56,725 bases of DNA from Caldifarciminota bacterium. Its GTDB lineage: Bacteria > Hydrothermota > Tepidihabitantia > Tepidihabitantales > DTDR01. The stretch lies in assembly GCA_025060715.1 (NCBI GenBank), contig JANXBG010000009.1:1-56725 (forward strand), given 5' to 3'. Of this stretch, positions 1 through 56,725 are shown piece by piece. The notes under the pieces were generated by a model. That model searched no databases and was not told where the DNA came from. It saw only the letters and a program-made list of their open reading frames with translations. How positions within the stretch are numbered: the stretch's first letter is position 1; each line of letters begins with the position of its first letter. The position numbers and the translations under genes are program-made.

Positions 1-522
1 ACGCCAACCGACAGTAATAAATGGAAAGATGTTTCTGGTAGATTAGTATTAAAACCGATAGATAATTCCTTTATTGGTGGAAACTTTTACTATGGAAAGA
101 GAGGCGCTAAAGATGACTCGCTTCTTTCTTATACTCGTTTAGGCTTAGAAGTGGGTTATACCCAAGCACCTTTTACCTTGGTATTTGAATATCTTATGGG
201 AACTCACGAGGTGTTTAAGGTAAAGGAAAATAAGATTGAAAAGAAGACTGAAAAGCCTATGGGATTTTATGGAATATTTGGTTATCTAATAGATATCTTT
301 ACGGTTAATAAAGTATACACTTTTCAACCGATTGTTCGCTTTGATTACCGAAAGAAAAATAAAGATGCAAAGGAAGAGACAGGAATAACCTTTGGTATAA
401 ATTACTTTGTGAGGGGGGACTATTTAAAAATAACTCCTAATGTTGCTTATTACACTTACTATATTGGTGATAAAAAACTTACTGAAATAAGGGCTATTCT
501 CCAATTACAAGGTTATCTATAA
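1..522 (+). CDS. Outer-membrane porin-like beta-barrel, C-terminal part (5' end cut by window)
   Basis: The frame is open from base 1, so the gene begins upstream of the window; 173 codons are visible. The residues alternate polar and hydrophobic/aromatic in short strands (for example GGNFYYGK, RLGLEVGYTQ, VRFDYRKK, GITFGINYFV, VAYYTYY), as in transmembrane beta strands. The protein ends in a short strand, LQLQGYL, as outer-membrane barrels do. The pattern resembles the end of phosphate-selective porins of the OprO/OprP type, and pstS follows after a terminator, which supports a role in phosphate passage across the outer membrane. That assignment is inference from fold pattern and neighbourhood; a general porin is equally compatible. 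Internal ATGs, such as the one at 151, are not starts because the frame continues upstream of them. Confidence 0.6.
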   Translation, partial: TPTDSNKWKDVSGRLVLKPIDNSFIGGNFYYGKRGAKDDSLLSYTRLGLEVGYTQAPFTLVFEYLMGTHEVFKVKENKIEKKTEKPMGFYGIFGYLIDIFTVNKVYTFQPIVRFDYRKKNKDAKEETGITFGINYFVRGDYLKITPNVAYYTYYIGDKKLTEIRAILQLQGYL

Positions 523-555
523 TAAGTTAATAAATCAAATGTGTTTAAAAGGCGG

Positions 556-589
556 GAGGCAGGGAAATTTAACCCTGCCTCTTTTTTTT
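556..589 (+). terminator. Rho-independent terminator after the porin gene
   Basis: A perfect 9-bp stem, GAGGCAGGG/CCCTGCCTC, with an 8-base loop is followed directly by eight T residues. It lies 33 bases after the porin stop and ends about 43 bases before pstS, so it separates the two transcripts or attenuates read-through into pstS. Confidence 0.9.
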
Positions 590-631
590 ATAACAAATAA
601 AAAACAAAACAAACAAAAAGGAGGAAAAGAA

Positions 632-1513
632 ATGAAAAAAATAAAAAAAATGTTTCTTTTATTTTCTTTATTATTCTTACTCTTTATGAGTCTTCAAAAG
701 GGCGAGCTCATTATCAAAGGTTCGGATACGATGGTTAATCTCGTGGCTGCTTTAGTTGAGAAATATACCAAAGAAAATCCGCGAGCGAATATCACAGTAA
801 TGGGAGGCGGTAGTGGTGTCGGAATTGCTGGTTTGATTGATAAGGAAATAGTTTGTGCCAATTCTTCAAGGGAGCTTAAAGAATCTGAGAAAAAGAAATT
901 AAAGGAGAATGGGGTAGATTATTTAGAGATTCCAATTGCTTATGATTTACTTTGTATTATTGTGAATGAGAAGAATCCGATTGAGAATTTAACCTTAAGC
1001 GAATTAAAGGATATTTACCAGGGGAAGGTTAAGAATTGGCAGGAGTTAAAATCTTTTAATAATCCGATTTCTCTTTATGGTAGAAATCCGGCTTCGGGAA
1101 CTTATGAGTTTTTTAAAGAGGTTGTTTTGAAAGGAGATTATTCTCCGGACATGAAACAGATGGCGGGGACAGCAGCGATTGTTGATGCTGTGGCTCAAGA
1201 TGTGGGAGGGATTGGTTATGTTGGGTTAGGTTATGTGAAAGATGTAAAAGGAATAAAGGTTTTGAAGATAAGGAATGAGAAAGATGGAAAATATTATACT
1301 CCTTTAGATGTGGCTAATCTTCCAAAATATCCTTTAGCTCGGCCATTATACCATATTGTTAATAAGAAATTCTTATATGCGGATATTGGGAAGGTTTTAA
1401 GAGATTTTATTAGATGGGAGCTGACGAGAGGGGATAAGATAATTGAAGAGGTTGGTTTTGTGCCGCTACCGCAATCGGAAAAAGAAAAGGCGCTGAAGCT
1501 CCTAGAAAAGTAA
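632..1513 (+). CDS. pstS: Phosphate ABC transporter substrate-binding protein
   Basis: Periplasmic phosphate receptor of the PstSCAB importer, 293 aa. An N-terminal signal peptide (MKKIKKMFLLFSLLFLLF...) precedes the mature start at about residue 26. Family motifs visible are IKGSDTMVNLVAAL, GGGSGVGIAGL (phosphate-binding loop), the SSRELKE stretch, GRNPASGTYEFF and GGIGYVGLGYV. The start at 632 is chosen because it has a strong Shine-Dalgarno (AGGAGGAAAAG) and begins the signal peptide; the frame is open upstream to 539, but that part covers the terminator. There is no clear lipobox cysteine. The permease and ATPase partners (pstC, pstA, pstB) are more than 20 kb away on the other strand, so the receptor gene is split from its operon. 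The porin-like gene lies immediately upstream. Confidence 0.93.
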   Translation: MKKIKKMFLLFSLLFLLFMSLQKGELIIKGSDTMVNLVAALVEKYTKENPRANITVMGGGSGVGIAGLIDKEIVCANSSRELKESEKKKLKENGVDYLEIPIAYDLLCIIVNEKNPIENLTLSELKDIYQGKVKNWQELKSFNNPISLYGRNPASGTYEFFKEVVLKGDYSPDMKQMAGTAAIVDAVAQDVGGIGYVGLGYVKDVKGIKVLKIRNEKDGKYYTPLDVANLPKYPLARPLYHIVNKKFLYADIGKVLRDFIRWELTRGDKIIEEVGFVPLPQSEKEKALKLLEK

Positions 1514-1534
1514 ATTAGCTTCTTCTAATCCAGA

Positions 1535-1570
1535 AATAAAGAGGGGCTTCTAAGCCCCTCTTTATTATTT
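1535..1570 (+). terminator. Rho-independent terminator after pstS
   Basis: A perfect inverted repeat, AATAAAGAGGGGCTT / AAGCCCCTCTTTATT, with a tiny loop lies 21 bases after the pstS stop and is followed by a T-rich tract. The flanking A/T pairs would let it work in both directions. Confidence 0.9.
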
Positions 1571-1585
1571 TAAGATTTAATTATA

Positions 1586-1614
1586 TTGACTTTTCATTGT
1601 TCTTTTATTAAAAT
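1586..1614 (+). promoter_or_regulatory. Sigma-70-type promoter, probably leaderless
   Basis: TTGACT (1586-1591), a 17-bp spacer and TAAAAT (1609-1614). The -10 box ends 8 bases before the ATG at 1623, so transcription is predicted to begin at or within two bases of the start codon. No Shine-Dalgarno sequence is present. Confidence 0.65.
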
Positions 1615-1622
1615 TATTAATT

Positions 1623-2231
1623 ATGAAGATTTTTAAATACTTTGTTTTAGTATTTGTTATCTTTGCTTTTTGTGGTCAAAAGAAAGAAGTAAAAAAAGAA
1701 GAAATAAAATTGGATAAGAAACTTATTTTCTTAATTGCGCCCAAAGATTTTCGGGATGAGGAATTTAAAATTCCTTATGAGTATTTAAAAAAAGCAGGAG
1801 TAAAGATTACTGTGGTTTCAAGTGAAACAACTGAGGCAATTGGAATGTTAGGAATGAGAGTAAAACCGAATGGTTATTTAAATAATCTAAATTATGAAGA
1901 TTATGATGGTTTTATTTTAATAGGTGGTTCTGGTTCGGTTTTTTATTGGAATAATAAGAAAGTTTGGGAGATTTGTCGGTATTTTAATGAGAAAAATAAA
2001 CTTCTGGCAGGTATCTGTTTGGCACCGATTACTCTTGTAAAGAGTGGGGTTCTTACCAATAGAAAAGCTACCTGTTTTAACGATAAACGGGCATTAGAGG
2101 AATTTAGGAATTTCAACGTGGAATATGTTGATAAAGAGGTGGTTATTGACGGGAATATAATTACTGCAAATGGTCCAGAGGCTTCAGAGAAGTTTGCTAA
2201 GGCGATATTAGATTATTTAAAAAAACAATAA
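1623..2231 (+). CDS. Exported DJ-1/PfpI family protein (putative lipoprotein)
   Basis: A 202-aa protein with an N-terminal hydrophobic signal ending in a lipobox-like ...IFAFC (Cys17), then a charged linker and a complete DJ-1/PfpI domain. The nucleophile elbow is AGICLAP with Cys132, and IGGSG (about residues 101-105) and the FRDEEF segment, which carries the usual conserved Glu, are in the expected places. DJ-1/PfpI proteins include deglycase-, peptidase- and chaperone-like members; the substrate cannot be told from sequence. Most are cytoplasmic, so a signal sequence is unusual. The -1 lipobox residue is Phe rather than Gly/Ala/Ser, so plain membrane anchoring is possible instead of lipidation. 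The gene has its own promoter and is followed closely by dtd. Confidence 0.8.
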   Translation: MKIFKYFVLVFVIFAFCGQKKEVKKEEIKLDKKLIFLIAPKDFRDEEFKIPYEYLKKAGVKITVVSSETTEAIGMLGMRVKPNGYLNNLNYEDYDGFILIGGSGSVFYWNNKKVWEICRYFNEKNKLLAGICLAPITLVKSGVLTNRKATCFNDKRALEEFRNFNVEYVDKEVVIDGNIITANGPEASEKFAKAILDYLKKQ

Positions 2232-2250
2232 GTTTATTCTGTTCTTTCCT

Positions 2251-2688
2251 TTGAGGTGCGTGTTACAAAGGGTAAAAAGTTGTGAATGTTATATTGATAA
2301 TCACTTATATTCAAAAATTGGAAAAGGGATATTAGTTTTTTTAGGAATCGGGGAAGGAGATAATGAAAGTAAGTGTATTAAATTAGCCCAAAGAATTCCT
2401 CAATTAAGAATTTTTGAAGATGAAGAAGGAAAGATGAGTTATTCTTTAGAAAAAATAAAAGGAGAAATTATGGTTATCCCTAATTTTACTCTTTATGGAG
2501 ATTTAAAAAAAGGATTAAGGCCAGATTTTACAAAAGCAGAAAAGAAAGAGATTGCTAAAAGTTTATATGAGAGATTTGTTTTAGAGTTAAAATACCAAGG
2601 GATAAAGGTTGCTGAAGGATCTTTTGGAGCAAGAATGTTAATAAAAATTGAGAATGATGGTCCAGTAACCTTTATTTTGGAGGAGTAA
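2251..2688 (+). CDS. dtd: D-aminoacyl-tRNA deacylase
   Basis: Hydrolyses D-amino acids (and glycine mischarged on tRNA-Ala) from tRNA as a cytoplasmic proofreading enzyme. The 145-aa length is standard. The protein opens with the family signature MRCVLQRV, reached with a TTG start codon at 2251, and carries NFTLYGD (family form SQFTLY.D), KGLRPDF (family KG.RP.F) and the C-terminal GPVT motif that holds the Gly-cisPro-type selectivity loop of the family. In the first motif the common Ser-Gln is replaced by Pro-Asn. The TTG start is supported only by the alignment-defined N-terminus; there is no clear ribosome-binding site in the 19-base gap after the DJ-1 gene. Confidence 0.92.
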   Translation: MRCVLQRVKSCECYIDNHLYSKIGKGILVFLGIGEGDNESKCIKLAQRIPQLRIFEDEEGKMSYSLEKIKGEIMVIPNFTLYGDLKKGLRPDFTKAEKKEIAKSLYERFVLELKYQGIKVAEGSFGARMLIKIENDGPVTFILEE

Positions 2689-2689
2689 A

Positions 2690-3550
2690 ATGATCAGAAG
2701 TATGACCGGAATTGGTGTTGGAAAAGGTTATGGAATAAATGTGGAATTAAAATCTTTCAATCACAAACACTTAGAAATGGCAATAAAAATGCCCGAAAGA
2801 TTAAAAATTTATGAAGCGGAAATTAAAGAATGGATAAGAAACAAAATTAAAAGAGGTTATTTACAGGTTTCCATAAATCTGGAAGGTAATGAATTGACTA
2901 CTGAGGAGTTTACTTATGATGAAAATTTGGTAGAAAATATTTTGAAAATTTGTAATAGTTTGAAAGAGAAATATAATTTGAAAGGAGAGGTGGATATAAA
3001 TTTTTTGCTTTCTTTACCTGGAGTTTTAAAAGTAGAAAAGAAGGAGAAGGATAATAAGACGCTTTATGAGAATTTGAAGAAAATTTTTAATAAGGCATTA
3101 ACCAATTTAATTAAGATGAGGGAAAAAGAAGGAAGATTTATTGCCCAAGAATTTAGAAAAAGGCTTTCTAACATTATAAAATTGGTAAAATTGATTGAGG
3201 AGCGAATACCCAGTAAATTAAAAGAGAAAGAGAACGCGCTTTTAAATCGGGTTAATTTTAATAACAAAGAAGAAATCCGAAATAGAATCTTACAGGAAAT
3301 TTCTTTACTTCAGGAAAGGATTGATATTAGTGAAGAGTGTAGCCGTCTTCGTTCCCATGCCCAACTCTTTTTATCAACTTTAAAAGAAAAGAACTCTTCA
3401 GGAAGGAAATTGGAGTTTATTTTATCGGAAATGATAAGAGAAATAGAGACTTTGGCAAGCAAAGCAAGAGATTTTTATATTTCCGAAAAAGTGATTCTAA
3501 TAAAAGAAGAGATTGATAAACTACGGGAACAGGTGAGAAATGTTGAGTAA
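2690..3550 (+). CDS. yicC: YicC/YloC family endoribonuclease
   Basis: A 286-aa cytoplasmic protein matching the YicC family. The N-terminus MIRSMTGIGVG followed by NVELKSFNHKHLE is the family hallmark, and the C-terminal region (ISEECSRLRSHAQLF.. KLEFILSEMIREIETLASKA) carries the conserved acidic/His block of the catalytic DUF1732 part. Family members are oligomeric RNA endonucleases in which E. coli YicC takes part in small-RNA turnover. The start has a good Shine-Dalgarno (GGAGG) lying in the end of dtd. It is the first gene of the conserved yicC-gmk-rpoZ-coaBC cluster and overlaps gmk by 11 bases. Confidence 0.92.
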   Translation: MIRSMTGIGVGKGYGINVELKSFNHKHLEMAIKMPERLKIYEAEIKEWIRNKIKRGYLQVSINLEGNELTTEEFTYDENLVENILKICNSLKEKYNLKGEVDINFLLSLPGVLKVEKKEKDNKTLYENLKKIFNKALTNLIKMREKEGRFIAQEFRKRLSNIIKLVKLIEERIPSKLKEKENALLNRVNFNNKEEIRNRILQEISLLQERIDISEECSRLRSHAQLFLSTLKEKNSSGRKLEFILSEMIREIETLASKARDFYISEKVILIKEEIDKLREQVRNVE

Positions 3551-4127
3551 TAAAATTTTTGTTTTGGTTGGTCTTTCAGGAAGTGGCAAATCAACTTTAA
3601 TTAAAAATCTTCTTAAAAAAAATCACAAGGATATTTTTTATTCTATCTCTTTAACCACTCGAAAAAAAAGAAAAGGTGAAAAGGAAGGTAAAGATTACTA
3701 TTTTATCTCCTTAGAAGACTTTCAAAAAATGATTAAAAAAAAGAAACTATTAGAATGGACTTTTACTTATGGTAATTATTATGGCACACCTAAAGAGCCT
3801 TTGATGAAAGCCTTAAAGGAAGGTAAAAAAATCTTAATGGACTTAGATATTAATGGTGCCAAAAAGATTAAAGAGAAGTTTAAAGACCAAAGTAAAATAA
3901 TTTTAGTTTTACCTCCCACTTTTGATAGTTTAAAAGAAAGATTAAAAAAGAGAAAAGAAAAAGAAATAAATCTTCGTTTATTGACAGATAAAAAAGCTTT
4001 GAAGGAGCTTTTAAAAAATAGAAAGATTTTTGATTATTATTTGGTGAATGATAATTTAAAAGAAGCTATTAAGAATTTAGAAGCAATTATTAAAGCAGAA
4101 GAATTAAAAGAGTTACCAAAAATTTAA
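3540..4127 (+). CDS. gmk: Guanylate kinase
   Basis: Phosphorylates GMP to GDP with ATP in purine nucleotide synthesis. The 195-aa protein has the P-loop GLSGSGKST (about residues 12-20), the GMP-binding TTRKKRKGEKEGKDYYF segment (family TTR..R.GE..G.DY.F), then LLEWTFTYGNYYGTP and the LMDLDINGAKKIK block. It overlaps the end of yicC, giving translational coupling. The lid region is shorter and lysine-rich, as in AT-rich thermophiles. Confidence 0.95.
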   Translation: MLSNKIFVLVGLSGSGKSTLIKNLLKKNHKDIFYSISLTTRKKRKGEKEGKDYYFISLEDFQKMIKKKKLLEWTFTYGNYYGTPKEPLMKALKEGKKILMDLDINGAKKIKEKFKDQSKIILVLPPTFDSLKERLKKRKEKEINLRLLTDKKALKELLKNRKIFDYYLVNDNLKEAIKNLEAIIKAEELKELPKI

Positions 4128-4140
4128 AAAGGAGGTGATA

Positions 4141-4326
4141 ATGAGCGATTTTCATATTGAGATTGATAACAAAAATTTTAATAAATACAAAGTAATTTTA
4201 GCAGCAGCAAAATTAGCAAGAAAATATTTAGAGTTAATTAGAGAAGGAAAGATGGAACCAAAAGAGAATGTATATCTTTATGCCTTAAAACAAATTTTAA
4301 GTGGTGAGGTAAAAATTGAAGAATGA
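4141..4326 (+). CDS. rpoZ: DNA-directed RNA polymerase omega subunit
   Basis: A 61-aa protein in the position where omega is normally found between gmk and coaBC. The core KYKVILAAAKLARKYLEL corresponds to the conserved ..RY.LV..AAKRAR.L of omega, and the C-terminal half ALKQILSGEVKIEE matches the usual AL.EI..GKI. The ATG at 4141 is preceded by a strong AAGGAGGTGATA; a GTG six bases upstream lies within that Shine-Dalgarno and is unlikely to be used. It overlaps coaBC by 4 bases (ATGA). Confidence 0.85.
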   Translation: MSDFHIEIDNKNFNKYKVILAAAKLARKYLELIREGKMEPKENVYLYALKQILSGEVKIEE

Positions 4327-5510
4327 TTTTAAAAGATAAGAAGATTCTTTTAGGTGTTTCTTCTAGTGTAGCAATATATAAATCCTTAGAGATTATTCGG
4401 CTTCTTAAAAAAGAGGAAGCAGAGGTTTTTGTGGTGATGACGAAGAATGCCAAAAAATTAATCAGTCCCCTACTCTTTTCTGCTCTTTCAGGTAAGCCAA
4501 CTTTTTGGGAGATGTTTTCTAATGAGCAGAGATATCCTCATTTGGAGTTAGTAAAAGATATCTCTCTTTTTCTGATTGCACCAGCAACAGCCAATATTAT
4601 TTCTAAGATTGCGAATGGGATTGCTGATGATTTACTTACTACTTCAGTACTGAGCTGTAAAGCGCCGATTGTAATTGCGCCAGCAATGAATGTGAATATG
4701 TGGGAAAAAGAAATAATCCAAAGAAATTTGGATAGTTTAAGGAAAAATGGATTTTTTATAATTGAACCGGAAGAAGGAGAATTGGGTTGTGGTGAAAAGG
4801 GAAAAGGTAGGATGGCAGACCCCCAGAAGATTCTAAATTTTGTTAAAGCTCTTTTATTTACCGAAAGAAAAAAGATAAAATTTGTTATTACTGGCGGTGC
4901 TACAGAAAGTAGTATTGATAAAATTAGAATAATTACTAATCGAGCGAGTGGGCTTTTAAGTGTTTTGTTGGCAGAAGTCTGTTATCAATTGGGATATCAA
5001 GTTACCCTAATTTTAGGAAGGAGTGAATATTATCCTACTTTACCAATAAAAGTAATAAGGGCTTTTACTAATAAAGAAATGTTAGAGGAGATAAAGAAAG
5101 AGATAGATGAAAATACTTGTTTAATTATGAATGCTGCTCCTTGTGACTACAAAGTTAAAGAGACCTTCCCTTTTAAAGTAAAAAATGGAGAATTGGAATT
5201 GAAATTAGTAAGAGATATTGATATTTTGAAGGAGTTAAGCGATAAAAAACTGCTTTGTAAAATTGGTTTTTCTTGCGATGTGAAAGAGGAATTAAAGGAA
5301 GGGGAAAGAAAATTGAAAGAAAAGGCTCTATCCCTTTGTGTAATAAATCCCAGTGAAACTATTGGTAGTGAAAATATAAAAGCCACTTTGCTCTTTGAAG
5401 ATGGTAAAAAGAAGGAATTACCTTTAATGGCTAAAAAAGATTTTGCTTTCAAACTTATTGAGGAGGTGGAATTATGGTTGAAAGAGAAGCACCCCATTCC
5501 ACAGAATTAG
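4323..5510 (+). CDS. coaBC: Bifunctional phosphopantothenoylcysteine decarboxylase/phosphopantothenate-cysteine ligase
   Basis: Carries out two consecutive steps of coenzyme A synthesis, 395 aa. The N-terminal flavin-dependent CoaC half has KILLGVSSSVAIYKSLEIIR, the APATANIISKIANGIADDLL block, PAMNVNMW (substrate-binding PXMNXXMW) and GCGEKGKGRM (active-site Cys segment). The CoaB half starts at about residue 180 with ITGGATESSIDKIR, followed by ITNRASGLLSVLLAE. The usual PID.VR motif appears as SIDKIR. Overlaps join it to rpoZ and dnaB (37 bases). Confidence 0.94.
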   Translation: MILKDKKILLGVSSSVAIYKSLEIIRLLKKEEAEVFVVMTKNAKKLISPLLFSALSGKPTFWEMFSNEQRYPHLELVKDISLFLIAPATANIISKIANGIADDLLTTSVLSCKAPIVIAPAMNVNMWEKEIIQRNLDSLRKNGFFIIEPEEGELGCGEKGKGRMADPQKILNFVKALLFTERKKIKFVITGGATESSIDKIRIITNRASGLLSVLLAEVCYQLGYQVTLILGRSEYYPTLPIKVIRAFTNKEMLEEIKKEIDENTCLIMNAAPCDYKVKETFPFKVKNGELELKLVRDIDILKELSDKKLLCKIGFSCDVKEELKEGERKLKEKALSLCVINPSETIGSENIKATLLFEDGKKKELPLMAKKDFAFKLIEEVELWLKEKHPIPQN

Positions 5511-6823
5511 AAAAGGCTTTATTAGGAGCTATGCTTATTGATCAAGAGGTAATCCCCCGGGTTTTAGAATATGTGGATAAAAGTTGTTTTTATTCTGAAA
5601 GTCATCAGATAATTTTTAATATTATTGTGAGTCTTTTTGAAAGGAATGCAGTAGTGGATGTGAATACTGTTGTTGAAGAGTTAAGAAGGCAGAATTTATT
5701 GGAGGAGGTTGGGGGTCGGGAGGAGTTAGCAAATTTAAGTAATTATGTTTTAACAACAGCTGGTGTAGAAGAGTGGGCAAAATTGGTTTTAGAAAAAGCA
5801 ATTAAGAGAAAATTAATGCAAGTTGCAACTCAGATTGTTAAAGAAACTTGTGAAGATAAATTGCCGGTGGATGAGCTTTTGGATAGAGCCGAATCAATGA
5901 TTTTTTCTATAAAGGAAGCGAGGATAAGAAAGGGTTTTGTTTCAATAAAGGAAGTATTAAAAGAGACTTTAAAAGATATTGAGGAGGCTTCTCAGAAGAA
6001 GAAATTTTTTACTGGTTTAGAAACGGGATTTTCAAAGTTAGATGAAATGACTTCAGGAATTCAAAATGGGGATTTGATAATTATTGCTGGCCGGCCATCA
6101 ATGGGAAAAACTGCTTTTGCTTTAAATTTAGCAACGAATATTGCAGTAAGAAATCGGGTACCGATAGCCTTCTTTTCCTTAGAAATGTCTAAAGAGCTAC
6201 TTATTCAGAGGCTGATCTGTAGTGAAGCGAAGATTAGTTTAAGGGCTTTAAGGGCAGGCCAAATTTCTCGGGATGCTTGGCAAAGGATTTCTATGGCATG
6301 CGGAGTTTTTTACGATATTGAATTTTTTATTGATGACTCACCGCGATTATCAGTATTAGATATTCGGGCAAAGGCAAGAAGATTAAAATCAGAAGTTCCC
6401 TTAGGTTTGGTGGTGATTGATTACTTACAATTAATTGAAGGGGTGAGAGAAAGTCGGAGTGCTACCCGTCAAGAAGTAATTTCAGAAATCTCCCGTTCTT
6501 TAAAAGCAATGGCAAAAGAATTAAATATTCCGGTAATTTGTCTTTCTCAGTTATCACGAAGTCCCGAAAGGAGGGATCCTAAAAGGCCAATACCTCAATT
6601 AGCTGATTTAAGAGAATCAGGAGCAATCGAGCAAGATGCTGATTTAGTAATTCTTTTATATCGGGATGAATTTTATAATGAAGATAGTCCGGAAAAAGGA
6701 ATGGCACGAATAATTATTGCTAAACAACGAAATGGTCCTACTGGTCAATTTAAATTAGCCTTCCTTAGCGAATATATGAGATTTGATAATTTAACCTTTG
6801 AGGAAGATGTTGAATTAGAATGA
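5474..6823 (+). CDS. dnaB: Replicative DNA helicase DnaB
   Basis: The hexameric 5'-3' helicase of the replication fork, 449 aa with no intein. The N-terminal primase-interacting domain begins EREAPHSTELEKALLGAML. The RecA-like domain has Walker A GRPSMGKTAF (about residue 210), FFSLEMSKELLIQRL, Walker B region LGLVVIDYLQLIEG, LSQLSRSPERR and the C-terminal LRESGAIEQDADLVILLYR with the arginine-finger region. A strong AGGAGG lies before the ATG at 5474 inside the end of coaBC. It overlaps radA by 4 bases. Confidence 0.97.
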   Translation: MVEREAPHSTELEKALLGAMLIDQEVIPRVLEYVDKSCFYSESHQIIFNIIVSLFERNAVVDVNTVVEELRRQNLLEEVGGREELANLSNYVLTTAGVEEWAKLVLEKAIKRKLMQVATQIVKETCEDKLPVDELLDRAESMIFSIKEARIRKGFVSIKEVLKETLKDIEEASQKKKFFTGLETGFSKLDEMTSGIQNGDLIIIAGRPSMGKTAFALNLATNIAVRNRVPIAFFSLEMSKELLIQRLICSEAKISLRALRAGQISRDAWQRISMACGVFYDIEFFIDDSPRLSVLDIRAKARRLKSEVPLGLVVIDYLQLIEGVRESRSATRQEVISEISRSLKAMAKELNIPVICLSQLSRSPERRDPKRPIPQLADLRESGAIEQDADLVILLYRDEFYNEDSPEKGMARIIIAKQRNGPTGQFKLAFLSEYMRFDNLTFEEDVELE

Positions 6824-8169
6824 ATTTTGTTTGTGAAAACTGTGGTTATGAGAGCTCTAAGTGGTTAGGTAGGTGTCCAGTATGCGGGAGTTGGAACGCC
6901 TTGAGAGAGATGAGAGAGAGCGTTAAAAAGGAGGAAAGAAAAGGATTATTGGTAAATTTAGCGGAAATAAAGGAAGAAAAGGAAGAAAGATTAAAAACCG
7001 ATATTGAAGAATTTGATAGAGTTTTAGGTGGGGGATTAGTGAAAGGTTCGTTAGTTTTAATTGGTGGTGAGCCGGGTATTGGAAAGTCAACTTTAAGTTT
7101 GCAAATTTCCTTGATGTTAATAAACAAAGGGTTTAAAGTGCTTTATGTTTCTAGTGAAGAAAATCCTTCCCAAATTAAAATAAGGTATAATCGCCTTTCT
7201 TTATGTTTAAAGGTAAATTATGAGAAATTTTATCTTTTGTTTTCTTCCGATTTGGAAGAAATTGTTTCCCAAATCGAGAGAATAAAACCAGATGTTGTTA
7301 TTGTTGATTCAATCCAAACAATTGAGGATAAAAGGATTCCTTCTGTTGCTGGTTCAGTTACTCAGGTAAGAGAAGTGACCTTAACACTATTAAATTTGGC
7401 AAAAGAAAAAAGTTTTCCCATAATTATTATCAGTCATGTGACAAAGCAAGGTTTAATTGCTGGTCCAAAAGTTTTGGAGCATATGGTTGATGTGGTTTTA
7501 TATTTTGAAGGAGATATCAATACTGATTATCGAATTTTAAGATGTGAGAAGAATCGGTTTGGACCAGCAAATGAGATTGGAATTTTTGAGATGCAAGAAT
7601 TTGGTTTGCAAGAGGTTAAAAATCCTAATTTCCTTTTTCTGCCTCACTTAAGAGAAGAAGTTTTCGGACTTACTTTTGTTCCTTTATCGGAGGGAAGAAG
7701 AATAATTGTTACCGAGATCCAATGTTTGGCTACTCCTACTTATTTTCCTTATCCTCAAAGGGTGGTACAAGGTTTTGATATAAGAAGATTGTCAATTCTT
7801 TTGTCCGTTTTAGATATTCAAGCAAATATTAACATTGGGCGTTATGATATATATTTAAATGTAGCTGGATCTTTGTATATCAAAGAGAATGCTTGCGATT
7901 TAGGAATAGTTTGTGCAATTACTTCGGCTATTAAAAAAACGCCCATTAAAAAATTAACTTGTTTTCTTGGAGAAGTTGGTTTGTTAGGTGAAATAAGACC
8001 TGTTTCTCTGGTTAGAGAAAGGGTTAAAGAAGCCCAAAAACTTGGTTTTAATAGAATTATCTTACCAAAAGAAAATATTCCCATCTTTTTTGAAGAGGGA
8101 TTAGAGGTGATACCGGTAAGTTCTTTAAAAGAAGTTTTTGAAATTCTTGATTTTGATAAAGGGAGGTGA
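6820..8169 (+). CDS. radA: DNA repair protein RadA (Sms)
   Basis: A RecA-like branch-migration helicase used in recombinational repair, 449 aa. Domains in order: a zinc finger CENCG...CPVCGSW (residues about 5-24); RecA core with Walker A GGEPGIGKST; the RadA-specific KNRFGPANEIG motif; and a Lon-protease-like C-terminal domain from about residue 285 ending near LPKENIP. It is coupled to dnaB by an ATGA overlap and followed by the TRAM-domain gene, similar to the radA-(disA)-yacL order in Firmicutes but without disA. Confidence 0.96.
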   Translation: MNFVCENCGYESSKWLGRCPVCGSWNALREMRESVKKEERKGLLVNLAEIKEEKEERLKTDIEEFDRVLGGGLVKGSLVLIGGEPGIGKSTLSLQISLMLINKGFKVLYVSSEENPSQIKIRYNRLSLCLKVNYEKFYLLFSSDLEEIVSQIERIKPDVVIVDSIQTIEDKRIPSVAGSVTQVREVTLTLLNLAKEKSFPIIIISHVTKQGLIAGPKVLEHMVDVVLYFEGDINTDYRILRCEKNRFGPANEIGIFEMQEFGLQEVKNPNFLFLPHLREEVFGLTFVPLSEGRRIIVTEIQCLATPTYFPYPQRVVQGFDIRRLSILLSVLDIQANINIGRYDIYLNVAGSLYIKENACDLGIVCAITSAIKKTPIKKLTCFLGEVGLLGEIRPVSLVRERVKEAQKLGFNRIILPKENIPIFFEEGLEVIPVSSLKEVFEILDFDKGR

Positions 8170-8172
8170 GAT

Positions 8173-8733
8173 ATGTTTTTTAAGAAAGAGAGAAGTATTT
8201 TGATTGATATTAAAAGCTTAGAAGATCCAAGGATTTTAAACTTTTTGAAGTTAAAAATTTTTGATGGAAATATTTTGGTATTGGAAAATACTTTAGAGAT
8301 TAGTGAGAAAAGTTTGATTTCTGAAAATTTGGAAAAATTGAAAGCCCTCTTCGGCAAAAAATTAAAAATTATAAAAGGAAAATTTAATAAGGAAAAAATT
8401 TATCAGTTGGCTAAAAGAGATAATAGTATAATTTTAACAACCAATCCAACTCTAAAAGATGAGGAAGGGAAAGTTACGGTAATTACAATTGATGATATCT
8501 ACTCAGCGGTCAAACCGGTATTTTTGGCTGGCTCAATTATTACTGTTAAAATAATGAAAAAAGGAAAAGATGCTGATGAAGGAATTGGATATTTAGATGG
8601 TGGAATAAAAGTAGTTGTTGATGGTGGTGCTCGGTATGTTGGTAAAGAATTGGAATGTGAAGTTATTGGGACAATGGAGACACAGATTGGTAAAGTAGTT
8701 TTTGCCAAAATAAAATATAAAGAAATAAAATAA
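8173..8733 (+). CDS. TRAM-domain protein with a degenerate PIN-like N-terminus (YacL/PilT-N type)
   Basis: A 186-aa protein. The C-terminal part (about residues 110-186: AVKPVFLAGSIITVKIMKKG, DEGIGYLDGGIKVVVDGGARYVGKEL, VVFAKI) matches the TRAM nucleic-acid-binding end of YacL-type PIN-TRAM proteins. The N-terminal 105 residues occupy the place of the PIN nuclease. An early Asp (LIDIKSLEDPRI) and a Glu (LVLENTLEIS) may correspond to catalytic positions, but the later acidic residue of the ..TND.NL motif is replaced (LTTNPTLK). Nuclease activity is therefore doubtful. The gene lacks the N-terminal membrane helices of YacL. It starts 3 bases after radA with GGGAGGTGAGAT as ribosome-binding site. 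Confidence 0.75.
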   Translation: MFFKKERSILIDIKSLEDPRILNFLKLKIFDGNILVLENTLEISEKSLISENLEKLKALFGKKLKIIKGKFNKEKIYQLAKRDNSIILTTNPTLKDEEGKVTVITIDDIYSAVKPVFLAGSIITVKIMKKGKDADEGIGYLDGGIKVVVDGGARYVGKELECEVIGTMETQIGKVVFAKIKYKEIK

Positions 8734-8761
8734 TTGACATTATATAAAAAATGATTATCAT
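8734..8761 (+). promoter_or_regulatory. Sigma-70-type promoter for the PQQ-propeller lipoprotein
   Basis: TTGACA (8734-8739), a 16-bp spacer and TATCAT (8756-8761) lie in the 63-base gap. This would give a leader of about 28 bases that contains a GGGGG Shine-Dalgarno before the ATG, unlike the leaderless operons elsewhere in the window. Confidence 0.5.
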
Positions 8762-8796
8762 TAAAACAATGATTTTTAATTTAACTGGGGGTTATT

Positions 8797-10578
8797 ATGA
8801 ATAAGAAGATAACTATTTTTTTTATTTTTCTAATTTTAATCTCTTTTATCACCTGTAAGAGAAATAAACCACCAGAAACTCCTACAGTTGTTGGACCAAC
8901 AAAAGTTGGCGTAGGTGCTCACGCAGAGTATAAGGCGGTAGCCACTGATCCTAATAAAGATGATGTTCGTTATCATTTTTCTTGGAATGGCCAAAGAGAA
9001 ACTACGGATTTTTATAAATCCGGAGATACTGGAAAAGTAACAATTACTTTTGAAAAGGCAGATACCTATTTATTAAAAGTTCAGGCAGAAGATATAAAAG
9101 GTACGTTCTCAGAGGAATGTTCATTAACAATTGAGGTGGTTACAAATCAAAAACCTCAGCGTCCTACCTTAACCGGACCATCCAGTGGTTTAATTAATAA
9201 GAAATATAGCTTTACTGCTCAGACTACCGATCCTGACAATGATAGTATTCGTTATAAATTTATTTGGGGTAATGGTCAAGAGAAAATTACTGATTGGGTA
9301 GCAAGTGGTACTCCGGTGACTGAGTCAATAAGTTATAGTGATACGGGAGTTTATGTAATAAAAGTAGTAGCTCAAGATAACAAATATGTTTGGTCAGACA
9401 CTTCTGATGAAATTCGTTTTGAAGTGAAAAAAGAGTTAACAGCCGGAGATATCCTTTTTATATTTTCAGCAGAAGAAGAAATTATTAGCTCACCAGCAAT
9501 TACTATTTATGGTGGAGATACCTTAGTAATTTTTGGTGATAATGGTGGAAATATTTATGCAATAGATGCAAGTAGTGGAGCTTTACGATATCGGGGAAAT
9601 GCACTTCCCGGCGATGATTTAGCATCTTCACCGGTAATAGGGCCCGATGGAGTTATATATGTTGGAGGCGCTGGTGAAGGAAGAGTGTATGCTTTTAATC
9701 CTAATCTTACAAGAAAATGGGTGTATCCAGAAAGTGCTCAAGCGGGTTTGGGTTCAATTAGTGGAACACCAGTAATTTCCGCTGATGGAAATAAATTATT
9801 TATTGGTTCAGATAATGAAACGCTCTATTGTTTATCCACAGCGAACGGTCAGGTTTTATGGAAATTTAAAGCGAAGGGAAGTATTGAAGGTTCGTGCATA
9901 ATGGATAACGAAGGAAATATCTATTTCGGAGAAAATGATAGTGGTTATTTTTATAAGTTAAGTCCTAATGGTGAGGTTCGTTGGGAAATTTACCTTGGTG
10001 ACCCCATTTATGGACAAGGTGCAATTAATAATAATTTAGTTTATGTGGCGGTAATGGGAAAAATTTATGGAATTTCTTTGGATGGTCGAATTCTTTACCG
10101 AGCTTCTTTTACTGATACCACTGTCGAAGTATATGGTGGCCCAGTAATTGGTTGGGATGGAAAGGTGATAGTGGCTACTGAAGAAGGATATATTGAGGTC
10201 TTTGAACCAGATTTAACAAAAATTTATAGTTATCAAAAAACTCCATCCTTAAAATCAACCCCTTGTCTTGCTGGTACTGAAGAAAAAGTCCTCTATATTA
10301 ATAATGATGGTGATCGTTTATATGCTATTAATCCATTAACTGAAAATGGTGCCGAATATTTTCCTTCAGTAAGTCTCACTCCTCCCTCTTTTGTTAAAAA
10401 ATTACAACCTGATTTTATAAGTTCGCCAGTAGTAGGAAATAATGGTATTGTGTATGTCGCTAATGGGGAATATTTATTTGCGATTGTTGGCTATAAACAA
10501 CTACCATTAGCAAACACTGCTTGGCCGATGTTCCAACACGACCCCAAACATACTGGTCGAGCGGGTGGTAAAAGATAA
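8797..10578 (+). CDS. Lipoprotein with two PKD/Ig-like domains and a PQQ-type beta-propeller
   Basis: A 593-aa exported protein of unknown ligand. The signal sequence ends at a lipobox-like SFITC (Cys20). Two Ig/PKD-like domains follow (about 25-115 and 120-212), each opening with PP/QKP..P.L.GP and containing DPN/DPDND..RY.F.W. From about residue 220 to the end is a PQQ-like beta-propeller with repeated blades of the type GNIYAIDASSGALRYRG, GRVYAFNPNLTRKWVYP, TLYCLSTANGQVLWKFK and GYFYKLSPNGEVRWEIY. The end AWPMFQHDPKHTG is the typical closing strand of such propellers. They usually act in surface assembly or binding; enzyme activity is not implied. A strong terminator follows. Confidence 0.85.
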   Translation: MNKKITIFFIFLILISFITCKRNKPPETPTVVGPTKVGVGAHAEYKAVATDPNKDDVRYHFSWNGQRETTDFYKSGDTGKVTITFEKADTYLLKVQAEDIKGTFSEECSLTIEVVTNQKPQRPTLTGPSSGLINKKYSFTAQTTDPDNDSIRYKFIWGNGQEKITDWVASGTPVTESISYSDTGVYVIKVVAQDNKYVWSDTSDEIRFEVKKELTAGDILFIFSAEEEIISSPAITIYGGDTLVIFGDNGGNIYAIDASSGALRYRGNALPGDDLASSPVIGPDGVIYVGGAGEGRVYAFNPNLTRKWVYPESAQAGLGSISGTPVISADGNKLFIGSDNETLYCLSTANGQVLWKFKAKGSIEGSCIMDNEGNIYFGENDSGYFYKLSPNGEVRWEIYLGDPIYGQGAINNNLVYVAVMGKIYGISLDGRILYRASFTDTTVEVYGGPVIGWDGKVIVATEEGYIEVFEPDLTKIYSYQKTPSLKSTPCLAGTEEKVLYINNDGDRLYAINPLTENGAEYFPSVSLTPPSFVKKLQPDFISSPVVGNNGIVYVANGEYLFAIVGYKQLPLANTAWPMFQHDPKHTGRAGGKR

Positions 10579-10598
10579 AAATTAAGGATAAAAGAGAG

Positions 10599-10633
10599 GG
10601 CGGATGGAAAAAATTAATTCCATCCGCCTTTTT
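10599..10633 (+). terminator. Rho-independent terminator
   Basis: An 11-bp perfect stem, GGCGGATGGAA/TTCCATCCGCC, with a short A/T loop is followed by TTTTT. It ends only 5 bases before the start codon of the next gene. Confidence 0.92.
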
Positions 10634-10638
10634 AATTT

Positions 10639-12207
10639 ATGAAAATATTTGTTTTAATCTCTCTTTTTTCTTTCACCCTTCTTTTTCCTTTCTCTTTTGT
10701 TGTTTTAGGAGACAGAACAGGTGGGGCTAAAGATGAGATATTTAAACAAATAATAGAAGAGATCAAAATTTTAAAGCCAAATTTTGTAATTACTACGGGT
10801 GACTTAATAGAAGGTAACAAAAAAGATAGTTTAGCAATCATAAAAGAATGGGAAAAGGTTTTAAAAATGCTAAAAGAAACTGACACAAAAATTTATTTTA
10901 CCCCTGGAAACCATGATATTTATTCAGAACTGTCAGAAAAAATCTATCTTTCTCTTATTGGCAAAACTTATTATTCTTTTTCCTATGAGAATGCCCATTT
11001 TATTGTAATTGATAATTCCCGATACAATTCTTATTATCAAATGCCAAAAAATATGATTGATTGGTTAGAGAGGGATTTGCAACTTCATAAAAAATATCGG
11101 TGGAAGTTTGTTTTTATGCATCGTCCTTTTTGGCGTTATGAATATGAAAAAAATAAATTAAAAGACTTTCCCCTTCACCAAATTTTTAAAAAATACCAAG
11201 TTAATTATGTCTTTTCTGGACATGACCATTTTTATGCTTATCTTTTTTATGATAGCATTCACTATTTTCAAGTTGGTCCTTCTGGTTCAAGATATAAAAT
11301 TTATTTTGATGAAAAAGAAGGGGCTTTTCAAAATTATTTATTTTGTAAAGTAGAAAAAAATCAAGTCTCCATTGCGGTAATTAAGCCTGGTTCAATTTTT
11401 CCTAAAGAAAAAATTATTTTAGAAGAGATTATTTCAAAAGAGAGATTTAAAAAAGAGGGAATAAGTTTAACCCCTTTAATAATCAGTGAAGAAAAAGAAG
11501 AAGATACAATTACTCTCTATCTTACCAACCCTTTAAATAAAAAATTAAGGGGTAATTTTCTTTGGCAGTTCTCTTCCGAAGATTATCTATTTGATACAGA
11601 GAAAGGAAGTTTTGTTTTAGAAGAAAAAGGTAAAGGAAGCTATTCTTTTATTGTTAAAATAAGAAAACCTCAACAAATTTATCCGCTACCAAAGATTTAT
11701 TTATTTATTAATAATGAAGATAAAAAAGATAGTTTAACTTTTATTTTGCCTATAAAAAAAGAGATAAAACTTAAAGATGGTGAGTTTTATCAATTAGAAG
11801 AATTTGGTAAAGAGGATGGGACTAAAGCCCCTTTGAAAAATAAAATTATTATCAGCTACGATAAACCAAATCTCTATCTCAATTATTCTTCTGAGGAGAC
11901 TTACCAATTAGATTCTCTATTTTTTTATTTTGCTAAAAATAAAGATTCTATTTTAGAAGTTAAAGTTACTAAAGAAGAAAAATTTATTTTTTCCCAAATT
12001 CGTGTTTTTCAAAATGAAATAAAAAGGTTTCAACAGAGGAAAAAAGAAGGAAAAGGAGAAATAAAAATAGGACTTGAAGAAATTTTTTCCAATGATTATA
12101 TTTATTTTAATATTAAACTTCATAAAGAAAACGAGATATTTTATTTAAAAGTCCCTTTTGATTTTAATATTGAAGATTGGTATAAAATAGATTTTATTGA
12201 CAAATGA
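10639..12207 (+). CDS. Secreted calcineurin-like metallophosphoesterase
   Basis: A 522-aa protein with a signal peptide (MKIFVLISLFSFTLLFPFS). The two-metal phosphoesterase motifs are in order: VVLGDRTGG (GD-R), TTGDLIEG (GD), TPGNHDIY (GNHD), FVFMHRPFW (H) and FSGHDHFYAY (GHDH), covering residues about 22-200. The C-terminal 300 residues form beta-rich, probably Ig-like, surface-type domains with no recognised name. It probably acts outside the cytoplasmic membrane on a phosphoester not identifiable from sequence. The gene begins immediately after a strong terminator and no convincing promoter or ribosome-binding site is visible, so how it is expressed is unclear. Confidence 0.85.
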   Translation: MKIFVLISLFSFTLLFPFSFVVLGDRTGGAKDEIFKQIIEEIKILKPNFVITTGDLIEGNKKDSLAIIKEWEKVLKMLKETDTKIYFTPGNHDIYSELSEKIYLSLIGKTYYSFSYENAHFIVIDNSRYNSYYQMPKNMIDWLERDLQLHKKYRWKFVFMHRPFWRYEYEKNKLKDFPLHQIFKKYQVNYVFSGHDHFYAYLFYDSIHYFQVGPSGSRYKIYFDEKEGAFQNYLFCKVEKNQVSIAVIKPGSIFPKEKIILEEIISKERFKKEGISLTPLIISEEKEEDTITLYLTNPLNKKLRGNFLWQFSSEDYLFDTEKGSFVLEEKGKGSYSFIVKIRKPQQIYPLPKIYLFINNEDKKDSLTFILPIKKEIKLKDGEFYQLEEFGKEDGTKAPLKNKIIISYDKPNLYLNYSSEETYQLDSLFFYFAKNKDSILEVKVTKEEKFIFSQIRVFQNEIKRFQQRKKEGKGEIKIGLEEIFSNDYIYFNIKLHKENEIFYLKVPFDFNIEDWYKIDFIDK

Positions 12208-12224
12208 ATTTGGTTTATTATAAT
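12197..12224 (+). promoter_or_regulatory. Perfect-consensus sigma-70 promoter, leaderless
   Basis: TTGACA (12197-12202), a 16-bp spacer and TATAAT (12219-12224), with the -10 box ending 5 bases before the ATG at 12230. The -35 box overlaps the last codons of the metallophosphoesterase gene. Transcription would start on or next to the A of the start codon; no Shine-Dalgarno is present. Confidence 0.8.
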
Positions 12225-12229
12225 AAGAT

Positions 12230-13762
12230 ATGTTTTTTTTGTTTGTATTAATCTTTTTAAATCTGAATTCTCAAGTAGATTCGGTAATCATTTATCCTGA
12301 TTATGCGATAGTTTTTCGTAAAGCGAAGGTGTTTTTAGAAAAAAGAGAGAAGTTAACTTTTAAAAACCTTTCCTGGTTTTTGGAGGATAATTCTGTAAGA
12401 ATTAGAAGTGAAAACTTAAAAATTGGTGAGGTTTTTATTAAAAAAACCTATTTAGAAGAACCGCCTTTAAGAGTAAAAGAATTAGAAAAGAAAATTAAAG
12501 AGTTTGAGAAAAAAATCCAAGCTTTTGAAAATGAAAAACTGATAATAAAATCCAAAGAAGAATTTTTGTTATCAATAAAATTGGTTTCACCCGAAATAAT
12601 TTCAAAAGAGCTATTGACAGGAAAAATCTCGCCAGAAAGTTGGGAAAGGGCATTAGATTTTTTATCAGAGAAATTAGCTCATTTAAAAGAAAGAAGTTTA
12701 ATTATTGAAGATTCAATTAAGGAATATAAAAAGCAATTAGAAGCATTGAAAAAAGAGTTAGAAGATATAAAAGCAATGATTGAAAATAAAAAAGAAATAA
12801 GTTTTGAATTAATTCCGGAAAAAAGCGGTGAATATGAGATTGAATTAAGTTATAATATAAGTAACGCCTGTTCTTTTATTCCCTATTATGAAATAAAAGC
12901 CGATGAGAATTCTGTTAACTTAAATTATTATGTAAAAATTAGACAAAAAACAGGTGAAGATTGGGAAAATACGAGAGTGGTTTTAAACACAGCTAAAATT
13001 TTGCCCTTGGTTACAATACCAGAATTAAGTCCTTATTATGTATCTTTTGAAACCCCTCCTCCTATGACAGTAAAAGCAGAAGAATTTCTTCGTACTGAAA
13101 AAACTGAGGTCCCTCTTATGAAAGAGGAGACAAAAATATTAGAAACAGGAATTTCTTTGGAATATATCTTACCAACAAGGATAAGTTTGAAAAGTGGAGA
13201 GGAAAAAAAGTTTTTCTTAAAGGGATTAAATCTACCAGCAGAATTTGAATATTTTGTCTATCCCCGAAAAGATAATAATGCTTATTTACAAGCAAAAATT
13301 TTCAATAATTCAGAAATGGTTTTTTTAAGTGGTGAAGCGGCTACTTATATAAAAAATAATTACACCGGAAAAACTGTTATAAAAACTGTTTCACCAAAGG
13401 AGACTTTAACTATTGGTTTGGGTATTGATGAGAGAATAAAAGTAGAAAGAAAATTGGTAAAATTTTTTATAAAAAGGGAAGGGGTAATTGATAGAAAAGA
13501 GAAACAAGAATTTACCTATGAGACAAAGATTGAGAATTATTCTGGTAAAGAAAGAAAATTAAAAATAATTGAACAGATACCAATTTCTCAAATAGAGGAA
13601 ATAAAAGTAAAATTAATAAAAATTGATCCAAAACCCGATGCGACTGATGAGGATTTAAAAACCTTTACTTATTATAAAAATTTAAAGCCTAATGAAAAAT
13701 TTATAATAAATCTTTCTTATTTTATAGAATATCCTATTGATAAAAAAATTATCTTTTATTAA
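12230..13762 (+). CDS. DUF4139/MuiA family protein
   Basis: A 510-aa protein of the mucoidy-inhibitor A (DUF4140-DUF4139) type; function unknown. The first 15 residues look like a short signal peptide. The DUF4140-like start (VDSVIIYPDYAIVFRKAKVFL) is followed by a long charged coiled coil at about residues 80-195 (runs of ELEKKIKEFEKKIQ and KKELEDIKAMIENK). The DUF4139 beta region begins around residue 200 with the typical YNISNACSFIPYYEIKAD, VKIRQKTGEDWENTRVVL and later ERKLKIIEQIP...IKV. The match is to domain order and typical motifs. It has its own leaderless promoter, so it forms a separate transcription unit. Confidence 0.82.
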   Translation: MFFLFVLIFLNLNSQVDSVIIYPDYAIVFRKAKVFLEKREKLTFKNLSWFLEDNSVRIRSENLKIGEVFIKKTYLEEPPLRVKELEKKIKEFEKKIQAFENEKLIIKSKEEFLLSIKLVSPEIISKELLTGKISPESWERALDFLSEKLAHLKERSLIIEDSIKEYKKQLEALKKELEDIKAMIENKKEISFELIPEKSGEYEIELSYNISNACSFIPYYEIKADENSVNLNYYVKIRQKTGEDWENTRVVLNTAKILPLVTIPELSPYYVSFETPPPMTVKAEEFLRTEKTEVPLMKEETKILETGISLEYILPTRISLKSGEEKKFFLKGLNLPAEFEYFVYPRKDNNAYLQAKIFNNSEMVFLSGEAATYIKNNYTGKTVIKTVSPKETLTIGLGIDERIKVERKLVKFFIKREGVIDRKEKQEFTYETKIENYSGKERKLKIIEQIPISQIEEIKVKLIKIDPKPDATDEDLKTFTYYKNLKPNEKFIINLSYFIEYPIDKKIIFY

Positions 13763-14029
13763 TTTAACAATTGGGATAGGAATTGTCTACTATATTAACT
13801 TTTGTGTAGTTTTATTGAGGTAATTTAAAGAATAATAAAATTATTGATAATTGAAAACTTATATAGGTAAGGAGATATTCCTATTATTATATGGTAGTTG
13901 GTTAAGAAGGTGATGTAAAGAAATAGCAAAAAGGATTTTATATTAAAAATTTCTTTCGCATCCACTATATATTCTCTTAAACTTCTACTTTTTAAGTTGA
14001 CTTTATTTGATAATTTTTTATAATTTTCT
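13763..14029 (+). other. Intergenic region before the Lon-like gene
   Basis: Contains only the promoter at its right end and a weak 6-bp inverted repeat (ACAATT/AATTGT, about 13766-13785) that lacks a T tract. No gene or RNA is recognised. Confidence 0.5.
13997..14024 (+). promoter_or_regulatory. Sigma-70-type promoter, leaderless
   Basis: TTGACT (13997-14002), a 16-bp spacer and TATAAT (14019-14024), ending 5 bases before the ATG at 14030. There is no Shine-Dalgarno sequence. Confidence 0.78.
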
Positions 14030-16426
14030 ATGGAAAAATATAAGGTTCCTTATGAAAAATTAAGGCTTATTATTGATGAGAAGAAATTAGGTTTTTCTTC
14101 TACTAAAGAATTAGCTTGTTGTCAAGATATTATTGGTCAAACACGAGCGTTAGAAGCTTTGAAGCTTGGTTTGGAAATAAAAGCAAGTGGTTATAATATT
14201 TTTGTTACTGGGCCGGTTGGTACGGGCCGGACGACTACGGTAAAATATCTTTTAGAAACTTTAGAAAAGTCAATGGAAGCACCTCCCGATAAATGTTATG
14301 TAAATAATTTTAAAAATCCTGATCAACCCAAATTGATCATTTTGCCCGCTGGTTTAGGCAGAGTGTTTAAAAATAGTATGGATGAGTTGATTGAATATCT
14401 TAAAAGAAATATTCCTTTAGTTTTAGAAAGTGATAGTTATCAAAAAAAGCGGCAAATAATAATTGATGAATTTAAAGAGAAAAGCAATCGAATGGTTTTG
14501 GAGTTTGAGAAAAAAGTAGCAAAGGAAGGTTTTGCCTTGCAGCAACCAGCTCCGATGGTGAAGCCTGAAATTGTTTATGTAATGGATGGTAATCCGGTAA
14601 AAATTTCCGACCTTCTTTTTGCTGTGGAGGAAGGGAGGATATCTCGGGAAGAGTACGAAAAGATTAAAGAAAAGGCTCAAAATTTAACTGATGAGTTAAA
14701 TAATTTATTTAAAGAAATCCGAAATTTAGAAAAAGAGACAAGAGAAAAATTAAGTGATTTGGATAAAGAAACAGTAAAGCCAATTTTGGAAGAGAGGCTA
14801 AATGAGATCAAAGAGAAGTTAAAGAATGAGAAAGTGAATGAATATTTAAAAGAAGTGGAAGCGGCGATTTTAGAAGATTTAAATATTTTTAAAAAAGAAA
14901 AGAAAGAGGAAGAAGCTCCTTTTCCTTTTATGAGGGAGATTTTACCAGGAGATCCTTATTTAGAATTTCGGGTAAATCTTTTGGTTGATAATGCTGAAGA
15001 GATAGGGGCACCAATTATTTTTGAAAATACCCCTACTTTTAAAAATCTCTTTGGGACGATTGAAAAAGTTTGGGATGCCAGGGGACAATGGCGAACCGAT
15101 TTTACCAAAATAAAGGCTGGCTCGTTAGTAAAAGCCGATGGCGGATTTTTGGTTTTGAATGCCTTAGATGTTTTATTAGAAGGAACTTGGTATGCTTTGA
15201 AAAGATGTTTAAGGACAAGAAAAGTGGATATTACCGCCTATGACCCTTATTCTCTTTTTGGTGTTACTGCTTTAAAACCTGAGCCAATCGATATCAATGT
15301 GAAAGTGATTATGATTGGTGATGCTTTTTTATATACTTTATTAGCAACCTATGATGAGGATTTTAAAAAGATATTTAAGGTGAGAGCTGATTTTGATTGG
15401 ACAATGGATTTAAAAGAAGAAACAATAAGAGAGTATGCTAATGCTGTCCGGACAATTGTGGAAAAAGAAAATTTGAGACATTTTTCTGCTGGTGCAATTG
15501 CTAAATTGGTGGAATATGGAATAAGATTAGGAGGTAGAAAAAATAAACTTTCAACGAGATTTGGTATTATTACCGATATTCTAAAAGAAGCAAGTTATTG
15601 GGCCGAAAAAGAAAATTCTGAATTAGTTCTTGATAAACATGTGAAGAAAGCAATAGAAATGAGGGATTATCGGGCTAAATTAATTGAAGAAAAGATTCAA
15701 GAGATGATAGATGAGGGAGTTTTATTGATTGATACCGAAGGTTTGGTGGTTGGTCAGATTAATGGGCTTTCTGTTTATGATACGGGAGAATATATGTTTG
15801 GTAGACCAACAAGAATAACTGCGAAAACTTCTGTGGGAACAAAGGGAGTTATCAACATTGAAAGGGAAGCCCAGTTGTCAGGAAAAATCCATGATAAAGG
15901 GGTTTTGATTTTACAAGGTTATTTAAGGGATAAATATGCCCAAGAATTTCCGATTATTATGAGCGCTTCCATCTGTTTTGAGCAGAGCTATGGTGGAGTG
16001 GAAGGCGATTCAGCTTCTTCAGCAGAACTTTTTGCTTTATTATCTTCAATTGGTAATATTCCACTAAGACAAGATATTGCCGTAACAGGTTCAGTAAATC
16101 AGAAAGGCGAAATTCAGGCGATCGGCGGTGTTAATGAAAAAATAGAAGGTTTCTTTGAAGTCTGCAAAAGAAAAGGTCTCACTGGCACTCAAGGAGTGAT
16201 TATTCCTTATAGTAATATTGAGGATTTGATGCTTAAAGAAGAAGTTTGTGAAGCAGTAAAGAAAGGTCTTTTTCATATTTATGCTATTAAAACAGTTGAC
16301 GAAGGTATAGAGATTTTAACTGGAATGAAAGCCGAAGAGGTTCATAAGAGGGTAAAAGAAAGACTGAAGGAACTTGCCGAAAATTATAAAAGATTTGCTT
16401 CTGCCAAAGAAGAAGAGAAGGAATAA
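14030..16426 (+). CDS. Lon-like ATP-dependent protease (AAA_32 / LonB-like family)
   Basis: A 798-aa AAA+ serine protease of the Lon superfamily that lacks the LonA N-terminal substrate domain. Walker A is GPVGTGRTT (Arg in place of the usual Lys, as is common in this subfamily) near residue 62. A long coiled coil follows (about 130-300), then the second part of the AAA module (KADGGFLVLNALDVLLEG) and the proteolytic domain from about residue 560. The catalytic dyad is Ser661 in EGDSASSAE and Lys704 in GGVNEKIEG, 43 residues apart as in E. coli Lon. It degrades unfolded or regulatory proteins in the cytoplasm. It has its own leaderless promoter. Its stop codon abuts the stop of convergent pyrC with no gap. 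Confidence 0.92.
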   Translation: MEKYKVPYEKLRLIIDEKKLGFSSTKELACCQDIIGQTRALEALKLGLEIKASGYNIFVTGPVGTGRTTTVKYLLETLEKSMEAPPDKCYVNNFKNPDQPKLIILPAGLGRVFKNSMDELIEYLKRNIPLVLESDSYQKKRQIIIDEFKEKSNRMVLEFEKKVAKEGFALQQPAPMVKPEIVYVMDGNPVKISDLLFAVEEGRISREEYEKIKEKAQNLTDELNNLFKEIRNLEKETREKLSDLDKETVKPILEERLNEIKEKLKNEKVNEYLKEVEAAILEDLNIFKKEKKEEEAPFPFMREILPGDPYLEFRVNLLVDNAEEIGAPIIFENTPTFKNLFGTIEKVWDARGQWRTDFTKIKAGSLVKADGGFLVLNALDVLLEGTWYALKRCLRTRKVDITAYDPYSLFGVTALKPEPIDINVKVIMIGDAFLYTLLATYDEDFKKIFKVRADFDWTMDLKEETIREYANAVRTIVEKENLRHFSAGAIAKLVEYGIRLGGRKNKLSTRFGIITDILKEASYWAEKENSELVLDKHVKKAIEMRDYRAKLIEEKIQEMIDEGVLLIDTEGLVVGQINGLSVYDTGEYMFGRPTRITAKTSVGTKGVINIEREAQLSGKIHDKGVLILQGYLRDKYAQEFPIIMSASICFEQSYGGVEGDSASSAELFALLSSIGNIPLRQDIAVTGSVNQKGEIQAIGGVNEKIEGFFEVCKRKGLTGTQGVIIPYSNIEDLMLKEEVCEAVKKGLFHIYAIKTVDEGIEILTGMKAEEVHKRVKERLKELAENYKRFASAKEEEKE

Positions 16427-17719
16427 TTAAATATAAAAAATTTTATTATTATTGATTACTGCTTTAATTTTGCTTTTAAATTCTTTATTTAAAAAGGGGG
16501 TATTTTTACTTTTGGAATGAATTTTATCTTCACTATATATAAATTTTTCTTTTGGTGAGAAAATTACTAATTCTGCCCAATTTCCTTCTTTAATTCTATT
16601 TATTTCTATTCCTAAAATTTTTGTGGGGTTAGTAATAAATTTTTCTAATAATTCAAATATTGTTAAATTTCCTTTTAAAACTAGTTCTTCATAAGACAAA
16701 AGAAAACAGGTTTCTAAGCCAATGATACCAAACGGAGCTTTTTCAAAATCTTCTTCTTTTTCTGATAAGAGATGGGGAGCGTGGTCAGAGGCGATTACAT
16801 CAATTAATCCTTCTTTTAATGCTTTTTTAATTTCTTCTTTATCTTCTTCTCTTTTTAAAGGGGGATTTACTTTATAGTTTGTATCATAGTTTTTTATATC
16901 GTTTTCGGTTAAAGTAAAATAATGAGGAGCGGTTTCGCAAGTGAATCGGTAATTGTTTTCTTTTAAGAATCTAAGGACTTCAACAGTTTTTTTAGAAGAA
17001 ATATGACAAAGATGAATTTTACTTTTTACATAATTAGCAATCAAAACATCTCGAAAAGCAAAAATAGTTTCTGAAATATCAGGTATACCCCTTAATCCCA
17101 ATTTGTAAGATATAAAACCTTCATTTATTACTCCTCTTGCCAATTCTTTATCTTCGCAATGGCTGAAATAAGGAAGGTCAAAAGTTTTGGAATATTCTAA
17201 AACTAATCTTAAAATCTGAGAAGAGGAAATTGGTGAGCCATCATCAGAAATAGCAATTGCTCCAGCTTTTTTTAAAAAATAATAATCACAAAGTTCTTTT
17301 CCCTCTCTCTTTTTTGTGGCACAAGCAATTGGATATATATCACAATAATTATATTTCTTATTTTCTTCTATTAAGTAAGTAATTAAAGATTCATTATCTA
17401 AAGGTGGCTCAGTATTTGGCATACAACATATTTTAGTAAAACCTCCGGCAATCGCGGCTTTTGTTCCAGTTTCTATTGTTTCTTCATCTTCTCTTCCGGG
17501 TATTCTTAAATGGGTATGTAAATCTATTAAACCAGGAAAGATATAACAATCTTTAACGTCAAGAATTTTAAATTTTTCTTTCTTTTCAATCTCTTTGGCA
17601 ATTTTTTCTATTTTTCCTTCTTTTATTAATATATCAACCTCTCTCTTTTCTTTTTTATCTAAATCAATTAAAATACCATTTTTTAATAAAAAATATTCAG
17701 GTAAATTTTCTATTTTCAT
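16427..17719 (-). CDS. pyrC: Dihydroorotase
   Basis: Cyclises carbamoyl aspartate to dihydroorotate in pyrimidine synthesis; 430 aa, type I (long) form. The zinc motif is DLHTHLRIPGREDEETIETG (near residue 67), followed by GGFTKICCMPNTEPPLDN, YFSHCED and the DHAPH zinc/aspartate motif (IASDHAPHLLSEKE). The ATG overlaps the pyrB stop by 4 bases, so it is the last gene of the rpsF-ssb-pyrRBC run. The remaining pyrimidine genes (carA/B, pyrD, E, F) are not in the window. Confidence 0.95.
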   Translation of the reverse strand: MKIENLPEYFLLKNGILIDLDKKEKREVDILIKEGKIEKIAKEIEKKEKFKILDVKDCYIFPGLIDLHTHLRIPGREDEETIETGTKAAIAGGFTKICCMPNTEPPLDNESLITYLIEENKKYNYCDIYPIACATKKREGKELCDYYFLKKAGAIAISDDGSPISSSQILRLVLEYSKTFDLPYFSHCEDKELARGVINEGFISYKLGLRGIPDISETIFAFRDVLIANYVKSKIHLCHISSKKTVEVLRFLKENNYRFTCETAPHYFTLTENDIKNYDTNYKVNPPLKREEDKEEIKKALKEGLIDVIASDHAPHLLSEKEEDFEKAPFGIIGLETCFLLSYEELVLKGNLTIFELLEKFITNPTKILGIEINRIKEGNWAELVIFSPKEKFIYSEDKIHSKSKNTPFLNKEFKSKIKAVINNNKIFYI

Positions 17720-18636
17720 ACCTTTTCTTGAAATAATAAAAAAATTATTGCCATTCTAATTACTACACCATTAAAAACTTGATCTAATATTACACATCTC
17801 TTGTCTTCTAAAACATCATACGAAAGTTCTACTCCCCAATTAACCGGTCCCGGATGCATTAGAAGAGCATCTTTTTTCATTTTATTTAAATCTTCTTTTT
17901 TAATTCCGTATAATAAATGATACTCCCGAATAGAGGGAAGATAGCTTAGATTATGCCTTTCTTTTTGCACTCTTAAAGTAATAACACAATCAAATTTACC
18001 TAACTCTTTACGAAAATCAGAAAGATAAGGAATTTTTGTTTTTTCAAAATCAATTGGCAAAAAAGAATAAGGACAAGAGACATAAACTTCACACCCCAAC
18101 TTTTGAAAAATAAGAATATCCGAGTGAGCAACACGGGAATGTTTAATATCTCCTATAATTAAAATTTTTAGATTTCTAAAATCTTTAAATTTTTTATAAA
18201 GGGTATAAGCATCTAATAAAGCTTGTGTTGGGTGTTCATTAATTCCATCGCCAGCGTTTATTACAAAAATATTTTCTTTATCTAAATAATGAGCAAGAAA
18301 ATTAGGTACACCTGCGACAGGATGACGAATAATGATTCCGTCAATTTTCATTTTTAAAACATTTTTTACAGTATCTAATAAACTTTCGCCTTTTAAAACA
18401 GAAGAAGTAGAAAAAGAAAAATTAATAACATCACAAGATAACCTTTTGCAAGCTAAAGTAAAAGAAGTTTGGGTTCTCGTTGAAGGTTCATAAAAAAGAG
18501 TTAATATTGTTTTTCCTTTCAAAGAAGGAACTATTGGAATTGGTCTACTTAAAACCTCTTCAAACTGGAAAGCATACTCAAAGATTTTATAGATATCTTT
18601 TTCGTTTAAATCGTTGACCGATAATAAATGTTTCAC
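17716..18636 (-). CDS. pyrB: Aspartate carbamoyltransferase catalytic subunit
   Basis: Condenses carbamoyl phosphate with aspartate. The 306-aa protein has the carbamoyl-phosphate motif FYEPSTRTQTSF (about residues 50-61), the GESLLDTVKN block, IIRHPVAGVP, NAGDGINEHPTQALLDAYTL, HSRVAHSD and LMHPGPVNWGVEL. There is no pyrI regulatory gene next to it, so it is likely a PyrI-independent form. It overlaps pyrR and pyrC by 4 bases each. Confidence 0.96.
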   Translation of the reverse strand: MKHLLSVNDLNEKDIYKIFEYAFQFEEVLSRPIPIVPSLKGKTILTLFYEPSTRTQTSFTLACKRLSCDVINFSFSTSSVLKGESLLDTVKNVLKMKIDGIIIRHPVAGVPNFLAHYLDKENIFVINAGDGINEHPTQALLDAYTLYKKFKDFRNLKILIIGDIKHSRVAHSDILIFQKLGCEVYVSCPYSFLPIDFEKTKIPYLSDFRKELGKFDCVITLRVQKERHNLSYLPSIREYHLLYGIKKEDLNKMKKDALLMHPGPVNWGVELSYDVLEDKRCVILDQVFNGVVIRMAIIFLLFQEKV

Positions 18637-19160
18637 CTTCTTTTAAGATAAATTCCTTCTTTTTTATCTTCTTCTTTTAAAAAAACGTCTATTAAATCTT
18701 CTTTTTTAACTTTAAACTTAAAGCCTACATAATCTGGTTGGATAGGTAATTCTCGATGATTTCTGTCAACTAAAACAAGTAATTCAATTTTTTTTGGCCT
18801 TCCGTAATCAAGGATTTCACTCAAAGCTGCTCGAACAGTGCGGCCGGTATAAATAACATCATCTACCAAGATTACAATTTTATCTTGTAAAGAAAAAGCT
18901 ATTTCACTTCCCCGAACGATTGGAGAATGAGCAATCATTTGTAAATCATCGCGATAAAAGCTAATATCTAATGCACCAACCGGGATTTTAAAGTTAGTGA
19001 ATTTTTTAAATTCTTTGCTTAATCTTTGGGCAATACTTATTCCTCGACGTTTTATTCCAATAAAACATAAATCATTAAGATTTTTTTTGTGTTTTTTATA
19101 AATTTTTTGGGCAAGGTCCTTTATTTTTTTATTAATTTCCCTTTCGTTTTTGAGCTTCAT
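18633..19160 (-). CDS. pyrR: PyrR, pyrimidine attenuation regulator / uracil phosphoribosyltransferase
   Basis: A 175-aa member of the phosphoribosyltransferase family, with the PRPP motif VILVDDVIYTGRTVRAALSE and the PyrR-type features LCFIGIKRRGISIAQRL, GALDISFYRDDL and DRNHRELPIQPDYVGF. In Gram-positive bacteria PyrR binds a UMP-dependent anti-anti-terminator in pyr mRNA and also has UPRTase activity. Here it sits inside a gene run without any leader in front of it, so local attenuation by the classical mechanism is not visible. It overlaps its neighbours by 4 bases. Confidence 0.93.
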   Translation of the reverse strand: MKLKNEREINKKIKDLAQKIYKKHKKNLNDLCFIGIKRRGISIAQRLSKEFKKFTNFKIPVGALDISFYRDDLQMIAHSPIVRGSEIAFSLQDKIVILVDDVIYTGRTVRAALSEILDYGRPKKIELLVLVDRNHRELPIQPDYVGFKFKVKKEDLIDVFLKEEDKKEGIYLKRR

Positions 19161-19372
19161 TTAAATTTTAAAAGGAGGGCAAGGGGAATAAGGACACAAT
19201 AGCCTAAAACAAGTAAAATCGGAGCGATTGTAATATCACCACTACTTAAAACAATATAACCAACGATTATTGTTATAATTCCTAAAATTAAAAGAAGATA
19301 ATTATTTCTTTTAAAATGAATAAGAGAGGTTTCACGAATTTTTTTTGTTTCTTTTTTTCTATCTTTTACCAT
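19157..19372 (-). CDS. Small membrane protein with two transmembrane helices
   Basis: A 71-aa protein of unknown function. A charged N-terminus (residues 1-24) precedes two hydrophobic helices, about 26-44 (YLLLILGIITIIVGYIVL) and 49-69 (IAPILLVLGYCVLIPLALLL), separated by a short SSGD turn. The frame is supported by tight packing: it begins 2 bases after ssb and overlaps pyrR by 4 bases. No family name is recognised. Confidence 0.65.
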   Translation of the reverse strand: MVKDRKKETKKIRETSLIHFKRNNYLLLILGIITIIVGYIVLSSGDITIAPILLVLGYCVLIPLALLLKFK

Positions 19373-19374
19373 TT

Positions 19375-19800
19375 TTAGAATGGTAAATCGTCAAGGTTAT
19401 CATCAGGCAAAATAATATCTTCGGGAATTTCTTCTTCAGTTTCTTCAGGGATAAATTTATCTAAAATTTGAACCCGCCGAGCAAAGATTTCCACTACATT
19501 TCTTTTTTCTCCATTTTCTTTCTCATAACTTCGACTTCTCAGTTCACCTTCAACAATTACTGCACTTCCTTTTTTTAATCGCTCTTGAAGTCTTTCCGCT
19601 TTGGGGCCACTGGTTACAATTGTAAAGAAATTAGCAACTTCTTTCCATTCGTTACTTTCTTTATCTTTATATACTCGATTAACGGCAATTTGAAAACTTA
19701 AAAAAGGAATTCCTTTTGGATTATATCGTAAAGTTGGATCCACTGTCGCCCTGCCCATTAGGATTACATAATTAATTCTTCCCAATCTAATCTCGGCCAT
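19375..19800 (-). CDS. ssb: Single-stranded DNA-binding protein
   Basis: A 141-aa protein with an OB-fold (RINYVILMGRATVDPTLRYNPKGIPFLSFQIAVNR, ANFFTIVTSGPKAERLQERLKKGSAVIVEGELRSRSYEKENGEKR) and the acidic C-terminal tail ending DDNLDDLPF, the standard protein-interaction tip of bacterial SSB. The start overlaps rpsF by 14 bases. It binds single-stranded DNA in replication and repair. Confidence 0.95.
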   Translation of the reverse strand: MAEIRLGRINYVILMGRATVDPTLRYNPKGIPFLSFQIAVNRVYKDKESNEWKEVANFFTIVTSGPKAERLQERLKKGSAVIVEGELRSRSYEKENGEKRNVVEIFARRVQILDKFIPEETEEEIPEDIILPDDNLDDLPF

Positions 19801-20086
19801 AGTTAATAAAATAACTTCTTAAAATATTTTCATTATGTCTAATACTTTCTTTAATTTTATCGATAGTATCAGGAGGCGATTCAAACTTATAAAAAAGATA
19901 ATAACCATATTCTAATTTTTTAATAGGATAAGCAAACTTCCTTTTTTCCTTTTTATCTAAAACAATGTTCTCAGCGCCACAATTTTTAAAAATATTTTTT
20001 AAATCATTATCAATTTTATTTATATCTTCTTCTTTCATCTTCTCACTCAAAATTATTACTCCTTCATATTTGTTATAGTTTTTCAT
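19787..20086 (-). CDS. rpsF: 30S ribosomal protein S6
   Basis: A 99-aa protein of standard length: MKNYNKYEGVIILSEKM at the start, the KRKFAYPIKKLEYGYYLFYKFE strand pair and the HNENILRSYFI end. S6 binds S18 and 16S rRNA in the platform of the small subunit. It is the first gene of a run that continues with ssb; the usual following rpsR (S18) and rplI (L9) are missing here and replaced by pyr genes. It is driven by a promoter whose -10 box ends 9 bases before the ATG. Confidence 0.93.
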   Translation of the reverse strand: MKNYNKYEGVIILSEKMKEEDINKIDNDLKNIFKNCGAENIVLDKKEKRKFAYPIKKLEYGYYLFYKFESPPDTIDKIKESIRHNENILRSYFINYGRD

Positions 20087-20095
20087 AGTTTTAAA

Positions 20096-20123
20096 ATTAT
20101 AAGAGAAAAAATGAAAAAGTCAA
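20096..20123 (-). promoter_or_regulatory. Sigma-70-type promoter for rpsF, near-leaderless
   Basis: On the minus strand TTGACT (20123-20118), a 16-bp spacer and TATAAT (20101-20096), 9 bases before the rpsF ATG. The predicted leader is 0-3 bases. No Shine-Dalgarno is present. Confidence 0.75.
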
Positions 20124-20436
20124 ATTATTTTAGTAAATTATAAAAAATTAAAAATTATAAGGGTAAACCTTATACATAGCTTTTAATTATAAGAAGATTT
20201 ATATGAAAGAAAGTATTATATTATAGGTGCGGTTGAGTAGAAAAGATATTTGTAAAAATTAATAAATTTATTTTTGTGATATTTTAATAATTTTAAAATT
20301 GAAAATTTAGTTATTCTCTTGTTACTTTAAAGAGTTCTAAAAGAAAAGAGCATTTTTATTTCTATTTAATTTTTAGATTAAATAAATTTGAATAAAAATT
20401 TATTAAGTAACTGAGAAACAGGAAAGAAATTACTTT
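20124..20436. other. AT-rich intergenic region between phoU and rpsF
   Basis: No gene is seen. A 9-bp A/T-only inverted repeat with a 6-base loop (AATAAATTT/AAATTTATT, 20381-20404) lies about 30 bases beyond the phoU stop and could be a weak transcript end, but it has no GC pairs. The rest shows no recognisable RNA or operator. Confidence 0.4.
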
Positions 20437-21090
20437 TTAGATTTCTTTATGATGTTTAATAATTTTAGCTTCCACGATATAGATAACATCTTCTCCAATA
20501 TTTGTGGAGAGGTCGGCAATTCTTTCTAAATTCTGGGTAATTCTAATCAAATGGAAAGCCCTTTCAATGGTTTTTGGGTCAGAAATCATATAAGTAAATA
20601 GTTCACGAAAAATTTGGTCGCGTAAGCTATCAATTAAAAAATCCCTTTCGCAAACCTTTTTAGCTAATACGGAGTCTTCTTCTATAAAGGCTTTTAGAGC
20701 ATCTTTAAGCATCTTAGTGGTTTCATCAGCCATTCGGGGAATGTCAATTAAAGGTTTTACCGGTTCTTTTTCAATAAGAAATTCGGCGCTTTGGGCAATA
20801 TTCACAACGTGGTCAGCAATCCTTTCAAAATCGTTATTCATTTTCAAAATCATTAAAATCGTTCTTAAATCCTTTGCCATTGGTTGATAAAGAGCAATTA
20901 AATCAACGCACAACTCATCAATTTCAATTTCCCAATCGTTCGCCTTTTTTTCATCTTCATCAATTACCATCTTTAAACTTTCTTTATCTTTATTAAGCAA
21001 TCCTTTCATTGCTTTTTCTAACATTTTTTCAATATGGTTAGCATACTCAATAATTTTCTCTTTTAGAACTGTTAACTTTTCTTCAAACAT
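20437..21090 (-). CDS. phoU: Phosphate signalling/uptake regulator PhoU
   Basis: A 217-aa all-helical protein made of two PhoU repeats (about 1-105 and 115-210). Each ends in the family metal-binding E/DxxxD signature (NNDFERIADHVVNIAQ and TQNLERIADLSTNIGED). It links the PstSCAB transporter to the phosphate two-component system. It has its own consensus leaderless promoter downstream of the nuclease-like gene, so it can be expressed apart from pstCAB. Confidence 0.95.
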   Translation of the reverse strand: MFEEKLTVLKEKIIEYANHIEKMLEKAMKGLLNKDKESLKMVIDEDEKKANDWEIEIDELCVDLIALYQPMAKDLRTILMILKMNNDFERIADHVVNIAQSAEFLIEKEPVKPLIDIPRMADETTKMLKDALKAFIEEDSVLAKKVCERDFLIDSLRDQIFRELFTYMISDPKTIERAFHLIRITQNLERIADLSTNIGEDVIYIVEAKIIKHHKEI

Positions 21091-21095
21091 AATTA

Positions 21096-21123
21096 ATTAT
21101 AAAAGATTTTAAGAAATTGTCAA
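21096..21123 (-). promoter_or_regulatory. Perfect-consensus leaderless promoter for phoU
   Basis: On the minus strand TTGACA (21123-21118), a 16-bp spacer and TATAAT (21101-21096), with 5 bases to the phoU ATG. There is no Shine-Dalgarno. Confidence 0.8.
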
Positions 21124-21137
21124 AAAATGAAAGTTAT

Positions 21138-22010
21138 TTAAATTCCGAGATTTGTTAGTTTTTTTATAAGTTTTTCTTCATCGTAATCCTCTAAAAGTCT
21201 TTCATAATAAATATCAAAGAGATCACGGATTGAAATTTTCTTAATTTTGACGTCCCTATAATCTTCTATAACTTTTGATTTGTCTTTGTCTTTGGTAATA
21301 ATCCAAACTTCTTTTTCGCAATCCTTAATTTGGTATCTTATATTTGTATTGGGAATTTGAAATTCGTCTCTAGTAAGTTGGAAACGATAATTTTCTATTT
21401 GAGTTTTTTTAGTCCTTTCAAAATTTTTTTCTAGAGTACAATCATAAATGACCGCCAATTTTTTCAGGACAAAAAATCCGTCAGGGTTTCCTTTTTGTTT
21501 TTCAATAGAATAGCAATTATTTATTCCAATTAGTTTTAATAAATAATATACATATTTCTCAAAAAGTTTAGAATCTTCAATTTCTTCTAACCGCCGAAAT
21601 AAAGGCGGTGTTAGTTCTTCTTTTTCAATTGGAATAACTTTTTCAATTATTAGATACCAACCTTCTGATTTTTTCAAAAGATGGCGAGGAAGGTCATTCA
21701 AAGAGATTTCCTTTTCTATTTTTACATCAAAATATATCTTTTCTTCTTTATTTTTAAAATTAGAAACATAACCAAACCAAGCTCTTTCATATTTTTTGGT
21801 GTTTTTGTCAAGTTTTATAAAAATAGTTGGAGCATTTTCCTCAAGCTCATTTTCTTTAACCCCTTTTAACATTCCCTTTGGATAATAGGTATTATTTACT
21901 TTATCCCAATAGTTATCCCAATGTGTTATCATTAAATATTTAGCATTTATCATTTCTTCTTTTTGCAAAGAAAATATAATAAAATTTGAAATTTTATCAA
22001 TATTAACCAT
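21138..22010 (-). CDS. Unknown protein with a PD-(D/E)XK nuclease-like C-terminal half
   Basis: A 290-aa protein not recognised as a named family. The N-terminal half (1-135) is a mixed beta domain rich in aromatic residues ([31 protein letters not shown]). The second half contains [15 protein letters not shown], then [22 protein letters not shown], which has the order helix - (N)PDG - strand - D-x-(T/E)xK seen in restriction-type PD-(D/E)XK folds. [17 protein letters not shown] follows. Catalytic residues would be Asp of PDG and Asp/Glu-Lys of YDCTLEK; this is inference. It sits between pstB (8-base overlap) and phoU, an unusual place for a nuclease; it would be co-transcribed with the pst genes. 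Confidence 0.55.
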
Positions 22011-22749
22011 ATTTCCCTAAAAGGAAATCTTCGGTTCTTTTGTCTTTTGGTCGGACAAAGATATCTTCGGTTTTACCAAATTCAACAAGTTCACCAAGAT
22101 ACATAAAGGCACAATAATCAGAAACTCTGGCTGCTTGTTGCATATTATGAGTAACAATGACAATGGTATATTCTTTTTTTAATTTATGAATTAGTTCTTC
22201 TAATTTTGCAGTAGCAATTGGATCTAAGGCGCTAGCTGGTTCGTCTAAAAGAATAATTTCTGGTTCAATTGCAATAGCTCGGGCGATACATAATCTTTGT
22301 TGTTGCCCTCCAGAAAGATTTAATGCACTTCGATAAAGATTATCTTTTACTTCATCATAAAGGTTAGCATCTATCAATGCTTTTGTTACTCTTTCTTTGA
22401 TATTTTTAAATTTGTGGACTTTTAAACCAAAAGCAATATTTTCATAAATAGACTTTGGAAAGGGGTTTGGTTTTTGGAATACCATTCCAACTTTTTTTCT
22501 TAAAGTAAGAAGATTAACATTTGCATCGTATATATTTTCGTTATCAATAAAAACTTTTCCGCACACCTTTGTATCAGGAATCAAATCGTTCATTCGGTTG
22601 ATAGCGCGTAGAAGGGTAGTTTTACCGCAACCTGAGGGTCCCATAATTGCTGTTACATTTTTCTCGGGAATTTCCAAATTGATATTTTTTAAAATCTGGT
22701 TATTTCCAAACCAAAGAGAAAAATTTTCAAATTTGATTTTTATCTTCAT
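22003..22749 (-). CDS. pstB: Phosphate ABC transporter ATP-binding protein
   Basis: A 248-aa ABC ATPase with Walker [10 protein letters not shown] (about residue 37), the PstB-type RMNDLIP and [19 protein letters not shown], signature [14 protein letters not shown], Walker [15 protein letters not shown] and the switch His in VTHNM. It energises phosphate uptake through PstC/PstA. It lies one base after pstA. Confidence 0.97.
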
Positions 22750-22750
22750 T

Positions 22751-23590
22751 TTAATAATATTTTTTTATTTTCATTCTTAAAATATAAGCAATCACACCAA
22801 AAAGAAGAGCAAAGAAAAGTAAAACAAGAGAAGAAGCAAAAGCGATAGTTCTTACCTTTAATATTTTCTCATGTTGAGTAGCAAGGATATAAATGTGATA
22901 AGGAAGTGCCATAAATCTATCAAAAGGAGATAAAGAAATTGTTTTTAAGTAAAAAGCAACTCCAGTAAAAAGGATTGGTGCTACTTCGCCGATTAGTCGA
23001 GCAAAAGCGAGGAAAATGCCCGAAAGAAGGAGAGGCTTAGCTTCGGGTAAGATTATTTTTCTTATAGCAGTCCATTTGGGAACTCCTAAAGCAATTGCTG
23101 CTTCATAAAAAGTATGGGGAACGCTTAAAAGCCCTTCTTCGGTGGCAGTAATTAAATAAGGAATAGAAAGAATAGAAAGAGTTAAAGAGGAGGCAAGAAA
23201 AGAAAGACCAATATTTAATGTTCTCACAAAAAAAGCCAAACCAAAAAGACCAAAAACAATCGATGGTAAGCCACTTAGAGTTTTTATTAATGTTCTTAAA
23301 ATAAAAGTTAAAATATTATTTTTAGCATAATAGGCAAAATAAATTCCTGATAAAATGGAAGGGATGATGGAGAAAATGAAAGCAAGAATTGTGAGATAAA
23401 AAGAGCCAAAGATTACTGGGAAAATACCTCCTTTTGTCATCTGCTCTTCAGGATTAGAGAATAAAAAACGGAAGCTTAAAACAGGATAACCATTGATGAT
23501 GAGATAAAAAGTTATGAAAATAATAGTAAAAAGAAAGATAAATAAAGGAATAGCTGATAAATAAAAATAGAAGGAGCTTTTTAATTTCAT
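22751..23590 (-). CDS. pstA: Phosphate ABC transporter permease
   Basis: A 279-aa integral membrane protein with about six helices and the inner-membrane component motif [29 protein letters not shown] that docks on the ATPase. [19 protein letters not shown] and the [10 protein letters not shown] segment are typical of PstA. It overlaps pstC by 4 bases. Confidence 0.95.
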
Positions 23591-24468
23591 ATTATTATCT
23601 TTATTCGTTTTTGAGCAAAATAGTTTCCAATTAAATTCACAATAAAAGAGATGATAAATAAAACAACCCCAAGCATAAATAAAGCAAAAAAGTGAGGAGT
23701 ATTTTTTGCTGTTTCACCCATCTCAATAGCGATGGTGGTAGTTAAAGTTCTGGTGGGTTGAAATAAAGATTTAGCAATAATGGGTGAATTTCCTAAAACC
23801 ATTAACATTGCCATTGTTTCACCGATTGCTCGGCCAAAACCCAATAAAATTCCAGCGATTATTCCCGATTTTGCTGTGGGTAACACAATTTTTAAAGTAG
23901 TTTGGAAACGGGAAACCCCTAAGGCATAACTGGCTTCTTTATAAGTTAAAGGAACTTGCGAAATACTTGCTTCACAAAGAGAAATAATCGTTGGCAGAGA
24001 CATTAAGGCTAATATAATTCCTCCGTTTAAAACACATAGACCACTTGAGAGTGAAAAAATTTTTTGGATTAAAGGAGCAAGATAAACTAAACCAAAAAGA
24101 CCAATAATTACTGAAGGAAAAGCAGCAAACAGTTCTATTATTCCTTTTGTTAAATTATATAACCAGGTAATTTTTCTTAATTCCTCACTTAAAAAAATTG
24201 CTGAAAAAATACCAAAAGGTACAGCGATGATTAAAGCTAAGGAAGTTACTAAAAAACTTCCCCAGAGATTAGGAAGTAAGCCATAATCATTTTTAAAATA
24301 ACCGGTAGGATTCCAAACAGGATTTAAGAAAAAGTCTTTAAAAGAAATGAATTGAAATATTTTTAATCCGTAAGATAATAAAAAAAATAGAATAAAAATA
24401 ATCAACAAGGATGTAAGAAAAGCAAAAAAGAAAAGAATACCGCTTATAAATCTATGAGTTTCTTTCAT
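23587..24468 (-). CDS. pstC: Phosphate ABC transporter permease
   Basis: A 293-aa membrane protein with about six helices. Features are WGSFLVTSLALIIAVPFGIFSAIFLSE, ELFAAFPSVIIGLFGLV and the EASYALGVSRFQTTLKIVLPTAKSGIIAG docking loop, then GFGRAIGETMAMLMVLGNS, typical of PstC. It is the first gene of pstC-pstA-pstB; no pstS precedes it, the receptor being encoded at the left end of the window. Confidence 0.95.
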   Translation of the reverse strand: MKETHRFISGILFFFAFLTSLLIIFILFFLLSYGLKIFQFISFKDFFLNPVWNPTGYFKNDYGLLPNLWGSFLVTSLALIIAVPFGIFSAIFLSEELRKITWLYNLTKGIIELFAAFPSVIIGLFGLVYLAPLIQKIFSLSSGLCVLNGGIILALMSLPTIISLCEASISQVPLTYKEASYALGVSRFQTTLKIVLPTAKSGIIAGILLGFGRAIGETMAMLMVLGNSPIIAKSLFQPTRTLTTTIAIEMGETAKNTPHFFALFMLGVVLFIISFIVNLIGNYFAQKRIKIII

Positions 24469-24509
24469 TAGAGTATTTTAATTTTCCCCATAGATATTTT
24501 AAACAAAAG

Positions 24510-24537
24510 ATTATAATTAAAAATATTTTAAAATCAA
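24510..24537 (-). promoter_or_regulatory. Candidate promoter of the pstCAB operon
   Basis: On the minus strand TTGATT (24537-24532), a 16-bp spacer and TATAAT (24515-24510), giving a leader of about 35 bases before pstC. A second, weaker candidate (TTTAAA with TAAAAT at 24480-24475) lies 6 bases before the ATG and would be leaderless. No Pho-box repeat was recognised. Confidence 0.5.
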
Positions 24538-24874
24538 TAAATAGGTTTTCTTAAATAAAAGAAATTAAAAGCATTCAAAGAAAGTTAATCCCTGGAGAAA
24601 TTAAAATAGTTTATAATTTGTCAAGAAAATTTTAAAAAAGTCTTTTTTTACTTGTAACTGATGATAAATAATATAACCGGTGATTTTGATATTTTCTGCA
24701 ATTTTAAAAAAGAAGCTGCGATCTAAAACCTTTATTGATTTAAGATAAAAATAGAGTTACTGTTGGAATAACAAAATCTGATAAAAAGAATAATAATTAA
24801 AAGGATGTGATTTTGTTTTTAAAATATATATAACAAAAATATGCTCAAAAGTTAGCCAAAAATTTTGAAAGTAA
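24538..24874. other. AT-rich intergenic region between pstC and the M16 genes
   Basis: No gene or RNA was recognised. A minus-strand TTGACA (about 24621-24616) has no good -10 partner at normal spacing. No GC-rich hairpin is present after the M16 pair. Confidence 0.4.
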
Positions 24875-26218
24875 TTATTTTTCTATAAATTCCGTTTCCC
24901 AGTCTCTTATTTTTAAATTTTCTTTTTCTATGTTGCTGACAATTATTAATAGAAAGTTATCTTTTATATATCTTTTTGCTATTTCATTTATTTTTTCACA
25001 AGTTAACTTGTTGATTTCGGTTAAAAGCCGGGAAAGATAGTCAAGACCTAATTCTAAAATAGCAATTTCTCTTATTATGTTTGCCTTATCGCTATAACTA
25101 TCAATAGATATTGGAATATTACCAAAATAGAATCTTTTTGCTTGGATAAGTTCATCTTTATTTATTCCTTTTTCTTTAAGTTTTTTTAATTCTTCTATTA
25201 TTAAGTCAATTGCGTAATCAGTGTTTTTTATTTCAGTTTGCATTTCGCAGATAAAATGAGATGGAAAATATCTTCGGGTAAAATAAGAGCCCACATCGTA
25301 GGCAAGTCCTTCTTTTTCTCTTATTAATTTTCCTAATCGGGAATTTAAGGCGCCACCACCAAAGATAAAATTCATAACCCTCAAAGGGATTACATCAAGA
25401 TTATTGCCACTCGGTGCTTCAAAACCAAGTAAAATATAAGATTGATTTATCTCTTTCTTTTTGATAACAATCATTTTTTTCTTTTCTATTTTGGGAAAGC
25501 TTTCTATTTTTAATCTAGGGATCTCTTTCCTTGGTAAATTACTAAAAAGTTCTTTCATTTTTTCTTTTAGTCTTTCTAATAGAAAATCGCCAACTAAGAT
25601 AAAGAAATAATTATTAGGATGATAATAGGCTTCGTAGAAATTTTTAATATCCCTAATTTCAATTTTTTCTAAGGAAGTTATTTCACCTTCGGGTAGGTGG
25701 CGATAAGGATAATCTTTTGGATAGAAATTTTTTTGAAATTCTTTTTCTAAAATATAGGTAGGAAAATTTTCCGAAATTTTTATTCTGCCGATGATTTCTC
25801 TTTTCAATTTTATAAAGTCTTCCTCAGCAAATTTCGGCATTGTTAAAATCTCTTTTAAGAGAATAATCATTGTATCCAAATATCGAGATAAGGTAACAAT
25901 TTCAATTTGGGAGAAATCATAATCACAGTAGCCTTCTAATCGGCCACCAAGATTTTCCACAAAATTATAGAGTTCTTCATAACTTCTTTTTTTAGTTCCT
26001 CTTAAAAGCATATTAACTACCAAATTTGCTAAACCCTCTTTTCCAATTGGGTCATAACTACTGCCTGCTCGAATTATTACTCTTAATCTCACCATTGGTA
26101 ATTTATTATCTCTATAGCCATAAATTTTTAAACCATTTTCTAAACTATCGAAAATAATTGGAAATTTAATTTGAGGTTCTTTTAAGTTTAATAAAAGAAA
26201 TAACAAAAGAATATTCAT
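24875..26218 (-). CDS. M16 family peptidase-like protein lacking the zinc motif
   Basis: A 447-aa protein with a short signal peptide and the pitrilysin fold: DSLENGLKIYGYRDNKLPMVRLRVIIRAGSSYDPIGKEGLANL is the usual N-terminus, but the HXXEH zinc motif at the following position is replaced (LANLVVNMLLRGT). The C-terminal half holds the substrate-binding R/Y region (REKEGLAYDVGSYF). This is the inactive partner type of bacterial M16 heterodimers, encoded next to the active subunit with a 4-base overlap. The two would form a periplasmic clamshell protease. Confidence 0.88.
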   Translation of the reverse strand: MNILLLFLLLNLKEPQIKFPIIFDSLENGLKIYGYRDNKLPMVRLRVIIRAGSSYDPIGKEGLANLVVNMLLRGTKKRSYEELYNFVENLGGRLEGYCDYDFSQIEIVTLSRYLDTMIILLKEILTMPKFAEEDFIKLKREIIGRIKISENFPTYILEKEFQKNFYPKDYPYRHLPEGEITSLEKIEIRDIKNFYEAYYHPNNYFFILVGDFLLERLKEKMKELFSNLPRKEIPRLKIESFPKIEKKKMIVIKKKEINQSYILLGFEAPSGNNLDVIPLRVMNFIFGGGALNSRLGKLIREKEGLAYDVGSYFTRRYFPSHFICEMQTEIKNTDYAIDLIIEELKKLKEKGINKDELIQAKRFYFGNIPISIDSYSDKANIIREIAILELGLDYLSRLLTEINKLTCEKINEIAKRYIKDNFLLIIVSNIEKENLKIRDWETEFIEK

Positions 26219-27477
26219 TTTGGTAATAAGATAGCAGTGATTTTATTATCTTTATGAAAATATTTTTTAATAACTTCTTTAATTTCCTCTTCTTTTACTT
26301 CTTCGATCTTCTTTGGATATTCTTCATAGAATTTATAGGAACCGGTTGCAATTTCATAAGAGCCTAAAATAAAGCCAATGGACCTTACCCTTTCTTTTTG
26401 AAAAATATATTCTGCTAAAAGTCGATTTTTTATTTTCCTTAATTCTTCCTCTTTTATTTTTTCACTAATAAGATTTTCCAATTCTTTCTCTATTTCTTTT
26501 TCTGCCAGAAAAAGTTTATTAGTATCTTCGGCAACCAAAAAGAAATAGAAAATTCCTGTATCTTTTTGGATATCAGAACCGCCACTGATACTGATTAATA
26601 AATTTTTTTGAGAGATTAATTTTTGATAAAGCCTGCTTGTCTTTCCCCATAATAAAATCTTTTCTAATACTTCTAAGGGATAGAAGTCTTTATCTTTGAT
26701 TGAACAGGTCTTATAACCAAAAATCATCATTGGGGTTTTTACTTCTCTTTTTAAAATTATTTTTCTTTCGCCAGCTATCGGTAAATCAAAGGGTTTTATC
26801 TCTTTTATATTCCCTCTGGGTTTTATCTTGCCAAAATATTTTTTTATTTTCTTTATTGCTTCATTAATTTTTACATTACCGCAGAGGACAATTAAAGCGT
26901 TATTTGGTTGATAATAATTTTTATACCAATTAACCAAATCTTCATAAGTTAAGTTTTCTAAAACTGGCATCCAACCGATTACTGGTTGGCGATAGGGATG
27001 GAGGAAATAGCTTATTAGCCCAAAGCTTTCCCAGAGGGGTGAATAAGGAGTATTTTCTCTCAACCTTCTTTCTTCCATTACTACTTTCTTTTCTGTTTCA
27101 AACTCCTTTTCATCTAAAACAAGATTAACCATTCTATCTGCTTCCATTTTTAAGACAATCTCATAGTAATCTTTACCAATATCTGCCCAATAACAGGTAT
27201 ATAATTCAGAGGTAAAAGCATTATCAATACCTCCTAAAGCACGGATTGTTTCGCTATAAGAATTTTTGGGAAAATTTTTACTTCCTTTAAATGCCATATG
27301 CTCTAATAAATGGGAAATACCAGTTAAATTTTCGGGCTCATAATAGCTACCAACTTTATACCAAATCTGGCAAGACACAATTTCACTATTAGTATCAGGA
27401 TAGATAAGGATTTTCAACCCATTATCTAAACTATCCTTATAAACAAAAAAATTAAAGAGAAATAATAAAAAATACAT
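26215..27477 (-). CDS. M16 family zinc metallopeptidase, active subunit
   Basis: A 420-aa protein with an N-terminal signal and the inverted zinc motif HLLEH (GISHLLEHMAFKGS, about residues 63-67). The third ligand region is EKKVVMEERRLRENTP, about 75 residues later, as in the family. It pairs with the downstream inactive paralogue. It probably degrades peptides in the periplasm. It has its own leaderless promoter. Confidence 0.92.
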   Translation of the reverse strand: MYFLLFLFNFFVYKDSLDNGLKILIYPDTNSEIVSCQIWYKVGSYYEPENLTGISHLLEHMAFKGSKNFPKNSYSETIRALGGIDNAFTSELYTCYWADIGKDYYEIVLKMEADRMVNLVLDEKEFETEKKVVMEERRLRENTPYSPLWESFGLISYFLHPYRQPVIGWMPVLENLTYEDLVNWYKNYYQPNNALIVLCGNVKINEAIKKIKKYFGKIKPRGNIKEIKPFDLPIAGERKIILKREVKTPMMIFGYKTCSIKDKDFYPLEVLEKILLWGKTSRLYQKLISQKNLLISISGGSDIQKDTGIFYFFLVAEDTNKLFLAEKEIEKELENLISEKIKEEELRKIKNRLLAEYIFQKERVRSIGFILGSYEIATGSYKFYEEYPKKIEEVKEEEIKEVIKKYFHKDNKITAILLPK

Positions 27478-27483
27478 TATTTA

Positions 27484-27512
27484 ATTATAAAATAAAATAT
27501 AATAAAATTCAA
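27484..27512 (-). promoter_or_regulatory. Leaderless promoter for the M16 pair
   Basis: On the minus strand TTGAAT (27512-27507), a 17-bp spacer and TATAAT (27489-27484), 6 bases before the ATG at 27477. There is no Shine-Dalgarno. Confidence 0.68.
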
Positions 27513-27535
27513 GCTCTTAGTTATTAGAGACTAAA

Positions 27536-28864
27536 CTAATATTTTTTGTCAAAAATTCTTAAAAATTTCTTCTTTTTAGGTTTTAGACCGTCTTTTAAAA
27601 TATGAGGAGTAATAATCACGACTACTTCACTATTTTCTATTATTTTTCTATTATATCTAAAAAGAAAGCCTAATATTGGTATATCACCAAGGATTGGTAT
27701 TTTCCTTTGAATTATTCTTTCATTCTTTGTTAATAAACCACCAATTATTATTCTTTCGCCATCTTTTACTCGCACCTGAGTTTTTACCCCTCTTCTTGAT
27801 ATTAATGGTAAATCACCAAGGCCAGTACCAACAAAATCACTTACTTCTGGTTCAATTTCTACAGTGATTTCATTTTTATCGGATATAAATGGTGTAATAT
27901 TTAAAGAAGTACCAAATTTTACTACTTCCAATCTCACATAAGGATATTGAGGAGGACCGGTTAACATTTGATAATACTGTTCTTTACCAACAGTAATACT
28001 TGCCTTCTGCCCTTCTAAGGTAACTATTTTCGGATTTGCTTTTATTGATGCCTTACCTTTCTGAACCATCGCTACTAAGGTTGGTAAAAAAGTATAATAC
28101 CAATCTTTTCCTAATCCTTTTGTTATTATTTTATAAATTATCCCAAAAGTAGTATCTATTAACTCAGTAAAATTGGCAATAATATTAAAAGTATCACTAT
28201 CCTTGGTTAGTTTGCCGCTCCAATTTATTCCCAATTCTTTAAAGGCATCGCTAGAAATCTCAGTAACTAATGCTTCAATTAAAACCTGTCTTGGTGGTCT
28301 ATCAATATTTTTCAAATCTTCTTTAAATTTCTCAATTATCTGATTAGGAGCAGTAATCACTATCGCATTTATTTCTTCATTCAGTTTTACATAGGGTTTA
28401 TAAAAATCGGATATTAAACTGAATACATCTTTGGCTTTTAAATAATTTGGTCTAATTATCTCACAGGTAGAAAGTAAATTGAAAGAAGGATAATCAGGTT
28501 TACCACTACCAACAAGATAATAGCCATCAAATTTTTTAAAGGAAAAACCTAAAGGAAAAAGAATTCTCTTCAAAGCCTCTTCTAATGGTAAATCCTTTAT
28601 TTCCATTGTTATTGTTCCCGATACTGTGCCATCAGTAATTATTGGAATTCCTACCTGGTCTGAAATTTCTTTTAAAACCTGATTTAATTCGCTTTCATAG
28701 AAAACATTAGTAACAAGTGGTTGGGGTATTAATGTTTCTTGAGGAATACTTTCTGTTGGAATACTTTCAATTGGTAATTCCTTCTTTAAACTTTCGGATA
28801 ATATCTCTTCTTGGGCAAAAAGGAAGCTAATAAAAAAGATTAAATATAAACCTTTCTTTATCAT
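27536..28864 (-). CDS. Secretin (GspD/PilQ superfamily outer-membrane channel)
   Basis: A 442-aa protein. Signal peptide; a proline-rich linker with repeated IP.ES (about residues 30-48); an STN/N0-like domain (VFYESELNQVLKEISDQVGIPIITDGTVSGTITMEIKDLPLEEALKRIL); an N1-type domain (IIRPNYLKAKDVFSLISDFY..VNAIVITAP); and the secretin barrel from about residue 215 (RQVLIEALVTEISSDAFKELGINW ... VKDGERIIIGGLLTKNERIIQRKIPILGDIPILGFLFRY). It is short, like minimal PilQ. No other type II, type IV pilus or type III gene is nearby; instead it ends an operon of secreted proteins, so it may export them. It overlaps the upstream gene by 4 bases. Confidence 0.9.
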   Translation of the reverse strand: MIKKGLYLIFFISFLFAQEEILSESLKKELPIESIPTESIPQETLIPQPLVTNVFYESELNQVLKEISDQVGIPIITDGTVSGTITMEIKDLPLEEALKRILFPLGFSFKKFDGYYLVGSGKPDYPSFNLLSTCEIIRPNYLKAKDVFSLISDFYKPYVKLNEEINAIVITAPNQIIEKFKEDLKNIDRPPRQVLIEALVTEISSDAFKELGINWSGKLTKDSDTFNIIANFTELIDTTFGIIYKIITKGLGKDWYYTFLPTLVAMVQKGKASIKANPKIVTLEGQKASITVGKEQYYQMLTGPPQYPYVRLEVVKFGTSLNITPFISDKNEITVEIEPEVSDFVGTGLGDLPLISRRGVKTQVRVKDGERIIIGGLLTKNERIIQRKIPILGDIPILGFLFRYNRKIIENSEVVVIITPHILKDGLKPKKKKFLRIFDKKY

Positions 28865-30402
28865 AAATTTAACTCCCTTTCAAAAATAAGTTCTTTATTT
28901 TTACCATACTTAATGATGGCTTTAACAAAATATTTACCACTCTTTAACCTTAAAGGACCTTCGGCAAACATTTTCACCTTTCCTTTTGGTAATAAATAAC
29001 CCTTTAACTCTTTCAATTCATGTTCACCAATTTTCATAACCTGTTCACCAGCACCAGTTACCAATTTTTGGCTAATTGAAATAACCCCTGTTGGTTTTAG
29101 ATGAATATCACCAGTATTTTCTAAGTAAATATAAAAATTTGCGGGTGCCTTTCCAGTAACTTCAATTTTTTCAATTCTTATCTCTTCATTTGCCTTGCCT
29201 AAAAAATTGATAAATATTGGAATCTGATAACTTACTGGTAAAGAGACACCTTCCTTAGAAATACTTAAAATTAAAAAAGCATATCTGCCACCGGAAATTT
29301 CTTCTTTAGGAATATTAAATTTCAATTTGATTACTTTCCTCTCTTTTGGTTTTAAAACAAATTCTTTCTCTTCTAATTGAACAAAATTGATTGCTGAATA
29401 TTGATAACCAAAAGTATCGGAAAGATATAATTCTCCTTCCAAATCATTAACCATTTCTTTAATCTCTGCATTTACTTTTACTTCGCTATCTTCTTCATTT
29501 TCTAATAAAATTGTTTTAATCCGAAAAGCACCGGGAGGGATAGGCATTTCAATAAATTCGGGTTTTACATTTAATAGAATCGTGCCGCCTAAAAGCATTT
29601 CTTTTTTTTCTATTCTCTTTTTTTCAATAGTAAATGTAGCAGTTGCTTTTGCTGGTGTTAAAGTTCCGTAACGAACTATTGCATCAATTATATATTCTCC
29701 TGGTTCTAATCTTTTAATAATTGAAGCTATTTCAACTGTCGTATTTGGTAAAATAATTCCTCTACCACCTCCCAAAGGAATTTCTCTCAATTTTTTACCT
29801 TTTTTATTTCTCAAAATTAAATTCCCTCTAACTACTGCATGGATATCGCCTTCATTTTTTACCGAAACCAAAACCGCAATAGCATCCTTTAATTCGTAAA
29901 ACATAAATCTCGGTAATTTTTTAATATCTTCTACTATTTTGATATCTTGAATACTAACCTTGGGTTTTATTTCGGGCTGAATAGTAATTTCAAAATAAAC
30001 AGGTATTTTTGTCCGGTATTTCATCTCTTCTTTCGCCGGTTGGGTGGTAAAGGTCAAAGCTCCGTATCTACCGCCTTTAACACCGCCAGGAATTTCTATA
30101 AACACATCTATCTCTTTTCCTAACTGAGGAGCAAGTTCAATAATACTATCCTTAAATTTTAACCAATTAGCACAAGAAGGAGCACCTTTACCAATCTCTA
30201 CTGGTTGATAAACTCCTTCAGGTGTCTCAATAACATCAGCTCTTTCAACTAAGATTTTTACTCTTTCCGTATAAGTCTCATTAATCACAGTAATTGTGAC
30301 TTTTCTTCTAGCACCAGCTGGTGCTTTTATTTCAAAATATAACGGTGAAATAGAAAATTCACCTTGATTTATAAGCAATAATAAAAAGAAAAAATTTATC
30401 AT
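28861..30402 (-). CDS. Secreted protein with repeated Ig-like chaperone-type domains (DUF916/PapD-like)
   Basis: A 513-aa protein with a signal peptide (MINFFFLLLLINQG). The mature N-terminus, FSISPLYFEIKAPAGARRKVTITVINETYTERVKI, followed by an IPGGVKGGRYGALTF strand, is like the Ig domains of DUF916 and periplasmic chaperone families. A second copy of the same unit starts near residue 285 (FIEMPIPPGAFRIKTILLENEEDSEVKVNAEI ... EISGGRYAFLILSIS). Each is followed by a further beta domain. These folds bind or present surface fibres. Exact function is unknown; context links it to the secretin (4-base overlap) and the secreted proteins upstream. Confidence 0.65.
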   Translation of the reverse strand: MINFFFLLLLINQGEFSISPLYFEIKAPAGARRKVTITVINETYTERVKILVERADVIETPEGVYQPVEIGKGAPSCANWLKFKDSIIELAPQLGKEIDVFIEIPGGVKGGRYGALTFTTQPAKEEMKYRTKIPVYFEITIQPEIKPKVSIQDIKIVEDIKKLPRFMFYELKDAIAVLVSVKNEGDIHAVVRGNLILRNKKGKKLREIPLGGGRGIILPNTTVEIASIIKRLEPGEYIIDAIVRYGTLTPAKATATFTIEKKRIEKKEMLLGGTILLNVKPEFIEMPIPPGAFRIKTILLENEEDSEVKVNAEIKEMVNDLEGELYLSDTFGYQYSAINFVQLEEKEFVLKPKERKVIKLKFNIPKEEISGGRYAFLILSISKEGVSLPVSYQIPIFINFLGKANEEIRIEKIEVTGKAPANFYIYLENTGDIHLKPTGVISISQKLVTGAGEQVMKIGEHELKELKGYLLPKGKVKMFAEGPLRLKSGKYFVKAIIKYGKNKELIFERELNL

Positions 30403-30408
30403 TATTTA

Positions 30409-31092
30409 CTAATTTTCAATATCTATAAGAGATGGTTCTATAGGTAAGGATTTAAAAAAACCACTTCTTTTATCAATCCAAGGTTTTATTACCGTTAATG
30501 TCAAAATGATTGTCGCACCTCCTGGGTCAACATATTCACAAGCGCGGTCACATTGGTCAACTATAATTCTTTCCCACATCTTAATTATTTGAGGTTCAAG
30601 GCTACTAGGAAAATTTAACCGAATTCGATAATTATTCAAATCTCGGGCAGAAATCCATTCCCAATTACAACCAGGTTCATTAACAGCATTATTGGTAAAA
30701 TAGTAATATTTTTCAATTTGGTTTTCACCATTTGTGGGGTTTTCAAAACCTGCAAAAGATATCACTACATCTGCATTGCTTTTTATCCAAATAATTGGGC
30801 CAATACCAGCAAATTCTCCAAATTTTCTAATTCGCCATAATGTCTTTTTGCCATCAATTGACCATTTTATCCATTGAGCAACAGAAATTGAATCGGTGAA
30901 AGGAATTTCCCATTGTTCTTTATTACAAGAGTCAGTAGCCGGATTAAGATAAAGCCATAATCTTCCTCTTGCCCAAGGTTTAAGTGTCTGAGAAAGCCAT
31001 CTTTCTCCATTCCAATACCAAGAAGGTTTTTCGACCCAAAGGTATGGAAAAACTTGTGTTATAAAAATTATTAATATAACTATTTTTTTCAT
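30409..31092 (-). CDS. Secreted protein of unknown family, tandem paralogue A
   Basis: A 227-aa protein with a signal peptide (MKKIVILIIFITQVFP). The mature start WVEKPSWYWNGERWL and the DSCNKEQWEIPFTDSISVAQWIKWSIDGKKTLWRIRK block are shared with the next gene, as are SNADVVISFAGFENPTNG and CDRACEYVDPGGATIILTLTVIKPWID. By eye it is more than half identical to the neighbour, so the pair is a tandem duplication. No known family is recognised. The Cys pairs (C-D-x-AC) suggest disulphides outside the cell. A Shine-Dalgarno-like GGGGGTGTGA precedes the ATG. It ends 6 bases before the Ig-like gene. Confidence 0.75.
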   Translation of the reverse strand: MKKIVILIIFITQVFPYLWVEKPSWYWNGERWLSQTLKPWARGRLWLYLNPATDSCNKEQWEIPFTDSISVAQWIKWSIDGKKTLWRIRKFGEFAGIGPIIWIKSNADVVISFAGFENPTNGENQIEKYYYFTNNAVNEPGCNWEWISARDLNNYRIRLNFPSSLEPQIIKMWERIIVDQCDRACEYVDPGGATIILTLTVIKPWIDKRSGFFKSLPIEPSLIDIEN

Positions 31093-31116
31093 TCACACCC
31101 CCAAATTTTCAATTTT

Positions 31117-31140
31117 AAGCCTAATTTCCTCCCAATAGGC
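31117..31140. repeat. Inverted repeat, left copy, flanking tandem paralogue B
   Basis: A 24-base sequence beginning AAGCCTAATTTCC; its reverse complement occurs at 31840-31863 with one mismatch. Each copy is also a small hairpin by itself (GCCTA...TAGGC). The two copies enclose the whole of the gene at 31152-31799. Confidence 0.8.
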
Positions 31141-31151
31141 ATCCTTTTATT

Positions 31152-31799
31152 TTATTGGTAATTTCCTGTCAATGGGTCAATCCAATCTTTCATTACTGTT
31201 AATGTCAAAATGATAGTGGCACCATCTGGGTCAACATATTCGCAAGCTTTATCGCATTGTTCAACCTGAATTTTTTCCCAGATTTTTCTTGCCCACGCAT
31301 GACATGTAGAGGGTATTGGAATTGGGCGATTGTTCAGGTCCTGAGCAGGTATCCACTCAGAAACTTGAGAAGGATGAACTGCAGTGGTATCGGTAAAACC
31401 ATACCATTTTTCAATTTGGGTGTTGCCATTTGTTGGATTTTCAAAACCTGCAAAACTCATCACCACATCAGCATTACTTTTTACACAAATTGTTGGACCA
31501 ATACCAGCAAAACATCCGATTTTCCTAATTCGCCATAAAGTCTTTTTTCCTTCAATTGACCATCTAATCCATTGAGCAACAGAAACTGAATCTTTAAATG
31601 GAATAACCCAAGTTTGTTTGTTACAAGAATCAGCTTGTAAATGATAATCTAACCATAATCTACCACGAGCAGTAGATTTTCCAGTTTGTTCTTCCCAAGT
31701 GTTACCACAATCAGGTGAATACCAAGAAGGTCTTTCTTGTAAAACAGCAAAAGCAACTAAACTAAATAAACAGACTAAAAGTAATGTTTTCCTTAACAT
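31152..31799 (-). CDS. Secreted protein of unknown family, tandem paralogue B
   Basis: A 215-aa protein with a signal peptide (MLRKTLLLVCLFSLVAFAVL) and a mature N-terminus RPSWYSPDCGNTWEE. It shares the body of paralogue A: DSCNKQTWVIPFKDSVSVAQWIRWSIEGKKTLWRIRK, VKSNADVVMSFAGFENPTNG and CDKACEYVDPDGATIILTLTVMK. The ribosome-binding site GGGAGG is 5 bases before the ATG. The gene is framed by a pair of 24-base inverted repeats. Function is unknown. Confidence 0.75.
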   Translation of the reverse strand: MLRKTLLLVCLFSLVAFAVLQERPSWYSPDCGNTWEEQTGKSTARGRLWLDYHLQADSCNKQTWVIPFKDSVSVAQWIRWSIEGKKTLWRIRKIGCFAGIGPTICVKSNADVVMSFAGFENPTNGNTQIEKWYGFTDTTAVHPSQVSEWIPAQDLNNRPIPIPSTCHAWARKIWEKIQVEQCDKACEYVDPDGATIILTLTVMKDWIDPLTGNYQ

Positions 31800-31839
31800 A
31801 ATAACCTCCCTTTTTGTTTAGTTTAGTTTTTAAAAAATA

Positions 31840-31863
31840 GCCTATTGGGAGGAAGTTAGGCTT
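31840..31863. repeat. Inverted repeat, right copy; possible weak terminator on the minus strand
   Basis: The inverse of the 31117-31140 copy with one mismatch. Read on the minus strand it gives AGCCTA - 12 bases - TAGGCT followed by ATTTTTT, so this copy could also end the transcript of the gene at 31886-32452. Confidence 0.8.
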
Positions 31864-31885
31864 ATTTACTAAAATCTTATCCATT

Positions 31886-32452
31886 TTATCTACCGGTATT
31901 ATTATAAATATCTAATCTCTCTGCCCATCTTATTGCCTTTTTGCCCTCTTGAGAATTTGGTCTCACCGGTGGTCTTATTATTTGGAACCATAAATTGGCA
32001 TCAATAAGAATTTTTTCCACATCAAAAGGAACAGGGCAACCACTGGCCTTATTTAAAACAGCAGCAATAAATTGATGAGCAAGAATATAATAAGCATCAC
32101 CTCTTGGCTCCTGCCATAAAACGGCTAACCAGGTTTTACCACTTAAATAGAAAATATTATGGGGATGATAAGGAGGAGGCCATTTTTCAGGATGGTTCTT
32201 CCAATAACCAGGTGTCCTTGTTCTTACTTGAGGTTCACAAATTACAATATTAAAATAAGGAATTTTCCATTGGATTTTATTACAAGAATCATTAAGATGG
32301 GTTATTTCTAAAAAAAGTTGACAGATTGAAGTGTCAGCCAACTGCCAATTATTACCATTCCAATACCAACATTTTCTTCTTTCTAAATTTCCACCAATTA
32401 GGATACTTAAAAGAAATAAAATTAGAAAAATAAGTTTTTTACTCATTTTCAT
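31886..32452 (-). CDS. Secreted protein with TPGYWKNHP motif and shared N-terminal module
   Basis: A 188-aa protein with a signal peptide (KKLIFLILFLLSILIGG). Its N-terminal part, RRKCWYWNGNNWQ ... LNDSCNKIQWKIPYFN, is the same module as in the two paralogues downstream. The rest is different: RTRTPGYWKNHPEKWPPPYHP, a motif found in many secreted bacterial proteins of unknown role, then a helical section (AHQFIAAVLNKASGCPVP). It overlaps the AraC-type regulator gene by 14 bases, so the two are co-transcribed. Confidence 0.7.
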   Translation of the reverse strand: MKMSKKLIFLILFLLSILIGGNLERRKCWYWNGNNWQLADTSICQLFLEITHLNDSCNKIQWKIPYFNIVICEPQVRTRTPGYWKNHPEKWPPPYHPHNIFYLSGKTWLAVLWQEPRGDAYYILAHQFIAAVLNKASGCPVPFDVEKILIDANLWFQIIRPPVRPNSQEGKKAIRWAERLDIYNNTGR

Positions 32453-32852
32453 TTTCTAAGATTTTTAATATCCAAAAAATATTTTTAACATCAAAATTTT
32501 TAAATCTAATTTTTTGATATAATCCTTGACGAAAATAAAGACTATATTTCATTTGAAACCTTTTTGGGGTAATACCAGTAAGTTTTTTAAACCATTTACA
32601 AAAATAAAAATGATCACAAAATTTAAGGTCATCAACAATATCTTTTATTTTTTTATGATTAGAAGAAAGAAATTTTAAAGCTTTTACTAAACGAAGTATT
32701 GTGAGAAATTTTTTGGGAGATAAATTTAAACGCCATTTATTATAAAAATTACTTACCGAAAAATTGTAATCTTTCGCTACTTTTTTTATGGTTACATCTA
32801 TTTTTTCTTTAAAAGATCTAAGTAGAAGTCTTTGCGCCCAGTCCTCACTCAT
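32439..32852 (-). CDS. AraC-type helix-turn-helix regulator
   Basis: A 137-aa protein. An N-terminal segment (FKEKIDVTIKKVAKDYNFSVSNFYNKWRLNLSPKKFLTILRLVKAL) holds the first helix-turn-helix, and IKDIVDDLKFCDHFYFCKWFKKLTGITPKRFQMKY is the second, matching the conserved end of AraC/XylS DNA-binding domains. There is no sensor domain, so it is close to a bare DNA-binding domain. It heads the surface-protein/secretin gene group, which it probably controls. The start has a GGAGAG ribosome-binding site. Confidence 0.85.
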   Translation of the reverse strand: MSEDWAQRLLLRSFKEKIDVTIKKVAKDYNFSVSNFYNKWRLNLSPKKFLTILRLVKALKFLSSNHKKIKDIVDDLKFCDHFYFCKWFKKLTGITPKRFQMKYSLYFRQGLYQKIRFKNFDVKNIFWILKILENENE

Positions 32853-32876
32853 TGGTCTCTCCAGGCTTGACTATAA

Positions 32877-32904
32877 ACTATAACAAAATAATAGATATTG
32901 TCAA
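32877..32904 (-). promoter_or_regulatory. Promoter for the AraC-type regulator operon
   Basis: On the minus strand TTGACA (32904-32899), a 16-bp spacer and TATAGT (32882-32877), with a leader of about 18 bases carrying GGAGAG before the ATG at 32852. Unlike most promoters here, it is followed by a Shine-Dalgarno. Confidence 0.68.
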
Positions 32905-33008
32905 ATTAGTTATAATAAAAAATTGGTAATTTTTTACAAAAATTAATAAGTTTTTGATTTTTAATAACTTATCTTAAAATAGAAAATTTGACAATTTCTT
33001 AACTTTTG

Positions 33009-33032
33009 TAAGTTATTTAAATAAATAACTTA
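33009..33032. repeat. 24-bp perfect palindrome upstream of the AraC-type gene
   Basis: TAAGTTATTTA, two bases, then its exact inverse. Further AATAAC/AACTTA half-sites lie to the left (about 32945-32973). The position, about 105 bp upstream of the AraC-type promoter and just after murA, suits an operator or an A/T hairpin at the end of the murA transcript. Confidence 0.55.
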
Positions 33033-33065
33033 GCTAACTAATAAAAATTTATAAATTTTTAATTT

Positions 33066-34331
33066 TTAAATTCGGGAAATTTTGGCATTAAGGGTATTAA
33101 GTTTTTCATCTAATTTATAATATCCTCTATCTAAATGATAGGAATTTACAATTATTGTCTCTCCTTCGGCAACCAAACCAGCAAGAACTAAACAAGCAGA
33201 AGCTCTTAAATCGGTAGCCTTTACTTCTTTGCCAATAAGTTTTTCTTTTCCCTTAATGATTGCTTTATTATAAATAACTTCTATATTGGCTCCCATTTTT
33301 TTTAATTCTTCACAATGGAAAAATCTTTTTTCAAAAATCTTTTCGCAAATGATACTTTCTCCTTTGGCAAGAGAAGCAAGGGCAGTAAATTGGGCTTGTA
33401 AATCCGTTGGAAATCCAGGGTAAAAGGAGGTGACAATATTTAATGGTTTCAATTCTTTCTCTTTTCTTCTGATTGTTATCTCTCTCTCCTTTATTTCTAA
33501 ATCAGCCCCCATTTCTTTTAATTTTTGCAAAACAATCTTCAAATGTTTGGGAATAACATTTTCAATAGTAATTTCACCATCGGTAATCAAACCAGCACAT
33601 AGAAAAGTTCCGGCTTCAATTCTATCAGGAATTGGTTCATATTCACAACCTAACAGGTCTTTTCTTCCATAAATATCAATAATTGGTGTTCCCTCGCCAT
33701 AAATTTCTACGCCCATCTTTTTTAAAAAATTTGCTAAATCCACAACTTCTGGCTCACAAGAGGCGCCAAAAATTCTTGTCCTTCCTATTGCTTTACTGGC
33801 GGCTAATAAAATCTGACAAGTAGCGCCAACGCTTGGTCCTTTATCTCCATATAAATAAATCTCCTTTCCAATAAAATTATCTATCTCTCCCTCTATATAT
33901 TCTTTATTAGGATTTATTTTTGCACCTAAATTCATCAATCCTTTAATATGTAAATCTATTGGCCTTTCACCAATTTCACAGCCACCAGGATAAGCAATTT
34001 TCACTTTTTTGAAACGAAAAAGCAAAGGAGAGATTAAATAATAGGAAGCCCGAACCTTTTTCACAATCTCATCGGGTGGAGAAAAAGAAGATACATTAGA
34101 ATTATCAATTATTATATCATTATCTATTATTTCAATTTTTGAACCTATAGATTTTAAAATTTCTATCATTATTATAACATCTTTTACCAAGGAGATATTT
34201 TTTAAAACAATCCTTTGGTCAGTTAGTAAAGAGGCAGCAAGAATCGGTAAGACCGCATTTTTCGCACTCCCAATTTTTATTTTCCCTTTTAATTTTCTGC
34301 CTCCCTCAATAACTAATCTATCTTTGACCAT
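33066..34331 (-). CDS. murA: UDP-N-acetylglucosamine 1-carboxyvinyltransferase
   Basis: First committed step of peptidoglycan synthesis: enolpyruvyl transfer to UDP-GlcNAc. The 421-aa protein starts VKDRLVIEGGRKLKGKIKIGSAKNAVLPILAASLL and has the active-site loop PGGCEIGERPIDLH with the Cys that reacts with fosfomycin. FYPGFPTDLQAQF and the ATDLRASACLVLAGLVAEG end block are typical. The ATG at 34331 is preferred because it aligns with the family N-terminus; the frame is open to 34373 but this adds 14 residues overlapping the upstream gene. It overlaps that gene by 14 bases. Confidence 0.95.
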   Translation of the reverse strand: MVKDRLVIEGGRKLKGKIKIGSAKNAVLPILAASLLTDQRIVLKNISLVKDVIIMIEILKSIGSKIEIIDNDIIIDNSNVSSFSPPDEIVKKVRASYYLISPLLFRFKKVKIAYPGGCEIGERPIDLHIKGLMNLGAKINPNKEYIEGEIDNFIGKEIYLYGDKGPSVGATCQILLAASKAIGRTRIFGASCEPEVVDLANFLKKMGVEIYGEGTPIIDIYGRKDLLGCEYEPIPDRIEAGTFLCAGLITDGEITIENVIPKHLKIVLQKLKEMGADLEIKEREITIRRKEKELKPLNIVTSFYPGFPTDLQAQFTALASLAKGESIICEKIFEKRFFHCEELKKMGANIEVIYNKAIIKGKEKLIGKEVKATDLRASACLVLAGLVAEGETIIVNSYHLDRGYYKLDEKLNTLNAKISRI

Positions 34332-35208
34332 AAATTGGCCTTTCGGAAAGATATTTCTTTCGTCTTTCTTCAACCAAAAGGATCTCTTCCCTTAAGAAAT
34401 TAATAAAGGAGTTTAAAAAATCATTTATTTCGGAACTAAAAATTTCATTTTCTCTGATTATCAATTTTTCACTTGTTGTTTCTAGAATCAAATTTTTAAT
34501 TTGATAATCCCATAAAGTAATCTCAATTAACATTTCTTTTTTTCTTTCATTATAATAACAATGAGCCTGCCGAATTAGTTCCTTCTCTAAACCAATTACC
34601 TTCATTTTGTTAAATAAATAATAAGGAACCTCATAATTTAAATCTATAGCTAAGGAAGTTAAAAAAAGTTCTCTTCTCAATTTTTCTATCTCTTCTTCTA
34701 AATTGGGAAAATTTATTTTTATAGAAAGAAGGTTTTTATTAAAATTTAAATTTTCCCATTCAAAATTTTTCATCTTTGGTCGAAGTTTTAAATAAGCATA
34801 ATAAAGCTGTAAAGAATATTCATCACCAATTCGGTCATTATGCCATTTCACGTCAACCGTATACATTCCAAATTGTTTTATCAATCTCACTTGCATATGA
34901 TAATTGTCAATTTCCCGAGAGAGAAGAATCCCGCCATAAGCCGGATTATCAGAAGTTATCATATCTTCAGCTGCCTCCAATTCTTTTATCAATTGTTCCG
35001 AAATAAACCAAGCAGCCGCATGTTGGTATCTTTTTGAAAAATTAATTAAATCCGCAGCAACACTAATTACCGCCTCTTTATCTTGACAACAACCAAGGAT
35101 TATGGGAATACTTATATGGATTGAAGAATCTTCTCTATCCGGACCAAAAGTTATCTCTTCTAAAATGGCGATGGTTTCTAAATCTCTTGGTTTTATTGCT
35201 AGTATCAT
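34318..35208 (-). CDS. Unknown cytoplasmic protein, 296 aa
   Basis: No family is recognised. There is no signal peptide or membrane segment. The protein begins MILAIKPRDLETIAILEEITFGPDRED and has a predicted helical, charged C-terminal half (about 160-296). It is co-transcribed with murA (overlap 14 bases) and has a leaderless promoter that interlocks with that of the divergent lipoprotein gene. Confidence 0.65.
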   Translation of the reverse strand: MILAIKPRDLETIAILEEITFGPDREDSSIHISIPIILGCCQDKEAVISVAADLINFSKRYQHAAAWFISEQLIKELEAAEDMITSDNPAYGGILLSREIDNYHMQVRLIKQFGMYTVDVKWHNDRIGDEYSLQLYYAYLKLRPKMKNFEWENLNFNKNLLSIKINFPNLEEEIEKLRRELFLTSLAIDLNYEVPYYLFNKMKVIGLEKELIRQAHCYYNERKKEMLIEITLWDYQIKNLILETTSEKLIIRENEIFSSEINDFLNSFINFLREEILLVEERRKKYLSERPIYGQR

Positions 35209-35214
35209 ATTTCT

Positions 35215-35242
35215 ATTATAATTGACTAAAAAAATATTTCAA
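35215..35242 (-). promoter_or_regulatory. Leaderless promoter for the unknown gene-murA unit
   Basis: On the minus strand TTGAAA (35242-35237), a 16-bp spacer and TATAAT (35220-35215), 6 bases before the ATG at 35208. It shares DNA with the opposite promoter at 35222-35250. Confidence 0.68.
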
Positions 35243-35250
35243 GATATAAT
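35222..35250 (+). promoter_or_regulatory. Leaderless promoter for the signalling operon
   Basis: TTGACT (35222-35227), a 17-bp spacer and TATAAT (35245-35250), 7 bases before the ATG at 35258. It overlaps the opposite promoter at 35215-35242. Confidence 0.75.
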
Positions 35251-35257
35251 TTAAAAA

Positions 35258-36235
35258 ATGTTAATCCTCTTTCTTATTTTATTTCTCTTTTCCTGTTCAC
35301 CGGAAAGGGAAAATATTTATGACCCAAAAAGTAAATATTATAAAAATACTGGAACTCTTTTAGGCTATGTTTTTGATAATAAAGAAATAAAGATAAAAGA
35401 TGCCGAAATTACCATTTTTGGTGAAAGGAAGAAAAATCTATTAATTACCAAAACGGATAATAATGGCTTTTTTCAATTTGTTGATATTCCTCTTGATTCT
35501 TATCTTATTAGTATTTATAAAGAGAATTATCAAAAATTAAATTATTATAAAAAAATTAATAATCACCAAATTGAAACATTATACTTTCGACTTAACCCTT
35601 TGCCTTATTTAAAAAGTTGTCAAATAAGAAGTTATTACGAGGAAAGGTATATCCTACCCGAATCTTTATCTTTTAATATTACCTGTGAAATCTTTGATGA
35701 GAATTTAAAAGAGGTTTATCTTTTATTGCCCACTAACGATACTTTTTATCTCAACCATTTAAGAAATCAAATTTATGAAAGAACCATAACTAAAGAAATG
35801 GTAAATGGTAATTTTGATGATTTAGTGGGCAAAAGTTTTTTAGTTTATTTAATCTCTAATTTTTCTGATACCTTAATTTACGAAACTTCCCCATTAATAA
35901 GAATTATTAGAGAATTACCACAACAGATTTCACCAATTAATGGTGAAATAACATCTTTTAAGCCAACCTTAATTTTTTCTCAACCTCCTCTTTATTTCTC
36001 TTATACTTATTTTATAAAAATTTATTATCTATTAAATAACCGTTTTCCTATTCTTTGTTATCAAGATAGTTTAATCCCTAAAGAGGATACTGTTTTTTTT
36101 ATAGAGGATTCACTGATTGATGGTTTATATCTTTGGCGGGTGGGGATAAAAGATGAATTTGGTAATAGGGCATTATCAAAAGAGGCATTATTTGAAGTGA
36201 TTGGTAAAAAATTATGTTGGAAAGAAAAGCCTTAG
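35258..36235 (+). CDS. Lipoprotein with carboxypeptidase regulatory-like domain
   Basis: A 325-aa protein. The signal ends in the lipobox LFSC (Cys13), followed by SPERENIYDPKSKYY, a start typical of Bacteroidetes/WOR-3-type surface lipoproteins. Residues about 28-110 form a CarboxypepD_reg-like beta domain (GTLLGYVFDNKEIKIKDAEITIFG ... TDNNGFFQFVDIPLDSYLISI). The rest is beta-rich and ends in a fibronectin-like unit (YLWRVGIKDEFGN). It is the first gene of a five-gene overlapping operon. Its role may be surface sensing for the downstream kinase and activator, which is inference from position. Confidence 0.75.
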   Translation: MLILFLILFLFSCSPERENIYDPKSKYYKNTGTLLGYVFDNKEIKIKDAEITIFGERKKNLLITKTDNNGFFQFVDIPLDSYLISIYKENYQKLNYYKKINNHQIETLYFRLNPLPYLKSCQIRSYYEERYILPESLSFNITCEIFDENLKEVYLLLPTNDTFYLNHLRNQIYERTITKEMVNGNFDDLVGKSFLVYLISNFSDTLIYETSPLIRIIRELPQQISPINGEITSFKPTLIFSQPPLYFSYTYFIKIYYLLNNRFPILCYQDSLIPKEDTVFFIEDSLIDGLYLWRVGIKDEFGNRALSKEALFEVIGKKLCWKEKP

Positions 36236-37665
36236 AAACTCTTTATCAAATTATCGCCCAATTAAATTCTTTGGAGGATTATAAGGAGGTATTAGAAAAT
36301 ACTTTGAAAATTATAATGAAGGAATTAAATGCTGAAAGGGGAGTGATAGTTTTAAAAGAAAAAGAGGATTTTGAGCCAATGGTTTTTAGTGGCGATGTGA
36401 AAAAAATCTCCCAAAGTGTTATTAAAGAGGTTTTAGAAAAAAAAGAGCCAATTTTGTTACATAGCGCATTAGATTCAGAGGAATTTAGTACTAAGGAGAG
36501 TGTCATTTCTTATGGGATAAAATCGGTTATGTGTGTGCCTTTAATTTATAAAGATAAATTATTGGGTGCTTTATATCTTGATTCCCATAGTCAAAAAGGG
36601 ATATTTTCAGAGAGTGATTTAGAGTTTCTTATTGCCTATGCCCATCAAGCAAGTTTGGTTTTAGAAAATGCCTATCTAAGAGAGAAGTTGTTAAAAGAGA
36701 ATATCTATTTAAAAACTGAACTTTCCGAAAAATATTATTTTGAAAATATTATTGGCCAATCTAAGAAGATGCAGGAGGTCTTTTTGATTATGAAGAAGGT
36801 TCTAAATTCTTCTTTACCAGTTTTGATTATTGGTGAGACGGGAACAGGCAAAGAACTTGTTGCCCGAAGTTTACATTATTCTTCTCAAAGAAGAAATAAG
36901 AAATTTGTTCCTATTTATTGTGGTGGTTTACCGGAAACCTTATTAGAATCAGAACTTTTTGGTTATAAAAGAGGTGCTTTTACTGGTGCCTTGTATGATA
37001 AAAAAGGGTTGATTGAAGAGGCAGATGGTGGCACCTTATTTTTAGATGAAATTGCCGATATTCCATTATCAATTCAAGCAAAATTATTAAGATTTTTACA
37101 AGAAGGGAAATTTAGAAGGATTGGAGAGACTGAAGAGAGATATGTAGATTGCCGAGTAATAACTGCTACCAATAAAAATTTGGAAGAAGAGATAAAAAAG
37201 GGAAATTTTCGGGAAGATTTATATTACCGGTTAAATGTAATTAAAATTTATCTACCTCCTTTGAGAGAAAGGGAGGAAGATGTAATTTTATTAAGTAATT
37301 ATTTTTTAAAGAAATTCTCAGAAAAAGAGAATAAGAAAATAAAAGGGTTTTCTAAGGAGGCAATTGAATTTATAAAAAATTATAATTGGCCAGGAAATGT
37401 CCGAGAATTAGAAAATAAGATTGCTAAGGCGGTTGCTCTATGCGAAGGTGAAATTATTGATGTAAAAGATCTGATTGAAGAAAATGAGAAGGAAAGGAAA
37501 GAACTTTTTAAAATCATAAGATTAGAAGATTATTTAAAAGAGAAAGAAAGGGAATATTTAAAGAAAGTTTTAGAGATTTATAAAAATAAAAGCGAAGCCG
37601 CAAGGATTCTAGGGATTTCTAGAAGGACTTTATATAATAGATTAAAGGAATTGGGTTTAGAATGA
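36214..37665 (+). CDS. GAF-domain sigma-54-dependent transcriptional activator
   Basis: A 483-aa protein. GAF sensor at about residues 20-155; AAA+ sigma-54 interaction domain with Walker A GETGTGKELVARSLH, the sigma-54 contact loop RGAFTGA, Walker B ADGGTLFLDEIADIP, and YYRLNVIKIYLPPLRERE; then NWPGNVRELENK and a C-terminal Fis-type HTH (KSEAARILGISRRTLYNRLKELGL). It turns on sigma-54 promoters in response to a small ligand bound by GAF. It overlaps the lipoprotein gene by 22 bases and the kinase gene by 4. No receiver domain is present, so it is not a classical response regulator. Confidence 0.93.
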   Translation: MLERKALETLYQIIAQLNSLEDYKEVLENTLKIIMKELNAERGVIVLKEKEDFEPMVFSGDVKKISQSVIKEVLEKKEPILLHSALDSEEFSTKESVISYGIKSVMCVPLIYKDKLLGALYLDSHSQKGIFSESDLEFLIAYAHQASLVLENAYLREKLLKENIYLKTELSEKYYFENIIGQSKKMQEVFLIMKKVLNSSLPVLIIGETGTGKELVARSLHYSSQRRNKKFVPIYCGGLPETLLESELFGYKRGAFTGALYDKKGLIEEADGGTLFLDEIADIPLSIQAKLLRFLQEGKFRRIGETEERYVDCRVITATNKNLEEEIKKGNFREDLYYRLNVIKIYLPPLREREEDVILLSNYFLKKFSEKENKKIKGFSKEAIEFIKNYNWPGNVRELENKIAKAVALCEGEIIDVKDLIEENEKERKELFKIIRLEDYLKEKEREYLKKVLEIYKNKSEAARILGISRRTLYNRLKELGLE

Positions 37666-39206
37666 TAATCGCTGATAAATACGAACTTATTAAATTAATA
37701 AAAAAGGGATTAAACACCACAGTTTATTTAGCAAATCAGAAATTTTTAAACCGTTATGTGATAATTAAGATTTTAGAAATAAAAGAAGAAAAGGATTTCT
37801 CAATGAGGTTTGAACGGGAAGCAAAAATTTTAGCAAATTTGGATATTGAAAATATTGTAAAAATTTATGATTACGGCCTTTTTGACGGTAAGTATTATAT
37901 TGTCTATGAATATGTAAAGGGTAAAAGTTTAGAAGAGATTTTAAAGGAAAGGGGAAAAATAGATTTTCCTTATGCCCTCTACCTTTTTCATCAACTTATA
38001 AAAATTTTTAAAATAATTTCTGAAAAAAATATTATTCATCGGGATATAAAGCCTTCTAATATTTTAATAAGGGAAGATGGGGTAATAAAGATTGCTGATT
38101 TTGGGCTGGCTTATCAAAAGGGAGAGAAGGATTTGACATTACCGGGAATGATTATTGGTACACCCGCCTATATGCCACCGGAACAATGTTTAGGAGAGAA
38201 GGTTGATGAAAGGGCTGATATCTATTCTTTAGGTATTACTATGATTGAAACCCTTTCTGCCCACAATCCCTTTTTTTCTTCCTCTTACACCCAAACAATT
38301 CAAAAAATTTTAAATAAACAAGAATTACCTTTAAAGGAAATATTAAAGGAAGTTGATAAGGATTTTTTAAAAATATTAAGAAAATTAACTTATAAAAAGA
38401 AAGAGAAGAGATATAAAAATTTTTCTGAATTGCTTAATGATATTGAAGAATATATAAAAAAGAAAGAGATAAAATTACCAAGTAAAAAAGAGTTTGCCGA
38501 TTATCTCTTTTTGAAAAAAGAGGTTATAAAAGAAGGGAAGAGAAAGAAAAAAAGAAAACTTGTATTGATAAAGGTTTTAATACCAACTTTTATTCTCTCT
38601 CTTTTTGTTGGCCTTTTCTTTTTAATTCCTAAAGAAAATAAAGTTTTAGTAAGAAAAGAAAGTTTTTTAAGCGAGACAACCAAAGAAGTTGATACCCTTT
38701 CATTAGCAGTTAGTCCCAAAAAAGAAGAGAAGAAAGAGAGAAAAGAGGAAACCCTTTTTATTAATAGAAAAATACCCTCAAAAACTAATTTTTCTTATCT
38801 TTTTATCAATTGTGAACCCTGGGCAAGGGTTTATTTAGATAATAATTATCTTTTTACTACACCGACAAAAGAATTTTTAGAATTGAAGCCAAAGAATTAT
38901 TTATTAACCCTCATCAATGATTCCTTTGGTAAAATTGAGACAATAATTGAATTAAAGGAAAAAGAGACTTTGACATTATTTTTCAATTTAAAGAGATTGA
39001 AAAGTTATTTAAAGATTAATGTTATTCCTTGGGGAGAGGTTTATTTAGATGATAAACTTATTGGCATAACTCCTTTTTCAAAAGAGATTATTGTGGAAGA
39101 AGGAAAAAGGGTTTTAAAGATAAAAAATCCTCATTATCCAATTTATGAAGAAACAATTGACTTTAAAAAAGGCGAAATTATTGAACGGATAATAAAATTA
39201 AAATGA
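37662..39206 (+). CDS. Transmembrane Ser/Thr protein kinase with C-terminal PEGA domains
   Basis: A 514-aa protein. The kinase domain (about 6-265) has the ATP Lys in VIIKILEIK, the catalytic loop HRDIKPSN, the metal DFG (ADFGLAYQ) and the APE-like GTPAYMPPEQ. A transmembrane helix is at about 303-322 (VLIKVLIPTFILSLFVGLFF). Two PEGA repeats follow outside the membrane (about 380-445, INCEPWARVYLDNNYL; and 448-514, INVIPWGEVYLDDKLIG). It likely senses an envelope signal through PEGA and phosphorylates cytoplasmic targets; the GAF-sigma54 activator encoded just upstream is a plausible partner. It overlaps both neighbours by 4 bases. Confidence 0.93.
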   Translation: MIIADKYELIKLIKKGLNTTVYLANQKFLNRYVIIKILEIKEEKDFSMRFEREAKILANLDIENIVKIYDYGLFDGKYYIVYEYVKGKSLEEILKERGKIDFPYALYLFHQLIKIFKIISEKNIIHRDIKPSNILIREDGVIKIADFGLAYQKGEKDLTLPGMIIGTPAYMPPEQCLGEKVDERADIYSLGITMIETLSAHNPFFSSSYTQTIQKILNKQELPLKEILKEVDKDFLKILRKLTYKKKEKRYKNFSELLNDIEEYIKKKEIKLPSKKEFADYLFLKKEVIKEGKRKKKRKLVLIKVLIPTFILSLFVGLFFLIPKENKVLVRKESFLSETTKEVDTLSLAVSPKKEEKKERKEETLFINRKIPSKTNFSYLFINCEPWARVYLDNNYLFTTPTKEFLELKPKNYLLTLINDSFGKIETIIELKEKETLTLFFNLKRLKSYLKINVIPWGEVYLDDKLIGITPFSKEIIVEEGKRVLKIKNPHYPIYEETIDFKKGEIIERIIKLK

Positions 39207-40342
39207 TTGGTATAAAAATTGCTGATAATTATATAATGAGGCTTATAATAATATTAATTTGTATCTTTTTTTTCACAACTCTTTTCTCTTGGGAATTTAG
39301 AAGGCCTTTAAATTTTTCTAGAAGTTTTTTATCTGCTCCTTCGGTATTAGGTAAGATTTATAAAATTGGTGGTTTAGAGGTTGATAATGAAATATGTAAT
39401 ATTGTTGAAGAATATGATCCGATAAGGGATACTTGGATATTAAAAAGACCAATGTTAAGAAAGAAGTGTGATATGGGTTGTGTGGTGGTAGAAAATAAAA
39501 TATATATCTTTGGTGGCATAACTGAAGTCCATCAAGGAAGATGGAAGGTAGTAAATGATTTGGATGTTTATGACCCAATAAATAATACTTGGGTAAGAAA
39601 AAGAGGACTTCCTTTTTCCAGGACGGGCACAAGAGGGGTTAGAGTTGGTAATTATATTTATATCTTTGGTGGCATAGATTCTCTTTATCATTATTTAGAT
39701 GAGGTTTTAGTTTATGATATTGAAAGAGATACTTGGTTATTTTATTGTCGAATGCCTAGGCCTTTAGCAAGGCCAGGAGTAGGTTATTATGATTCCTTTA
39801 TTCATATTATTGGTGGCGAATTTTATAGTCCCCTTTCCTTTCATTATAGATTAAATTTAAGAAATCAAAGATGGGAAACTTTGCCTCCCTTACCTTTTCC
39901 AAGGAGCGGTTTTTTGACCACCTTTGAAAATGGAAAAATTTATATCATAGGAGGTGAGACTCGTTATCAAAATAGAAGGGTTTATTATAAAAGGGTGGAT
40001 GTTTATGATTGTCTTAATAATTCTTGGTATTTATTAGATTCAATTAATATTGCCCGAAGTTATGGTGATGCTGGGATTCTTTCTTATAATTCCAATAATT
40101 TTCTTTATGTAGTTGGCGGAAATACCTCTTCAGGAATTACTGGTAGTTTAGAGGTCCATCAATTATCAGGAATAAAAGAAGAGAAAAAGAAGAATATTAA
40201 AGAAAAAGAAAATTACCAAATATTAGGAATTTACAATCTTTTAGGTAAAAAGGTTGACAAAGAAAAAAATAAAGGGATTTATTTTTATTTGGTAAAGGAT
40301 AATAAGAGTTATAAAATAAAAAAGAGAATTGTTATTAAATAA
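39203..40342 (+). CDS. Secreted kelch-repeat beta-propeller protein with type IX-like C-terminal tail
   Basis: A 379-aa protein. The hydrophobic signal (MRLIIILICIFFFTTLFS) begins at a second possible ATG, 39236; the first ATG at 39203 overlaps the kinase stop (ATGA) and is used here, but the internal start is as likely. The body has kelch blades with the pattern VYDPINNTWVRKRGLPFSRTG ... YIYIFGGIDSL and VYDCLNNSWYLL ... YVVGGN. The C-terminal about 45 residues (YQILGIYNLLGKKVDKEKNKGIYFYLV ... KKRIVIK) resemble the sorting tail of type IX-secreted proteins. Probably a cell-surface binding protein. Confidence 0.82.
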   Translation: MIGIKIADNYIMRLIIILICIFFFTTLFSWEFRRPLNFSRSFLSAPSVLGKIYKIGGLEVDNEICNIVEEYDPIRDTWILKRPMLRKKCDMGCVVVENKIYIFGGITEVHQGRWKVVNDLDVYDPINNTWVRKRGLPFSRTGTRGVRVGNYIYIFGGIDSLYHYLDEVLVYDIERDTWLFYCRMPRPLARPGVGYYDSFIHIIGGEFYSPLSFHYRLNLRNQRWETLPPLPFPRSGFLTTFENGKIYIIGGETRYQNRRVYYKRVDVYDCLNNSWYLLDSINIARSYGDAGILSYNSNNFLYVVGGNTSSGITGSLEVHQLSGIKEEKKKNIKEKENYQILGIYNLLGKKVDKEKNKGIYFYLVKDNKSYKIKKRIVIK

Positions 40343-40967
40343 AATCCTTCTTTTTTTCTTTTTTCTTTCTATACCAGAAGAGAAGGTTTATGAATTAGAT
40401 TCTTTATTTTATTATGGCAATTATTTGGAAGTTATTAAAAAAGGTGAAGAATATTTAAAAGAAAAAGAATTAAATAAGAAGATAAAAGAGAGAATATTAA
40501 TTCTTCTTTCTCAATCTTATATTATTTTAGGTGAAGAAGAAAAAGGTAAAGAGTATTTTTCAGAACTATTAAAATTAAATCCCAAATTTAAACTTGACCC
40601 AAAGGAATATTCACCAAAAATAATTGAAGTATTAGAAAAAGTAAAAAGGGAAAATATTATAGAGAAAGAAGAATATAAAAAAGTGATTGATAAAAAAATA
40701 TTTATCTATCCTGGTTTATATCAATTAATAAATAATGAAAAATTAAAAGGTTATACCTTAATCTCCCTAGAAACTACCTCCTTATTATCAATCTTGCCTT
40801 CTTATCTTTTTATGAAGAAAGCTCATAGAGATTATCTAAATGAAAGAGAAGAAGAGAAAATAGAAGAAAAATATAAAATTTATAAAATTAGTTATAATCT
40901 ATTTTATGCTACCCTTATTACTGCTTCTTTTACTTATATCTTTCATCTAATTGATATAACTTTCTAA
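40329..40967 (+). CDS. Exported TPR-like protein with C-terminal membrane helices
   Basis: A 212-aa protein starting from TTG at 40329 inside the end of the kelch gene (14-base overlap). A short signal-like start (LLNKILLFFFFLSIP) precedes a TPR-like helical region at about 20-95 (LDSLFYYGNYLEVIKKGEEYLKE, GEEEKGKEYFSELLKLNPKFKLD). Further on are hydrophobic segments (GYTLISLETTSLLSILPSYLFM and LFYATLITASFTYIFHL). No named family is recognised. It is the last gene of the signalling operon. Confidence 0.65.
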   Translation: MLLNKILLFFFFLSIPEEKVYELDSLFYYGNYLEVIKKGEEYLKEKELNKKIKERILILLSQSYIILGEEEKGKEYFSELLKLNPKFKLDPKEYSPKIIEVLEKVKRENIIEKEEYKKVIDKKIFIYPGLYQLINNEKLKGYTLISLETTSLLSILPSYLFMKKAHRDYLNEREEEKIEEKYKIYKISYNLFYATLITASFTYIFHLIDITF

Positions 40968-41230
40968 TAACTATACCATCTCCTATACTGCTCCCTTTAT
41001 AAAAGAAACAATATCTCCATATATATAACGAATAAAACCCCTTTTAGGTCACTAAGAATTTTAATATGAGAAAAAATTTTTACAGATGGAAAAGAAATAC
41101 TTATTTTTAAAGAAGATATAAATTCAGAGGGATTGATTTAATTAATAATTAATAATTTTATAAAGTGGATAATGGTATGGAAAATGTTTTATATTAAATG
41201 ATGAATAAGATTATTAATAAGGAGGTAAAG
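40968..41230 (+). other. Intergenic region before the three-repeat surface protein
   Basis: No gene is seen. Possible promoters (TTGATT at about 41135, TATATT near 41192) have poor spacing. The right end holds the AAGGAGGTAAAG ribosome-binding site of the next gene. Confidence 0.4.
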
Positions 41231-42205
41231 ATGAGAGTAATAAAAGCAACATTAATGGTTTTAATAATCTTTTCTTTATTTTCCTTTGTTTATGCGAGCG
41301 AAGGAGCAATCTCAGGGGTTGTTACCGATTCAATAACGGGCAATCCAATTCCTAATGCCCGAGTAAATGCCCGAAGGATAAATGGTCATGGTTGTGGCAT
41401 GGCGGTAACCGATGAGAACGGTTATTATTTAATCTCAAATTTAGCGCCCGGTCCTTACACGGTTACCTGCCATGCCCAAAATTATTATCCAAAACATTAT
41501 CCTAACCCAGTAGAAGTTGTTGCTGGACAAACGGTAACCGATATAAATTTTGCCCTAAAACCTTATACATCACCTCCTCAGGAAAGAGGCTCTATTTCCG
41601 GAAGGGTTACTGATTCAATCACTGGCAATCCCATTGCTAATGCTCGGGTAAATGCCTGCGGTCCTTCTTGTGGTCAGGCAATTACTAATGAGAATGGTGA
41701 ATATATAATTGAAAATTTAATTCCCGGAGAATATCGAGTTAATGCGAGTGCTTTAAATTATTTTTCTAAGCGATATCCGCAAATGGTAAATGTCTATCCT
41801 AATCAAAATACACCAAATATTGATTTTCAATTAATTCCCCGACTTATGCCGCCACCAAGAGGAACTGGTTCAATTTCCGGAGTGGTCTTAGATTCTTTAA
41901 CTAATCAGCCGATTGCTAATGCCCAAGTGGTTGCTATGTTCCATATTGGTAGAAGACTAAGGATTATTGGTAGAGCAACTACTAATGAGAATGGTGAATA
42001 TATTATTGAAAACTTACCAACCGGCGATTATATAGTTATTGCCCGTGCCTTTAATTATTATCCAAAGAGATATCCCCAATTAGTTCATGTAGAAAACGGT
42101 CAGAATACACCAAACATCAACTTCCTTTTGATTCCAAGAAGTCAAGAACATAGGTATCGTCAGGAAATAGAAAACCGAATTAGAGAAAGGATTTTAAGAA
42201 GATAA
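41231..42205 (+). CDS. Secreted protein with three carboxypeptidase regulatory-like repeats
   Basis: A 324-aa protein with a signal peptide (MRVIKATLMVLIIFSLFSFVYA). Three beta-sandwich repeats of about 90 residues start at about 26, 118 and 213, each opening SISG.V.DS.T..PI.NA.V and containing NENGEYIIENL..G.Y.V.A.A.NY..K.YP, linked by proline-rich joints. The C-terminus is a charged helix (YRQEIENRIRERILRR). The start at 41231 is chosen for its strong Shine-Dalgarno (AAGGAGG) and because it begins the signal peptide; the frame is open 11 codons further upstream. It has no enzyme domain and is probably a surface-layer or adhesive protein. A strong terminator follows. Confidence 0.85.
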   Translation: MRVIKATLMVLIIFSLFSFVYASEGAISGVVTDSITGNPIPNARVNARRINGHGCGMAVTDENGYYLISNLAPGPYTVTCHAQNYYPKHYPNPVEVVAGQTVTDINFALKPYTSPPQERGSISGRVTDSITGNPIANARVNACGPSCGQAITNENGEYIIENLIPGEYRVNASALNYFSKRYPQMVNVYPNQNTPNIDFQLIPRLMPPPRGTGSISGVVLDSLTNQPIANAQVVAMFHIGRRLRIIGRATTNENGEYIIENLPTGDYIVIARAFNYYPKRYPQLVHVENGQNTPNINFLLIPRSQEHRYRQEIENRIRERILRR

Positions 42206-42231
42206 TTTTTCAACCTCCTTTTTCAAAAGAT

Positions 42232-42260
42232 GGGCAGGGATATAGCTCCCTGCCCTTTTT
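42232..42260 (+). terminator. Rho-independent terminator
   Basis: A 9-bp perfect stem, GGGCAGGGA/TCCCTGCCC, with loop TATAGC is followed by TTTTT. It lies directly before the promoter of the corrinoid operon. Confidence 0.93.
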
Positions 42261-42262
42261 AT

Positions 42263-42290
42263 TTGACATAAAATATTTTTATATTATTAT
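42263..42290 (+). promoter_or_regulatory. Promoter of the corrinoid methyltransferase operon
   Basis: TTGACA (42263-42268), a 16-bp spacer and TATTAT (42285-42290). It predicts a leader of about 112 bases that ends in AAAAGGAGGAAG before the ATG at 42410. Confidence 0.7.
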
Positions 42291-42328
42291 ATTTTTAAAT
42301 GTTTATTTTAAGATGAAATTTAAATTAT

Positions 42329-42377
42329 CAAGCCGGGTGCTTGGAAAACTTTTCTTTCTTTTCTTTTTAATTTTCCA
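42329..42377 (+). promoter_or_regulatory. Leader with two mutually exclusive hairpins
   Basis: Hairpin 1 is CAAGC-CGGGT-GCTTG (42329-42343). Hairpin 2 is TGGAAAA (42342-42348) with TTTTCCA (42371-42377). They share bases 42342-42343, so both cannot be fully formed. The pyrimidine-rich loop between could pair partly with the purine-rich ribosome-binding site. No known riboswitch consensus was recognised. Confidence 0.35.
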
Positions 42378-42409
42378 GAATAAAAAATTTTTATTAAAAG
42401 GAGGAAGAA

Positions 42410-43201
42410 ATGATTAGAAGAGATTTTACCATTAAAGATGTACAAGAAGTTTATCAAGGGGTAGGTGGCAAACTTTGGGAATTAGTGATGGGTGAACAGA
42501 TTCATTCAGGTGGAGAGAGGGCTACTGATATTTTGGCACAAGCCTTGGAGTTAAAACCAGGGATGCTTGTTTTGGATATTTGCAGTGCCTTGGGTGGTCC
42601 AGCGAGACAATTGGCAAAAAAATATGGGGTTAAAGTGATTGGTTTGGATGCTACCCCTCGGATGGTAGAAGAGGCTATTAAGAGGACTGAGAAAGAGGGG
42701 CTAAGTAATTTAGTAGAATATGTTTTAGGAAACGCCTTAGATTTACCCTTTAAAAAAGAGACCTTTGATGTGGTTTGGGGTCAAGAAGCTTGGTGTTATA
42801 TCACTGATAAAAGGAGATTGATTAATGAAGCCTATCGGGTTTTAAAACCAAAGGGAAAAATTGGTTTTACTGATTGGATTATTACTGGTGAACCTTCACC
42901 TTCTGAACTTCAAGAGCTTTTAGATTCAATGACTTTTCCTTATATGGAGACCTTTGAGGGTTATCAAAAACTTTTAAAAGAAGCTGGTTTTGAAATTTTG
43001 ATTGCCCGCGATGAGACTGAAGATTTTCATAACTATTTTATTGAATACCAACAGAAAGTGACGGGGGAATTAAAAGATGTTATTCTTAATGAGTTTGGTA
43101 AAGATATCTACGATTTTGCCTATTATCTTGTAAATCTTTGGGAGAAGGCATCCAGAGAACACAAGGTTGGTAGAGGGTTTTATGTAGCCATTAAAAAGTG
43201 A
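42410..43201 (+). CDS. SAM-dependent class I methyltransferase
   Basis: A 263-aa protein. Motif I is VLDICSALGGPARQLA (about 55-70), acidic motif II VIGLDATPRM, motif post-I NALDLPF and motif for substrate entry VWGQEAWCYITDKRRLINEAYRVLKPKGKIGFTDWI. The start GEQIHSGG is like that of small-molecule N-methyltransferases such as sarcosine/dimethylglycine methyltransferase, but the substrate cannot be assigned. As first gene of an operon with a corrinoid protein and zinc methyltransferases, it may methylate, or recycle, the methyl-bearing small molecule. Its stop overlaps the next GTG by 4 bases. Confidence 0.85.
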   Translation: MIRRDFTIKDVQEVYQGVGGKLWELVMGEQIHSGGERATDILAQALELKPGMLVLDICSALGGPARQLAKKYGVKVIGLDATPRMVEEAIKRTEKEGLSNLVEYVLGNALDLPFKKETFDVVWGQEAWCYITDKRRLINEAYRVLKPKGKIGFTDWIITGEPSPSELQELLDSMTFPYMETFEGYQKLLKEAGFEILIARDETEDFHNYFIEYQQKVTGELKDVILNEFGKDIYDFAYYLVNLWEKASREHKVGRGFYVAIKK

Positions 43202-43827
43202 AAAAAGATATTTATGAAAAATTAGCAAATGCAGTTTTTAGTCTCAATCTCTCTTTAACAGAAAAAATATCTCAAGAGATTGTTAAAAAAAATTTAGATT
43301 GTCAAAAAGGTATTTTAGAAGGGCTGATTTTAGGAATTAAAAAAGTTTCTGATTATTTTGCCAAAGGTAAATATTTTATTCCTGAAGTCCTTTGTGCAGC
43401 GGAATGTTTTTATAAAGGTTTTGAAATATTGAAAGCCAATTTGAAAAATCCTTTACCTAATAAGGGAAAAGTTATTTTGGCAGTAGTTTATGGTGATATC
43501 CACGATATTGGTAAAAATATTGTAAAGTTAATGGCCGAAATGGATGGTTTTCAAGTGATTGATTTAGGTAAAGATTGCCCAAGAGAAAAGATTTTAGAAG
43601 CAGCGATTAAAGAAAAACCAGAGATAATTGGACTTTCTGCCTTAATGACAACAACAATGTTAGAGATGGAGAAGGTGATAAAATTGTTAAAAGAAAATAA
43701 CGTAAAAGCAAAAGTGGTGATTGGTGGTGCGCCCACATCCCAACTTTTTGCCCAAAAAATTGGTGCCGATGGTTATGCTCCTGATGCGGTTTCTGGTGTC
43801 AAACTTTTTAACCAATTAATTAAATGA
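43198..43827 (+). CDS. Methyl-carrying corrinoid protein (MtaC/MtbC/MttC type)
   Basis: A 209-aa protein with the two domains of methyltransferase corrinoid proteins. The helical cap (about 1-85) includes ILEGLILGIKKVSDYFAKGKYFIPEVLCAAECF. The B12-binding Rossmann domain has YGDIHDIGKNIVKLMAEMDGFQVIDLGKDCP, where D100-x-H102-x-x-G105 provides the lower-axial histidine to cobalt, then GLSALMTTTM and VVIGGAPTSQLFAQKIGADGYAPDA. It carries a methyl group between two methyltransferases. The GTG start overlaps the previous stop; the next gene overlaps by 4 bases. Confidence 0.94.
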   Translation: MKKDIYEKLANAVFSLNLSLTEKISQEIVKKNLDCQKGILEGLILGIKKVSDYFAKGKYFIPEVLCAAECFYKGFEILKANLKNPLPNKGKVILAVVYGDIHDIGKNIVKLMAEMDGFQVIDLGKDCPREKILEAAIKEKPEIIGLSALMTTTMLEMEKVIKLLKENNVKAKVVIGGAPTSQLFAQKIGADGYAPDAVSGVKLFNQLIK

Positions 43828-44750
43828 TTGAAAATATCAAAGTTTTTCCCTTAGTGGTTGCTAATCATGCCGCTTATTTAACTGGTCAAAAAGAAAAAGA
43901 GCTTTATTGTGATGGTGAGAAACTGGGAAAGGCACTTTTATATTGTCAAAACTATTATGGTTATGATGCGGTAATTGTTTTTTCTGATGTCTATGTCGAG
44001 ATGGAAGCAATGGGTGGAAGATTAGAATATTTAGAAGATAGTCCACCCGAGATAAAAGAATATCCAAAATTAATAAAAATTGCTAATCCCCAAAGAGACG
44101 GTAGAATAAAAGAGATATTAAAAGCAGCTATTTTTTTAAAAAGGCATCTAAAGGATTTTCCTATTTTTGTTTCTTTAAAAGGTCCTTTCTCTTTAGCTAC
44201 CCTTTTAATTGGTGTGGAAAAATTTTTCTTAATGCTTATTAAAAATGAAAAGAAGGCAAAAGAGATTATTAATATCGCTTTTGAAAACCAATTAAGATTT
44301 TTAAAGGCAATATTAGAGATTGATTGTATTCCTTTTATTGGCGATCCTTTTGCTTCGGGCTCTTTAATTGGAGCAAAACTTTTTGAAAATTATGCCTTAC
44401 CACCTCTTAAAGAACTTATAAAAGAATGTTTAATCGCTGGTTTACATATTTGTGGCGATACTAAAAATCTCTTGCCCTTAATAATTGAGACAAAGGCAAA
44501 GATTATCTCCTTAGAAACTGATGTTAGTTTTGCTAAAAGATATTTTCCTGAAGATATTTATCTAATGGGTTCAGTGCCTACTCATTTATTGGTAGAGGGG
44601 GATATTTTTCAAGTAAAAGAGGAATGCGAGAAAGAGATATTGGCAGGTGGTAGAAACTTTATTTTATCAACAGCCTGTGATGTTCCCAAATATGCAAAAA
44701 AGGAGAATGTAAAAACAATGGTTGATGTTGGCCATTTTTATAAAAATTAG
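43824..44750 (+). CDS. Zinc-dependent corrinoid methyltransferase, MtaA/MtbA (UroD-like) family, copy 1
   Basis: A 308-aa TIM-barrel protein of the uroporphyrinogen decarboxylase superfamily. The zinc ligands of the methyltransferase branch are present: His208 and Cys210 in LHICGD, and Cys285 in STACDVP. The arginine cluster of true UroD is not seen. FSDVYVEMEAMGG and the FIGDPFASGSLIGAKLFENYALP stretch are typical. It moves methyl between the corrinoid protein and a thiol or other acceptor/donor. It lies between the corrinoid protein and the activator, fully coupled by overlaps. Confidence 0.9.
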   Translation: MIENIKVFPLVVANHAAYLTGQKEKELYCDGEKLGKALLYCQNYYGYDAVIVFSDVYVEMEAMGGRLEYLEDSPPEIKEYPKLIKIANPQRDGRIKEILKAAIFLKRHLKDFPIFVSLKGPFSLATLLIGVEKFFLMLIKNEKKAKEIINIAFENQLRFLKAILEIDCIPFIGDPFASGSLIGAKLFENYALPPLKELIKECLIAGLHICGDTKNLLPLIIETKAKIISLETDVSFAKRYFPEDIYLMGSVPTHLLVEGDIFQVKEECEKEILAGGRNFILSTACDVPKYAKKENVKTMVDVGHFYKN

Positions 44751-45946
44751 TGAGAAAAACTTTATTACATTTTCTTGCTGAAAGGGGGTATTATTTAAAA
44801 AATTTTTGTGGTCGGGGAATTTGTAAAAAATGTGAAATTGTTTTTAATAACAAAAAAGTTCTTGCCTGCCAAACCGAAATTTCCAAAATAAGAAGTAGTG
44901 AAAAATTGTTAAAAGCAATCAAACTTTCTCCCTCTTTTCTTTATTTTTTTGATAAAAAATTTGACACATCCGACTGCGTAGCAATTGATTTAGGTACTAC
45001 TAATATTAGGATAAGTTATCAAAAGAAAAAAAGATTTATTAAAAAAATTTTTACTAATCCCCATTTTCTTTTTGCTTCTGATATTTTCTCCCGAATAAAT
45101 ATCTATCCATTGTTAAAAAAATATCCTTTAATAGAATATTTGAAAATAAAGGAGTTAAAGAAGGGTATTATTGTGGGCAATCCGATTATGTATCATTTTC
45201 TGCTTAATAAAATATCTTCTTCTTTGGGAAGATATCCTTACAAAATGTTAATTCCAATAGGAGAGGTTATCTATCCAATTGAGAATAGGAAAGAGGTTCA
45301 GATGGTGCCAATTATCAGTAGTTTTATTGGTGGTGATATTGTTGCTGGAATATTATATACTAATCTTCACAAAAGGAAATCCTTTTCTTTATTGATTGAT
45401 TTAGGCACTAATGGTGAGATTGTTTTGGGAAATAGGGATAAGATTTTTGCCTCTTCCTGTGCTGCTGGTCCGGCCTTTGAAGAGAGGTTTCATTATTATG
45501 GCTTTAAAATTATCTCCTATTTAGCCTATTTACTAAAGGAAAAGAAAGTTGATAAATCAGGAAGGTTAAAAGAGAAGAATTCTTGGCTTTCCCAGAAGGA
45601 TATAAGAGAACTCCAATTAGCCAAATCCGCGATTGCCAGTGGTATTATAATCCTTTCCCAATTTTCTCAAATTCCTCTTAATCAAATTGAAAGGGTTTAT
45701 CTTACCGGAAATTTTGGAGCAAAGATAAATCCCAGAGATTTGTATACCCTTGGTATATTGTCCAAAGAAATTAATGGCGAGATCTTTTCTTTTCCTGATT
45801 TACCATTAAAGGGTGCAGAGAAAATTCTTAAAGAAAATTCTTTAATGAAAGAATGTTTAGAGATTGTTAAAAAAACTGAGACCTTCTTTTTACCTGAAAT
45901 TAAAGAATTTTCTAAAATTTTTATTAATCAAATCTCTTTTCCTTGA
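44750..45946 (+). CDS. RACo-like ATP-dependent corrinoid activator (ASKHA ATPase with [2Fe-2S] start)
   Basis: A 398-aa protein. A shortened plant-type ferredoxin domain comes first with C20-X4-C25-X2-C28-X11-C40 (NFCGRGICKKC ... ACQT); the usual first beta hairpin is missing. Then the ASKHA ATPase fold of RACo/RamA-like (DUF4445) proteins: VAIDLGTTNIRISY (phosphate 1), SFIGGDIVAGIL, LLIDLGTNGEIVLGN (phosphate 2), CAAGPAFEERF and YLTGNFGAKINPRDLYTLGIL. RACo reduces Co(II) to Co(I) on corrinoid proteins with ATP. The GTG start overlaps the previous stop by one base. It could also serve the two dehydratase-like subunits that follow. Confidence 0.9.
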   Translation: MRKTLLHFLAERGYYLKNFCGRGICKKCEIVFNNKKVLACQTEISKIRSSEKLLKAIKLSPSFLYFFDKKFDTSDCVAIDLGTTNIRISYQKKKRFIKKIFTNPHFLFASDIFSRINIYPLLKKYPLIEYLKIKELKKGIIVGNPIMYHFLLNKISSSLGRYPYKMLIPIGEVIYPIENRKEVQMVPIISSFIGGDIVAGILYTNLHKRKSFSLLIDLGTNGEIVLGNRDKIFASSCAAGPAFEERFHYYGFKIISYLAYLLKEKKVDKSGRLKEKNSWLSQKDIRELQLAKSAIASGIIILSQFSQIPLNQIERVYLTGNFGAKINPRDLYTLGILSKEINGEIFSFPDLPLKGAEKILKENSLMKECLEIVKKTETFFLPEIKEFSKIFINQISFP

Positions 45947-46896
45947 TGCGGATTGGCTATTTTTGTTTATACACACCAATTGAGCTTCTTAAAGCTTTAT
46001 CTTTAAAACCGATTAGATTAATTCCTTCTCAAAAATTTGATTTAACAAGCAAATATTTTCGTTATGATGCTTGCCCTTTTTTAAAAAACCTTTTTAGTAA
46101 TCTTATAAATAAATCTTGGAAGACTGATGGAATTTTTTTATTATCTCTTTGTGATGGTCAAAGAAGATTAGGTGAAATTTTAAAAAGAGAGATTCCCAAT
46201 TTAAAAGTTTATGAAATTTATTTTCCCCGAACTTATAATTTTTCTGCCTTTAAATTGTATTACGAAGAGATGCTTAATTTTATTAAAACCTTTGAGAAGG
46301 ATTTAAATTTAATTAACAAAAGATTAAAAGAAGAGGTAAAAATTTTAAACCAAAAAAAGAAGGATTTAATAAAAGTGGTTAATAATCTTAATTTTTTAGA
46401 TAAGGCAGAAATTATAAAAAATTTTTGGGAAACGGGAGAGATACCTTCTTTAAATTTTTTAAAACCAAGAATAATTGAAAAAGAAAAAATCCTTCTTTTG
46501 GGAAGTTATTTTACTCCTTTGGATTGGGGTATTATTAGTATGATTGAAAAATATTTTACAATCGTTGCTGATAGTTTCTGCACTGTTTCTCGGGGAATTG
46601 ATTTTTATCCGCCGGTTAGCAATCTAAAAAATTATCTCTTTTTCTATTTTTCTAAAATTCCCTGTATTTTACGAAGACCAAATAGAAATTTTTATAACTA
46701 TTTAAAAAGAAAAATAAGAAAATATGAAATAAAAAAGATAATTCTTTATTCTTTAAAATTTTGTGATAACTTTTCTTTTGAGAAGGAAAGTTTAAAAAGC
46801 TTTTTGAGGTTGCCGGTTTTGAATATTGAAAGTGATTATTCTGAGGTAAATACTTTACAAATGGAAACAAGAATCGCTGCTTTTTATGAGAGTTGA
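45946..46896 (+). CDS. 2-Hydroxyacyl-CoA dehydratase D-component-like iron-sulphur protein, subunit 1
   Basis: A 316-aa protein of the HgdB/BcrB-like family. Cys positions follow the family: YDACPFLKN, LSLCDGQRRLGE (family SCD..RR) and LKFCDNFSFEKE (family KFCDP), with further Cys in ADSFCTVSRG. The end IESDYSEVNTLQMETRIAAFYE is the conserved family finish. Such proteins hold a [4Fe-4S] or double-cubane cluster and do ATP-driven, radical or low-potential reductions. The ATG at 45946 overlaps the previous stop by one base. The usual HgdC-type ATPase partner is not in this operon; the RACo-like protein may fill that place. Confidence 0.82.
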   Translation: MRIGYFCLYTPIELLKALSLKPIRLIPSQKFDLTSKYFRYDACPFLKNLFSNLINKSWKTDGIFLLSLCDGQRRLGEILKREIPNLKVYEIYFPRTYNFSAFKLYYEEMLNFIKTFEKDLNLINKRLKEEVKILNQKKKDLIKVVNNLNFLDKAEIIKNFWETGEIPSLNFLKPRIIEKEKILLLGSYFTPLDWGIISMIEKYFTIVADSFCTVSRGIDFYPPVSNLKNYLFFYFSKIPCILRRPNRNFYNYLKRKIRKYEIKKIILYSLKFCDNFSFEKESLKSFLRLPVLNIESDYSEVNTLQMETRIAAFYES

Positions 46897-48232
46897 TTTT
46901 TCTACTTGGAATGAACTTTTTCAAAATATTCCCGAAAGGATAATTAAAAGATATAAATATTATAAAAGAAAAGAAGATTGGGCAAGGTATTTATCACCAC
47001 CCCAGACTTTTGCTATTTATGGAATGAGACATTTGATGAGTTTAAAATTTGATTCCTCTCTGGAATGTTTAAGATTATGGGGATTTGTTTTTAATGAGAC
47101 CGAAAGGTTATTTCGGGCAAAACAGATAAATAAAAAAATTATTGCCGTGATGGGCGATTTGGGAGGAATTCCACCGATTATTTATTCTTTTAAATCTTTA
47201 ATTGGTTTCTATCCCGATTGTTTGTGGTGGCAGCCTTTCTTTTCCGAAAATTATAACCTTTTTGAAATTACTGCCAAAGCAAGCTTTCCTGAAACCTCTT
47301 GTTATTCCCGGGTTGTTTATGCTACTTTCTTAAAAAAAGCCTATTTTCCTAAACCGGATTTAATTATTGCCTCTACCGGTGCTTCTTGTGATGATTATTC
47401 TTGTGTGATGCAAAAAATTAACAACCTTTTTTATAAAAATACCCAATTTATCTGGTTAGAAATACCGCCAAGAAAAGAAAAAAGAGAAGGAGCAATAAAA
47501 TTATTAAAAGAGAATTATCAAAAAGTGGCAAAGATTTTAAGTGAAATTGCAGAAGAAAAGTTAACTATGGAAAAACTAATTTTGGGTATAAAAAGAGTAA
47601 ATTTAATAAGAAGAAATTATCAAAAATTAAAAGAGTTGGTAGGAAGAAGCGAAATTGCCCCGCTGGGCTCCTTAGAAATGTTATTATTAGAATTTGGTAA
47701 TCTCCATTTTTATTCCGATATTTTTGAATGGCAAAAAATTCTTTTAGGAATATTAAATTTGGTAAAGAAAAGGATTAAAAATAATGAAGGGGTATTAAAT
47801 AAAGAGAATAAAAAGATTGTTTGGGCAACGCCACCGGCAGATCCTTTGTATCTTATTTATTTGGAGGATAATGGTGCTCGGATTGTAGGTAGTGAATATA
47901 TTATTAATCAAGCATTACAAATAATTCCGATAGAAAAATATAAAAATCCCTTTTTTGCCCTTGCCGAAAGTTATCTTTCTGCCTCTTTGATTGGCAAAAC
48001 AAAAGAAAGAGCAGAATTGATAATTAAGGAAATAAAAAAATATCAGGCAAAAGGAGTTATTATTTCCCAAATATTTGGTGCTTCCCATTGTGCTTATGAA
48101 ACAGAAATATTGAAAGAAGAGATTGAAGAAAAGGCAAGGGTTCCGGTTTTAATTATTGATATTCCTCACCCATCCTCCGAAATACCTTTACAAACCAAAA
48201 CAAGAATTAATGCCTTTATTGAAAATTTATAA
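46886..48232 (+). CDS. 2-Hydroxyacyl-CoA dehydratase-like iron-sulphur protein, subunit 2
   Basis: A 448-aa protein, homologous in architecture to subunit 1 but longer. Family signs are YLSPPQTFAIYGMRHLMSL near the start, STGASCDDYSCVMQKI (two Cys), WATPPADPLYLIYLEDNGARIVGSEYI, FGASHCAYETEILKEEIEEKARVPVLIIDIPHPSSEIPLQTKTRINAFIENL. With the preceding gene it forms a likely heterodimer like HgdA/HgdB. The substrate is not known. It overlaps the preceding gene by 11 bases and the next by one base. Confidence 0.82.
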   Translation: MRVDFSTWNELFQNIPERIIKRYKYYKRKEDWARYLSPPQTFAIYGMRHLMSLKFDSSLECLRLWGFVFNETERLFRAKQINKKIIAVMGDLGGIPPIIYSFKSLIGFYPDCLWWQPFFSENYNLFEITAKASFPETSCYSRVVYATFLKKAYFPKPDLIIASTGASCDDYSCVMQKINNLFYKNTQFIWLEIPPRKEKREGAIKLLKENYQKVAKILSEIAEEKLTMEKLILGIKRVNLIRRNYQKLKELVGRSEIAPLGSLEMLLLEFGNLHFYSDIFEWQKILLGILNLVKKRIKNNEGVLNKENKKIVWATPPADPLYLIYLEDNGARIVGSEYIINQALQIIPIEKYKNPFFALAESYLSASLIGKTKERAELIIKEIKKYQAKGVIISQIFGASHCAYETEILKEEIEEKARVPVLIIDIPHPSSEIPLQTKTRINAFIENL

Positions 48233-49281
48233 TGGAAATTTTAACTTCCCGAGAAAGGTTTAATTTATTAGTTTTTGATGAAGTTCCAGATAGAATATTA
48301 GTTTTTCCTTTAATTACTAATCATAGTGCTTATATTAGTAATTATTCAATAAAAGATTATTATACCAAAGGAGAAATTCTTGCTCAAGCCCAAATAAATG
48401 CTTATGAAGTTTATCAAACTGATTTTCTTTCGGTGTTCTCCGAAGTAGGAATTATTGCCGAAGCCTTAGGAAGTTATTTTGAATATCCCGAAGAAGATTT
48501 GCCCAAATTAAAAAAACCTTTATTTTCTAATTTAAAGGATTATTGTGAAAGAAAATTAGATTGGGAATATAACGAAGGAAAAGGAAGGTTTTATCTTTAT
48601 TTTGATGCAATAAAAATTTTATATAAAACTCTTGGTGATATTTTACCTATTCTTGCTTATGTACCAGCCCCCTTTACCACTTTGGCTTTACTTTTTGAAC
48701 AAACGGAAATATTAAAAGAAGTAAGTTTTCCTAATAGAGAGAAAAGAAAAATTTTAAAAGAACTCTTATCATTAATTACTAATTTTACTATTCAATTTAT
48801 AAAAAGTATTATTAATTATGGTGCCTTGCCAATTATTGTTGATCCTTTAGCATCAGGAAGCGTGATTTCTCCAAAAACTTATAAAAATTTTGCTTTTCCC
48901 TACGAAGAAAAACTTATTAACTATCTCCATCGTTATGATTTAGATGTGATTTTACATATTTGTGGTAATACCCAAATTTATTTAAAAGAATTGAACGAAT
49001 CTACCGCCGATTTATTAAGTTTAGATAAAATTAATTTAATATCGGCAAAAAGGTTTTTAGGAGATAAATTTCGTTTAATTGGTAATTTTGATACTACCGA
49101 AATCCTTCTTTTATCGCCGGAAGAAATTAGAAAAAAAGTAAGGAATTTGGTTTTAAAAATGAAAGATAACAAAAAAGGATATATTTTAGCCACAGGTTGT
49201 GAGGTCCCTTTTTCTACTCCTAAGGAGAATCTTTTTGCTTTTATTGAGGAAGGAAAGAGATGGGGAAAGTATAAATTTTAA
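48232..49281 (+). CDS. Zinc-dependent corrinoid methyltransferase, MtaA/MtbA (UroD-like) family, copy 2
   Basis: A 349-aa TIM-barrel protein similar in layout to the copy at 43824: FPLITNHSAYISNYSIKDYY, FSEVGIIAEALGSYFEYPEED and IVDPLASGSVISPKTYKNFAFP. Zinc ligands are His242 and Cys244 (LHICGNT) and Cys323 (ATGCEVP). Two such methyltransferases with one corrinoid protein suggests that one acts on the methyl donor and the other on the acceptor. Its start overlaps the stop of the preceding gene. It is the last gene of the operon. Confidence 0.9.
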   Translation: MEILTSRERFNLLVFDEVPDRILVFPLITNHSAYISNYSIKDYYTKGEILAQAQINAYEVYQTDFLSVFSEVGIIAEALGSYFEYPEEDLPKLKKPLFSNLKDYCERKLDWEYNEGKGRFYLYFDAIKILYKTLGDILPILAYVPAPFTTLALLFEQTEILKEVSFPNREKRKILKELLSLITNFTIQFIKSIINYGALPIIVDPLASGSVISPKTYKNFAFPYEEKLINYLHRYDLDVILHICGNTQIYLKELNESTADLLSLDKINLISAKRFLGDKFRLIGNFDTTEILLLSPEEIRKKVRNLVLKMKDNKKGYILATGCEVPFSTPKENLFAFIEEGKRWGKYKF

Positions 49282-49282
49282 C

Positions 49283-49311
49283 TTGCTTTTTTAAATTTAT
49301 TCCTCTATAAT
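49283..49311 (+). promoter_or_regulatory. Leaderless promoter for the DUF2791 ATPase operon
   Basis: TTGCTT (49283-49288), a 17-bp spacer and TATAAT (49306-49311), 6 bases before the ATG at 49318. The promoter starts one base after the end of the corrinoid operon. Confidence 0.65.
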
Positions 49312-49317
49312 TTATTT

Positions 49318-50148
49318 ATGGTAGAAAAATTAAATTTGATCAATAAATATACTAGATTATTTTTGAGGTTAGTTGGAAATTATGAAAAAACTAAACTAAA
49401 AAAAGAAAATCTATCAATTTTGGAGACAAATCTTAAAAAGATAAAAGAATATTGTGAGAAATTAGAATTTAACGATTTAAAAAATCTTGTTTCTGAATGG
49501 ATAAAAAAAGAAGAGGAGTGGCTAAAGAATGCTTTTATTGAAAAACAGGAGAGCTTTGGCCGAGAATTGAAAGAGGAATTAGAAAAAAATAATTTATCTT
49601 TTAGTGGAATTTTCCCTAATATAAAAATAAATATCTTTACTTTAGAAATAAATTTTGATTTAAATAGCTGTCAACTTTTTTATGGACCAAAAATAGAAAA
49701 GTTAAAAGCAAAAATTCCTTTACATGCTCCAACAATTATAAAAATTTTAAAGGATTATCTTAACTATTTGAATTATCCCTTCAATCCCAATGAATATTTT
49801 AAAAAACTTCTTTCTGCTTATGAACGGTTTATCTCTTTTCAAAGATTAAATTTTGGTGAAAAGATTTTTCTAACTGATTTGCTTTCCGAACTTATCTTTT
49901 TATTACAAAAAAAGGAATTTTATTTAGACCCAAAAAGGGAGAATTTTAAGGAATATTCCCGAATAAATTTTAGTTATGATTTATACCGATTAAAGACTTT
50001 TTTAGGAAACCAATTAGAAAATTATTCCTTTAAATTATGGATTGCTCCATTTGATGCCACTCTGGATAGGAGAAAGTCAATCTGGATCCCAAATAATGAG
50101 ACTGGTGAAGGAACTTATTTTTCTTATATTTCTTTTGAAAAGATATGA
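49318..50148 (+). CDS. Unknown protein encoded with tandem DUF2791 ATPases
   Basis: A 276-aa cytoplasmic protein of no recognised family. The first about 95 residues are charged and helical, coiled-coil-like (LSILETNLKKIKEYCEKLEF, FGRELKEELEKNN). The middle has two strands (IKINIFTLEINFDLNSCQLFYGPK), then helices (HAPTIIKILKDYLNYLNYP) and a C-terminal YSFKLWIAPFDATLDRRKSIW. It overlaps the first ATPase gene by 4 bases, so it is likely a partner subunit. Confidence 0.65.
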   Translation: MVEKLNLINKYTRLFLRLVGNYEKTKLKKENLSILETNLKKIKEYCEKLEFNDLKNLVSEWIKKEEEWLKNAFIEKQESFGRELKEELEKNNLSFSGIFPNIKINIFTLEINFDLNSCQLFYGPKIEKLKAKIPLHAPTIIKILKDYLNYLNYPFNPNEYFKKLLSAYERFISFQRLNFGEKIFLTDLLSELIFLLQKKEFYLDPKRENFKEYSRINFSYDLYRLKTFLGNQLENYSFKLWIAPFDATLDRRKSIWIPNNETGEGTYFSYISFEKI

Positions 50149-51431
50149 TAAATAAAGAATTGGCAAAAGCAATTGTTCATAAATTGGGTTCCTATGGTAC
50201 ACCACCGGAATTTGGTTTGGAATTTTATACGGTGGGTTTAGGAAAATATTTGACAGTAATTGAAGAGGAATACTTTAAGGATTATTTAAAATTAAAGCTT
50301 TCTTCTTTTAAATTGATTGTTGGTAATTATGGTGGTGGAAAGACCCATTTTTTATATTGTTTAAGAAAAAAAGCGATGGAGAATAACTACTTAACCAGTT
50401 ATGTTTCTCTTTCACCGGTGGAATGTCCTTTTGATAAATTAGAACTTGTTTACAAAGTGATTGCCTTAAATTTAATGGCACCCAAAACTTCCGAAGATAT
50501 CAGTTTTGACACTTTTTATTATGAGCGAGGAATTGATAATGTTATTAAACTTTGGTATCAAAAAATAAAAGAAAAAGTTTTAAAAAAAGAGGATTTCTAT
50601 AATTATCTGGAAGGTTTAAGTGGTGTGGAATCAATTTCTTATTTAAATGCCTTAAAGGGAAGTTTTGAGGCCTTAGTAAGGGAAGATTATGAAAGCTTTG
50701 AAAATCTTATTCAATATTTAAAAGGAGAAGAGATTACAAAGGATATTCGGGGAAAATATCGGATTTCGGAAAGATTAGATAAGAGTACGGCTTTTCGTTT
50801 TATTCGTTCTTTAGCCCAATGGGGACATTTAATTGGCTATAATGGGCTTGTCTTATTTTTTGATGAAGCTGAGAGGGGTTTAAGTATTTCCAGTTCCCGG
50901 GATAAAAGAAGGGCATTAGATAATTTAAGGCAGATTATTGATGAATGTGGCAATGCCCGGCTTCCGGGAGTAATGTTTTTCTATGCTGTTACTGATGAGA
51001 ATTTGATTTTAGAAGGAAGTGGTGGTGTTTATGAGGCATTAAAACAAAGGTTAAGAAGCACCTTTACTGCTACTAATCCTACTGGTGTAAAAATCAATCT
51101 GGAGGCAATTGAAAAAAAGCCGGAAGAGTTTTTATATGAACTTGGTTTGAAACTTGCCCGATTATTTGAAATTGCTTATGATATTACTTTTAATGATAAG
51201 ATATTAAAAGCAACTATTGAAGTTTTATCTAAAGCCTGTTTAACAACTTTTGCTTTAGATATTAGTTTTAGAAGGTTATTTGTTTTAGGAATTATTGAAG
51301 CCTTTTTTAGATTAAAAGAGAGAAATTTTAAATCTCCTCTTTCTCAAAAAGAAGCTGAAGAGATTTTAAAAACCTCTTTAAAAAAGATTGAGGAAGAAAA
51401 AGAAAAAGAAATAGAAAGTGAAGAGTTTTAA
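50145..51431 (+). CDS. DUF2791 / BREX BrxC-BrxD-like P-loop ATPase, copy 1
   Basis: A 428-aa AAA-like ATPase. Walker A GNYGGGKT is at residues 60-67 and Walker B VLFFDEAERG has Asp240-Glu241. It shows the typical order of this family: KLIVGNYGGGKTHFLYCLR, SYVSLSPVECPFDKLELVYKVI, LAQWGHLIGYNGLVLFFDEAE, and an arginine finger region LKQRLRSTF. Relatives are components of BREX defence loci. No other BREX gene (pglZ, pglX, brxA/B, lon-like brxL) is nearby. It is coupled to a second ATPase of the same family by a 1-base overlap. Confidence 0.8.
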   Translation: MINKELAKAIVHKLGSYGTPPEFGLEFYTVGLGKYLTVIEEEYFKDYLKLKLSSFKLIVGNYGGGKTHFLYCLRKKAMENNYLTSYVSLSPVECPFDKLELVYKVIALNLMAPKTSEDISFDTFYYERGIDNVIKLWYQKIKEKVLKKEDFYNYLEGLSGVESISYLNALKGSFEALVREDYESFENLIQYLKGEEITKDIRGKYRISERLDKSTAFRFIRSLAQWGHLIGYNGLVLFFDEAERGLSISSSRDKRRALDNLRQIIDECGNARLPGVMFFYAVTDENLILEGSGGVYEALKQRLRSTFTATNPTGVKINLEAIEKKPEEFLYELGLKLARLFEIAYDITFNDKILKATIEVLSKACLTTFALDISFRRLFVLGIIEAFFRLKERNFKSPLSQKEAEEILKTSLKKIEEEKEKEIESEEF

Positions 51432-52741
51432 TGGAAGCGATTAAAAGAGTAATTGTTTCTCATCCAGTTTTTGGTGAAGGGGAAGTTATTTCTTCCCGTT
51501 TAAACGGTCATGAACTTCTTGTTCATTTTAATTCAGGCTTAAAACTTTGGGTATTAAAAAAGAGACTCCTTTTTATTTCTGAGACGGATGCTTTAGAGAA
51601 AAAATTTGATAGAATAAAGGCAAAAAGAATATGTGAGGCGTTAAGAATGGGAATTGTTCCTCGTCAGGATTGTGAAGATTTTACCTTTGGTCGGGAAGAA
51701 GAGGTAAATACGCTTAAAAAAATAATAGAGAAATTAAAGGAAGGAAAAGGGGATACCTGTTTGATAGAAGGTGAATATGGAAGTGGCAAAACCCATTTGT
51801 TAGAATATTTATACCATTATGCCTTAAAAGAAGGGGTTTGTGTTTCTAAAATTACTTTAACTCCTGATGAAGTTTCTCCACATAGACCAAAAAGATTTTG
51901 GAAAGAATTTGTTTTTAATCTTAAATTTTTAAAAGATGACCGGGAATACGGTTTTCGGGATTTATTAAGACAGGCAACAAATTTAAATCTTTATGATAAT
52001 ATCTTCTTTTCTAAACTTTTACCTAAATTAAAAAATATTGATGAAGGAAGCATAAAAAGTGAAGTCCTGTGGCAATGGTTAGAGGGAGAGAGTACTAAAG
52101 AGTATGCAGTTTATCTTACTAATAAATTTCGGATAAAAGGGGGAATAAGAATTCCCGCTTTGTATGATTTTTCTACGGCCAGTGATTTTTATTGTTATCT
52201 TATTTCTTCTCTTTCTTATATTGCTCATCAATTAAATCTTTATGGAATTTTATTATTAATTGATGAGGCAGAGACGGTTGCCCATTTATGGCGATTTCAA
52301 GATTTTCTAAAAGGATTAAATTTCTTATATGGGCTTATTAGAGTTTGTTATAATGACCAAGAGTTAAAAAAGATTGATAACCAAATGATTCATAATAAAA
52401 TGAGACCAACACCTTATATTTATAGAGATGCTTATTTAAGTATGGTAATGGCAACAACACCATTAAGCTATAATTATGAATATCTCAGGTTAACTACCCT
52501 TTTTAAAAATAAAATAACTTTAAAAAATTTAAAAATAAAAGACCTTTATGAATGTTTTTATACTTTATATAATATTTACAAAACTTGTTATCCTAATTTT
52601 CAACTGTTAGAAAGGGAACAGCGAAAAATTTTAGAAGAAGGGATTGAAAGAAGTTTAGGAATAAGAGATTTTTTAAAGTTTGTAATTGAAGTTTTTGATA
52701 TTTATCGCCACACAAGTTCCTTAGTATTTATTAATAAATAA
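51431..52741 (+). CDS. DUF2791 / BREX BrxD-like P-loop ATPase, copy 2, with Tudor-like N-terminus
   Basis: A 436-aa ATPase. Residues 5-50 (VIVSHPVFGEGEVISSRLNGHELLVHFNSGLKLWVL) look like the small Tudor/SH3-type domain found at the end of UvrD/PcrA helicases. Then the BrxD-like start RICEALRMGIVPRQDCEDFTFGREEEVNTLKKII, Walker A GEYGSGKT (114-121) and Walker B ILLLIDEAET (Asp278-Glu279). It differs from copy 1 in the N-terminal domain, so the two probably form a mixed assembly. The AAAGGAGGAAAT after its stop is the ribosome-binding site of the next gene. Confidence 0.8.
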   Translation: MEAIKRVIVSHPVFGEGEVISSRLNGHELLVHFNSGLKLWVLKKRLLFISETDALEKKFDRIKAKRICEALRMGIVPRQDCEDFTFGREEEVNTLKKIIEKLKEGKGDTCLIEGEYGSGKTHLLEYLYHYALKEGVCVSKITLTPDEVSPHRPKRFWKEFVFNLKFLKDDREYGFRDLLRQATNLNLYDNIFFSKLLPKLKNIDEGSIKSEVLWQWLEGESTKEYAVYLTNKFRIKGGIRIPALYDFSTASDFYCYLISSLSYIAHQLNLYGILLLIDEAETVAHLWRFQDFLKGLNFLYGLIRVCYNDQELKKIDNQMIHNKMRPTPYIYRDAYLSMVMATTPLSYNYEYLRLTTLFKNKITLKNLKIKDLYECFYTLYNIYKTCYPNFQLLEREQRKILEEGIERSLGIRDFLKFVIEVFDIYRHTSSLVFINK

Positions 52742-52752
52742 AAGGAGGAAAT

Positions 52753-53772
52753 ATGGGAAGTGTTAAAGATTTAGTAATTATAAAAGAACCAAAAGAAAAT
52801 AAATCCGGAATTGGTCGTTTTATCTTTTCCGACAGATATTCAGTGTTTGATTGGGGAGAGATGCCCGACAAAATTGAAGAGAAGGGAAAAGCGATTTGTC
52901 TTGTTAGTGCCTATTTTTTTGAAAAATTGGAAGAATTGGGCATCAAAACCCATTACTTAGGACTTTTAGAAGATGGAGAGGTGAAAAAATTAAAAGATTT
53001 GAAAAGGCCAACAAATATAATGGAGATAAAACTTTTAAGAGTATTAAGACCCGAAATTAAAAATGGTGAGTATGATTATTCAATTTATAAAAAAGAAAAA
53101 GTCAATTTTTTAATCCCCTTAGAAGTTATTTATCGTAATTCTTTACCAGAAGGCTCTTCGGTTTTTAAAAGATTAAAGGAAGGAAGTTTAAAATTGAGTG
53201 ATTTAGGTTTAAAAGAGATGCCTCAGCCGGGAATGATTTTAGAAAATCCAATTATTGATATTTCCACAAAATTAGAAAAAGTTGACCGATATATTAATTT
53301 TGAAACGGCCAAAGAAATAGCAAATCTGAGCGAAGAGGAATTAAAAGAGATAAAAGAAAAAACTTTATTTATCAATAAATTAATCACCGAAGAGACAAAA
53401 AGAATAGGACTTTTTAACGAAGATGGGAAATTTGAATTTGGTTTTGATGAAGAGAGAAATTTAATTTTAGTGGATGCCTTAGGAACTTTGGATGAATGTC
53501 GTTTTACTTATAATCAAATTCCTATAAGTAAAGAGCTTGCTCGAATTTATTATCGAAAAACTGAATGGTATCAAGAAGTAGAAAAGGCCAAGAAAATAGA
53601 TAAGATAAATTGGAAAAGTTTAGTAAAAATAGAACCTCCTAAATTGCCATTGGAATTTAAAAAGTTGATAGAGGATATTTATTTAGCCTACTGTAATGAA
53701 CTTACCAAAAGAGAATGGTTTCCAGTATCTCCTTTAAAGGAGCTTTTAGAAAAGGTTAAGAATTATCTCTAA
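52753..53772 (+). CDS. purC: SAICAR synthetase, archaeal type
   Basis: Joins CAIR and aspartate with ATP in purine synthesis. The 339-aa protein starts MGSVKDLVII and has FSDRYSVFDWGEMPDKIEEKG ... AYFFEKLEELGIKTHYLG, VLRPEIKNGEYDYS and VNFLIPLEVIYRNSLPEGSSVFKRL, matching the long archaeal (halophile-type) PurC form and not the 235-aa bacterial form. DALGTLDECRF is the usual metal/ATP region (E/D-A-GT.DE.R). It lies in the ATPase operon with its own strong ribosome-binding site, far from other purine genes. Confidence 0.8.
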   Translation: MGSVKDLVIIKEPKENKSGIGRFIFSDRYSVFDWGEMPDKIEEKGKAICLVSAYFFEKLEELGIKTHYLGLLEDGEVKKLKDLKRPTNIMEIKLLRVLRPEIKNGEYDYSIYKKEKVNFLIPLEVIYRNSLPEGSSVFKRLKEGSLKLSDLGLKEMPQPGMILENPIIDISTKLEKVDRYINFETAKEIANLSEEELKEIKEKTLFINKLITEETKRIGLFNEDGKFEFGFDEERNLILVDALGTLDECRFTYNQIPISKELARIYYRKTEWYQEVEKAKKIDKINWKSLVKIEPPKLPLEFKKLIEDIYLAYCNELTKREWFPVSPLKELLEKVKNYL

Positions 53773-53808
53773 TTTAATATTTTTAATATTTCCTTTTAGT
53801 TAAAGTGT

Positions 53809-56725
53809 ATGATAAAAAGTATTTATAGGAATTTATGTCCTAATTGTGGGGGAGAAATAACTTCGGAAAGATTAAAAGAACATCTCTTTTGCGAAAAGTG
53901 TGAAAAAGAAGGTGAGGAATTAAAGAAAATCAGGGAGCTTAAAGAAAAGTTAAAAAAATGGGAAAGCCATTTTGAAAAATATGTTAAAAGCAAGCCTTGG
54001 GGATTACAGAGCACTTGGGCAAAAAGGGTTTTTAATGGCTCCTCCTTTGCCCTCTTAGCGCCTACTGGTGTCGGTAAAACATCTTTTGGTCTTTCTATCG
54101 CTAGTTTTCTTTTAAACTTTGGCCAAAAATCTTATATTATTGTTCCCACAAAATTATTAGTAGACCAAACTTTTGAAAAATTGAAGAATTTTGGTGTAAA
54201 AGAAGAAGATATTCTTGCTTTTAATGGAGGTTTAAAAAAGAAGAAAAAAGAAAGACTCCGAGAAGGAGATTTTAAAATTTTAGTTACTACTTCTATGTTT
54301 CTTTACAAGAATCAAGAGATCATACCCAAAGATTTTAGCTTTATTTTTGTTGATGATGTAGATTCTTTTTTAAAAACTGCTAAAAATATTGATAAAGTTT
54401 TATATCTTCTCGGTTTTAGTCAAGAAGATATATTAAAAACCTTTACTTTGATAAAATTGCGGGGAAAAAAAGAAAAAAGTGAAGAAGATTTAAAAAAAAT
54501 AGAAGAATGCCTCTTAGAACTGAAAAAAATCAAAGAAAATATCAAAGGAGTTTTAGTGGTGTCTTCCGCTACCGCTAATCCCCGTTCTTCCCGAATAAAA
54601 CTTTTTAGAGAATTGCTTGGTTTTGAAGTGGGTATTCCTACCTTTTATCTGAGAAATATTGTTGACACCTACACCGAAGAGAAATCTTTGATTGATTGGA
54701 TTAAGAGATTAGGAAAAGGAGGTTTGCTTTTTTTACCAAGTGATAAAGGGAAGGAAAGTATTGATGAAATTATTAAAATTTTAGAAAAAAATAATATCAA
54801 AGCCCTTTCTTACGAAGAAATAAAGGAAGAAAATTTAGAATTATATCGGAGAGGAGAGATTGATATTTTAGTAGGCATCGCCAGTTTCCGAAATCCCTTA
54901 GCCCGAGGATTTGATATGCCTGAGGTTTGCCGTTATGCTATTTTTTATGGTGTTCCTAAAATTATTATCTCTTTACAATTTGAGTCTAATCTTTCTCATT
55001 TATTATGGGCTCTTTCCTCCATACGCCCTTTTATCGTTAAAAAGTTAGAAGGATATACTCAGAAAATTAACAGTTGGCTTTTGCAATTAAGAAAATATCA
55101 AAATCTGACTGAAGAATTTATTAATCAACGGAAGAATTTAAAAAAGAAGATAAATCAATTAAGGGAAGAGATTTCTCAATTTTTAACTAAACCTGAAATT
55201 ATTGAATTTTTAAAAACCTCGGAAGAGATAACTTTGCGATGGAGTGATGAAGGTTATTTAATGGTTGTTTCGGATGTTACCGGATATTTACAGGCAAGTG
55301 GTAGAGTATCAAGAATGTATGCTGGTGGTATCACCAAGGGGCTTTCGTTAATAATTATTGATGACAAAGTTGCTTTTAACCATTTAAAAAGAAAAATAAG
55401 ATGGTTTAGTGACGAAATAAATTTTTTACCAATAGAAGAGGTTGATTTACCAAAAATTATTGCTGAGATTGATTTGGATCGAGAAAAAATAAAAGAAGTT
55501 TTATTAAATAGGAAACCAATAGAAACAAAGGAATTATTAAAACCGATTTTAATTGTTGTGGAATCGCCTAATAAAGCAAGAACTATTGCTAATTTCTTTG
55601 GCAAACCGATAAGGAGGAGAATTGGTGAGTATGATATTTATGAAGTCTCAATTGAAGATAAGTATTTAATGATTGCTGCTTCTTTTGGCCATATTTTAGA
55701 CCTTGCCACTCAAGGTGGTTATTATGGTGTTATTTTAGATGGTGAAATTGTGCCCATTTATGAGCCGATAGAGGGAAAGGAAGAAATAATTAAAACATTG
55801 AGAAAAGCATCTTTAGAAGTTGAGCAAGTATTAATTGCTACTGATCCTGATACGGAGGGAGAAAAGATTGGTTGGGATATTAAAGAGCTTTTAAAGCCTT
55901 ATATTAAAGAAATTAAGAGAATGGAATTTCACGAAGTTACTAAAAAGGCAATCCTTAAAGCAATTAAAGAACCAAGGGATTTTGATTTGAATTTGATCAA
56001 AGCACAAATTTTAAGAAGAATTTCTGACCGATGGATTGGCTTTGAATTTTCTAAATTTCTTCACCGAGCCTTTAGTAATCCAACACTTTCAGCCGGCCGT
56101 GTCCAAACGCCGGTGTTGGGTTGGATTATACAAAGAGAAAAAGAGTTTAGAGAAATTATCTATCGGGTTTTTGTTAATATTGAAAAAAATAATAAAAAAT
56201 TAAGGTTAAACTTTACTTTTGATGAAGAGAAAATTGCTCTCAATTTTTATCATAATCTTAAAGAGATAGAAATAAAAAAATTAACAGAAAGAGAAGAAAT
56301 AGAATATCCACCGCCACCTTATCGTACGGATACTTTATTAAAAGATGCTAGTGATTTCTATCGTTTTTCTTTGCCCAAGTCAATGGAGCTAGCCCAAACT
56401 TTATTTGAGCTGGGTTATATAACCTATCACCGCACTGACTCTGTTAGAGTTTCTGATACAGGGGTTAGTATTGCCAAAGAATTTATTAAGGAGGAGTTTG
56501 GAGAAGAATATTTTCAAAGAAAAACTTGGGCAGAGGGCGGTGCCCACGAATGTATTAGACCAACAAAATCTTTGGAACCAGAAGAACTTAGGTCAATGCT
56601 TTTAAGCGGTCAGATTGAAGGATTAAGCAAAGAACATCTTTTGCTTTATGAAATAATTTTTAAAAGGTTTATTGCCAGTCAAATGAAACCATTAAAAATA
56701 AAGATTTCTGATTACCTAATAAAAG
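53809..56725 (+). CDS. rgy: Reverse gyrase, 3' end cut by window
   Basis: The enzyme that introduces positive supercoils, the hallmark of hyper- and extreme thermophiles; 972 codons are seen and the gene runs off the right edge. Order: N-terminal zinc finger CPNCGG ... CEKC (10-35); helicase Walker A APTGVGKT (84-91), IFVDDVDSFL (DEAD-box position), SSATANPRS, GIASFRNPLARGFDMP, ASGRVSRMYAGG (helicase motif VI); topoisomerase IA from about 580 (VVESPNKARTIANFFG, toprim ATDPDTEGEKIGWDI) and catalytic Tyr873 in ITYHRTDS. The second zinc finger normally placed before the toprim ATDPDTEGE motif is missing (GVILDGEIVPIYEPIEGKEE). No clear promoter is visible in the 36-base gap, so it may be read from the upstream operon. 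Confidence 0.96.
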   Translation, partial: MIKSIYRNLCPNCGGEITSERLKEHLFCEKCEKEGEELKKIRELKEKLKKWESHFEKYVKSKPWGLQSTWAKRVFNGSSFALLAPTGVGKTSFGLSIASFLLNFGQKSYIIVPTKLLVDQTFEKLKNFGVKEEDILAFNGGLKKKKKERLREGDFKILVTTSMFLYKNQEIIPKDFSFIFVDDVDSFLKTAKNIDKVLYLLGFSQEDILKTFTLIKLRGKKEKSEEDLKKIEECLLELKKIKENIKGVLVVSSATANPRSSRIKLFRELLGFEVGIPTFYLRNIVDTYTEEKSLIDWIKRLGKGGLLFLPSDKGKESIDEIIKILEKNNIKALSYEEIKEENLELYRRGEIDILVGIASFRNPLARGFDMPEVCRYAIFYGVPKIIISLQFESNLSHLLWALSSIRPFIVKKLEGYTQKINSWLLQLRKYQNLTEEFINQRKNLKKKINQLREEISQFLTKPEIIEFLKTSEEITLRWSDEGYLMVVSDVTGYLQASGRVSRMYAGGITKGLSLIIIDDKVAFNHLKRKIRWFSDEINFLPIEEVDLPKIIAEIDLDREKIKEVLLNRKPIETKELLKPILIVVESPNKARTIANFFGKPIRRRIGEYDIYEVSIEDKYLMIAASFGHILDLATQGGYYGVILDGEIVPIYEPIEGKEEIIKTLRKASLEVEQVLIATDPDTEGEKIGWDIKELLKPYIKEIKRMEFHEVTKKAILKAIKEPRDFDLNLIKAQILRRISDRWIGFEFSKFLHRAFSNPTLSAGRVQTPVLGWIIQREKEFREIIYRVFVNIEKNNKKLRLNFTFDEEKIALNFYHNLKEIEIKKLTEREEIEYPPPPYRTDTLLKDASDFYRFSLPKSMELAQTLFELGYITYHRTDSVRVSDTGVSIAKEFIKEEFGEEYFQRKTWAEGGAHECIRPTKSLEPEELRSMLLSGQIEGLSKEHLLLYEIIFKRFIASQMKPLKIKISDYLIK

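Follow-up and report, generated by a model that had tools for sequence, protein, structure and literature searches.

Organization of the operon

The window, a stretch of 56,725 nt, carries on its plus strand seven ORFs at 42410 to 49281 that overlap at every junction, by 4, 4, 1, 4, 11 and 1 bases. Coordinates and overlaps agree with the original prediction, and Pfam bears out the family of each gene.

42232..42255, + strand: terminator-like hairpin, a 9-pair stem followed by a T-run, which parts the operon from the upstream gene
42263..42290, + strand: promoter-like site TTGACA-16-TATTAT, 11/12 matches; the region overall shows no excess over shuffles
42291..42409, + strand: 5′ leader, with a Shine-Dalgarno sequence (GGAGGA) at 42400-42405
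42410..43201, + strand: SAMMT, SAM-dependent methyltransferase (Methyltransf_11)
43198..43827, + strand: CORR, methyl-carrier corrinoid protein (B12-binding and B12-binding_2)
43824..44750, + strand: MLPa, MtaA-like methyltransferase of the UroD superfamily (URO-D)
44750..45946, + strand: RACo-like corrinoid reductive activase (RACo_C_ter and Raco_middle)
45943..46896, + strand: HGD5, DCCP/BzdN-like subunit (HGD-D, DCCP profile match, cysteines and predicted fold)
46886..48232, + strand: HGD6, HadBC/BzdO-like subunit (HGD-D, alignments and predicted fold)
48232..49281, + strand: MLPb, second MtaA-like methyltransferase of the UroD superfamily (URO-D)

The gene order is thus SAMMT-CORR-MLPa-RACo-HGD5-HGD6-MLPb, which separates the two MtaA-like genes by RACo, HGD5 and HGD6. 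All seven genes are under purifying selection, as judged from dN/dS values of 0.04-0.16 against the sister genome G002, in which the hairpin and the promoter-like region are conserved as well. No Rfam family was found in the leader, and a cobalamin or other riboswitch was ruled out, there being no Rfam match within 30000-56725.

The expectation that these genes belong together functionally and are kept as a set in relatives held up: HGD6 is present in 37 of 99 relatives, usually in identical gene order. For comparisons we used 38 genomes with the operon and 62 without. The set also occurs in the candidate phyla LCP-89, Calditrichaeota, Tariuqbacter and Zixibacteria, and the order SAMMT-CORR-MLPa-RACo-HGD5-HGD6-MLPb-HgdC, with an eighth gene at its end, is conserved across WOR-3 and other candidate phyla. 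In an HGD6-based search of 84,980 species genomes, matches came only from WOR-3 and other candidate-phylum MAGs, with none from Firmicutes.

A corrinoid methyl-transfer core resembling type 1 mlp clusters

The first gene product resembles phosphoethanolamine and sarcosine-dimethylglycine methyltransferases according to Pfam, NCBIfam and solved relatives, and its distribution is that of HGD6 (38/38 genomes with HGD6, 0/62 without). It is not a member of the corrinoid-associated methyltransferases, CpaM (39.6 bits against a cut-off of 180). The corrinoid protein is MtgC/MtbC-like, has the DxHxxG motif and is the sole B12-binding_2 protein found in the genome.

Both MtaA/UroD-type proteins (Mlps) had been predicted to keep a His-x-Cys...Cys zinc site, and alignments of 23 homologues each agree, the residues being invariant or nearly so in MLPa (H208-x-C210...C285) and in MLPb (H242-x-C244...C323). 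In local HMMER alignments, MLPa is 27.5% identical over 276 aligned residues to MtaA (4ay7), its best solved relative, and MLPb 29.7% identical to the same protein over 209 aligned residues. Mlp sites of the His-Cys-Cys kind are read as specific for sulfur or selenium and accept both, and an Mlp2 of C. ljungdahlii methylates selenide (PMC10418091). The operon encodes no substrate-specific MtaB, MttB or MtgB methyltransferase, as had been noted before.

A literature search returned no description of the exact seven-gene set, and to this extent the original view that no such pathway has been described stands; the corrinoid protein, the two Mlps and RACo, however, match the type 1 mlp gene cluster, a methyl-selenium/sulfur salvage system that includes the dimethylselenide (Sdm) system of Methanococcus (Kountz & Balskus 2023, PMC10418091); the original reading had not named this cluster. 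Judged by gene content, identity and zinc site rather than by Mlp2/Mlp3 clade, the operon core appears to conform to most of the criteria for this type. Its two Mlps both lie above 25% identity to a characterized SCMT and have the His-Cys-Cys site; a corrinoid protein and a Ram/RACo protein are encoded alongside (the latter being absent from 11 relatives); and all genes run in one direction and overlap, where distances of less than 2 kb between components are allowed. Type 1 clusters are expected to have no H4folate methylase within 20 kb; none was found among the genes scanned near the operon, a scan that left aside three ORFs between 32439 and 36235 and was bounded by the contig end 7.4 kb downstream. 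The likeness extends to a strong association with selenocysteine genes (see below). Type 1 clusters, however, lack conserved synteny and include DCCP and DCCP-reductase as accessory genes in some cases (PMC10418091), whereas here the gene order is conserved, RACo is optional, and the core includes the two HGD subunits, an HgdC belonging to them, and the obligately co-occurring SAM methyltransferase.

Two divergent HGD subunits

The two HGD proteins score 133 and 136 bits against HGD-D (PF06050; gathering score 28.4), and their predicted folds match DCCP, BzdNO and HadBC, with best Foldseek E-values of 2e-18 for HGD5 and 2e-17 for HGD6. The closest solved relative of each is DCCP of Carboxydothermus (6ENO, 7YYL, 7YZM), whose partner ATPase belongs to the same BcrAD/BadFG family. 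HGD5 aligns with DCCP over its full length, with Cys 8, 44, 70, 213, 241 and 274 all falling on the six [8Fe-9S] ligands (profile match, E 1.6e-51), and its cysteine spacing also resembles that of the BzdN ligands 36, 73, 100, 263, 293 and 327 (PMC11971306). Among homologues, Cys 44, 70 and 274 never vary, while Cys 8, 213 and 241 are lost two or three together. HGD6 has four conserved cysteines (112, 139, 168 and 402, all invariant), three of the [4Fe-4S] type plus one, and its N terminus of ∼130 aa, which no Pfam family matches, is conserved too.

Neither protein is a DCCP by the family model NF040772 (107.1 bits for HGD5 and 92.3 for HGD6; cut-off, 350). DCCP is, moreover, a homodimer (PMC11971306), whereas the operon encodes two divergent subunits. 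In relatives, true DCCP genes occur separately and have their own HgdC. With the class I benzoyl-CoA reductase BzdNO and with HadBC the operon shares its two-subunit architecture, in which a subunit with a six-cysteine, double-cubane pattern (BzdN-like) is paired with one with a three-cysteine [4Fe-4S] pattern (BzdO/HadB-like), and a BzdPQ/HgdC-type ATPase. The operon differs from these systems in its shorter HGD5 (317 aa), in the N-terminal region and fourth invariant cysteine of HGD6, and in having no CoA genes seen nearby.

A dedicated HgdC-type ATPase and an optional RACo

Directly 3′ of MLPb lies a gene for an HgdC-type ATPase (TIGR00241, acyl-CoA dehydratase activase) in 31 of the 33 relatives whose contig extends far enough, typically overlapping MLPb by 16 bases; RACo need not drive the HGD pair. 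In the window's own genome the likely counterpart, the C22 ATPase, is encoded on another contig, and G002 also has a likely counterpart. The C22 protein scores 199 bits against TIGR00241 (cut-off, 125) and contains the two-cysteine motifs for a bridging cluster; its placement in the operon group of the ATPase tree is weak and weakly informative (support 83/62, long branch). We infer that it would serve the HGD pair in this genome. Another ATPase, C1 (317 aa), was rejected as the main partner of the pair: it sits beside two HGD-like neighbors of its own and also occurs in the operon-less sister genome G001.

The RACo-like protein starts, as originally described, with a predicted [2Fe-2S] site (Cys 20, 25, 28 and 40), and it keeps the ASKHA motifs. 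Like the RACo, AcsV and RamA activases, it combines a [2Fe-2S] N terminus with Raco_middle and a RACo_C_ter ASKHA domain with phosphate motifs; unlike them, it is only 398 aa long and lacks ∼90 positions inside the C-terminal domain (Pfam positions ∼39-126). It is also absent from many relatives. It had been asked whether the HGD pair always comes with RACo, and it does not: 11 genomes carry the pair without a RACo_C_ter match in any part of the genome, several of them (G031, G043, G047 and G055) assembled as a single contig. At least four independent changes in RACo presence are forced on the tree. RACo instead tracks MLPa. All loci without MLPa also lack RACo, and in one Calditrichaeota ORF the two are apparently fused. 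Three relatives (L035, L050 and L052) keep the activase, apparently without its [2Fe-2S] domain. Where RACo is missing, the corrinoid must depend on another reductant.

Association with selenocysteine use

A link to selenium had not been noticed originally. Either selB or selD scores above its curated cut-off in 37 of the 38 operon-bearing genomes, compared with 25 of the 62 operon-less ones (Fisher p 1.6e-9, or 4e-5 when restricted to order and class, values that overstate independence since the genomes in the table are related). In a second set, built from contig loci of the HGD6-based search and mostly outside WOR-3, selB was present in 12/12 genomes. Of 36 operon loci, 20 have selA, selB or selD as neighbors. 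In the sister genome G001 the operon is missing together with selB and selD. The one operon-bearing genome with neither gene, G024, is fragmented. Among order- and class-level relatives, 15 carry selB or selD and no operon, so that the operon is not required for selenocysteine use as such. Given its near restriction to selenoprotein-making bacteria, the operon is probably a selenium-recycling variant of the recently described mlp cluster.

Proposed function and alternatives

Our leading interpretation, to which we give an even chance, takes the operon to be a type 1 mlp corrinoid methyl-transfer cluster in a selenium-linked version, extended by an ATP-driven reductase of the HAD/BCR/DCCP family of its own. 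One Mlp would transfer a methyl group from a methyl-selenium, or possibly methyl-sulfur, compound to the Co(I) state of the corrinoid protein, and the other would pass it on to a thiol, with RACo, where present, returning oxidized corrinoid to Co(I); methyl flow in this direction is our assumption. HGD5 and HGD6 would form a heterodimer with a double-cubane [8Fe-9S] relay on HGD5 and a catalytic [4Fe-4S] cluster on HGD6, fed with very low-potential electrons by a dedicated HgdC-type homodimer that, in this genome, would be displaced. The pair would most likely act reductively on these selenium compounds, for instance by C-Se cleavage, so that the operon would reductively release selenium as selenide for SelD. 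The SAM methyltransferase may also have a part in this process. Somewhat more tentatively, and short of an even chance, we propose that HGD5-HGD6-HgdC is a new ATP-dependent double-cubane enzyme dedicated to selenium metabolism, either feeding the Mlp/corrinoid system by reductive C-Se (or Se-Se) cleavage or reducing the corrinoid directly to Co(I) in species that have lost RACo.

An unlikely alternative is methyl-sulfur or methionine salvage, with the selenium association explained by co-transfer or by the strictly anaerobic way of life that both have in common. The ability of His-Cys-Cys Mlps to use sulfur (PMC10418091) is compatible with this, as is a sulfonate-type ABC transporter in some loci. 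Moreover, with a single B12-binding_2 protein in the genome there is no recognizable MetH, and the corrinoid could thus supply methionine. However, the MarDK-like proteins typical of non-selenium clusters are absent, the genome having no nitrogenase-like component, which rules out MarDK-type methionine salvage; and sulfur salvage does not sit well with sel genes adjoining the operon in more than half of the 36 loci or with selB throughout the second set.

We regard it as rather improbable that HGD5-HGD6-HgdC serves purely as an ATP-driven reductant of the corrinoid to Co(I), substituting for or backing up RACo with no substrate chemistry of its own. An electron-source role of the pair for Co(I) had been raised originally, and the repeated loss of RACo makes it deserving of attention. 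Such a role would suit the 11 RACo-less genomes, in which corrinoid protein, MLPb and HGD pair all stay although RACo was lost on at least four occasions, and the three relatives whose activase apparently lacks the [2Fe-2S] domain. Yet RACo, redundant under this reading, is still kept in most pair-bearing genomes, and HGD6 has the cysteine pattern and fold of the HadB/BzdO catalytic subunits and many more invariant residues, which suggests a substrate. Corrinoid reduction is not known for DCCP or HAD proteins.

It is very improbable that chance alone put the pair into the operon and that it simply works in amino-acid or aromatic breakdown, as a 2-hydroxyacyl-CoA dehydratase or aryl-CoA reductase of the usual kind. 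Superfamily and fold are shared, but the specific HAD/BCR models all score far under their cut-offs, none of the window genes scanned around the operon encodes a CoA-transferase or CoA-ligase, and the linkage to corrinoid and Mlp genes is conserved across phyla. The original suggestion that one ASKHA ATPase, the RACo-like protein, powers the corrinoid and the HGD pair alike has hardly any credibility left: this protein is indeed the only such ATPase inside the operon here, but others exist genome-wide, a dedicated HgdC accompanies the operon in nearly all relatives with room for it and has likely counterparts in this genome and G002, RACo is dispensable where the pair is not, and the HAD/BCR activators known so far are dimeric and bridged by a [4Fe-4S] cluster, whereas the RACo type is monomeric with a [2Fe-2S] cluster (PMC6739815).

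Implications

What DCCP-type double-cubane enzymes do physiologically has been described as still unclear (PMC11971306), and mlp gene clusters are only partly understood in their function. Here, a fixed operon ties a double-cubane-type pair and its ATPase to a SAM methyltransferase and to corrinoid methyl transfer, with hardly any occurrence outside genomes that use selenocysteine, and it thereby offers a concrete hypothesis. The repeated loss of RACo, in turn, amounts to a natural experiment on what else can activate a corrinoid. Should HGD5-HGD6-HgdC prove to reduce the corrinoid, it would be the first enzyme of the HAD/BCR/DCCP family to act on vitamin B12.

Operon structure and conservation

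The window constitutes the entire contig C86 of a 1.6-Mb host genome. All seven genes which the original prediction had assigned to a single operon were borne out, together with their open reading frames, a promoter-like site, a leader and the proposed families, successive genes overlapping by 4, 4, 1, 4, 11 and 1 bases. They encode a SAM methyltransferase (SAMMT), a corrinoid protein (CORR), two MtaA/UroD-type methyltransferases with His-Cys-Cys sites (MLPa and MLPb), a RACo-like activase (RACo) and the HGD-D pair HGD5 and HGD6.

42410-49281: the seven-gene operon
49318-50148: 276-aa protein without a known family, between the operon and the BrxC/BrxD-like ATPases
50145-52741 (+): pair of adjacent ATPases that match BrxC/BrxD (BREX) in Pfam, downstream of the operon
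53809-56724 (+), open at the contig end: 972-aa open ORF, reverse gyrase-like by eye (helicase and type IA topoisomerase parts)

The BrxD model scored 126 bits in this pair, below its cut-off of 350, and no further BREX genes were seen among the window genes scanned. The reverse gyrase-like ORF would point to a thermophilic host.

The sister genome G002 carries the same operon in identical gene order, with dN/dS values between it and the window's genome of 0.04-0.16 for all seven genes. HGD6 was present at strong scores in 38 of 100 genomes searched (the window's genome counted among them), weaker matches being other HGD-D proteins. As for recurrence of the gene set elsewhere, the neighbourhoods of 36 relatives showed it to be conserved in the constant order SAMMT-CORR-MLPa-RACo-HGD5-HGD6-MLPb: CORR, HGD5 and HGD6 occur in all 36 loci, MLPb in 35, MLPa in 32, SAMMT in 27 and RACo in 25. 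Where SAMMT does not adjoin the operon, it is encoded elsewhere in the same genome, and its distribution over the 100 genomes equals that of HGD6 (38/38 and 0/62); this perfect co-occurrence marks SAMMT as part of the system. Its characterised relatives, solved proteins among them, methylate small amines or hydroxyls.

Scanning 84,980 species genomes with an HGD6 alignment yielded 34 loci from WOR-3, LCP-89, Calditrichaeota, Tariuqbacter, Zixibacteria, one "Planctomycetia" MAG and further bacteria, all keeping the operon order wherever the contig permits. Named relatives were mostly candidate division WOR-3/Stahlbacteria; since the scan depends on an exact peptide pattern, divergent HGD6 relatives would escape it. 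The "Planctomycetia" operon (L078, PMZT01000246.1) is 78-91% identical to WOR-3 copies, so close that this MAG is possibly mislabelled, wrongly binned or contaminated.

The HGD5-HGD6 pair

Profile searches and predicted folds place HGD5 and HGD6 in the superfamily that includes HadBC, BzdNO and the double-cubane cluster protein (DCCP), both below the DCCP model cut-off. The alignment of HGD5 to DCCP spans 323 profile positions, and all six cysteines coincide (8, 44, 70, 213, 241 and 274), with a spacing that resembles the [8Fe-9S] ligands of BzdN (36, 73, 100, 263, 293 and 327; PMC11971306). Cysteines 44, 70 and 274 are invariant among the homologues compared; of 8, 213 and 241, two or all three have disappeared together in four genomes (L068 and L110 counting as one). 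From the alignment, we infer that the former set would hold the proximal cubane and the latter the distal one, a split which fits the disappearance of the distal set in groups. In HGD6, cysteines 112, 139, 168 and 402 are invariant, and three of these four may fit the [4Fe-4S] pattern of BzdO/HadB, as mapped by motif and order, the profile alignment spanning only the C-terminal half. The N-terminus of HGD6 comprises ∼130 conserved residues that no Pfam family matches.

Some relatives have, apart from the operon, a true DCCP gene accompanied by an HgdC (a BcrAD/BadFG-type ATPase) of its own. Such a gene precedes its HgdC in L041, L053, L055, L065, L067, L071 and L072, often beside selD or SAMMT, and both of those tested exceeded the NF040772 cut-off; they look like an additional double-cubane module that shares the selenium neighbourhood of the operon.

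HgdC and RACo

An HgdC/DCCP-reductase-type ATPase (family TIGR00241) lies directly 3′ of MLPb in 31 of 33 relatives with contig room, usually overlapping it by 16 bases; the exceptions are G002 and G016. The window's genome encodes two such ATPases outside the operon. One, on C1, sits in a separate gene group with two HGD-like neighbours (G000:C1; L069:9685-12564, −) and also occurs in the sister G001, a genome without the operon. This C1 group is widely conserved. The other, on C22, has 249 aa, no HGD neighbour and both bridging-cluster cysteine motifs; G002 has a counterpart of it, G001 has none, and it groups with the operon HgdCs in a tree, weakly and on a long branch. We infer that the C22 ATPase is the likely displaced partner of the HGD pair. 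Given this candidate and the HgdC of relatives, RACo, originally proposed to power the pair, is not needed to explain how it is driven.

Nor does the pair always co-occur with RACo, as the original prediction had it tested: 11 pair-bearing genomes, some assembled as one contig, have no RACo_C_ter match. The HGD6 tree requires five changes in RACo presence, and well-supported branches leave no alternative for four or more of these. Loci without MLPa all lack RACo too, and in a Calditrichaeota MAG one 850-aa ORF (L101:2513-5062) matches both, apparently a naturally fused Mlp and activase. RACo seems to have no [2Fe-2S] domain in three relatives, and the window's copy misses ∼90 ASKHA positions. 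These losses, the MLPa link, the fusion and the reduced domains place RACo on the methyl-transfer side and, within this group, make it the member under the least constraint.

Proposed function

In the literature searched, covering few subscription papers, no described pathway with this exact set was found, as anticipated. For the type 1 mlp gene clusters that they defined, Kountz and Balskus (PMC10418091) proposed that His-Cys-Cys Mlps demethylate methyl-selenium or methyl-sulphur compounds and pass the methyl to a corrinoid protein; one Mlp2 showed slow methylcobalamin:selenide methyl transfer, and DCCP and DCCP reductase are listed there as accessory genes of some clusters. The window core agrees with their type 1 definition (two Mlps, corrinoid protein and RACo, co-directional and close together), as judged apart from Mlp2/Mlp3 clade membership and on part of the 20-kb surround; the MLPs share 27.5 and 29.7% local identity with MtaA. 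From this fit, the operon may be read as a selenium-linked variant of the type 1 mlp kind, with an HgdC-driven two-subunit reductase and SAMMT as core parts.

As a first guess, the HGD5-HGD6 reductase would cleave C-Se bonds. The main rival is that the pair reduces the corrinoid instead, which the RACo losses favour; a methyl-sulphur salvage system is possible.

Association with selenium

selB or selD exceeded curated cut-offs in 37/38 operon-bearing versus 25/62 other genomes (p = 1.6e-9), and in 37/38 versus 15/27 when limited to order and class (p = 4e-5), both values being only indicative because the genomes are related. selB was found in all 12 genomes of a second set, reached via the scan loci and mostly outside WOR-3, and selA, selB or selD lie physically within 20/36 loci. 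The window's genome has selB and a selD with an in-frame TGA; operon, selB and selD are jointly missing from G001.

Near the operon, 10/36 loci encode an ∼100-aa cysteine-rich protein (L054:5520-5822 and similar) related to the FtrB double-selenoprotein family NF041072, although its 35.6 bits fall short of the cut-off. Several relatives have a sulphonate-type ABC transporter nearby (L042:1095-3823 and similar loci), its binding protein resembling SsuA and SaoX; it is a candidate importer of the system's substrate.

On evidence that is comparative throughout, confidence is high for the gene set, for the HgdC dedicated to it in relatives and for the link with selenium; for the specific reactions it is low to moderate. 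Because some selenocysteine users lack the operon, it is an accessory to selenocysteine use, not a requirement.
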